Positions 1 to 32,582 of a stretch of DNA of 32,582 bases are shown here, piece after piece; the stretch's first letter is position 1, and each line of letters starts with the position of its first letter. The notes below the pieces were generated by a model that worked only from the letters and a program-made list of their open reading frames with translations, searched no databases and had not been told where the DNA came from. This DNA comes from an uncultured Chlorobiaceae bacterium (GTDB lineage: Bacteria; Bacteroidota; Chlorobiia; Chlorobiales; Chlorobiaceae). A program made the translations under genes and the position numbers. The stretch is from the NCBI GenBank assembly GCA_903836465.1, contig CAILRB010000052.1, positions 1 to 32,582 of the forward strand. The letters run 5' to 3'.

Positions 1-2
1 AG

Positions 3-128
3 ACGGTATACAAGAAGGGTATCAAGCTCTATGGTAAGGAAAAAAAGAATCTGGAAAAAAGACTGATGCGCTCACCAAGCCTTCATTGGTGGGATATAAG
101 CATCAGGCCTAAAATGGTATTTTTATAA
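3..128 (+). CDS. 3' end of an unidentified ORF (partial)
   Basis: An open frame runs in from the left edge of the window and ends at TAA 126-128, giving 41 residues of a C-terminus. It is basic and has the aromatic patch SLHWWDIS near the end. I do not recognise the family. The basic, Trp-rich tail would suit a DNA-binding or transposase-like protein, but that is a guess. The frame could also be open by chance, because only 126 bases are visible. It lies 58 bases upstream of the Csx3 gene on the same strand. Confidence 0.3.
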   Translation, partial: TVYKKGIKLYGKEKKNLEKRLMRSPSLHWWDISIRPKMVFL

Positions 129-186
129 TGACTGCGTCCCTAACAATAGTTGCTTGAGCCAATTGATAATTACAGAAATAACAATC

Positions 187-498
187 ATGGAAACCTATAA
201 CATTACGGTAGAAGCAGATAATGTGCTTCGCCTGCGTTTTGGTGACACTCCGGCACAAAATGATGTGCTTGTACAAGAAGCCGCAAAAAAAATAACGGGA
301 TTGATTGAGGAGGGAACAATAAAAGGAGGGGAACTGATAAAGCTTAACGGCCCGGCAACATTGCCGGTGGCTTTTGCGTTGGCTCACAAGCTCAGTCACC
401 TTTATCAGGCTGTTGCGGTCTATGATCCAAAATTATCAAAGTATGTGGTGGCTATTGCCCACGGTGGGAAATACTGCCTGGGCGATCTTGTTGATTGA
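187..498 (+). CDS. csx3: Csx3 family protein (CRISPR-linked ring nuclease)
   Basis: This is a 103-residue protein that fits the Csx3 family, small proteins linked to type III CRISPR systems. The studied archaeal member (AF1864) is a Mn-dependent nuclease that degrades the cyclic tetra-adenylate second messenger and was earlier described as an RNA-binding deadenylase. The diagnostic C-terminal half is present: a GPATLPVAFALAH helix segment, then AVYDPKLSKYVVAIAH and a closing GDLVD. D80 and H92 match residues I recall as catalytic in the archaeal protein, and K82 sits where that protein has Arg. The ATG at 187 was chosen over an upstream non-ATG start at 154 because the family fold begins there; no clear ribosome site is visible. 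The gene is convergent with the ABC ATPase. No cas gene or repeat array lies within the window. Confidence 0.75.
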   Translation: METYNITVEADNVLRLRFGDTPAQNDVLVQEAAKKITGLIEEGTIKGGELIKLNGPATLPVAFALAHKLSHLYQAVAVYDPKLSKYVVAIAHGGKYCLGDLVD

Positions 499-537
499 GC
501 ATGATGAAGCCGCAGAACTGAAGACTGTTTGTGAGAA

Positions 538-1503
538 TCACCCCACCTTCCAGCAAGCCGCCTCATGGCCAGCCTCCCAGGCAACAAGCAGCGGCTGTTC
601 CGCACGGCAATGGGCGTCGGCAAGGGGGCAGCGCCCGGCAAAACGGCATCCTTCGGGCAGGTTGACGGCGCTTGGCACGTTGCCTTCGATGACGTGGAGA
701 CGCTCTTTTGGTGAGCCGAGACGGGGAATGGATTTGAGCAGTCCTCTGGTGTAGGGGTGAAAAGGATTGCTGAAAAGCTGTTGAACGGAGCCTTTTTCAA
801 CCACTCTTGAGGCGTACATCACCAGCACCTCTTCGCAGAGCTCGGCCACAACGCCGAAGTCGTGGGTAATGAGCATCACACTCATTCCGGTATCCGCTTT
901 CAGCTTGCCGATAAGGTCAAGAATCTGCGCCTGCACGGTGACGTCAAGCGCGGTGGTGGGTTCGTCGGCAATGAGCAGCTCCGGATTGCAGGAGAGCGCC
1001 ATGGCAATCATCACCCGCTGGCGCATGCCTCCCGAAAGTTCGTGGGGATAGGAGGAGAATCGTTCGGCAGGGTTGGGAATACCGACCAGGTGGAGCAGTT
1101 CAACGGAACGCGCTTTCGCCTCGGCGTGGTTGATGTCGCGGTGAATGAGAAGCTGTTCCATAATCTGGCTGCCGCAGGTAAAGACCGGGTTGAGCGAGCT
1201 CATCGGTTCCTGAAAGATCATGGCAATGTCGTTGCCGCGCAGCCGTCGCATTTTTTCTTCAGAAAGTTTCAGCAGGTCGCCTCCCTTCCATAAAATTTCA
1301 CCCCCTGCAAAGTAGCCTGGAGGCATGGGAACAAGGCGCATGATGGAGAGCGCCGTCACCGATTTTCCGCACCCCGACTCCCCGACAATCCCCAGCGTAC
1401 GGTTGCGCTCAAGCGAAAAACTGACTCCGTCGACCGCTTTGGCAATGCCATTATCAGTCGAGTAGTATGTCTTGAGATTTTTCAGTTCAAGAATTTTTTC
1501 CAT
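538..1503 (-). CDS. oligopeptide/dipeptide ABC transporter ATP-binding protein (OppD/DppD-like)
   Basis: This 321-residue ATPase of a peptide or nickel importer would couple ATP hydrolysis to uptake through inner-membrane permeases. Walker A is GESGCGKS at residues 41-48, the ABC signature is LSGGMRQRV, and Walker B with the D-loop is [13 protein letters not shown]. The C-terminal oligopeptide-transporter extension with [10 protein letters not shown] carries the two cysteines typical of the OppD/DppD subfamily. The ATG at 1503 is preferred over a TTG at 1515, which would only add MLLN. No permease, binding protein or second ATPase gene is adjacent, so its partners must be encoded elsewhere and the substrate cannot be told. 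It is divergent from mfd with only 48 bases between the starts. Confidence 0.88.
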
Positions 1504-1551
1504 ATTTAACAACAAGCCCTGCTCGCGGGGATTTGGAGGTTATGTTCTGCC

Positions 1552-4500
1552 GTGATTACGCATGAAAATATGGTTTGTCCGCTTCAAATGAAAACGTTAT
1601 CCGATACTGAACTGCAGAGCGCTGCAGTCACCAAAAGAAATCCCGCCTTTCTCTTCGACACTCTCAGGCAATCGGCTCCTTATTCCCGGCTGAAAACGGC
1701 CATAGAGACGAGTGTGCCCGAAGGGGGAGTTTTTACCCCGATTACTCTTTCCGGGCTGCAGGGGTCGCTTGCTTCACTGCTTGCGGCAAAGCTTTTTACC
1801 GACCAGCACTCTTCGCTTATGGTGCTGTGCGGCCAGAACAACTTTGAGCTGTACGCCAATGATGTTGAGGCTCTTCTGCCCAAAGAGACCATCTGCAACA
1901 CCTCGGATGAACTGTCACTCTCCATCGGCGCCATTTCGACGGGGAAAAAATCAATCATCCTCTCTTTTTTGGATGATCTTGATGTCACCCTCTGCAAGCC
2001 TGCGGAAGCGGAAAGCCGGATTTTTCGACTGAAAACCGAGCAGGATGCCGGATACGAAAAGCTGAAACAGTTTTTGGTGGCCAACAGCTTTGAGCTTCGG
2101 GAGTTTGTTGAGGATGAGGGAGAGTTCTCTCTTCGGGGCTCTATCATCGATGTTTTCCCTTGCGGTGCGCGCGAGCCGTTACGTCTTGAATTTTTTGGCG
2201 ATACGCTCACCTCGCTGCGCGTTTTCGATATCAACAGCCAGTTGTCGGGAAAAACCCTGCAAACTGCCGATCTTACCGCAAGTTTTGTAGACGAAATGCC
2301 GGGCGCTGCCGGTAACGAAACAACCATTCTTGACTATCTCGACCCCTCGACGATTATCATTATTGATGATACTGCTGAGTTTGAAGCGCTCGAAAACCAT
2401 GCCGAACTGATTGCTGCGCTTTCACGGTTCCGCTGTATCAGCATTATGCCCTTTGCCGCTTCGGCCATTGACTTTGGCGCCGTTGCACAGAAAAAGCTGA
2501 ACGCAAATTTCCGGATTCTTGCCACTCTGCTGCAGCAGGAGAGCGCTCAACATCGCAACCCTCTCTTTGCCACCAGCTCGCGCCGTGAAATTGCGGAGTT
2601 GACGGACTTTCTTGCGGAGGAGATGGCAAGTTCGAAGAACGCCGCTCAGCTTGAGGCAAGCTGGATTCCCGTCAATTTGCATACCGGCTTTATCTTCGGC
2701 GCTCTTGATCTCTATACCGAATCCGACATCTTCGGCAAACTCCACACCCATAAAGGTCACCGGAAAAGAAAGATACGGGGTATATCGCTCAAGGATCTCC
2801 AGAAGCTCAAGGTGGGCGACTATGTGGTTCATGAGGATTACGGCGTCGGCATTTTCAAGTCGCTTGAAACCATTACGGTAGGTCATTCCGAACAGGAATC
2901 GGTGCTGGTTGAATATGCGGGTGGTGATCAGCTTTTTGTCAATGTTCAGAATATCAATCTGCTCTCGAAATATACCGCCTCCGAAAGCTCTCTTCCCTCG
3001 CTCTCAAAACTTGGCAGCTCAAAGTGGGCGGCCAAAAAGGACAAGGTTCGCAAAAAAATCCGCGATATTGCCATAAACCTGATCAAGGTCTATGCCCAGA
3101 GGAAAATGCAGCCCGGTTTCGGCTTTGCTCACGATTCGATTTTTATGCGGGAATTTGAGTCCTCGTTTATTTTTGATGAAACGCCCGATCAGCTCAAGGC
3201 AATCAACGAGGTGAAAAAGGATATGGAGGAACCGCACCCGATGGATCGCCTGATCTGCGGTGATGCCGGTTTCGGAAAAACCGAAATTGCCATGAGGGCG
3301 GCCTTCAAGGCGGTGGAATCTCAGAAACAGGTGGCCGTTTTGACCCCGACCACCATTCTTGCGCACCAGCATGCTGAATCGTTTACCAGAAGATTTGAGA
3401 ATTTCCCGATTTCAATAGCGGTGCTCAGTCGTTTTGTGAGCCGCAAGGAGCAGCAGGAGATACTGAAAAAAATAGAGCGGGGGCAGATTGATATTGTGAT
3501 CGGCACCCATCGGCTGGTTTCGAAGGATGTGCTTTTCAAGGATCTTGGTCTGCTTGTTATTGATGAGGAGCAGCACTTCGGCGTTGAGGTAAAGGAGAAG
3601 CTGCGCGAACAGTTTCCCGGCGTCGATACCCTCACCATGTCGGCCACGCCCATACCGAGAACCCTGCAATTTTCAATGCTTGGCGCCAGGGATCTCTCTA
3701 TTGTCTCGACACCGCCGAAAAACCGTCAGCCGGTGGATACCGTCATTACCGATTATGATCCGGCGCTGATTCAGTCGGCAATTTTGAGGGAGGTCAAGCG
3801 GGAGGGTCAGGTCTTTTTCCTGCACAATCGTATTTCAGCGCTTGATGATGTGCTGAAAACACTCCGGGAGCTTGTTCCCTCGGCGCGGATTGTCTTTGCT
3901 CATGGCCAGCTTCCTGCCAAAGAGCTTGAAAAAATTATGATGGATTTCATGCAGAAGGAGGTCGACGTGCTCATCTCCACCACCATCATCGGCTCGGGGC
4001 TCGACATCTCCAATGCCAATACCATCATCATCAACCGGGCCGACATGTTCGGCCTCTCCGACCTCTACCAGTTGCGCGGCAGGGTGGGACGAAGCGAGCG
4101 GAAGGCTTTCTGTTATCTGGTCACGCCGCCGCTGAAAACCCTGAAACAGGAGGCGCGACAGCGGCTGGCCGTTATAGAAAGCTTTACGGAACTTGGTTCA
4201 GGCTTCAACATCGCCCTGCGCGACCTTGATATTCGCGGTGCGGGCAATCTGCTGGGTGCGGAGCAATCGGGCTATATCCATGAGCTTGGCTTCGATCTCT
4301 ACCAGAAAATGCTTGAAGAGACGGTTGCGGAGCTGAAAGCAACCGAGTTCAGCCACATGTTCAGTGACGAAGGCGCAAAAGCCGCCAGAAAATTGAAACC
4401 CTGCGACCTGGTCTTCTTTTTTGATGCCCTCATCCCTGACTACTATCTTACGGCAATCCATGAGCGGTTTGCCTTTTATGACAAAATCTCGAAGGCGCCC

Positions 4501-4896
4501 TCGGAGAATCACCTCAATGCCATTGCCACAGAACTCAGGGACAGGTTCGGCGCCCTGCCTGAAGAGGTTTCAAATCTGCTGCTGCTGACCAGGCTCAAGC
4601 TCACCGGCACCGCTCTCGGTCTCGAAAAGATCGACATTCAGCCAAAAGGCACAACACTGTTTCTGCCGGATCAGGACAACGAACATCTTGCCAACCGGGA
4701 GTTTCTGCAGTACCTTTTTGTAGCAGTGCAGGAGCCATGGATGCAGGAGTACAAACCGGGATTCAAAATCGAAAAGAAGATGAAACTGGCACTGCACCAC
4801 CCTTCAGGCGCCGATACCACCCCGGCAAAGCTGATTGAGCGGTACAGTGAGCTGTTGAAAAAGATTGAACAGGAGTCGAAAACGCAGATTGCGTAA
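1552..4896 (+). CDS. mfd: transcription-repair coupling factor Mfd
   Basis: This 1114-residue DNA translocase removes RNA polymerase stalled at DNA damage and recruits UvrA for strand-specific repair. The domains appear in order. An N-terminal UvrB-like region includes the segment around [20 protein letters not shown]. The RNA-polymerase-interacting domain around residues 420-480 contains [15 protein letters not shown]. The helicase motor has Walker [10 protein letters not shown] near residue 570, a DEEQ box near 670, the [11 protein letters not shown] motif, and motif VI with [12 protein letters not shown]-terminal domain follows. Length is normal for the family. The start is GTG 1552, with GGAGGT at 1535-1540 eleven bases upstream; ATG 1570 is the alternative. 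The divergent neighbour encodes an unrelated transporter ATPase. Confidence 0.97.
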
Positions 4897-4936
4897 ATCA
4901 ACACCTGCTGATGCCGTTGAACTCAATAATGACAAA

Positions 4937-5100
4937 GAGGGGGGCGGCTTATGTTGGTTGCTACCAATATGTCATGCCTGCGGCATTGAAAAAAATACTC
5001 TCTGTTTCAAGCCCCGGAGGGGCGGCATGTTGGTAGCAAATACAAAAGGCCTCCCCTCTCTTTTTTTAGTCCCGCAGGCCGGGGTGGCATGTCAATAGTA
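4937..5100. repeat. degenerate REP-like palindromic repeat cluster
   Basis: At least three related copies of a GC-rich unit of about 30 bases lie between mfd and the ferredoxin gene. The clearest reads CCCCGGAGGGGCGGCATGTT followed by GGTAGCAA (5013-5040). A second forward copy is around 5070-5098, a weaker forward copy around 4937-4960, and an inverted copy at about 4963-4990, whose reverse complement reads GCCGCAGGCATGACATATTG followed by GTAGC. The inverted and forward copies can pair, so the transcript downstream of mfd could fold into a large stem. Units of this type are scattered between genes in several bacterial genomes. I infer a dispersed intergenic repeat and see no coding role. 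Confidence 0.55.
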
Positions 5101-5142
5101 GTTTTTTCAGGAATAGAAAAACTTTTGAAGCAACTTTTATGT

Positions 5143-5171
5143 TATAATTAACAAGACAAAAAGAGTCTTGT
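5143..5171 (+). promoter_or_regulatory. promoter -10 box with a palindrome over the transcription start
   Basis: A perfect TATAAT lies at 5143-5148. Immediately after it is a perfect inverted repeat, ACAAGAC (5151-5157) and GTCTTGT (5165-5171), spaced by 7 bases. No convincing -35 box is at the usual distance. The palindrome would straddle the start point and the first transcribed bases, so it could be an operator or a 5' hairpin of the ferredoxin mRNA. The start codon follows at 5196. Confidence 0.45.
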
Positions 5172-5195
5172 ATTTTGAAACATAATTTATTTACC

Positions 5196-5726
5196 ATGCA
5201 AATCACGATCAATAATAAGCAGTATGAGGCGAATGTAGGTGACAGGCTTCTTGATATAGCCCGTGCCAACCATGAACATATAGGATATTTCTGTGGTGGA
5301 AACGCCTTATGCCAAACCTGTTACGTCAAGGTACTTGAAGGCGGTGAGCTGCTCTCTCCCCTCAATGAAGAGGAAACAGCCTTCTTGTCTGACAACCTTG
5401 TCAAAGAGGGGACAAGAATGGCCTGTCAGGCGACGGTTGAAAAAGAGGGAACCTTAAAAATGGTGTCAGCAGTTGAAGAGGTCAAGCGGATGTTTGAAAA
5501 TGAGCCACTGCAACTGGCTGGATATGCCGCCAAAATGGGATGGGAGGCATTGGTAAAGGTTCCTGACACTCTCTTGATACAGTCGAAAAGGGAGCTGGAT
5601 CTCTTTGAGGTGATCTCTGACGTTATCAGCGGCATCGGAGACGCCTTTCAATTGATTGTCAGAGCTTTTCAGTCTTCCTGTTGTTGCTCGACAGAGAGCT
5701 GCACGTGCGAGGCTAAAAAGGGTTGA
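5196..5726 (+). CDS. [2Fe-2S] ferredoxin-domain protein, chlorosome-envelope type (CsmI/CsmJ/CsmX-like)
   Basis: This 176-residue protein has an N-terminal plant/adrenodoxin-type ferredoxin domain. The cluster ligands C33-x5-C39-x2-C42 are visible (motif YFCGGNALCQTC), with the fourth at C77 in RMACQ. After residue 90 it carries an extra domain of about 75 residues that ordinary ferredoxins lack. It ends in a cysteine-rich tail, CCCSTESCTC. Green sulfur bacteria carry chlorosome-envelope proteins (CsmI, CsmJ, CsmX) built as a ferredoxin domain plus a C-terminal extension, thought to control energy transfer by redox state. This protein fits that plan and sits near a carotenoid gene, but which member it is cannot be settled here. 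ATG 5196 is chosen over TTG 5175 because the ferredoxin fold begins at MQITIN. No strong ribosome site is visible. Confidence 0.72.
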   Translation: MQITINNKQYEANVGDRLLDIARANHEHIGYFCGGNALCQTCYVKVLEGGELLSPLNEEETAFLSDNLVKEGTRMACQATVEKEGTLKMVSAVEEVKRMFENEPLQLAGYAAKMGWEALVKVPDTLLIQSKRELDLFEVISDVISGIGDAFQLIVRAFQSSCCCSTESCTCEAKKG

Positions 5727-5786
5727 TTGAGAGAGCAGCTAAAATGCGTATATTTTGTTTTTATTCTTTCAACCGTATAATGGCCG

Positions 5787-7007
5787 ATGGGGTACTCTTC
5801 TGATCTTGGAAATGTCGAGTTTGAGCTTGTCGCAAAGACCCTTGAACGCTGGATGATCAAGCCTGAAAGGGCTATGGATATTGTTCTCGGCATACCAAAA
5901 GAACGAGCACAGGATGAACGCCGGGTAGCTATTTCACCCCCCGGCGTTCAAATACTGGTAGAGCAGGGAATACGGGTTGTGGTTGAGAAATCTGCCGGCA
6001 ATTTCTGCAACTTCACCGACCTTGCCTACAGCGAGGCCGGTGCGCGCATTGCTGAATCTCCTGAGGAGTTGTATGAGAAGTGTAATGTCATTGTAAAGGT
6101 CTCTCCCCCTCAGCCTGAAGAGGTTATGCTCTTTACACCAGGGCAATTGCTTATTTCCGCCCTGCACCTCGGAACAGTTACTCCCCGGCTGATCAAAACT
6201 CTGCTCGAAAAAAATATTACCGCCATCGGCTTTGAGTTTATTGAAACAAGGGATGGTGAGTTGCCGATTGTCAGAACGCTGAGCGAAATCGCCGGTTCAC
6301 TGGCAATCCAGACTGCTGCAAAATATCTTGAAACCGGCTATGGCGGCAGCGGCATCCTCCTTGGGGGCATTGCCGGTGTTCCTCCGGCTCATGTCACCAT
6401 TATCGGTGCAGGAACCGTGGGGCTGTTTGCCGCGCAGGATGCGCTTGGTCTGGGTGCGCAAGTTACCGTTATCGACAAGGAGATCAACCGGCTGAGACGG
6501 TTCGAGGCATTTTTCAATCGCCATCTGGTGACGGCTATCGCCAACGATCATTACATCGCCGAGCTTGCAAAGATGTCGGATGTGCTGATCGGAGCGTTAA
6601 GCCCGAAACAAAAAATTATCAAACCACTGGTCAGCGAACAGGTGGTAAAATCGATGAAACCCGGTTCTGTTATTATTGATGTCTCGATTGATCAGGGAGC
6701 CTGCTTCGCCACCAGCCGCCACACCTCACATACCAATCCGATTTATGTAAAGTACGGCGTGACCCACTACTGTGTTCCGAATATTCCTTCCGCTGTTGCA
6801 AAAACAGCCTCTTTCGCCCTGACCAACACCCTCCTGCCCTTTCTTCTGAAGCTGACGGGACATGAAACTATTTCAGAGATTCTCTGGAAGAGCCACAGCC
6901 TGAGAAGAGGTACCTACCTGTTCAAGGGCTACGTCACCAAAAAAATTCTTGCTGAGCTTACCGATTTCCCCTTCAGGGAGATTGACATGCTGCTTGCGGC
7001 AAGTTAA
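5787..7007 (+). CDS. ald: alanine dehydrogenase
   Basis: This is a 406-residue NAD-dependent dehydrogenase that interconverts L-alanine and pyruvate plus ammonia. The N-terminal catalytic domain contains the family opening GIPKERAQDERRVAISP near residue 34 and the segment SALHLGTVTP. The NAD domain has VTIIGAGTVGLFAAQDALGLG, and the closing region has HYCVPNIPSAVAKTAS. A leader of about 30 residues before GIPKE is longer than in the Bacillus enzyme, but similar extensions occur in Bacteroidetes homologues, so the ATG at 5787 is kept. A TATAAT at 5776-5781 lies only 5 bases before this ATG. If it is a promoter, either the mRNA is leaderless or the true start is ATG 5853 or ATG 5874. The gene is convergent with the carotenoid gene. 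Confidence 0.9.
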   Translation: MGYSSDLGNVEFELVAKTLERWMIKPERAMDIVLGIPKERAQDERRVAISPPGVQILVEQGIRVVVEKSAGNFCNFTDLAYSEAGARIAESPEELYEKCNVIVKVSPPQPEEVMLFTPGQLLISALHLGTVTPRLIKTLLEKNITAIGFEFIETRDGELPIVRTLSEIAGSLAIQTAAKYLETGYGGSGILLGGIAGVPPAHVTIIGAGTVGLFAAQDALGLGAQVTVIDKEINRLRRFEAFFNRHLVTAIANDHYIAELAKMSDVLIGALSPKQKIIKPLVSEQVVKSMKPGSVIIDVSIDQGACFATSRHTSHTNPIYVKYGVTHYCVPNIPSAVAKTASFALTNTLLPFLLKLTGHETISEILWKSHSLRRGTYLFKGYVTKKILAELTDFPFREIDMLLAAS

Positions 7008-7028
7008 GCGGAAATTTGAGCGGGAAAC

Positions 7029-8552
7029 CTACACTAACTCATCCAGCGGCTTGCCGAATTTTCTTGCAATGTATGAGGCACATGAGACGCCCGAATAGGT
7101 AACGGCGATTACTCCCTGACCGGGAAAGGTACTGTCGCCTGCGGCAAAAAGGTTTTTTATCGGCGTGGTGTTCTGGGGTTTCTGCAAAATGTTCTGACCC
7201 GGTTTAAGCAGAGGTCCGTAGGAGCCTTTATAGCGGTTGAGATAGCGCTCATGGGTCAGCGGTGTGGCAAGCACTTTCAGCTCGACAGCCTGTGACAACC
7301 CGGGCAGAATTCTTTCAGTCCGGGAAATAACAGCGGCGGCGACCTCCTCTTTGGCGGCGCGGTATGCACTGCTTCCCCTTTCAAAATGCTCCCACTGCTC
7401 GAATTCTCCATTAACAAAAACATGTACAATATGCTTTCCCGGCGGAGCCAGTGATGGATCCAGAATCGTCGGAGCTGAAAAATAGATGGTGCCACCCGGC
7501 TGGTTATAGCTCTTCCAGTCATCGACAAGCACATGGTGAACATCAAATCCTTCTGGAATAACCGAAGCATCAACCCCAAGAAAGAGCTGGAACCAGCTTG
7601 GAGCCCTCAGAAACCTCTCTTCATCGACTCTGTAGCGGGAATCGGTGACCAGCCGGTTGAAAGTATCCCAAACCGTGGCATTACTTATAACCACTCTGGC
7701 ATAATGCTCCGTGCCGTCGGCAAGCCTGACACCGCGAGCCTCCCCCTTGTCAACAAGAATCTCCGTAACCTCGGCCTGATAGCAGAGATGTCCGCCAAAC
7801 TTCTCAATCCCTTTGCATAATGCCGCAGGAATCGCACCGGAACCGCCGACGGGGTAGTTGATGCCTCCGAAATGGCGATCGGCAAGACAGATGCCGGCAT
7901 TGACCAGCGGTGTGGACACGGCATCCTGTACCGCCCAGGAGTAAGCCTCAATATCAATGAAGTGGAGCAGCTCCTCATCATTGATATACCTTCTTGCCGT
8001 CTTTCCCATCGACCGGAAGCTCTTCATGGCCAGCGCAAGAGTCTTCAGGGGATTTGCGCTGCCGACCGAAAGCAGATGCACCAGATCTTCAAGCGAACCG
8101 GCAGGCATGGAACTGAGAATGTCGTAAACCTCATCAAGTTCATGATAAAACCTCTTGATCCCTTCAGCTTCGTGAGGAAAAAGGGCAGCAAGAGCGGCAA
8201 GAAAAGTGTGGCGATCATAACATGCCGGAATTGAAAAACCGTTGGGCAGATGATAATGAATCTGCACCGGATCCGGAATAGTGCGAACGTCAACCCCCAG
8301 TTTTCTGAATATTCTTGTATGCAGATTCAGTGTCCCGCTGGTACCGTTTTCACCAAAGCCGTAAAAAACTGATGCCCCGGCATCAAACTGGTAACCATCA
8401 CGCTGAAAAGAGGAACAGCTTCCTCCGGGATAACGGTTCTTTTCAAAAACAACCGTTGCAAAGCCGCGTTCCTGAAGCAGTGCCGCAGCGGTCAACCCGC
8501 CGATACCGGAGCCGATAACGATAACATCTGTTGCTTCTTTTCTGGAAACCAT
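7029..8552 (-). CDS. crtH: carotenoid isomerase, CrtH-like FAD-dependent oxidoreductase
   Basis: This 507-residue protein belongs to the phytoene desaturase/carotenoid isomerase family. The N-terminal FAD-binding motif VIGSGIGGLTAAALLQERG is followed by the second glycine motif YPGGSCSSFQRDGYQFDAGAS. The C-terminal flavin motif is NLFAAGDSTFPGQGVIAVTYSG. The length and the PGGSCSSF version of the motif fit the CrtH/CrtISO branch, which converts poly-cis lycopene to all-trans in organisms using the CrtP/CrtQ route. That pathway serves chlorobactene and isorenieratene synthesis in green sulfur bacteria. A desaturase or another family member cannot be excluded from sequence alone. It is transcribed divergently from the sigma factor gene, with an AT-rich gap between them. 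Confidence 0.8.
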   Translation of the reverse strand: MVSRKEATDVIVIGSGIGGLTAAALLQERGFATVVFEKNRYPGGSCSSFQRDGYQFDAGASVFYGFGENGTSGTLNLHTRIFRKLGVDVRTIPDPVQIHYHLPNGFSIPACYDRHTFLAALAALFPHEAEGIKRFYHELDEVYDILSSMPAGSLEDLVHLLSVGSANPLKTLALAMKSFRSMGKTARRYINDEELLHFIDIEAYSWAVQDAVSTPLVNAGICLADRHFGGINYPVGGSGAIPAALCKGIEKFGGHLCYQAEVTEILVDKGEARGVRLADGTEHYARVVISNATVWDTFNRLVTDSRYRVDEERFLRAPSWFQLFLGVDASVIPEGFDVHHVLVDDWKSYNQPGGTIYFSAPTILDPSLAPPGKHIVHVFVNGEFEQWEHFERGSSAYRAAKEEVAAAVISRTERILPGLSQAVELKVLATPLTHERYLNRYKGSYGPLLKPGQNILQKPQNTTPIKNLFAAGDSTFPGQGVIAVTYSGVSCASYIARKFGKPLDELV

Positions 8553-8589
8553 AGGTCAGTAAATTGCTTGGAGGCAGTTCAGAAAGCTC

Positions 8590-8618
8590 TTGAAATATAT
8601 TAATTTAAATTGATTATT
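8590..8618 (+). promoter_or_regulatory. possible promoter for the sigma factor gene
   Basis: TTGAAA at 8590-8595 is followed 16 bases later by GATTAT (8612-8617), a weak -10 box. The AT-rich spacer contains the palindrome AATTTAAATT. This lies in the divergent gap between the carotenoid isomerase gene and the sigma factor gene. The match is modest and no regulator is implied. Confidence 0.3.
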
Positions 8619-8668
8619 TTGTGAGGTCAATAACTCGCATCGACCTTGAACCAGGAAGATTTCAGATC

Positions 8669-9298
8669 ATGGACAAACCAGCTCCAACTCATCAGACAAA
8701 AACTCCGACGAAACCAGAGGCTCTGTCCCGGGAGGAGCGCAAAAAACAACTGGAATTTCAAAAAGAAGCGGTAGTGCATCTTCATTCGCTCTATAACTAC
8801 GCCCTTCATATAACCATGAATCCGGATGATGCGGAGGATCTGGTACAGGAGACCTATCTCAAGGCCTATCGATTTTTTAATTCTTTTGAACGGGGAACAA
8901 ACTGCAAGGCCTGGCTGTTTAAAATTCTGAAAAACAATTATATCAATCGTTTTCGTAAAAACTCAAAAGAGCCGGGAAAAGTTGATTATGATCTCATCAA
9001 GGACTTTTATCATTCGATAAAAGACACCCGAAGAGACAGCAGCGAGGCGGATACAGATTATTTTCATTCATTGCTGCACGAAGAGGTTTATCAGGCTCTT
9101 CACTCTTTACCCGAAGAGTTCAGAGAGGTGATTCAGTTGTGTGATATTGAAGGATTTACTTATGAGGAGATTGCAAATATGGTAGACAGCCCTATAGGCA
9201 CGGTACGATCAAGGCTCTATCGGGGAAGAAAATTGCTTCGTGTTCAGCTTGAAGAATATGCCAGAAAATACGGCTTTAATACCGGCAAAGATCAATAA
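8669..9298 (+). CDS. ECF-type RNA polymerase sigma factor, SigR/RpoE-like
   Basis: This 209-residue sigma-70 family factor of the extracytoplasmic-function type has only regions 2 and 4. Region 2 includes [20 protein letters not shown] and the -10-recognising segment [16 protein letters not shown]. Region 4 has the helix-turn-helix [20 protein letters not shown] followed by RGRKLLR. The PIGTV-SRL-RGR pattern resembles Streptomyces SigR and the related stress factors paired with zinc anti-sigma proteins. The ATG at 8669 has AGGAAG at 8653-8658, ten bases upstream, and is preferred over a GTG at 8621. The next gene, 28 bases downstream, encodes a matching zinc anti-sigma protein. A role in redox or envelope stress is inferred from this pairing. 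Confidence 0.9.
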
Positions 9299-9326
9299 AT
9301 CAATACGCACAAATTCTATTTTTACT

Positions 9327-9584
9327 ATGAACTGCAAAACAGCCCGCGTACTTATGAGTGCCGCTGTAGACGGCGAAATTTCTTTCAAGGAAGAAAAGGG
9401 TTTTCTCTCACACCTGTTGGAATGTAAAGAGTGCTGCGATGAGTTTGATGATGCAAAAAAAACAAAGATGATCATCAAGGAGAGGATTATACAGTTTAAA
9501 GCGCCGCAGACCCTTATTGATTCGATCATGCAACTCACCGATTTCAATACCAGGGAGACCGAAGAGACCCTCCTTTATGAGTAA
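9327..9584 (+). CDS. zinc-binding anti-sigma factor (RsrA/ZAS-like)
   Basis: This small protein of 85 residues carries the zinc anti-sigma signature H29-x3-C33-x2-C36, with an upstream cysteine at position 3. That is the four-ligand pattern of RsrA-type proteins, which release their sigma factor when the cysteines are oxidised. An extra cysteine follows at 37. No transmembrane segment is visible, so it should be a cytoplasmic sensor. The start at ATG 9327 places C3 at the expected N-terminal position; upstream in-frame starts would add a leader with no family resemblance. It directly follows the ECF sigma gene and is very likely co-transcribed with it. Confidence 0.8.
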   Translation: MNCKTARVLMSAAVDGEISFKEEKGFLSHLLECKECCDEFDDAKKTKMIIKERIIQFKAPQTLIDSIMQLTDFNTRETEETLLYE

Positions 9585-9692
9585 GCTTATGGATTATTCT
9601 TCATCATAACCACGGCATTATAGCTGCCACTGGTTTGAATTGTATGAATTAATAGCTATATATGGTTTTAGAATAAAAATTATCACTGCAAG

Positions 9693-9706
9693 GCAGACTG
9701 GTCTGC
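9693..9706. promoter_or_regulatory. palindromic operator candidate before the ArsR gene
   Basis: A perfect inverted repeat, GCAGAC-TG-GTCTGC, ends 23 bases before the ATG of the ArsR-family gene. ArsR-type repressors usually bind palindromes over their own promoters, so autoregulation is a fair inference. No bound metal or signal can be deduced from the site. Confidence 0.4.
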
Positions 9707-9729
9707 GTTTGGGCAGTAACAGAGATATC

Positions 9730-10119
9730 ATGAACAAAACCGTTACGATTGTAGACGAAGAGGTTAAAAAGTGGAACCTTAATATGCCGGATGAGATGCT
9801 TGAAGCCGTATCCAGTCGGTTCAAGTTGCTCGCCGAACCAATGAGGCTTAAAATATTGCGTATTCTTTGTGATCAGGAGCACACTGTCCAGGAGATCGTC
9901 AAAAAAGTCAATGCAAGTCAGGCGAACATTTCAAAACATCTGACCCTGATGCATGACAATGGTGTAGTAACTCGCAGAAAAGAGGGGCTGAAATGCTATT
10001 ACCGCATTGCTGACGAAAGCATTATTTACGCATGCTATCTGACATCGAAAAGTGTCGTTGAAAACCTTCAGGACCGACTCAACTGGGTACAGAAAGTCAA
10101 TTCAAATCTACTCGGCTAA
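9730..10119 (+). CDS. ArsR-family transcriptional regulator
   Basis: This 129-residue winged-helix DNA-binding protein has the family opening [23 protein letters not shown], a recognition helix region [20 protein letters not shown], and a wing with [12 protein letters not shown]. The metal-binding motif ELCVCDL of the arsenic and cadmium sensors is absent; the corresponding position reads RILCDQEHT with a single cysteine. The ligand is therefore unknown and may be a metal, a redox cue or a small molecule. ATG 9730 is chosen over TTG 9640 because the extra 30 residues look non-coding and overlap a palindrome. The gene sits between the sigma/anti-sigma pair and the heat-shock genes. Confidence 0.82.
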
Positions 10120-10133
10120 ATTGCCGCCCGCAT

Positions 10134-10202
10134 TGTCTGACATTTTGTCATTTCCACAAGCAACAGAGTGACATTATTGTCACAAAAGCGTCATTTCTGA
10201 CA
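10134..10202 (+). promoter_or_regulatory. array of TGACA/TGTCA palindromes (enhancer-like)
   Basis: Three inverted repeats stand in a row. The first is TGACA-TTT-TGTCA (10138-10150), the second GTGACA-TTAT-TGTCAC (10168-10183), and the third cGTCA-TTTC-TGACA (10189-10202). Their centres are about 31.5 and 20 bases apart, that is close to three and two helical turns, so bound dimers would sit on one face of the DNA. An extra TGTC at 10134 abuts the first. They lie about 45-110 bases before the sigma-54-like promoter, the usual place for activator sites. Confidence 0.6.
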
Positions 10203-10245
10203 ACAAACTCCCTTTAACCATCCATCAAAACGCAGCATTAAGGCG

Positions 10246-10262
10246 TTGGCACGCTTTTTGAT
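10246..10262 (+). promoter_or_regulatory. sigma-54-like (-24/-12) promoter of hsp20-dnaK
   Basis: The sequence TTGGCACGCTTTTTGAT matches the sigma-54 consensus TTGGCACG-N4-TTGCW with GG at 10248-10249 and the exact 10-base spacing to the -12 element. The -12 dinucleotide is GA instead of GC, its one mismatch. The predicted start is near 10272. No sigma-70 pair with good spacing fits this region equally well. It precedes the hsp20 start codon by about 80 bases. Confidence 0.55.
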
Positions 10263-10341
10263 GTATAACTATCGGCGAGTTATTAATAGCCGAAAATTAT
10301 TCTACTCATAACCTGCTGTACGTTTAAAAAGGAGATATGTT

Positions 10342-10740
10342 ATGCTGTTAAAATTATCAAAAGACCCGCTTAAATTATTTGATGATATTTGGTCAGGCGC
10401 GCAGATGCCTTCAGCTCCGGCCTTCAGGGTCGATATTTCAGAGGATGAGTCCGCCTTTTATATTGACGCCGAACTCCCCGGCATCATAAAGGAAAATATT
10501 GCACTCAATATTGAGGATGATGTGCTGACCATTAACGCGGAAAGAAAACAGGACACAGAAGAAACAAAGAAAAATTACCACCGTGTTGAGAGATCGTCAG
10601 GTAACTTTTCGAGGAGCTTTAATCTTGGAGAGGCGATTGACCAGGAGAACATTAACGCGGATTTCAACAACGGAATACTTCATGTGACGCTTCCAAAAGC
10701 GTTGCCTGTACGGAAGAAAAAGGAAATTTCAATCAATTAA
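10342..10740 (+). CDS. hsp20: small heat-shock protein, Hsp20/alpha-crystallin family
   Basis: This 132-residue ATP-independent chaperone holds unfolding proteins for later refolding by DnaK. The alpha-crystallin domain covers roughly residues 28-125, from [20 protein letters not shown] to the beta-strand HVTLPKA. The C-terminal tail is short and ends in ISIN, and the usual IXI anchor is weak. GGAG at 10331-10334 sits seven bases before ATG 10342. It is the first gene after the sigma-54-like control region and is followed by a hairpin terminator and dnaK, so the two chaperones probably share a promoter. Confidence 0.95.
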
Positions 10741-10750
10741 GATGAGTTAT

Positions 10751-10791
10751 CCGGGCTCGATGTCATGCATCCTGAGCCCGGCAATTTTTTT
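10751..10791 (+). terminator. hairpin terminator/attenuator between hsp20 and dnaK
   Basis: The perfect stem CCGGGCTC (10751-10758) and GAGCCCGG (10774-10781) is followed by CAA and seven T residues (10785-10791), a classical intrinsic terminator. dnaK begins only 34 bases later with no promoter visible in between. It therefore probably works as a partial terminator or an mRNA-end stabiliser that gives more Hsp20 than DnaK transcript. Confidence 0.75.
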
Positions 10792-10825
10792 GTCACCTCC
10801 ACAATAAAAATAAGGAATGCGTATT

Positions 10826-12748
10826 ATGGGTAAAATTATTGGCATTGATCTTGGGACTACGAACTCTTGTGTTTCGGTCATGCAGGGATCGCAGCCAACA
10901 GTTATTGAAAATTCGGAAGGTAATCGAACGACACCTTCCATCGTCGCTTTGACAAAAACGGGAGACCGCCTGGTTGGGCAGGCTGCAAAAAGACAGGCCA
11001 TTACCAACCCGAAGAATACCATTTTTTCGATTAAACGGTTTATGGGCCGCAAATACGATGAGATCACGAACGAGAAAAAGCTTGCTCCCTATGAAATCAT
11101 CAACGAAAATGGTGAGGCTCGGGTAAAAATAAACGACAAAATATACTCTCCCCAGGAAGTTTCCGCGATGGTTCTGCAGAAAATGAAGCAGACGGCTGAG
11201 GACTTTCTTGGTGAAAAGGTGACCGAAGCAGTTATCACCGTTCCGGCTTACTTTAATGACGCCCAGCGGCAGGCAACAAAAGATGCCGGTCGTATTGCCG
11301 GACTTGAGGTCAAGCGGATCATCAATGAGCCGACTGCTGCTGCCCTGGCTTACGGCCTTGACAGAAAGCAGGAAAGTGAGAAAGTTGCGGTGTTTGATCT
11401 TGGCGGAGGAACCTTTGATATTTCAGTTCTTGAGCTTGGGGATGGTGTTTTTGAGGTTAAATCAACCGACGGCGATACCCATCTCGGTGGTGATGATTTT
11501 GACCAGAAAATTATCGATTATGTTGCCGACGAGTTTAAAAAACAGGAGGGAATCGATCTTCGCAAGGACGCAATTACCTTGCAGCGTCTCAAGGAAGCTG
11601 CAGAGAAAGCAAAAATTGAACTTTCGTCAAGGACTGACACTGAAATCAACCTGCCCTTCATTACGGCAACCCAGGAAGGACCGAAACATCTTGTCATCAA
11701 TCTTACCCGTGCCAAATTCGAGGCATTGTGCGCCGACTTGTTTGACAAGATTCTTGATCCCTGCCGCCGTGCAATGAAAAATTCAAAGGTTGAGATGAAG
11801 GAGATTGACGAGGTCGTGCTGGTTGGTGGCTCAACCCGTATTCCGAAAGTACAGACGCTGGTCAAAGAGTTTTTTGGAAAAGAACCGAACAAAAGCGTTA
11901 ATCCTGATGAAGTTGTTGCCATAGGCGCAGCGATCCAGGGTGGTGTTTTGAAAGGCGATGTCACCGATGTTCTCTTGCTTGATGTCACACCACTGTCGCT
12001 TGGTATTGAAACCCTTGGCGGTGTCATGACAAAGCTTATCGACGCCAACACCACAATTCCAACCAAAAAGCAGGAGGTGTTTTCGACGGCTGGCGATAAT
12101 CAGACCTCTGTTGAGGTTCATGTTCTGCAGGGAGAGCGCCCCATGGCAAACGATAACAAAACGTTGGGACGTTTTCACCTTGGAGATATTCCGCCTTCTC
12201 CAAGAGGAATTCCCCAGATTGAGGTAGCATTCGATATTGACTCGAATGGTATTCTTCATGTTTCAGCAAAAGACAAGGCAACAGGAAAAGAGCAGAGCAT
12301 AAAAATTGAATCGAGCAGCAAACTCACTGATGCTGAAATCAATAAGATGAAGGAGGATGCCAAAATACATGCTGCCGAAGATCAGAAACGCAAAGAGGAG
12401 ATTGATACCAGAAATGTAGCTGACGGGCTGATTTTCAGCACTGAAAAACAGTTGAAAGAGCTTGGCGATAAAATACCTGCAGACAAGCGCCCTGTACTTG
12501 AAGGCTCTTTGGACAAACTCAGGGAAGCTTACAAGAACGGAACAATCGAGTCCATTAAAAGCGCAATGGAGGAACTCAACAAGGAGTGGAGCGACATCGC
12601 CACAAACCTCTATCAGTCATCCGGGCCGGAATCGTCACAGTCTGAGCCGGACGCGCAGCATGACGGCAGCGGAAAGAGCAGAAAAACCGGCGGAGATGGT
12701 AACGTTGAAAATGCTGAATACGAAGTGATTGACGGCAACGAAAAGTAA
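10826..12748 (+). CDS. dnaK: molecular chaperone DnaK (Hsp70)
   Basis: This 640-residue Hsp70 chaperone refolds proteins in ATP-driven cycles with DnaJ and GrpE. The nucleotide-binding domain has [14 protein letters not shown] at the N-terminus, [35 protein letters not shown], and [13 protein letters not shown]. The substrate-binding domain has the linker-proximal [19 protein letters not shown]. The C-terminal lid ends in [10 protein letters not shown], close to the usual EEVD-like acidic end. The ATG at 10826 has AAGGA nine bases upstream, whereas ATG 10817 abuts that site, so 10826 is chosen. Neither grpE nor dnaJ is adjacent. Confidence 0.98.
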
Positions 12749-12776
12749 CTGCCGGTAATCGGAAAATCTCATCCAC

Positions 12777-12839
12777 ACAAAGGGATTCGTCATGAATCCC
12801 TTTGTTATTTAACGGGGTTTTGCTAATTTAAACCCTGTT
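12777..12839 (+). terminator. terminator hairpins after dnaK
   Basis: A perfect 12-base stem, ACAAAGGGATTC (12777-12788) and GAATCCCTTTGT (12794-12805), with loop GTCAT follows the dnaK stop. A second, near-perfect stem lies at 12811-12820 and 12830-12839 (AACGGGGTTT with AAACCCTGTT, one mismatch). The T tract after the first is short, so termination efficiency is uncertain, but two stems in tandem after dnaK make an end of transcription likely. Confidence 0.7.
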
Positions 12840-12891
12840 GAAGGCAGGACACCGGAGTGTGTTATTTTTGCAAATTTTAACCGTGCAAACA

Positions 12892-13326
12892 ATGCAACCT
12901 CAACTCAGCCGTCAGTACACCGGCACAAACCAGGTCAGAGTCAGTACAGCAGGCCCATGGTCAGGCAATGCAGCTCATAAAGCAGAAAAATATTATATCA
13001 CCTCTGCGAAAAGAGATGACTATGGCAAGCTTCAAGTCCAGATAAGCCCCTCCTCCGGACGCAGAAAGTTGTCACCAACAAAGGAGATGATCAATAAAAT
13101 TATTTCCGGTGAAATCGAACTTTTTGTGCTGACCACACAGCCGGATATCGGTATTGACCTCAAACAGAAAGTCCTTGACAACGAGAACCGTTATGTCATT
13201 GACTTTGACAACAGGGGGATAAAATGGACAATGAGAGACATCCCGATTTTTTATAATTCGCTGGATCAAAAGCTCTGCATTGAGATTGACCGACGCACTT
13301 ATACCCTTGATGAGTTTTTCAAGTAA
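12892..13326 (+). CDS. hypothetical protein
   Basis: This 144-residue protein is of no family I recognise. It is probably cytoplasmic, with no signal peptide or membrane segment. The first 40 residues are polar and Gln/Ser/Gly rich. The rest alternates charged and hydrophobic positions as in a mixed alpha/beta fold, with segments such as [16 protein letters not shown] and [17 protein letters not shown]. The start is uncertain: ATG 12892 is used, but in-frame GTG codons at 12859 and 12883 are alternatives and none has a clear ribosome site. It lies alone between the dnaK terminators and the convergent Tol-Pal operon. The long, balanced frame supports a real gene. Confidence 0.65.
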
Positions 13327-13339
13327 CTGATCTCTTCAG

Positions 13340-13378
13340 GCAGGGCTATCGTAATAATTTTTTCTTCGCTAACCCTGC
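13340..13378. terminator. bidirectional terminator hairpin
   Basis: An imperfect stem of 12 positions pairs 13340-13351 (GCAGGGCTATCG) with 13367-13378 (CGCTAACCCTGC), with 10 matches, around a T-rich loop. It sits between the convergent hypothetical gene and cpoB and includes the cpoB stop codon. It can act from either side. Confidence 0.5.
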
Positions 13379-14137
13379 TTCAGCAGACTTTGGATAAACA
13401 TTGACCAAATCAGTATATCTTGATTTTGCATTGGTCGTGTCTCCTGTTATTTCGAAAGAGCGTGCCTGCTTGTAAAGTGCAGCAGGGCGTTTGTTGCTTT
13501 TGGTATATCTGGAAATCACCACCTGATATTCGAGGATAGCTTTTTCGTACCATTTTTCACTGAAGTAACTTTCAGCAATGAAAAATTGAGCATCAGCGGC
13601 AAGTTCAGATTTGGGAAAGGTTTGCAAAAGAGTGCTGAAACTTTCCCTTGCGGCGGCATAGCTGTTTTGTTTGAGCTTTTCCATGCCTCCATTCAGTAAG
13701 GCGGCATCAGTCAATGTGACGGGAGCAGTATTCACCGTTACAGAATCTTTCTGCCCCGACAAGAGTGCCGAAGATTGATCGGCCTCTTTGCCTAACCCCA
13801 GATACTGCTCAATTTTGAGTAATCGCGAGTCCAGATCGCCAACCTGATGAAGCAGCAGGGAGTCTTGCGTCCCGAGACGGCGGAACGAGTTCTCGTTACT
13901 ATGGGCACTTTCACCTGCCTTGTGTGCAATCTCCTCAAGTCGACCCTGCAACCGCAAAACATCGTCTCGAACTTGCTGAACGTCTGCATAAGAGACTGCG
14001 GTCTGTGATTTGATCGTTTCTGACTCTGTTTTCAGCTTTCGGACATCATAAGCCACCACATTAAGATCCTGCTTTGATGCACACGAAACCAGTGCAAAAA
14101 CCGGTAAATAAAAAAACGGCTTAATCTTTTTATTCAT
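13346..14137 (-). CDS. cpoB: CpoB/YbgF-like TPR lipoprotein of the Tol-Pal system
   Basis: This 263-residue periplasmic protein is last in the Tol-Pal gene set. An N-terminal signal with lipobox LVSC predicts lipid attachment near residue 19, whereas the E. coli homologue is soluble. A helical, coiled-coil-prone region follows (about residues 20-125, with LRLQGRLEEI and the like). The C-terminal half holds TPR repeats that start near LLNGGMEKLKQNSYAAARESF and run through AADAQFFIAESYFSEKWYEKAILEYQ. In E. coli the homologue links outer-membrane constriction with peptidoglycan synthesis. ATG 14137 is preferred over ATG 14161, since it begins a clean signal peptide. Confidence 0.85.
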   Translation of the reverse strand: MNKKIKPFFYLPVFALVSCASKQDLNVVAYDVRKLKTESETIKSQTAVSYADVQQVRDDVLRLQGRLEEIAHKAGESAHSNENSFRRLGTQDSLLLHQVGDLDSRLLKIEQYLGLGKEADQSSALLSGQKDSVTVNTAPVTLTDAALLNGGMEKLKQNSYAAARESFSTLLQTFPKSELAADAQFFIAESYFSEKWYEKAILEYQVVISRYTKSNKRPAALYKQARSFEITGDTTNAKSRYTDLVNVYPKSAEAGLAKKKLLR

Positions 14138-14217
14138 AGATAATAAAGGTTCAGGTCTCATAATCCATAGTTAGGTTGTACCATTTCTTTATTCACCGGG
14201 CAATCAGATAATAACTG

Positions 14218-14796
14218 TTATTTTTTCATAACAAAGTGTGCACGGCGATTTTTTGCCCATGCATTTTCACCCTTGCCTGTATCAAACGGGCGCTCTTCGC
14301 CGAAACTGAAGGTTTCAAGACGGGATGATGCAACTCCGAGCCTGACCAGATATTCTTTGGCTGTTGATGCACGACGATCGCCGAGAGCCATATTGTATTC
14401 AGAGGTTCCCCTGCTATCGCAATGACCTTCAATCAGCGCCTTGTGTGCTGAATTGTTTTCCAGCCATGCGGCATTTTGCTTTAACTGATCCTGTGCTTCG
14501 GCGCTCAGTACGGTACTGTCAAAATCATAAAACACATCCCCAAGTGGCCCGTTCTGCCACTGATCAAATCCATAACCCGACAGAGACGCTGGCGAAGGTG
14601 GCGCTGGCTCGGTCGGCAATGTACCTGTTGGCGTTTCTGGTGGAGTTACTGGCGCAGGTGGAGTTACTGGTGATGAAATCTTTGGCGATGGAGCCTGACT
14701 TCCACTCGTTTCAGGAGCAGTAACTGCACTTCTTGATGAACACCCTGCTGTCACCATCAAGGCAAGAATAACAATGCCGTTTATTTTGTTTTTCAT
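14218..14796 (-). CDS. pal: peptidoglycan-associated lipoprotein Pal
   Basis: This 192-residue outer-membrane lipoprotein anchors the envelope to peptidoglycan and binds TolB. The signal peptide ends in the lipobox TAGC. A proline-rich linker with repeated PVTPP/PETPTG blocks spans about residues 30-70. The C-terminal OmpA-like domain contains [15 protein letters not shown], the peptidoglycan-binding segment [20 protein letters not shown], and the final NRRAHF. The start at ATG 14796 has GGAG seven bases upstream, which decides it over a longer frame opening at 14847. It lies downstream of tolB, separated by 107 bases that include a hairpin. Confidence 0.95.
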
Positions 14797-14838
14797 AGGT
14801 TTGCTCCATTTAGCATTACTGTTAATAAAAAATGACAC

Positions 14839-14869
14839 GAAAAACAACTGCGTCTACGTTGTTGTTTTC
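14839..14869 (-). other. hairpin between tolB and pal
   Basis: On the minus strand, GAAAACAAC and GTTGTTTTTC can pair with a 12-base loop. The stem is AT-rich and not a strong terminator. It may mark an mRNA processing point or partly insulate pal from tolB. Function is unproven. Confidence 0.35.
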
Positions 14870-14903
14870 AGGTCCACAAGTTATTCATTCAGGAATAAAT
14901 AGA

Positions 14904-16193
14904 CTACTGACAAAACAAAGACCACGAGGGTTGCATCTGTTCTCCATCACTCGGCAACAAAGACCTCTGATTTTCACCTGTCGATTGCATAATATACATT
15001 TTTTTTGACCCTTGACGATTGGAAGTAAAGACAATCATACGCCCGTCAGGAGACCAGGACGGCGACTCGTTCTCGCCCGAATTTGCGGTCAATTGCTTCA
15101 AACCAGATCCATCAATACCTATAGCAAATATATTGATTTCACCACCACTTTCCCATGTCGTATAGGCAATTTTATCTCCGGCAGGTGACCAGGATGGCTG
15201 AGTATTATAACGTCCGCTGAAGGTAAGTCGATTAACCTGACCAGACTGCAAGTCCTCTATAAAGATCTGTGGCAAGCCGTTTTGATCCGACACATAAGCC
15301 ATCTTGCTGCCATCAGGGGAAAAAGATGGCGAAAGATCAATCCCCTTGCTGAAGGTAAGCCTTCGGGATATCGCGCCATCTACTTTTATGAGATAAATTT
15401 CCTGGTCGCCTTCAAAGGAAAGAGTTGTTGCCACCTCTCTGCTGTTTCTCCAGCCAGGATCAATGCTGATGCCGCTTTTGTTGATTGTCGAGATTATCCC
15501 GGCTGAAAGGTCTCTGATGTAAAGAGCTGGCCGACCTGAACTGAAATCAGTATAGGCGAGATACTTTCCATCAGGAGAGAGGGCAGGCGTCAGGGAAATG
15601 GAGTGAGAATTGGTCAACTGTCGAAGCTCATGCCCGTCAAAATCACACTCATAGATCTCCTTGAACCCGGTTTTATTCGAAACGAAGACAATTTTGCTGC
15701 CAAAAATAGACTTTTTCCCGGTCAGGAGTTCCACAAGATCGGCACAGAACGCATAGCCAATTGTACGAAGCTGCGGCGGCTTGCCATTATAGGTTTTTTT
15801 AAGGAGTAATTTCGCGCCGGCAATATCGTACACCTCCATGTCAAGGCTAATAGTGCCTGATGTATTGGTAACAACTCCTCCTGCATACACTGCTGCGCCG
15901 ACTGAATCAAGCGCTCCGAAGTTAAGACCGCTGGTATTTTTCACATTCAGCGGAGGCGAAATCATTGTAAATAGCCCGGTAAAATCAAGACCATCATGAA
16001 TAATGGTATCAAGACTTTGTGCCAGCCTTGACTCCTCTTTCACCGGCGCATCCAGCTTGTTGAGCGCAATAACGATTTTACCGGAACCTTCTTTACGGAT
16101 GGCTATATACTCTCCTCCCTCTGCGGCCATCAGAGGTAAAGGAACACAAAGAAAGATCATAACTGCTGCAACGACGTATCTTATAAATTGCAT
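14904..16193 (-). CDS. tolB: Tol-Pal system translocation protein TolB
   Basis: This 429-residue periplasmic beta-propeller protein binds Pal and connects it to TolA. A signal peptide ending near LPLMAAEG is followed by the TolB N-terminal domain (about residues 40-150). A six-bladed WD40-like propeller of PD40 repeats comes next, visible as LTPALSPDGKYLAYT, LSPSFSPDGSKMAYVSD, TQPSWSPAGDKIAYTT and ESPSWSPDGRMIVFTSN. ATG 16193 is used; ATG 16205 would add four residues. It lies 51 bases after tolA within the operon. Confidence 0.95.
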   Translation of the reverse strand: MQFIRYVVAAVMIFLCVPLPLMAAEGGEYIAIRKEGSGKIVIALNKLDAPVKEESRLAQSLDTIIHDGLDFTGLFTMISPPLNVKNTSGLNFGALDSVGAAVYAGGVVTNTSGTISLDMEVYDIAGAKLLLKKTYNGKPPQLRTIGYAFCADLVELLTGKKSIFGSKIVFVSNKTGFKEIYECDFDGHELRQLTNSHSISLTPALSPDGKYLAYTDFSSGRPALYIRDLSAGIISTINKSGISIDPGWRNSREVATTLSFEGDQEIYLIKVDGAISRRLTFSKGIDLSPSFSPDGSKMAYVSDQNGLPQIFIEDLQSGQVNRLTFSGRYNTQPSWSPAGDKIAYTTWESGGEINIFAIGIDGSGLKQLTANSGENESPSWSPDGRMIVFTSNRQGSKKMYIMQSTGENQRSLLPSDGEQMQPSWSLFCQ

Positions 16194-16244
16194 ACCGAAA
16201 CACATTTTAATGTTATGGGCGAATACCAAGTAAAAAAACCAGGC

Positions 16245-17075
16245 TTATCTCTCTATACCTTCAGGACTGAAGACAAAGCCGATCCATACATCACGGGAAC
16301 CTTCCTCTTTCGGAAGAGGCGGCAAAGGAGATGACTTTTCAATTGCTTTTTTTACGGAATTGTTCAAGTATTCACTGACGGCTCTCCTGTCAAAAATAAT
16401 CTGACTAATCGTCCCGTCAGGAAGGATATTAATGCGAACATAAACCGCCGTACCACCACTGTTTTTGAGCAGTGTTCCGGAAAACTCCCAGTTTTGCTGA
16501 ATAATTGAAGCGACTGCTGCCTTGTAGCTTTTTGAAGTTCCACCACCGCCAACACCTCTGCCACCTGCCCCCCCCCCGTTTCCGGCTCCGGCAGACTTGA
16601 CTTTTTGCTGAAGCTTGTCGAGAGCACTGTTCAAGGTGCTGACAGAAGAGGGTTGTGGTGGCGGAGTTTTCTGGTCAACGAGCTGTTTCATGCGCTCAAG
16701 AGCCTTCTGAAGCTGGTTATCGGCAGGCTGTGATGCCGGAGCTTTCTCAACAACAATTTTTGGAGACAACAGTTGCGGAGGCTTTTGCTGAGGCTCTTTG
16801 ACTACAGGTTTCTGAACTTTTTGTTCTACCGACGGAGAAGGAGTGGGTGGGGAGATAACCTGGACAGGAATCTCTTCAGCATCACCCTCTCCGTCAGACA
16901 ACTCTTGAGTTCCCCCCGCAGGAGCAGGCAATGAAACAAGAGTAACACTCACAATTTTCGGTTTAACGATATTGCCTGCATTCCATATCTGGAAAAAAAC
17001 AGCCGCACAAAGCGCAATGGCGTGCGTTGCTGCAGCAACGACAAGCCAGATATAAAACTTTTTCATACGCCCCAC
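16245..17075 (-). CDS. tolA: TolA-like energy-transducing protein (TonB C-terminal family)
   Basis: This protein of about 276 residues spans the periplasm and links the TolQR motor to TolB-Pal. A single membrane anchor covers residues 8-31. A long proline-, lysine- and glutamine-rich middle follows, then a glycine-rich hinge near residues 163-179, and a C-terminal TonB/TolA domain with VYVRINILPDGTISQIIFDRRAVSEY. The GTG start at 17075 abuts the tolR stop (TAAGTG), which suggests translational coupling; ATG 17066 is the alternative. Position between tolR and tolB makes TolA more likely than TonB. Confidence 0.88.
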   Translation of the reverse strand: MGRMKKFYIWLVVAAATHAIALCAAVFFQIWNAGNIVKPKIVSVTLVSLPAPAGGTQELSDGEGDAEEIPVQVISPPTPSPSVEQKVQKPVVKEPQQKPPQLLSPKIVVEKAPASQPADNQLQKALERMKQLVDQKTPPPQPSSVSTLNSALDKLQQKVKSAGAGNGGGAGGRGVGGGGTSKSYKAAVASIIQQNWEFSGTLLKNSGGTAVYVRINILPDGTISQIIFDRRAVSEYLNNSVKKAIEKSSPLPPLPKEEGSRDVWIGFVFSPEGIER

Positions 17076-17498
17076 TTATCTTCCACCTTCCTGTTGGCCT
17101 GAAGCAGGTTCAGTCACCATACCGATCTTGTCAATCCCGGCATCCCTGATCTGGGCCATGACATGCATCACCACCCCGTAAGGCAATGATTTATCTGCCT
17201 TGATATACACCTCTTTTACCTGCTTGACATCAAGAATAAACGGCAGCTTTTCACGTATTTCTGAAGCTTTTAACTGCGCATCATTAATAAAAACCTGCCC
17301 TGAAGCGTCAATACTGATCATCAGACTTTTTGCATCGACATCCATAGGGCCATGGGTTGTTTGCGGGGTATCAACCTTGACGCCGTGCGTCATCATTGGA
17401 GCTGTGACCATGAAAATAATCAGCAGCACAAGCATGACATCAACAAAGGGGGTGACGTTAATGTCGCCCATCAACCGGGATTTTCCTCGAGTTATCAT
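17076..17498 (-). CDS. tolR: TolR/ExbD-family proton-channel subunit
   Basis: This 140-residue inner-membrane protein has one transmembrane helix at about residues 18-38. It carries the family motif INVTPFVDVMLVLLIIFMV, with the membrane aspartate (D in FVDVML) needed for proton use. The periplasmic part ends in GIDKIGMVTEP. With TolQ it forms the motor that energises TolA. ATG 17498 gives the usual basic N-terminus (ITRGKSRLMGD). The stop codon touches the tolA start. It could equally be called ExbD by sequence; the operon context decides for TolR. Confidence 0.92.
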   Translation of the reverse strand: MITRGKSRLMGDINVTPFVDVMLVLLIIFMVTAPMMTHGVKVDTPQTTHGPMDVDAKSLMISIDASGQVFINDAQLKASEIREKLPFILDVKQVKEVYIKADKSLPYGVVMHVMAQIRDAGIDKIGMVTEPASGQQEGGR

Positions 17499-17514
17499 AT
17501 CCTGATTTTATGGC

Positions 17515-18174
17515 CTATGGCTCGTTAAGGAGTGCGGCAACAAATTCAGGGGAAAATTCCTCAATATCCCGCTCAATGATGCTGATTTGCTGCGTAAAAT
17601 AGTTATAGCCGATAACCGCAGGGATCGCGGCAGCAAGACCGGCAGCCGTCGCAATCAGTGCCTCGGATATACCGGGCGCAACAGCAGCAAGTGAGGCCGA
17701 TTGTGTCAGACTTATAGTATGGAACGACGTCATAATACCCCACACTGTCCCAAAAAGGCCTATAAAAGGAGCCGTATTGCCGACGGTCGCAAGAAAAGGC
17801 ACAAGAGTTGACAAATTCTTGTTTTCAGTATTCGCCTCGCGCTTGACGGCACGGGCGATGCGAGTTTGGGCCTGCCTAATATTTCTCTTGTCGTCAAGGG
17901 CCTGATACTCGATATAACCTGAACGAAAAATCTTTGGAAGAGAACCATGCTTGTACCGTTCGCTTTCAGTGAAAACCTTCTCGACATTGTAGACGTCAAA
18001 AAAATAGTCAAGAAACACGCTGGACTCTTTCAGGGATTTCCGAAGATAACTGAATTTAAAAGCAATGATTGCCCACGAAACAATTGAGAAAGAGAGCAGG
18101 ACAGACAGCACAAACAACACGACAGGTCCGGCATCTGAAACAAGGCCAAAAACTTCAATTTTAGGATCAAGCAT
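17515..18174 (-). CDS. tolQ: TolQ/ExbB-family motor protein
   Basis: This 219-residue inner-membrane protein has three membrane helices. The first is near residues 15-38, and two lie in the C-terminal half around FLATVGNTAPFIGLFGTVWGIM and SEALIATAAGLAAAIPAVIGY. The TVWGIM and GISEALIATAAGL signatures are diagnostic of the MotA/TolQ/ExbB family. With TolR it makes the proton channel. ATG 18174 is selected; the open frame extends 56 codons upstream into the neighbouring gene without family similarity. Only 28 bases separate it from the prenol-kinase gene. Confidence 0.93.
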   Translation of the reverse strand: MLDPKIEVFGLVSDAGPVVLFVLSVLLSFSIVSWAIIAFKFSYLRKSLKESSVFLDYFFDVYNVEKVFTESERYKHGSLPKIFRSGYIEYQALDDKRNIRQAQTRIARAVKREANTENKNLSTLVPFLATVGNTAPFIGLFGTVWGIMTSFHTISLTQSASLAAVAPGISEALIATAAGLAAAIPAVIGYNYFTQQISIIERDIEEFSPEFVAALLNEP

Positions 18175-18202
18175 AACAGGTCGCGAACAAATTATTGGTT
18201 CA

Positions 18203-19783
18203 TTAAAACGAATGGAAGTTCCGGATAACGATATAGGCAAGCGCTGAACCGGAAAGAGCACAGAGCGTATTAACCAGATCATTGTTGACAAGAGGAGTCC
18301 CTTTGAGCAGCCTGTTTTCAACCAGTGAGCCATCAGCCGCAATACTGTGAGTCCTCTCCGTCACCTTTTCGCGGATTGGATCAAAATACTGGGCCTGAAC
18401 GGTTGCTCCAAAAAAACTGTCAACAAGACTGGCCAGAAGCCCTGAAAAACCAATAAGAAGAAACGATTGAAGCACCCCAAAATCAGACAACCATTTGACA
18501 TTGATGGCCATCGCACTTGCACAGATAAAAAGGGAACCGAGAAATGCACCCGAAGTACCTGGTACCGAAACGCCTCCGGATGTTCCGACAGGCACCTCTT
18601 TGAAGGTCGTCACTAACCATGCCTTGGGATTTGGCCACATGGTGCCAATTTCCGTCGCCCAGGTATCAGCCTGCACGGCAGCAAGCGTTCCGAGATAGGC
18701 AAAAAAGATTGCAGGATCATTGTTCAGAGAAAAAAGAATCATCAGTACCCAGGCAATTCCTCCGTTGGCATAAACCTGACCGGCATCCCGCTGTGAACCT
18801 TTTTCAAAGACCAGATCAAATTTAGCTTTCCGTTTTTTGCCGAGTTTTGACAACACTGACGACAAAAGATAAAACGTCAGAAGAGGGACTGTCCAGGCTA
18901 CCCCTCCTATGCCAAAAATGGTTGTCCCGAGCAAAAATGTGGCGGTTGCGCCGCTGTTATTGAGAAACTTGACCTTGATTGAAAATACCGCCAGAAGAAA
19001 CGCGAAAAGTCCCCCAAGAAGAAAGCGCTCAAGAAAAATGGTTTGATTCATTTCAAGCACATAGAGCACATAAGCGATTGAGACGGGAATAAAAAAATTG
19101 TCGAGCCCATGCGACAAGAGCGCCTCAACAGCGGTTGCAACAAGCGCAAGAAGCAGAGCCAGCGCAAGAAGCATGAGAACCGGCTTACCGGCCAATCCCC
19201 CGCTGAAATCTTTGCTGAAGACCATAAGTGTGGCACTGAGCAGAAAAAAACTGCTGATAAACATGGCCATCGAACCTTCCACTGTTTTTGGATTCCTGGT
19301 CAGGTGCTCAATATGCTTTTTACCAATTGAGCTGCCAACCAAAGCGGCAAGTGAGTCACAGACACCCATAACAAGCATGGAGGTCTGCAGAATCCACTTG
19401 TGAGATTCCCAGAGCACAAGAAGCTGAAGTAAAAAGACAAGGGGAAAAAGAAGCGAACCGTAACTCTTGACTGCGGGCGCATGAGCGCTTTCGTTTGCCG
19501 GAAGGGCAAGCAGAGAGCCAAACCACTTAAAACGGATATTCAAGGCGTTAACAAGCAGAAAAAGCAGTGCGACAAGAGCTGGATAAAAGTTGGATTGAAA
19601 ATATGCAGGTACAAAAAATATCACTACCCCCATGGCAAGATGGACGATTTTTCTGACCACCAGAGCACTGACACCCAATTTAGTTGTCAGCAGCTCCGCA
19701 AGAAGAACAAAAAGCAACACAAGACAGAATGTCAAAAAAAAGGCCGGAACATCCTGAGGCAATGGGGTTTGGAGATTCAGCAT
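18203..19783 (-). CDS. fusion of a phytol-kinase-like (VTE5/dolichol kinase family) and a DUF92 (VTE6-like) domain
   Basis: This 526-residue, highly hydrophobic membrane protein is made of two joined families. The N-terminal half (about 1-245) resembles CTP-dependent phytol/dolichol kinases, with RKIVHL at 44-49, the segment SLAALVGSSIGKKH and the KTVEGSMAMF motif. The C-terminal half (about 260-526) is a DUF92 domain, with NNSGATATFLLGT, GTLAAVQADTWATEIGTMWP and VGTSGGVSVPGTSGA. In plants the two activities are separate: VTE5 phosphorylates phytol and VTE6 phosphorylates phytyl phosphate, giving the diphosphate for quinone, tocopherol or chlorophyll synthesis. One fused chain could recycle phytol or farnesol released from bacteriochlorophyll. 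Substrate is inferred. It leads the Tol-Pal operon. Confidence 0.8.
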   Translation of the reverse strand: MLNLQTPLPQDVPAFFLTFCLVLLFVLLAELLTTKLGVSALVVRKIVHLAMGVVIFFVPAYFQSNFYPALVALLFLLVNALNIRFKWFGSLLALPANESAHAPAVKSYGSLLFPLVFLLQLLVLWESHKWILQTSMLVMGVCDSLAALVGSSIGKKHIEHLTRNPKTVEGSMAMFISSFFLLSATLMVFSKDFSGGLAGKPVLMLLALALLLALVATAVEALLSHGLDNFFIPVSIAYVLYVLEMNQTIFLERFLLGGLFAFLLAVFSIKVKFLNNSGATATFLLGTTIFGIGGVAWTVPLLTFYLLSSVLSKLGKKRKAKFDLVFEKGSQRDAGQVYANGGIAWVLMILFSLNNDPAIFFAYLGTLAAVQADTWATEIGTMWPNPKAWLVTTFKEVPVGTSGGVSVPGTSGAFLGSLFICASAMAINVKWLSDFGVLQSFLLIGFSGLLASLVDSFFGATVQAQYFDPIREKVTERTHSIAADGSLVENRLLKGTPLVNNDLVNTLCALSGSALAYIVIRNFHSF

Positions 19784-19852
19784 GCTTTTATTTTTATTTT
19801 ATTTAATGAATCGATGTTCACTGTACAGAATAAACAGGAAATATCCGCCAAG

Positions 19853-19872
19853 ATTATAACATTTTTAATGTT
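19853..19872 (-). promoter_or_regulatory. promoter -10 box and palindrome upstream of the prenol-kinase/Tol operon
   Basis: On the minus strand TATAAT (19858-19853) is overlapped by the perfect inverted repeat AACATT-TTT-AATGTT (19858-19872), which would lie in the -10/-35 spacer. The region is 70-90 bases before the ATG at 19783. A -35 box is not clear. The palindrome may be a repressor site. Confidence 0.4.
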
Positions 19873-19887
19873 TGTTTTAATAAAAGT

Positions 19888-20085
19888 TTAAGTGTAAGTT
19901 ATCTCAATTTTTCTTTTAATACTGAAGAAACTGTTCGCATTTTTCAATTTCGGATCAATGGCTGCATTCAATCCATATACCTGCCGTAACCGCCGCAGTT
20001 CTGAAAAACAGGCGCACCGCAACTCAACAGCGTCCTGCGGCAATGCAGAATCTTTGTCGAACTCCCTCAATGCAAGAGCAGGCAT
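19888..20085 (-). CDS. small hypothetical protein, doubtful
   Basis: This is a 65-residue frame with ATG at 20085 and AGGAG five bases before it, a good ribosome site for this window. The product is polar with an acidic N-terminal part and a basic end and has no recognisable family. It lies antisense to the 5' part of the candidate ilv leader ORF, and the leader's Ile/Val-rich stretch begins where this gene starts. The AGGAG may be a chance complement of that sequence. It could be a real short gene upstream of the Tol operon or a spurious frame. Confidence 0.35.
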   Translation of the reverse strand: MPALALREFDKDSALPQDAVELRCACFSELRRLRQVYGLNAAIDPKLKNANSFFSIKRKIEITYT

Positions 20086-20131
20086 CGTCACTCCTGTCGT
20101 CATCGTGCAGGCACCTGTTATTGTGCTCTGA
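20054..20131 (+). CDS. candidate ilv operon leader peptide
   Basis: This short ORF upstream of ilvD ends in IVTPVVIVQAPVIVL and TGA at 20129-20131, with 11 of the last 15 codons for Ile, Val or Leu. Such codon runs are the hallmark of attenuator leader peptides in branched-chain operons (compare enterobacterial ilvL and ivbL). The start could be TTG 20054 (25 residues) or ATG 19958 (57 residues); neither has a clear ribosome site. A hairpin and a T-rich stretch follow before ilvD. The sequence run is seen; the leader function is inferred. Confidence 0.5.
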   Translation: MSNSLNARAGIVTPVVIVQAPVIVL

Positions 20132-20139
20132 ATCGAGAA

Positions 20140-20231
20140 CCGCTCCCAAGTTCAATTTTCTCTTTCAAAAGAATCATCACAGTAACTTCGGGAACGGCGA
20201 CCCCGGGGCTCTTTATTTAATTGCTAAATTT
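20140..20231 (+). promoter_or_regulatory. candidate attenuator hairpin before ilvD
   Basis: CCGCTCCCAAGTT (20140-20152) can pair with AACTTCGGGAACGG (20184-20197), giving 12 pairs with one mismatch and one bulged C, around a 31-base loop. A GACCCCGGGGCTC block and T-rich runs (20211-20231) follow, ending 10 bases before ilvD. The stem begins nine bases after the stop codon of the leader ORF, so ribosome position on the Ile/Val codons could decide whether it forms. A compact terminator stem directly before the T run is not obvious. Confidence 0.42.
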
Positions 20232-20241
20232 TTTATCTGCA

Positions 20242-21939
20242 ATGAGATCTGATACCATAAAAAAAGGGTTTGAAAAAGCGCCTCACCGCAGCCTTCTGAA
20301 AGCCACGGGCTCTATCGTCTCAAACAACGACTTTCGCAAGCCCTTTATCGGAATCTGCAACTCCTATAATGAACTGATTCCCGGTCATTCCCACTTGCAG
20401 GAACTGGGAAAAATTGCAAAAGAGGAGGTTCGCAAGGCTGGAGGGGTTCCTTTTGAGTTTAATACCATCGGGGTTTGCGATGGTATCGCCATGGGCCATA
20501 TCGGTATGCGCTACTCTCTTGCCAGCCGTGAGCTGATTGCCGACAGTGTTGAAACTGTTGCAGAAGCGCACCGTCTTGACGGACTTGTTTGTATTCCGAA
20601 CTGCGACAAGATCACCCCGGGAATGATGATGGCCGCGCTTCGCATCAACATTCCGGTCATCTTTGTCTCCGGCGGCCCTATGAAAGCTGGCCGCACTCCT
20701 TCAGGAAAAACAGTTGACCTGATTTCAGTTTTTGAGGCTGTCGGGCAGTTCAGCGCCGGTACAATTGATGAAAACGAACTGGAATCGATAGAGGAGAATG
20801 CTTGCCCTGGATGTGGATCATGTTCTGGCATGTTCACGGCAAACTCCATGAACTGCCTCAGCGAAGCGCTTGGCTTTGCCCTGCCGGGCAACGGCACCAT
20901 TCTTGCAATCGACCCCCGTCGCAATGATCTGGTCAGGGAGGCTTCCCGCAGGATTGTCGATCTGGTCAACAAGAATATCAGACCGAGGGATATTTTGACA
21001 AGAAACGCACTGCTCAACGCCTTTGCCCTTGATTTTGCGATGGGAGGCAGCACCAACACTATTCTGCATACGCTGGCTATTGCCAACGAAGCTGAACTGG
21101 ACTTTGATTTTTCAGAACTTAACGCCCTTTCGGCCAAAACTCCCTATATCTGCAAGGTGAGCCCGGCTACCATGGCCGTTCATATCGAGGATGTCGATCG
21201 TGCCGGCGGCGTTTCTGCCATTCTTCATGAGCTGAGTAAAATCGAGGGTCTTCTTGACCTCTCTGCGTTGACTGTTACCGGCAAAACTCTTGGTGAAAAC
21301 ATTGCTGACGCAGAGATCACGGACAGCGCTGTTATCAGAAGCATTGAAGACCCCTACTCTGCAACGGGCGGCCTTGCTGTTCTGTATGGCAATCTGGCCC
21401 CGCAGGGAGCTGTTGTCAAAACCGGAGCGGTCAGCCCGGAGATGATGAACCATACCGGCCCGGCAAAGATCTATGACTGTCAGGATGATGCTATCAAAGG
21501 CATTATGGAAGGCGATGTCAAAAGTGGCGATGTCGTGGTTATTCGTTATGAAGGCCCAAAAGGCGGCCCGGGAATGCCTGAAATGCTCTCCCCCACCAGC
21601 GCCATCATGGGACGCGGTCTTGGTGATTCTGTGGCACTCATCACTGACGGGCGCTTCTCCGGCGGCTCAAGAGGAGCCTGCATCGGGCACGTCTCTCCCG
21701 AAGCAGCCGATCACGGACCGATTGCCGCACTGATAAACGGCGATATGATTACCATCAATATTGTTGAGAGGAGCCTCTCGGTCAACCTGTCAGATGAGAT
21801 CATCAATGCAAGACTCGCATCGCTTAAACCGTTTGAACCGAAAATAAAAAAAGGCTATCTGGCCAGGTATTCACAAATGGTCACTTCGGCCAATACCGGC
21901 GCAATCCTGAAAAGCCCTGTTTCCTGTGAACCTAAATAA
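20242..21939 (+). CDS. ilvD: dihydroxy-acid dehydratase
   Basis: This 565-residue iron-sulfur enzyme dehydrates 2,3-dihydroxy-isovalerate and -3-methylvalerate to the 2-keto acids of valine and isoleucine. Cluster cysteines appear in [18 protein letters not shown] and in [20 protein letters not shown]. Other family blocks are [16 protein letters not shown]-like (here [19 protein letters not shown]), [28 protein letters not shown] and the C-terminal [23 protein letters not shown] 20242 is used over an upstream TTG. It opens an eight-gene branched-chain operon and is preceded by a candidate leader peptide and hairpin. Confidence 0.97.
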
Positions 21940-21946
21940 GCCAGCT

Positions 21947-23668
21947 ATGCATTCATCAGGCCAAACACTCAATGGCTCAGAAATATTTTTTGAATGTCTG
22001 CGACGTGAAAATGTTGAATATATTTTCGGGTATCCGGGAGGATCCCTGCTGAAAGTTTACGAGACACTTCATGAGGTCAAAGACATACACCATATCCTGG
22101 TTCGTCATGAACAGGGCGCAACCCACATGGCTGAAGGATATGCCCGTGCTACCGGAAAGCCCGGTGTTGTTCTTGTCACTTCCGGTCCCGGCGCAACCAA
22201 CACGGTCACCGGAATTGCCAACGCCTACATGGACTCCTCGCCGATGGTTGTCTTTACCGGACAGGTTCCAAGCTCACTGATAGGCAATGACGCTTTTCAG
22301 GAGGCTGATATTGTTGGAATCACCCGTCCGATAACCAAGCACAATTTTCTGGTCAAGGATGTCAGAGAGCTTGCCATAACCATCCGCAAGGCCTTTTTCC
22401 TTGCAACAACCGGCAGACCCGGACCGGTTCTGGTCGATATGCCGAAAGATATCCTGAATTCGTCATGCGTCTTTGACTTTCCTGAGACTATTGACATTCG
22501 GGGATTCAAACCAACCTTCAAATGTCATATCAACCAGGTTGAAAGGGCCGCGCAGAAAATAGCGAAAGCAAAACGACCCCTCCTCTACATCGGCGGCGGA
22601 GTCATCAGCGCTGAAGCAGCCGAAGAGCTGCGAACACTGGCGATACAGCAAAATATACCGGTCACTATGACCTTGCAGGGACTTGGAGCTTTCCCCGGCA
22701 ACCATCCCCTCAGCATGGGCATGCTTGGGATGCACGGCACCTACTGGGCCAATCAGGCGGTCAATAAATGCGATCTCCTTATTGCTGTCGGTGCGCGCTT
22801 TGATGACCGGGTCACCGGCAAAGTCGACACCTTTGCCCCGCAGGCATACAAGATCCATAACGACATTGATCCGACCAATGTCGATAAAAATATCAAGGTC
22901 GATCTGCCAATTGTCGGCGATGCAAAAAATTTTCTGGCGACACTTCTTGAGGTAATGCCGGAAAAGAAAGAAAACCGTGAACCATGGCTTGCCGAAATTA
23001 ACGTATGGCGCGAACAGTGCCCGCTGACCTACAGCAGCGAAGACGACTTACTGAGAACTGAATTTGTGATCGATGAGGTCTCCCGCCAAACCATCGGCAA
23101 TGCCGTTGTGGTCACCGACGTCGGACAGCACCAGATGTGGACATCACAGTTTTATACCTTTATCAATCCCCGATCCATCATCACCAGTGGAGGACTCGGC
23201 ACCATGGGCTTTGGCCTGCCCGCCGCTATCGGCGCAGCCTTCGGCATCAAGGATCGACCGGTTGTGCTCTTTTGCGGAGACGGCGGGTTTATGATGAATG
23301 TTCAGGAGCTTGTTACGGCGGTTCACAACAAAATGCCGGTCAAAATATTCCTGATCAACAACAGTTTTCTCGGCATGGTTCGTCAGTGGCAGGAACTCTT
23401 CCACCAGGAAAAGTACTCCTTCACCGATCTGGGCGACAGCAACCCCGACTTTGTGAAGGTTGCCGAAGCCTTCGGGTGCAAGGCGCTCAAGGCTGAAAAC
23501 CCAGAGAGCGCACGGCAAGCCATTACAGAGGCTCTGGCGTACAACGATGGCCCAATTCTTGTTGATTTCAGGGTTGTCAAAAAAGATATGGTCTTCCCGA
23601 TGGTGCCTGCCGGAGGCTCTATTTCCGACATGCTCCTTGCCCGGTTAAACCCAAAAACAATGGTGTGA
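21947..23668 (+). CDS. ilvB: acetolactate synthase, large (catalytic) subunit
   Basis: This 573-residue thiamine-diphosphate enzyme joins two pyruvates to acetolactate, or pyruvate and 2-ketobutyrate to acetohydroxybutyrate. The N-terminal ThDP domain has the catalytic glutamate in HEQGATHMAEGYARATGKPG. A central domain is followed by the C-terminal ThDP-binding motif CGDGGFMMNVQELVTA ... NNSFLGMVRQWQELF. The start is set at ATG 21947, seven bases after the ilvD stop; a GTG at 21926 would overlap ilvD. ilvN follows immediately. The catalytic and regulatory subunits form the holoenzyme. Confidence 0.97.
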   Translation: MHSSGQTLNGSEIFFECLRRENVEYIFGYPGGSLLKVYETLHEVKDIHHILVRHEQGATHMAEGYARATGKPGVVLVTSGPGATNTVTGIANAYMDSSPMVVFTGQVPSSLIGNDAFQEADIVGITRPITKHNFLVKDVRELAITIRKAFFLATTGRPGPVLVDMPKDILNSSCVFDFPETIDIRGFKPTFKCHINQVERAAQKIAKAKRPLLYIGGGVISAEAAEELRTLAIQQNIPVTMTLQGLGAFPGNHPLSMGMLGMHGTYWANQAVNKCDLLIAVGARFDDRVTGKVDTFAPQAYKIHNDIDPTNVDKNIKVDLPIVGDAKNFLATLLEVMPEKKENREPWLAEINVWREQCPLTYSSEDDLLRTEFVIDEVSRQTIGNAVVVTDVGQHQMWTSQFYTFINPRSIITSGGLGTMGFGLPAAIGAAFGIKDRPVVLFCGDGGFMMNVQELVTAVHNKMPVKIFLINNSFLGMVRQWQELFHQEKYSFTDLGDSNPDFVKVAEAFGCKALKAENPESARQAITEALAYNDGPILVDFRVVKKDMVFPMVPAGGSISDMLLARLNPKTMV

Positions 23669-23676
23669 ACGAATCC

Positions 23677-24153
23677 ATGAAACACATAATATCCGTTCTG
23701 GTTGAAAACAAGTTCGGCTCCCTGAACCGGGTTGCCGCCATGTTCAGCGCACGAGGGTTCAACCTCGAAAGCATCTCCATCGGTGAAACCGAGGACACGG
23801 AAATCTCGCGTATGACCATTGTCACGAGGGGTGAAGACCAGATCATCAGCCAGGTGCTCAAGCAACTGAACCGGCTGGTTGATACCATCAAGGTGACCGA
23901 TCTGACCCGGCAGCCGCATGTTGAACGGGAGCTGCTCCTGATGACCCTGAAGCTCAGCAAGACAGTACAGCATGAGATTTTTGAACTGATCACTGTTTTT
24001 AAAGGAAAAGTCGTGGATATAAAACAAAAATCCATTACTATTGAGGTCATCGGTTCTCCGGACAAGATCAATACAACCATTGATATCTTCAGGCCCTACG
24101 GCATAAAGGAACTTGCCCGTTCGGGTGCGGTAGCAATACACCGGGGAGAATGA
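23677..24153 (+). CDS. ilvN: acetolactate synthase, small (regulatory) subunit
   Basis: This 158-residue regulatory subunit activates the large subunit and gives feedback inhibition by valine. The N-terminal ACT domain is HIISVLVENKFGSLNRVAAM followed by FSARGFNLESISIG, containing the ligand-site loop. A second ACT-like half ends in IDIFRPYGIKELARSGAVAI. ATG 23677 begins 8 bases after the ilvB stop. Confidence 0.95.
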   Translation: MKHIISVLVENKFGSLNRVAAMFSARGFNLESISIGETEDTEISRMTIVTRGEDQIISQVLKQLNRLVDTIKVTDLTRQPHVERELLLMTLKLSKTVQHEIFELITVFKGKVVDIKQKSITIEVIGSPDKINTTIDIFRPYGIKELARSGAVAIHRGE

Positions 24154-24195
24154 CACCATTTTAACGCTCTTATTTAATTCAAAACCATTGTAGCG

Positions 24196-25188
24196 ATGAA
24201 CGTTTATTATGAGAAGGATGCCGATCTCAGCTATTTGCAAGGCAAAAATATCGCCGTTCTCGGTTACGGCAGCCAGGGCCATGCACATGCCCTGAACCTC
24301 AAGGAGAGTGGACTGAACGTCCGCGTCGGCCTTCGCCCTGAAAGCGCATCCTGCGCCAAAGCACGGGAAGCCGGACTGGAGGTCACCACCGTTGCTGAAG
24401 CAACCAAATGGGCCGATATTGTGATGGTGCTTCTGCCCGACCAGAACCAGAAAGCCGTCTACGACGCAGAAATTGCTCCGAACCTTGTGGCTGGCAATAC
24501 CCTTGCCTTTGGCCATGGATTTAATATTCATTACAAACAGATTATTCCGGCAGAGACCATCAACGTCATCATGATTGCCCCGAAAAGCCCAGGCCATCTT
24601 GTGCGCCGCACCTTTACGCAAGGCAATGGTGTCCCCTGTCTTATCGCTGTTCACCAGGACTACACTGGCGATGCCAAACAGCAGGCGCTCGCATGGGCGA
24701 AGGCTCTTGGCGGCACGAAAGCGGGTGTCATTGAAACCACCATCAAGAACGAAACTGAAACTGATCTATTCGGTGAGCAGGCTGTTCTTTGTGGCGGTTC
24801 TGCCGAGCTGATCAAGGCGGGATTTGAAACGCTGGTTGAAGCAGGGTACCCTGAAGAGCTTGCCTACTTTGAATGTATGCACGAGTTAAAACTGATTGTT
24901 GATCTCTATTATGAAGGCGGCCTCTCAAGAATGAACTACTCCGTAAGCGATACGGCTGAATACGGCGGCATGACCCGTGGCCCGCGCCTTATCACGCCAG
25001 CAGTCAAGGCTGAGATGAAAAAAATCCTTGAAGAGGTTCAGGACGGCCGTTTTGCCAAAGAGTTTATTGATGAATGTAACGGCGGGTATAAAAACCTGAA
25101 CAAGCTCAGGGCTGAAAACAGCAACCATGCCATTGAAAAAGTAGGCGCCAGGCTCCGCGACATGATGAGCTGGCTGATAAAGAAATAA
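24196..25188 (+). CDS. ilvC: ketol-acid reductoisomerase (class I)
   Basis: This 330-residue Mg-dependent enzyme isomerises and reduces acetolactate or acetohydroxybutyrate with NAD(P)H. The Rossmann motif is [19 protein letters not shown], with the cofactor-specificity loop [10 protein letters not shown]. The C-terminal knotted domain has the metal-site stretches [17 protein letters not shown] and [20 protein letters not shown]. Length is that of the short class I form. An arginine and serines in the specificity loop suggest NADPH use, as is usual; this was not tested. Confidence 0.97.
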
Positions 25189-25206
25189 TTCATTCAAAAG
25201 AGAAGA

Positions 25207-26265
25207 ATGTACAAGATCGTCTCAATACCGGGTGACGGTATCGGCCCGGAAGTAGTTGCAGGAGCTGTTGCTGTACTGCAGCAGCTCTCAAAAAAGCACG
25301 GCTTTGACGTTGTCATTGAGGAGCACCCGTTCGGCGGCGCCTCTTATGACCTGCACGGTGAAATGCTCACCCGGGCAACACTTGAAGCATGCAGGAATTG
25401 CGATGCGGTGCTGCTTGGAGCCGTTGGCGGCCCGAAATGGGAAAGCCTGCCGCACGAACACAAGCCGGAGGCAGCACTGCTCAGAATCCGCAAAGAGCTT
25501 GAACTCTTTGCCAACCTCAGACCGGCAAAAGTCTATGACGCCCTTCTTGATGCCTCCTCGCTCAAGCCTGAGGTGGTGCGTGGCACCGATTTCCTTGTCT
25601 TCAGGGAACTCACCGGCGGTATCTATTTCGGCCAGCCACGCGGCTTCGATGCAACGAAAGGCTGGAACACCATGGTCTATGAAGGCTATGAAGTTGAACG
25701 TATTGCCCGTCTCGCCTTTGAAGCAGCCCGCAAACGCAAAGGCAAGGTGATCTCGATCGACAAGGCTAACGTTCTTGAAGTCTCACAGTTCTGGCGTAAT
25801 GTGGTGCATGAAGTACATAAGGATTACGCTGATGTGGAGCTGAGTGACATGTATGTGGACAACGCCGCAATGCAAATCGTCCGCAACCCACGACAGTTTG
25901 ATGTCATTGTCACGGGCAACCTTTTTGGTGATATTCTGAGCGACATTGCCGGTATGATTACCGGAAGTCTCGGTATGCTCCCGTCGGCAAGCATCGGCAC
26001 ACAACACGCCCTCTACGAGCCAATTCACGGAAGTGCCCCTGATATTGCCGGACAGAACAAGGCAAACCCGATTGCCACTATCGCATCGGTTGCCATGATG
26101 TTCGAGCACAGTTTCCAGAAACCGGAGATTGCAAGAGAGATTGAACAGGCAATTGAGGCGACCCTTGCGTCGGGATTACGAACCGCCGACATCGCCAATC
26201 CAGGAGCGCCTGTCATTTCGACCACAGAGATGACCGAGGCAATTGTCAGGCATCTTGGTGAATGA
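25207..26265 (+). CDS. leuB: 3-isopropylmalate dehydrogenase
   Basis: This 352-residue NAD-dependent decarboxylating dehydrogenase makes 2-ketoisocaproate for leucine. In the citramalate route it turns 3-methylmalate into 2-ketobutyrate. Family blocks are IPGDGIGPEVVAGAV near the start, GAVGGPKW, RELTGGIYFG, SIDKANVLEVSQFWRN and DNAAMQIVRNPRQFDVIVTG, followed by NLFGDILSDIAGM. With leuCD and cimA in the same operon it probably serves both pathways. The gene begins 18 bases after ilvC. Confidence 0.96.
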   Translation: MYKIVSIPGDGIGPEVVAGAVAVLQQLSKKHGFDVVIEEHPFGGASYDLHGEMLTRATLEACRNCDAVLLGAVGGPKWESLPHEHKPEAALLRIRKELELFANLRPAKVYDALLDASSLKPEVVRGTDFLVFRELTGGIYFGQPRGFDATKGWNTMVYEGYEVERIARLAFEAARKRKGKVISIDKANVLEVSQFWRNVVHEVHKDYADVELSDMYVDNAAMQIVRNPRQFDVIVTGNLFGDILSDIAGMITGSLGMLPSASIGTQHALYEPIHGSAPDIAGQNKANPIATIASVAMMFEHSFQKPEIAREIEQAIEATLASGLRTADIANPGAPVISTTEMTEAIVRHLGE

Positions 26266-26289
26266 TATAACAACACTACTACTGAACCC

Positions 26290-27585
26290 ATGGCACAAAC
26301 CATAACCCAGAAAATTCTTGCAAAGGCCTCAAGCAGAACCTTTGTCGACGTTGGAGAGAGCGTGTGGCTGAATGTCGATATTCTCCTTACCCATGATGTC
26401 TGCGGCCCGCCTACCTTTGATATCTTCAAAGAGGAGTTCGGCCCCGACGCAAAAGTATGGGATCCCTCAAAAGTTGTCGTTCTGCCAGACCACTATATTT
26501 TCACGGCCAACGAGCACGCCCATCGCAATATTGACCTCCTGAGGCAATTTGCAAAAGAGCAAGGACTGCCGCACTACTATGATGTCGGTTCTGACCGATA
26601 CAAAGGTGTCTGTCACGTCGCCCTTGCCGAAGAGGGTTTTAATCTTCCCGGTACCGTGCTTTTCGGAACCGACTCACACACCTGTACTTCGGGTGCCTTC
26701 GGCATGTTCGGCACCGGAATCGGCAACACTGACGCCGCATTCATTCTTGGTACCGGGAAACTCTGGGAAAAAGTCCCTGAATCGATCAAGTTCACCTTTG
26801 AGGGAGAGATGCCTGTCTGGCTGACCGCAAAAGATCTCATTCTGCAGATTCTCGGCGATATCACGACCGACGGCGCAACCTATCGGGCAATGGAGTTTGA
26901 TGGAGAAGCGATTTTTTCACTTCCCATGGAAGAGAGAATGACGCTGACCAACATGGCTATCGAAGCCGGAGGCATGAACGGTATTATTGCCGCTGACAAT
27001 ATCGCTGAAGCCTATGTGAAGGCAAGAAGCAACAAGCCCTACGAACTCTTCCAGAGCGATCCGGACGCAGAGTATCACAGCAAGTACCACTACAATGTTC
27101 GTGACCTTGAGCCCGTTGTCGCACAACCGCACAGCCCCGATAATCGCGCTACGGTAAGGAGTGTCGCAGGCACAAAAATCACCAAATCCTATATCGGCTC
27201 CTGCACCGGCGGCAAACTGACTGATTTTATGATGGCGGCAAAAATCCTGAAAGGACAAACGGTTTCGGTGACCACAAACATTGTTCCCGCGACGGTTCAG
27301 GTTGCCCGCAGCCTTGAAACTGAACAGTATCAGGGTGTGACGCTTAAAAAGATTTTTGAGGATGCCGGATGCAGCATTGCACTCCCTTCATGCGCAGCAT
27401 GTCTGGGCGGCCCTGCCGATACCGTCGGACGCTCGGTTGACAACGATGTCGTCGTCTCTACCACAAACCGTAATTTTCCCGGAAGAATGGGCAGCAAACA
27501 TGCGGGAGTCTACCTTGCCTCGCCGCTCACCGCAGCCGCATCAGCAATTACGGGCAAACTCACCGATCCGAGAGATTTTCTCTGA
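26290..27585 (+). CDS. leuC: 3-isopropylmalate/citramalate dehydratase, large subunit
   Basis: This is a 431-residue aconitase-family [4Fe-4S] enzyme subunit that isomerises isopropylmalate, and also dehydrates or hydrates citramalate and citraconate. Cluster and substrate motifs are VLFGTDSHTCTSGAFGMFGT, SYIGSCTGGKLTDFMMAAK and PSCAACLGGPAD, with the three cysteine ligands visible. The length of about 430 residues is that of the short, archaeal-type LeuC group rather than the 466-residue enterobacterial form, so a dual-substrate role is plausible. leuD follows 28 bases downstream. Confidence 0.93.
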   Translation: MAQTITQKILAKASSRTFVDVGESVWLNVDILLTHDVCGPPTFDIFKEEFGPDAKVWDPSKVVVLPDHYIFTANEHAHRNIDLLRQFAKEQGLPHYYDVGSDRYKGVCHVALAEEGFNLPGTVLFGTDSHTCTSGAFGMFGTGIGNTDAAFILGTGKLWEKVPESIKFTFEGEMPVWLTAKDLILQILGDITTDGATYRAMEFDGEAIFSLPMEERMTLTNMAIEAGGMNGIIAADNIAEAYVKARSNKPYELFQSDPDAEYHSKYHYNVRDLEPVVAQPHSPDNRATVRSVAGTKITKSYIGSCTGGKLTDFMMAAKILKGQTVSVTTNIVPATVQVARSLETEQYQGVTLKKIFEDAGCSIALPSCAACLGGPADTVGRSVDNDVVVSTTNRNFPGRMGSKHAGVYLASPLTAAASAITGKLTDPRDFL

Positions 27586-27612
27586 TCGCACCAGTACAGG
27601 AGAATAAAGACT

Positions 27613-28179
27613 ATGGAAAAAGTTATTCAGGGTAAAGCATACGTTTTAGGGAAGAATATTGATACCGATCAGATTATTCCGGCTGAACATCTGGTTTACA
27701 GCCTCTCCGATCCGGATGAGGTCGTTTTGTACGGTAAATATGCCCTCTCAGGAGTTCCTCCCGAGCAGGGTGGGCTTCCGGAAGGAAATATCCCTTTTAT
27801 TGCCGATGGTGAAGTTCGCTCAGCATTCACCATCATTATTGCAGGTCCGAACTTTGGATGCGGATCATCAAGGGAACATGCGCCCTTCGCGTTAAAAGTG
27901 GCAGGCGTACAAGCCATTATTGCAGAATCCTACGCGAGAATTTTTTACCGCAACTGTGTTGATGGCGGATTTGCAATTCCTTACGAAACTGCTGAACCAC
28001 TCAACCAGATTATCAAGACTGGCGATGAGCTGAAAATTGACGTGGCGGCAAATACCATTGAAAATTTGACCAGCAAGATCATCTACAAGCTCAATCCCCT
28101 TGGAAGTGTCTTCAACATCGTCGAAGCGGGAGGAATTTTTGCCTATGCCAGACAGGAAAATTTAATGGCACAACGCTGA
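27613..28179 (+). CDS. leuD: 3-isopropylmalate/citramalate dehydratase, small subunit
   Basis: This 188-residue swivel-domain partner of LeuC carries the substrate-recognition loop. Family motifs are NIDTDQIIPAEHL near the start and the strongly conserved NFGCGSSREHAPFALKVAG, with YARIFYRNCVDGG following. AGGAG eight to nine bases before ATG 27613 gives a good ribosome site. The stop at 28179 is four bases before the cimA start, indicating close coupling. Confidence 0.95.
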   Translation: MEKVIQGKAYVLGKNIDTDQIIPAEHLVYSLSDPDEVVLYGKYALSGVPPEQGGLPEGNIPFIADGEVRSAFTIIIAGPNFGCGSSREHAPFALKVAGVQAIIAESYARIFYRNCVDGGFAIPYETAEPLNQIIKTGDELKIDVAANTIENLTSKIIYKLNPLGSVFNIVEAGGIFAYARQENLMAQR

Positions 28180-28182
28180 TTT

Positions 28183-29775
28183 ATGACTTCAATTTTAAAG
28201 ACGATAGAACTTTACGACACGACCCTGCGTGATGGCACACAGGGAGAGCATATCAACCTTTCGGTACAGGACAAGCTTCTTATTGCCCGAAAGCTTGATG
28301 AGTTCGGTATGGACTATATTGAAGGAGGATGGCCAAGCAGCAACCCGAAAGATGAGGAGTTTTTCATAAAGGCCCGGCAGCTTGATTTCAAACATGCAAA
28401 ACTCACCTCGTTCGGTTCGACCGCCCGTTTTGTCGCCAAGGTTGAAACCGATCCAAACTTGCTCGGGCTGCTTCATTCCGAAACTCCGGTCATCACTATC
28501 TTCGGAAAAACATGGAAAGCCCACTCCATGAAAAGTCTTGGCATTTCAGATCAAGAGAATGCCGATTTGATTTACCGCTCCGTTGCCTTCCTCAAGCAAG
28601 AGGGACGAGAGGTCTTTTTTGATGCAGAACATTTTTTCGACGGGTATAAAGATGACCGCGAATTTGCCCTGACCATGCTGCGCGCCGCAGCGGAAGGAGG
28701 CGCCTCAAGAATTGTGCTGTGCGACACCAACGGAGGCTCACTGCCCCATGAAGTAGCCGACATTGTGGCACAGGTACTGACTGCCACCGGTCTCCCTGTA
28801 GGCATTCACAGCCACAACGATGGCGATCTGGCCATCGCGAACTCAATCGCAGCCGTCATGGCCGGTGCTACCCATATCCAGGGAACCATCAACGGTATCG
28901 GTGAACGATGCGGCAACGCCAACCTTATCAGCATTATTCCCAATATTATGCTGAAACTGCAAGGCTCATTCACCTTTGTGCAGCATCTCAATCAACTGAC
29001 CTCACTCTCGAAGTTTGTCTATGAGATTCTGAATATGCCATCGAATACCAGAGCGCCTTTTGTCGGGAAATCCGCATTTGCCCACAAAGGCGGTATCCAT
29101 GTCAGCGCCGTCATGAAAGAGAGCTCTCTCTACGAGCATATCGACCCGAAGCTTGTCGGGAACCATCAACGGGTTCTGGTTTCAGAGCTTGCCGGCCAGA
29201 GCAACATCCGCTACAAAGCGCAGGAGCTTGGCATAGTTCTTCCTGAAAAAAGCGATCTTTATAAAAATATTGTCCACCATATCAAGGAACTCGAGCACGA
29301 AGGATACCAGTTTGACGGAGCCGAAGCCTCTTTTGAGCTACTCCTGCACAAGGAGCTTGGCAACTTCAAGCCATTCTTTGAAGTGCTTGAAACCAAGGTA
29401 CATATCGAGTCGAGCAAGAATGCCAACAATGTTGACCAGGCCGTGCTCAAGGTAAAGGTTGGCGAGGAGATTGAACATATTGCTGCCGACGGTGACGGCC
29501 CGGTCAATGCCCTCGACAAGGCTCTCCGCAAAGCCTTGCTCCACTTTTATCCGGAGATCAAGAGCATCAAGCTGGTTGACTATAAAGTGCGTGTTCTTGA
29601 AGAGAAACGGGGAACCAGCGCCAAAGTGCGGGTACTCATAGAATCAGGCAACGGCCGCTCTACCTGGGGCACCGTGGGAGTCTCGACGAACATCATCGAA
29701 GCAAGTCTTCACGCGCTTGAGGACAGCATGAACTACCACCTCTTTACCCTGAAAGCTGCGGTGCCGGTTATTTGA
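28183..29775 (+). CDS. cimA: (R)-citramalate synthase
   Basis: This 530-residue acyl-CoA-condensing enzyme of the isopropylmalate synthase family makes citramalate from pyruvate and acetyl-CoA, the first step of threonine-independent isoleucine synthesis. The HMGL-like catalytic barrel starts with LYDTTLRDGTQGEHINLSV, continues with DYIEGGWPSSNPKDEEFF and the metal-site GIHSHNDGDLA, and has NGIGERCGNANL. A C-terminal LeuA-type regulatory domain occupies about residues 390-525. The GQGEHIN and EGGWPSSNPKD wording is characteristic of CimA, not LeuA. It is last in the operon and provides the entry of the branch leading through LeuC, LeuD and LeuB. Confidence 0.93.
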   Translation: MTSILKTIELYDTTLRDGTQGEHINLSVQDKLLIARKLDEFGMDYIEGGWPSSNPKDEEFFIKARQLDFKHAKLTSFGSTARFVAKVETDPNLLGLLHSETPVITIFGKTWKAHSMKSLGISDQENADLIYRSVAFLKQEGREVFFDAEHFFDGYKDDREFALTMLRAAAEGGASRIVLCDTNGGSLPHEVADIVAQVLTATGLPVGIHSHNDGDLAIANSIAAVMAGATHIQGTINGIGERCGNANLISIIPNIMLKLQGSFTFVQHLNQLTSLSKFVYEILNMPSNTRAPFVGKSAFAHKGGIHVSAVMKESSLYEHIDPKLVGNHQRVLVSELAGQSNIRYKAQELGIVLPEKSDLYKNIVHHIKELEHEGYQFDGAEASFELLLHKELGNFKPFFEVLETKVHIESSKNANNVDQAVLKVKVGEEIEHIAADGDGPVNALDKALRKALLHFYPEIKSIKLVDYKVRVLEEKRGTSAKVRVLIESGNGRSTWGTVGVSTNIIEASLHALEDSMNYHLFTLKAAVPVI

Positions 29776-29796
29776 GAAACCGCAGGCATAATGTCA

Positions 29797-29836
29797 CGGA
29801 AGCCGGGCAGATTTTGATAGCTCTGCCCGGTTTCCG
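29797..29836. terminator. bidirectional terminator after the ilv-leu operon
   Basis: A 15-base stem with one G-T pair joins CGGAAGCCGGGCAGA (29797-29811) to TCTGCCCGGTTTCCG (29822-29836) around a 10-base loop. It lies between the ends of the convergent cimA and propeller-protein genes. No strong T tract is seen on either side, but the stem is long and GC-rich and the position suits a shared terminator. Confidence 0.75.
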
Positions 29837-29856
29837 CTCAGTGTTTACTGTTATCC

Positions 29857-32406
29857 CTATTGCGCAACACACCAGCTTCCATCGACATCGCCTCTCAGGA
29901 TGCCGACCAGGTCTACGGTGGTGTCGGCAGTCACGTTGACTGATATTGAGTGTGCAAGATCGGGCAGGAGATCGGTCTTCTCAACAAACGCCCACTCCGG
30001 AGTCGGCGCAGTAAGCCCTACCACATGTTTGAGAATACCAATGGCATCATTCAGATCCACTTCGTTAGTCTTGTCAAAATCGGCAGCGATCTGCTGATAG
30101 CCATTCAGTGTCGTCAGTCCGACAATACTCTTGAGAATAGCGATGGCGTCAAGCAGATCGACCGAACCTTTAGCTGCTGTCCCAACCGTCAATGCTGGCG
30201 TAAGTGTTGTAACGCCCGCTGAATGGCCTCGAAGCATAACTGAGCCTGTATCTCCCGTTTGAACATCTGTTTCCAGTACCACCCCCTTGATCGGGGTGTC
30301 ATTATTCCAATATTTTGTGTTGACAACTATGTCATGTAGAGAAGTCGTCGTTACCGTTGTAAAGTCGTAGGTATTGCTTCCCGAAGAACTGTTGCCAGAC
30401 AAATCCTTGACGCTGCTGGAGGCGAACGTAACAAAATAGTGTGTGTTGTGCGACAGATCTGTCGTAGGGTTGATCGTCAGCGTACTGCCTGACACCGTCA
30501 GGTTTGTGCTTGTCGCTACATCGTAACTTTCAACCACACCGCCAGTTGCTGAAATACTATGGATTTCAATCAAACCCGTCCCTTTCTGAATTGCTTCGCT
30601 GAAGGTCAGCACTATATTGCTGCCAACATCAACGGCTGTGGCTTCGTCAGCAGGGGTAAAGGTCAGCACTGTTGGTGGTGTGATATCCGAAATCATATCA
30701 AGGCTACCATCACTATTGAAACGTGCAAGAGCAAAGTCCGCACTGCTGATGTTGTCGGATGCCCAGGAAGCCCCCGCCACGACGATCTTGCCATCAGCCT
30801 GCATCACAACACTATAGCCAAAGTCACCACCCCCGAAATCTGTTGTTACCTTGCCGTCACCGAAAAAGGTTTTATCAAGAGTGCCGTCACTGTTGTAGCG
30901 CGCAACGGCGAAATCAAAACTTCTCAACCCTGCCACGATGATCTTGCCATCAGGTTGGATCACAACACTGAAGCCATAGTCATCACCGCCGAAATCAGTG
31001 ACTACCTTACCATCATCGGAAAACGTTGTATCAAGGGTGCCGTCAGCATTGTAACGCGCAAGGACGAAATCACCGCTATAATTGAAAGCGAACCCTGCTA
31101 CGATGATTTTGCCATCAGGTTGCATCACCACACTGTAGCCATGGTCATCACCTTCACCGAAATCCGTGGTCACTTTCCCGTCGCCGGAAAAAGTCGTATC
31201 GAGACTGCCGTCACTGTTATAACGCGCAAGGGCGAAATCATAGCTGCTGTACTTGACGAAAGTGGCCCCTGAAACTAGAATCTTGCCATCGGCTTGCATC
31301 ACCACACTATAGCCACCGTCATTACCGCCAAAATCCGTAGTCACCTTCCCGTCACCGGAAAAAGTCGTATCGAGACTGCCGTCACTGTTATAACGCGCAA
31401 GGGCGAAATCGTTTCCACTATCGTTGGACTCAGACCCTGCGACAAGAATCTTGCCATCGCCTTGCATCACCACACAATGGCCACTGCCAAAATTTGTAGT
31501 CGCCTTGCCATCGTCAGAAAAATTTGTATCAAGAGTACCATCAGTATTGTAACGCGCAAGGGCGATATCACTGCTGCTACCGTTGTAAGTAGACCCTACC
31601 ACAAGAATCTTGCCATCGGCTTGCATCACCACACTATAGCCACCGTCATAACCTCCGAAATCCGTGATCACCTTGCCATCGCCGAAGAAAGTTGTATCAA
31701 GGCTACCGTCAGTATTGTAGCGTGCAAGGGCAAAATCATCACCGCTGATGTTGTCGGATGCATAGGAAGTCCCCGCCACAACGATCTTACCATCAGCCTG
31801 CATAACAACACTGCGGCCTCCACTACCGCCACCAAAATCCGTAGTCAATTTGCCATACGATGAAAAGGAATCTTCTCCAAAACCACTTGACATATCGAAA
31901 TATATCCCCGCAGGATCGCCTGAACTATCACCCTGAACGCGGCCTGAATAAACCTCATACCTTATGAGCTGCCAATGATCAGGTTGAGCGTCATTATTGG
32001 TATCAATCAGGCTGAGCGGACCATCGATAAAATCTGTTCCCCATGATCCTTCAAGTCTATCGGGTTGATTATCGTTGTTCGTGTCCTTCAACACTCCGTG
32101 AAAGTAAATGTCATTGTTTAGCCCATCCTTGAGCGTTGTGAAAAACGTAGCGATCACATTGGTTGAATCCTTCACCCACATAGGCTTCACTGCAACCTCA
32201 TTGCCTTGCTGGTCAGTCATTACAAAGGCATCCGGCATAGTATCTGAATCAGGGCCATCCGCAATCAGCGCTCCTGTTATGATAACATCGACACTCCAGC
32301 ACTCCGGACCTGCTTTCGAGATATCTGTATCCAGAAACGTGAGTACACCAGTGTCGGTGGTAACCATGATTCCCAAACCATCAAGCCAGTTACAGCTTGC
32401 ATTCAA
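29857..32406 (-). CDS. large repeat protein: seven-blade delta-60 propeller, Ig-like and dockerin-like domains
   Basis: The frame gives up to 849 residues of an extracellular-type protein. The N-terminal 180 residues contain calcium-loop-like DTNNDNQPD and DTNNDAQPD. Residues 180-570 hold seven delta-60 units of 50-58 residues, each with VVMQADGKIxVAG and ALARYNSDGSLDTTF. The first and last units are split halves, which is how propellers close. An Ig-like domain (Big_5 type, from PPTVLTFTPADEATAVDVGS) follows at about 575-690. A dockerin-like repeat with FDKTNEVDLNDAIGILKHVV is near 750-800, and the end is GDVDGSWC. No signal peptide is seen. The only start in frame is TTG 32406, and the frame continues to a stop at 32458-32460, so the true N-terminus is probably lost by a frameshift. 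Function is unknown; binding or adhesion is likely. Confidence 0.8.
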   Translation of the reverse strand: MNASCNWLDGLGIMVTTDTGVLTFLDTDISKAGPECWSVDVIITGALIADGPDSDTMPDAFVMTDQQGNEVAVKPMWVKDSTNVIATFFTTLKDGLNNDIYFHGVLKDTNNDNQPDRLEGSWGTDFIDGPLSLIDTNNDAQPDHWQLIRYEVYSGRVQGDSSGDPAGIYFDMSSGFGEDSFSSYGKLTTDFGGGSGGRSVVMQADGKIVVAGTSYASDNISGDDFALARYNTDGSLDTTFFGDGKVITDFGGYDGGYSVVMQADGKILVVGSTYNGSSSDIALARYNTDGTLDTNFSDDGKATTNFGSGHCVVMQGDGKILVAGSESNDSGNDFALARYNSDGSLDTTFSGDGKVTTDFGGNDGGYSVVMQADGKILVSGATFVKYSSYDFALARYNSDGSLDTTFSGDGKVTTDFGEGDDHGYSVVMQPDGKIIVAGFAFNYSGDFVLARYNADGTLDTTFSDDGKVVTDFGGDDYGFSVVIQPDGKIIVAGLRSFDFAVARYNSDGTLDKTFFGDGKVTTDFGGGDFGYSVVMQADGKIVVAGASWASDNISSADFALARFNSDGSLDMISDITPPTVLTFTPADEATAVDVGSNIVLTFSEAIQKGTGLIEIHSISATGGVVESYDVATSTNLTVSGSTLTINPTTDLSHNTHYFVTFASSSVKDLSGNSSSGSNTYDFTTVTTTSLHDIVVNTKYWNNDTPIKGVVLETDVQTGDTGSVMLRGHSAGVTTLTPALTVGTAAKGSVDLLDAIAILKSIVGLTTLNGYQQIAADFDKTNEVDLNDAIGILKHVVGLTAPTPEWAFVEKTDLLPDLAHSISVNVTADTTVDLVGILRGDVDGSWCVAQ
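30690..31870 (-). repeat. tandem coding repeats (delta-60 units, about 150-175 bp)
   Basis: Seven tandem units of about 50-58 codons make up the propeller part of the protein. Two neighbouring units share an identical 56-base stretch (31184-31239 and 31355-31410), offset by exactly 171 bases or 57 codons, which points to recent duplication or gene conversion. Other units diverge in wording and length. The repetition also produces long open frames on the opposite strand, which are not genes. Confidence 0.85.
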
Positions 32407-32441
32407 GGTGGCAGGATTGTTATCCGTATCTAACGAAAGAT

Positions 32442-32522
32442 CTAGCAGCCTGTCGGTCTAACAATAGAGAAGCTGGACGCAAAAAAGCCCTCAACCGTCC
32501 TTTTTCTGTTCATTTTAGCCAT
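32442..32522 (-). pseudogene. out-of-frame N-terminal fragment of the propeller protein
   Basis: A short frame of 26 residues starts at ATG 32522 (or 32513) and ends at TAG 32442-32444. It overlaps, in another frame, the open region (to 32457) in front of the propeller protein's TTG. Joining the two by one frame change would give FSIVRPTDRLLDLSLDTD, a smooth continuation. This suggests that the two frames were once one gene, or that the read has an indel. No signal peptide is obvious in the fragment. Confidence 0.4.
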
Positions 32523-32582
32523 AAAAACCCATATCAAGCGCATAGTACACCAAAACAGTCCCAATTGTCTGCCTTGTACTCC

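What the first reader, a model, noticed from the sequence alone, without database searches (positions are those of the whole stretch)
10134..10262. Sigma-54-like promoter with three phased palindromes controlling hsp20-dnaK
A -24/-12 element with exact spacing (one mismatch, GA for GC) lies below three TGACA/TGTCA palindromes whose centres are about 3 and 2 helical turns apart. This is the layout of an enhancer bound by a sigma-54 activator. Heat-shock genes usually rely on sigma-32 or HrcA/CIRCE; E. coli ibpB is a known sigma-54 exception. It suggests a separate regulon in which an unknown activator turns on chaperones.
Basis: partly seen in the sequence, partly recalled or inferred. Interest (0 to 1): 0.75.

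Follow-up and report, generated by a model that had tools for sequence, protein, structure and literature searches.

The report
Sigma-54 enhancer promoter for hsp20-dnaK
In green sulfur bacteria the main small heat-shock protein and DnaK chaperone genes sit behind a highly conserved sigma-54 promoter with helically phased activator sites, and similar sites lie upstream of small heat-shock genes in more distant Bacteroidota, so these chaperones appear to be switched on by an enhancer-type activator instead of the usual heat-shock regulators.

Summary
A TTGGCAC-N5-TTGAT element (10246-10262) and three TGACA/TGTCA sites lie before hsp20-dnaK of a green sulfur bacterium. The genome has rpoN and five clear sigma-54 activator genes. 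The same -24/-12 element heads hsp20 in all 38 Chlorobiaceae intergenic regions aligned and in 9 promoters from other families of the order, even where the ArsR-type gene is not adjacent. What is conserved is the half-site (TGACA/TGTCA), not perfect palindromes: 3.3 per promoter against 0.5 in shuffles, on one face of the helix (period 10.2 bp). In one relative hsp20 is deleted and the promoter sits directly before dnaK. groESL instead carries the genome's only perfect CIRCE match. Eleven of 20 more distant Bacteroidota hsp20 genes have a -24/-12 element, most with a half-site near -28. The best activator candidate is an orphan AAA+/Fis protein without a sensor domain, found in 76 of 77 genomes of the class; one genome lacks it yet keeps the promoter, so its identity is open. 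In this genome the palindromes mark this operon only, so 'separate regulon' is too strong. Nothing was tested experimentally. Known kind, new variant.

The parts
10134..10150 (+). Upstream activator site 1: TGTC-TGACATTTTGTCA (half-sites 10134-10137, 10138-10142, 10146-10150)
   Evidence: sequence; GTCTGACATTTT is the most conserved part in the family alignment
10168..10183 (+). Upstream activator site 2: GTGACATTATTGTCAC, 16 bp, arms GTGACA/TGTCAC perfectly complementary
   Evidence: family form TGTGACATTTTTAYCA
10189..10202 (+). Upstream activator site 3: CGTCATTTCTGACA (TGTCATTTCTGACA in close relatives)
10246..10252 (+). -24 element TTGGCAC
   Evidence: TGGCA present in all 38 family loci by unfiltered best-score search; order-wide
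10258..10262 (+). -12 element TTGAT (TTG kept in all loci, next base A/C/T)
10272..10272 (+). Predicted transcription start, about 12 nt after the -12 element (inferred, not mapped)
   Evidence: geometry of sigma-54 promoters; inference
10272..10293 (+). Short 5' leader hairpin TCGGC...GCCGA
   Evidence: leader nt 1-34 mean folding z -1.3 over 38 leaders versus +0.3 for nt 31-64
10342..10740 (+). hsp20 (small heat-shock protein), 132 aa
   Evidence: Pfam PF00011 E 5.6e-25
10817..12748 (+). dnaK, second gene of the unit
   Evidence: NCBIfam PRK00290 / TIGR02350 above cut-off; promoter retained directly before dnaK where hsp20 is deleted
9730..10119 (+). ArsR/SmtB-type regulator gene just upstream (neighbour, probably not the activator)
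   Evidence: mostly not adjacent in families 2-4 of the order although the sites persist

Best explanation
The region is an enhancer-dependent sigma-54 promoter that drives the hsp20-dnaK unit. RNA polymerase with RpoN sits at TTGGCAC-N5-TTGAT as a closed complex. A dimeric bacterial enhancer-binding protein (bEBP) recognises TGACA/TGTCA half-sites spread over about 27-109 bp upstream of the -24 element, all on one face of the helix; several dimers assemble there, the DNA bends or loops, and ATP hydrolysis opens the promoter. Shown: the elements, their conservation, their phase, the rpoN and bEBP genes, and retention of the promoter before dnaK when hsp20 is lost. Inferred: binding, start site, co-transcription, induction by protein-folding stress, and the activator. 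The most likely activator is the orphan bEBP at G000:C82:16276-17445 (AAA+ and Fis domains, no N-terminal sensor), about 0.45 likely; such proteins are typically held in check by a partner protein, which would have to be released under stress (inference from PspF-type bEBPs). The confidence below is for the sigma-54 enhancer promoter, not for the identity of the activator.
For: rpoN present; five clear bEBPs. -24/-12 score at least 10 of 13 in all 38 family loci, against 5% of shuffles; same element in nine promoters from three other families of the order. Half-sites 3.26 per promoter against 0.52 (sd 0.10) in shuffles. Helical phasing R 0.77 at 10.2 bp for 121 TGACA sites; frequent 5-mers not overlapping TGACA sites reach about 0.4-0.6. 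The window's clade carries its whole site block about 11 bp, one turn, farther upstream than its sister groups. Wider-phylum set (10 hsp20 promoters): 2.3 half-sites per promoter against 0.45, in the phase fitted on the order (mean cosine 0.65, n 23). hsp20-deleted L062 and internally deleted L061 keep the promoter before dnaK. Orphan bEBP: in 76 of 77 class genomes; invariant recognition-helix region ERTLYRK; the sampled family-4 genomes lack clear orthologues of the FhlA-like bEBP and of NifA among the loci read; G034 shows only NifA and this one yet has the promoter; the FhlA-like bEBP's own divergent sigma-54 promoter lacks phased TGACA sites.
Against: No transcript, binding or mutant data. 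The GC of the -12 element is GA here. Genome G024 keeps promoter and half-sites but no orphan bEBP was found in its 180-contig, 99%-complete assembly, so the activator may be another protein or the gene may fall in a gap. The orphan bEBP gene is not near hsp20, and usually follows a gene for a secreted protein, which would also fit an envelope role. Related sequences are not independent, so the phasing statistics are inflated to an unknown degree.
Confidence: 0.87

Rival explanations
1. The TGACA/TGTCA sites bind the ArsR/SmtB-type regulator encoded just upstream, which represses or activates hsp20; the sigma-54 element is secondary.
For: The ArsR-type gene lies directly upstream in all 38 Chlorobiaceae intergenic regions aligned; such regulators bind short inverted repeats (general knowledge).
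Against: In families 2-4 the gene upstream of hsp20 is usually another one (an ArsR-type gene remains in one, L146), yet the sites and the -24/-12 persist, and similarly placed half-sites precede hsp20 in distant Bacteroidota. Sites sit 27-109 bp upstream of the -24 element in whole-turn steps, which suits an enhancer activator better than a promoter-blocking repressor.
Confidence: 0.08
2. The sigma-54 promoter is real but the activator is another bEBP (FhlA-like GAF protein, NifA, or one of the two response regulators), coupling chaperones to nitrogen, redox or envelope signals. This rival concerns only the identity of the activator.
For: These bEBPs exist in the genome; genome G024 has the promoter but apparently no orphan bEBP.
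Against: No single orthologue of these was found in all genomes that keep the sites: the sampled family-4 genomes lack clear FhlA-like and NifA orthologues, and G034 shows only NifA and the orphan. The FhlA-like protein's own target promoter lacks the sites.
Confidence: 0.45
3. The -24/-12 match is coincidental and hsp20-dnaK is read from a sigma-70-type promoter or by the ECF sigma factor encoded at 8621-9298.
For: The ECF and anti-sigma pair is close by; chlorobial sigma-70 promoters may not resemble the E. coli consensus.
Against: No sigma-70-like site on the + strand between 9500 and 10342. The ECF-like motif GGAATTTT..TGTT is found before the second hsp20 gene and not here. The -24/-12 element is invariant in position and core over the order.
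Confidence: 0.04

Closest known systems
E. coli ibpB sigma-54 promoter (cited in PMC4370416 and PMC4316790)
   Same: A small heat-shock protein gene with a reported sigma-54 promoter.
   Different: In E. coli it is a second promoter inside the sigma-32 ibpAB operon; here it is the only promoter recognised, it leads the unit with dnaK, has phased upstream sites and is kept across an order.
Predicted sigma-54 chaperone genes in Bacteroidota and Planctomycetota (PMC12316311: IbpA, DnaK, GroES, GrpE clusters)
   Same: Predicts by promoter matrices that chaperone genes of Bacteroidota are enriched among sigma-54 targets.
   Different: In the passages read, Chlorobiia is named only for nitrogen fixation; no hsp20-dnaK unit, activator sites, phasing or activator is described there.
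GlrR (QseF) sites TGTC-N10-GACA at glmY/glmZ (PMC4987338)
   Same: Sigma-54 activator sites built from TGTC/GACA half-sites.
   Different: Spacing differs: here the inward pairs are TGACA-N3/4-TGTCA; target genes are chaperones and not small RNAs.
HrcA/CIRCE control of groESL
   Same: Standard chaperone control; its operator is present in the same genome at groES.
   Different: Repressor-based with sigma-70; no CIRCE before hsp20-dnaK.
PspF-type bEBPs
   Same: The candidate activator has AAA+ and Fis domains and no sensor domain.
   Different: Scores far below the PspF family cut-off, has a long linker before the Fis domain, and no inhibitor partner is identified.

Membership tests
Sigma-54 (RpoN) -24/-12 promoters | TGGCAC-N5-TTGCW with fixed GG to GC spacing | tested here: met
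   10246-10262, one departure (GA for GC); TGGCA and TTG in all loci
Sigma-54 (RpoN) -24/-12 promoters | rpoN in the genome | tested here: met
   PF00309 over cut-off, 499-aa frame
Sigma-54 (RpoN) -24/-12 promoters | Transcription start about 12 nt below -12 and dependence on RpoN | not testable with these tools
   no transcript data found in the paper library searched
bEBP enhancer (upstream activator sites) | Repeated dyads or half-sites roughly 50-150 bp upstream of the start, helically phased | tested here: met
bEBP enhancer (upstream activator sites) | Binding by a bEBP with GAFTGA loop | not testable with these tools
   candidate has GAFTGA; binding untested
PspF | TIGR02974 score above curated cut-off | tested here: not met
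   orphan bEBP 276 bits against cut-off 443.55
CIRCE/HrcA control | TTAGCACTC-N9-GAGTGCTAA near the promoter | tested here: not met
   only perfect core match in the genome is at groES, contig C55
ROSE and other Rfam RNA thermometers | Rfam family match in the leader | tested here: not met
   no match at E up to 1

The most novel reading that the evidence does not exclude
Across much of the Bacteroidota-Chlorobiota group a dedicated sigma-54 activator, lacking a sensor domain and perhaps inhibited by a chaperone or envelope partner, is the ancestral regulator of the small heat-shock protein (with DnaK in green sulfur bacteria): a heat-shock control circuit distinct from sigma-32, HrcA/CIRCE and ECF systems.
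Probability: 0.35. Interest if true: 0.82.

Novelty: new variant of a known kind. Interest (0 to 1): 0.66.

Why it matters
Sigma-54 promoters are strictly activator-dependent, so chaperone supply here would be set by an ATP-driven switch that can be fully off. It would add a further way of controlling core chaperones, deeply conserved across an order and traceable into the wider phylum, and it gives a precise, testable binding motif for an uncharacterised widespread activator. It would also show a split of chaperone control in one genome: CIRCE for groESL, sigma-54 for hsp20-dnaK, and probably an ECF factor for a second hsp20.

Tried and rejected
A first query frame was wrong. A joint regulon by motif: the other palindromes lie in coding frames; the nifH-like gene (L070) and the gene divergent from the FhlA-like bEBP (L074) have -24/-12 elements without TGACA clusters. 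RNA thermometer: no Rfam match; only a short 5' hairpin. FhlA-like bEBP as TGACA binder: its own promoter lacks the sites. ArsR-type regulator: sites persist without the neighbour. Literature searches found no description of this promoter in green sulfur bacteria, but the library holds only open-licence papers.

Full report
What the window is. The window is contig C52 of a 2.77-Mb genome of a green sulfur bacterium: it carries pscD of the P840 reaction centre and its ArsR-type protein is 98% identical to that of a Chlorobiaceae assembly. The local order is an ECF sigma factor, a zinc-finger anti-sigma, an ArsR/SmtB-type regulator, hsp20, dnaK, pscD.

Observation. The element written as TTGGCAYGNNNTTTGNW occurs once in the genome. 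Palindromes TGACA-N2-5-TGTCA occur at 14 places against 4 for a reversed control; the two here are the only ones outside long open frames and with a -24/-12 downstream (and for the one near a contig end).

Conservation within the family. 38 Chlorobiaceae intergenic regions, this window's included, keep the order ArsR-hsp20-dnaK. Without any filter, the best match to the -24/-12 consensus falls 72-110 bp before the hsp20 start in every one, with 10 to 13 of 13 positions right; shuffled regions reach 10 in 5% and 11 in 0.4% of cases. The alignment shows that the sites are conserved as GTCTGACATTTT, TGTGACATTTTTAYCA and GTCATTTCTGACA more than as perfect palindromes.

Conservation beyond the family. 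In nine promoters from families 2-4 of the order the same element precedes hsp20, with TGACA sites upstream, although in most of them the neighbouring gene is no longer the ArsR-type regulator. Of 20 hsp20 loci from more distant members of the phylum, 11 have a -24/-12 element, six more have TTGGCAC with an unusual -12, and three have neither. In 8 of the 10 of these analysed in detail a half-site falls at -27 to -29 and another at -87 to -89 from the -24 element; most of the eight are from one family, so they are not independent.

Phase. Over 50 promoters there are 3.26 TGACA/TGTCA half-sites per promoter in the 100-bp stretch from -125 to -25 (counted from the T of TGGCA), against 0.52 in shuffles. 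Their positions cluster at about -109, -99, -88, -78, -68, -58, -48, -38 and -27, a 10.2-bp rhythm (R 0.77 for TGACA; frequent 5-mers not overlapping the sites reach 0.4-0.6). In the window's clade the whole block is about 11 bp farther upstream than in sister groups, so spacing has changed by a whole turn. The phase fitted on the order predicts the positions in the wider phylum (mean cosine 0.65, n 23). Relatedness inflates these numbers to an unknown degree.

Link to dnaK. In L062 hsp20 is gone and the promoter lies directly before dnaK; in L061 hsp20 is internally deleted and the promoter remains. This is the best evidence here that the promoter serves dnaK too.

Other heat-shock control in the genome. 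The only perfect CIRCE core is before groES. A second hsp20 gene (contig C7) has no sigma-54 element; most family copies instead show GGAATTTT-like boxes followed by TGTT close upstream of the start, as expected for SigR-like ECF factors. Whether sigma-32 exists was not tested.

Activator. The genome has rpoN and five strong bEBPs: FhlA-like with GAF, NifA, two response regulators, and an orphan with AAA+ and Fis domains only. The orphan is present in 76 of 77 genomes of the class (a few copies are cut by contig ends or broken) with an invariant recognition-helix region in nine sequences spanning the order. The sampled family-4 genomes lack clear orthologues of the FhlA-like protein and NifA among the loci read, and G034 shows only NifA and the orphan while keeping the promoter. 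Against it: G024 keeps the promoter but no orphan gene was found. The FhlA-like protein has its own conserved divergent sigma-54 promoter without phased TGACA sites. I put the orphan at about 0.45.

Comparison with what is known. A sigma-54 promoter for ibpB in E. coli is cited in PMC4370416 and PMC4316790. A 2025 survey predicts sigma-54 control of chaperone genes in Bacteroidota (PMC12316311) but in the passages read mentions Chlorobiia only for nitrogen fixation. The D. vulgaris sigma-54 regulome paper (PMC4641369) lists no chaperone operon among its stress targets in the passages read. GlrR sites TGTC-N10-GACA (PMC4987338) share the half-site but not the spacing.

Verdict. A sigma-54 enhancer promoter for hsp20-dnaK is strongly supported by comparative sequence evidence; the activator and its signal are inferred. 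The kind is known; its use as the leading promoter of hsp20-dnaK across an order, and its likely reach into the wider phylum, make it a new variant.

Noticed in passing
8621-9584 and G000:C7:20507-20893 (L222-L237): An ECF sigma factor with an RsrA-like zinc-finger anti-sigma lies beside hsp20-dnaK; the second, paralogous hsp20 of Chlorobiaceae mostly has a GGAATTTT-like box followed by TGTT upstream and no sigma-54 element, suggesting control by such a factor.
   Followed up: partly
10272-10293: A short hairpin right at the predicted 5' end of the hsp20 mRNA; the sequence changes between species but a stem is often kept (mean z -1.3 over 38 leaders).
   Followed up: partly
L062 5384-5605; L061 4132-4526: Two relatives have lost hsp20 wholly or internally while keeping the promoter before dnaK.
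   Followed up: yes
L016 / L074 (G000:C67:24709-26966): A GAF-containing FhlA-like sigma-54 activator has a divergent sigma-54 promoter, also seen in many relatives; the gene it faces starts with a signal-peptide-like sequence and by eye resembles outer-membrane efflux proteins.
   Followed up: partly
L112 (G000:C82): The orphan sigma-54 activator gene is preceded by a gene for a secreted protein of about 220-270 aa in most genomes examined (not L175 or L177).
   Followed up: no
L238, L239, L240, L249, L250, L257: Some Bacteroidota hsp20 genes have an intact TTGGCAC -24 element but an unusual -12 (TTTCC, TTTTC or shifted by one base).
   Followed up: no

Follow-up and report, generated by a model that had tools for sequence, protein, structure and literature searches.

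How do green sulfur bacteria adjust the synthesis of isoleucine, valine and leucine to their supply? The question is raised by the region before ilvD in the window, the whole stretch of 32,582 nucleotides analysed here, which comes from an uncultured Chlorobiaceae bacterium. In enterobacteria, ilvL precedes the branched-chain operon ilvGMEDA and acts as an attenuator with a run of Ile, Val and Leu codons. A preliminary description of the window had proposed the same logic of leader-peptide attenuation before ilvD. The sequence holds a short open reading frame (ORF) with a codon run, a covarying antiterminator stem (2:3), an alternative hairpin (3:4) followed by a T-run, and a conserved spacing from stop codon to stem; the codons match the operon, both structures share segment 3, and the proposal is supported. 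A ribosome-mediated transcription attenuator very probably controls the whole Ile/Val/Leu operon, and green sulfur bacteria probably sense a shortage of these amino acids through the leader and an RNA switch.

The operon, the leader and its expression signals

The element precedes a tightly packed operon, delimited by NCBIfam matches and gene coordinates.

20242–29775, + strand: operon ilvD-ilvB-ilvN-ilvC-leuB-leuC-leuD-cimA

All eight genes are on the + strand, no more than ~45 bases apart, a spacing that suggests one transcript. The operon serves the synthesis of Ile (by the citramalate route), Val and Leu, in agreement with the leader codons. Upstream of the element lies a divergent gene that is TIGR00297-like, below the curated cut-off. 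Past the operon, the − strand carries a large ORF (29857–32406), presumably for a delta-60-like repeat protein, in which the pattern DGKI(V/L)VAG...ARYNSDGSLDTTF recurs many times.

For comparison, the regions upstream of ilvD were collected from 60 Chlorobiaceae genomes of two genera, and the element could be aligned in 57; the other three loci (L030, L111 and L115) lack the whole element. The two features of the leader in the window are as follows.

19958–20131, + strand: predicted leader peptide ORF, 57 codons, ATG to TGA, putatively translated
20084–20128, + strand: regulatory codons IVTPVVIVQAPVIVL, 10 of 15 for Ile, Val or Leu

The ORF lies where it was first described, and its translation is MAAFNPYTCRNRRSSEKQAHRNSTASCGNAESLSNSLNARAGIVTPVVIVQAPVIVL followed by the stop. 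The codon run also stands, although it had been counted as 11 of 15 codons and the real figure is 10. Among the 1133 stop-ended stretches of 15 residues in the six frames of the window, the leader tail ranks first in Ile/Val/Leu content. The run is conserved in the aligned upstream regions of Chlorobiaceae, the comparison that the preliminary description had called for: the last 17 leader codons of the relatives encode 29% Val, 15% Ile and 12% Leu (56% together), Ser, Ala and Thr are commonest in the rest of the leader, and no stretch on the opposite strand of these regions has more than 7 of 15. Shortened tails have gaps of 30 or 33 bases, so the reading frame is kept. The Pro and Gln codons within the run had been regarded as a weak point; they are present, but as an objection they lose their force, since Pro, Gln, Ala, Ser and Thr codons are mixed into the run in relatives too.

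The ORF could instead encode a small functional protein, with the RNA structure being a separate matter. Its start (ATG as chosen in 56 of 57 loci) and its length (exactly 57 amino acids in many loci) are well conserved, as such a protein would have it, but the middle part is poorly conserved, the tail keeps its Ile/Val/Leu character alone, and pN/pS is ~0.76 overall, indicating weak coding selection. We consider a functional protein very improbable and treat the ORF as a leader.

A promoter-like block precedes the leader; it was read from the sequences by eye, and a consensus scan did not flag it.

19872–19900, + strand: probable promoter, −35 TTGTTT (19872–19877), 17-nt spacer, −10 TAAGTT (19895–19900)

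The block is conserved in relatives and takes the form TTGACT-17-TAAATT or TTGACT-17-TAACTT at the equivalent place in the second genus. Transcription would then begin near 19907, with ~50 bases preceding the leader. A start 3′ of 20131 had been named as incompatible with attenuation; the conserved block instead points to one 5′ of the ORF. On the − strand, positions 19853–19880 hold a further promoter-like site (TTAAAA-16-TATAAT, preceded by TG) in a conserved block that overlaps the proposed ilvD promoter, and this site may serve the divergent TIGR00297-like gene. The leader had also been faulted for lacking a clear ribosome site. The absence is real, but it can be explained: an SD-like tetramer was found before the leader start or ilvD in none of the 57 loci, so a missing ribosome site is usual in the group.

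The antiterminator stem and the alternative hairpin

Two segments downstream of the leader stop, both assigned by covariation, form the antiterminator.

20140–20152, + strand: segment 2, 5′ arm of the antiterminator
20184–20197, + strand: segment 3, 3′ arm of the antiterminator; 20186–20192 doubles as the 5′ arm of the terminator

The 12-pair stem first described here was recovered at exactly the same coordinates and pairs (CCG-CGG, UCCC-GGGA and AAGUU-AACUU). In the window, 8 spacer bases separate it from the leader stop; across the Chlorobiaceae, the distance from stop to segment 2 is 7–9 bases in 49 of 57 loci and 8–9 in 47. Folded alone, the window segment is no more stable than shuffled sequences (z −1.1); thus a single sequence is no proof of the stem, and the case is a comparative one. 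Over 56 distinct Chlorobiaceae sequences, 93.0% of cells in the 2:3 stem are paired with 24 double-sided changes, a covariation reached by 0 of 500 shuffles, and the stem is therefore conserved across the family, as the preliminary description had asked of aligned ilvD upstream regions. Sliding the partner strand by one base lowers the pairing to 51–55% or less, and this control outweighs the shuffle test because related sequences inflate the latter. For instance, AAGUU/AACUU in the window's group corresponds to AAGUC/GGCUU elsewhere, and CCG/CGG to CCU/AGG in the second genus. Run on the full alignment, RNAalifold gave only 7 pairs, partly in a shifted register, and the named 2:3 structure was therefore counted directly. 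In two loci of the second genus (L121 and L127), segment 2 has GCC for CCC and segment 3 has AGC for GGG, a compensatory switch to G-C within the antiterminator.

A T-box, a riboswitch or a protein-binding leader is an extremely improbable account of this structure. T-boxes have been reported before hisS in Chlorobia (PMC2965389), but such a device would leave both the Ile/Val/Leu run and the stop-to-stem spacing unexplained. Rfam searches gave no match in the window, none credible in the element at a relaxed threshold and none in 20 relatives; without an Rfam model for the element, many genome annotations probably miss its leader ORFs.

The attenuator would end transcription at a second hairpin, which competes for segment 3.

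20186–20208, + strand: putative terminator hairpin 3:4, CTTCGGG / CCCGGGG with a 9-nt loop, −8.2 kcal/mol
20209–20222, + strand: T-rich run after the terminator hairpin, assigned with the T-run count of relatives

In 3:4, CUUCGGG of segment 3 pairs with segment 4 (20186–20192 with 20202–20208). The 'GC block' noticed earlier before ilvD is the 3′ arm of this hairpin, and the T-rich run noticed with it is confirmed. Antiterminator and terminator are mutually exclusive through segment 3, and with the U-tract that follows 3:4, terminator activity is predicted. In the Chlorobiaceae alignment, 78% of cells of the 3:4 helix are paired; a search for two-sided covariation there found none, segment 3 being almost without variation, so that the argument for 3:4 draws on the T-run and the shared segment in place of covariation. 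The 12 positions after 3:4 hold a mean of 7.1 T in relatives vs 3.1 in the regional background. The hairpin itself is short (mean −8.7 kcal/mol) and often no better than shuffled sequence. Three loci with weak leaders (L117, L118 and L133) retain the hairpin with just 2–3 T of 12. Sensor and terminator thus seem to decay in step, although the three may represent a single event; the three loci that lost the element altogether are a further sign of linked decay.

The same sensor could have a translational output, the 3:4 hairpin hindering initiation at ilvD while transcription is not ended. The absence of an SD-like motif before ilvD is compatible with this, as is the arrangement in family f28 outside the Chlorobiaceae, where no T-run follows 3:4, which lies no more than ~16 nt from the assumed ilvD start; in Chlorobiaceae, by contrast, the hairpin ends 24–44 nt before the ilvD start and the T-run comes next. 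For this family we regard a translational output as unlikely and retain transcription attenuation.

The predicted switch and comparable systems

In the proposed attenuator, RNA polymerase would start near 19907 and a ribosome would translate the leader. When charged Ile, Val or Leu tRNA is scarce, the ribosome would stall in the final codon run and leave segment 2 free; 2:3 would then pair, the terminator would be blocked and the operon would be transcribed. With a good supply, the ribosome at the stop codon would cover the start of segment 2, so that 3:4 could form and terminate transcription.

The preliminary description had proposed folding the RNA for competing stems; both 2:3 and 3:4 are found, and the balance between them shifts with the modelled position of the ribosome. 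Mean values for 2:3 and 3:4 are 0.45 and 0.06 with the ribosome stalled, 0.25 and 0.32 with the ribosome at the stop, and 0.13 and 0.44 when the footprint is extended by 3 nt; the element of the window itself gives, in the same order, 0.74/0.01, 0.38/0.35 and 0.14/0.80. A ribosome modelled as stalled nine codons upstream of the stop leaves 3:4 unfavoured in 51 of 57 loci. At the stop, 33 of the 57 favour it, rising to 44 with the footprint 3 bases longer; there the ribosome reaches no further than the first bases of segment 2, and in the model the switch is thus partial and footprint-dependent. In the absence of a ribosome, 2:3 is predicted to prevail at most loci, which would make read-through the default for an untranslated leader.

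In the trp attenuator of E. coli, a 1:2 protector hairpin forms. The Chlorobiaceae element would differ, with antitermination as the predicted default and no more than hints of such a stem. A candidate 1:2 stem (GGAUCGG with CCGGUCC) occurs in part of the genus, where own and swapped pairing give −10.35 vs −9.53 kcal/mol, weak support for a protector. The second genus (L120–L140 except L133) carries its stop codon inside a small hairpin, e.g. CCUGA-CCCG-UCAGG, adjoining segment 2, which is a candidate for a 1:2-like element.

Like enterobacterial ilvL and its ilvGMEDA operon, the element combines an Ile/Val/Leu run, an antiterminator and a terminator that share one segment, and a branched-chain operon. 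Its leader is longer than ilvL (57 amino acids), differs in sequence, has the run at the very end and lacks a clear 1:2 protector stem; the element precedes ilvD, in an operon that also takes in leuBCD and cimA. Proteobacteria and Actinobacteria are known to have leader-peptide attenuators (PMC1262725), and Firmicutes have some as well (PMC2965389). In the ilvB leaders of Actinobacteria, an ilv operon is likewise preceded by a terminator and by a short ORF that contains Ile/Val/Leu codons (PMC1262725), a type to which the leader of C. glutamicum ilvBNC reportedly belongs (PMC11857589). Those leaders precede ilvB and their codon runs overlap the terminator, whereas here the terminator begins ~55 nt past the stop codon. 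WRC-18-2, an ilvD motif confined to Veillonella and rated a weak riboswitch candidate, is also a structured RNA before ilvD, in some cases with a terminator, according to the part of its description consulted (PMC8632094); that part mentions no leader ORF, whereas the Chlorobiaceae element has one.

The preliminary description knew of no such element in green sulfur bacteria, and likewise no account of an ilv leader from Chlorobi turned up in the literature searched here. Lopatovskaya et al. 2010 (doi 10.1134/S0026893310010164, cited in PMC4833913), reportedly a comparative survey of attenuators in bacteria, may contain a prediction. Leader-peptide attenuation itself is already known, and what we hypothesize is a phylum-wide family with changing output. 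The present element extends leader-peptide control of branched-chain synthesis to green sulfur bacteria, and apparently across a phylum for which we found little of the kind described; it is defined well enough for reporter assays.

Distribution within and beyond Chlorobiaceae

A covariance model was built from the Chlorobiaceae element, including the last leader codons. In the window's genome it gives one strong match, before ilvD; the next hits have E values of about 1 or worse, and the search found no further credible copies there. It matches 78 of 86 Chlorobiaceae, once per genome and before ilvD, and none of 12 other members of the order. The eight negatives comprise four assemblies without ilvD, one truncated ilvD and three true losses. 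Among 20 matched loci outside the model, at least 14 carry, at the corresponding position, a tail with at least 8 of 15 Ile/Val/Leu, and another three have a shorter one; since the model includes the last codons, these loci do not give a fully independent view of the codon run.

The element thus occurs in green sulfur bacteria as first described, but similar systems elsewhere in the phylum speak against a restriction to them. Both ilvD loci of family f2, which we infer to be Chloroherpetonaceae, have an Ile/Val/Leu-rich ORF, the 2:3 stem and a TTCGGG segment 3. In other Bacteroidota families, 29 of 33 ilvD loci have an ORF with at least 10 of 15 Ile/Val/Leu, each at a frequency of at most 2% in shuffles. 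Most of these ORFs are followed by GGTCAATCCC within ~6–13 bases of the stop and later by GGGGTTGACC. The GGTCAATCCC/GGGGTTGACC stem was aligned in 31 loci (27 from other Bacteroidota, two from Chloroherpetonaceae and two from other groups, leaving out L202 with a different stem and L179 as a near duplicate); in this alignment 82.7% of the stem's cells pair, double-sided changes number 39, and none of 500 shuffles scores as high. The C-rich stretch after GGTCAATCCC...GGGGTTGACC in L178–L197 and L199–L207 of other Bacteroidota could compete for pairing.

The distant relatives have the 3:4 alternative and usually lack the T-run (2.9 T of 12). This absence, together with the f28 hairpin close to the ilvD start, suggests that their output may be translational; ilvD start codons in these relatives were placed by homology, and the distances are approximate. 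Families f10 and f28 are, at a guess, Ignavibacteria- and Rhodothermia-like. Homology of the distant elements with that of Chlorobiaceae, by way of Chloroherpetonaceae, is plausible. An ancient ilvD attenuator family in much of Bacteroidota, with one sensor, differing outputs and antitermination as the ribosome-free default, is a tentative reading to which we give somewhat less than even chances. Its sensor would be an Ile/Val/Leu leader with a stop a few bases before a conserved 2:3 stem; as output, green sulfur bacteria would use an intrinsic terminator, and some other lineages a hairpin close to the start codon. Provided that the distant elements are indeed homologous, one could follow directly how an RNA sensor changes its output between translation and transcription.

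Ile/Val/Leu-rich ORFs also precede ilvD at eight loci of further, mostly uncultured lineages, several of other phyla (L032, L033, L035, L036, L040, L046, L104 and L109). In L046, L104 and L109, strong classic terminators follow the ORF, and these three are probably independent attenuators.
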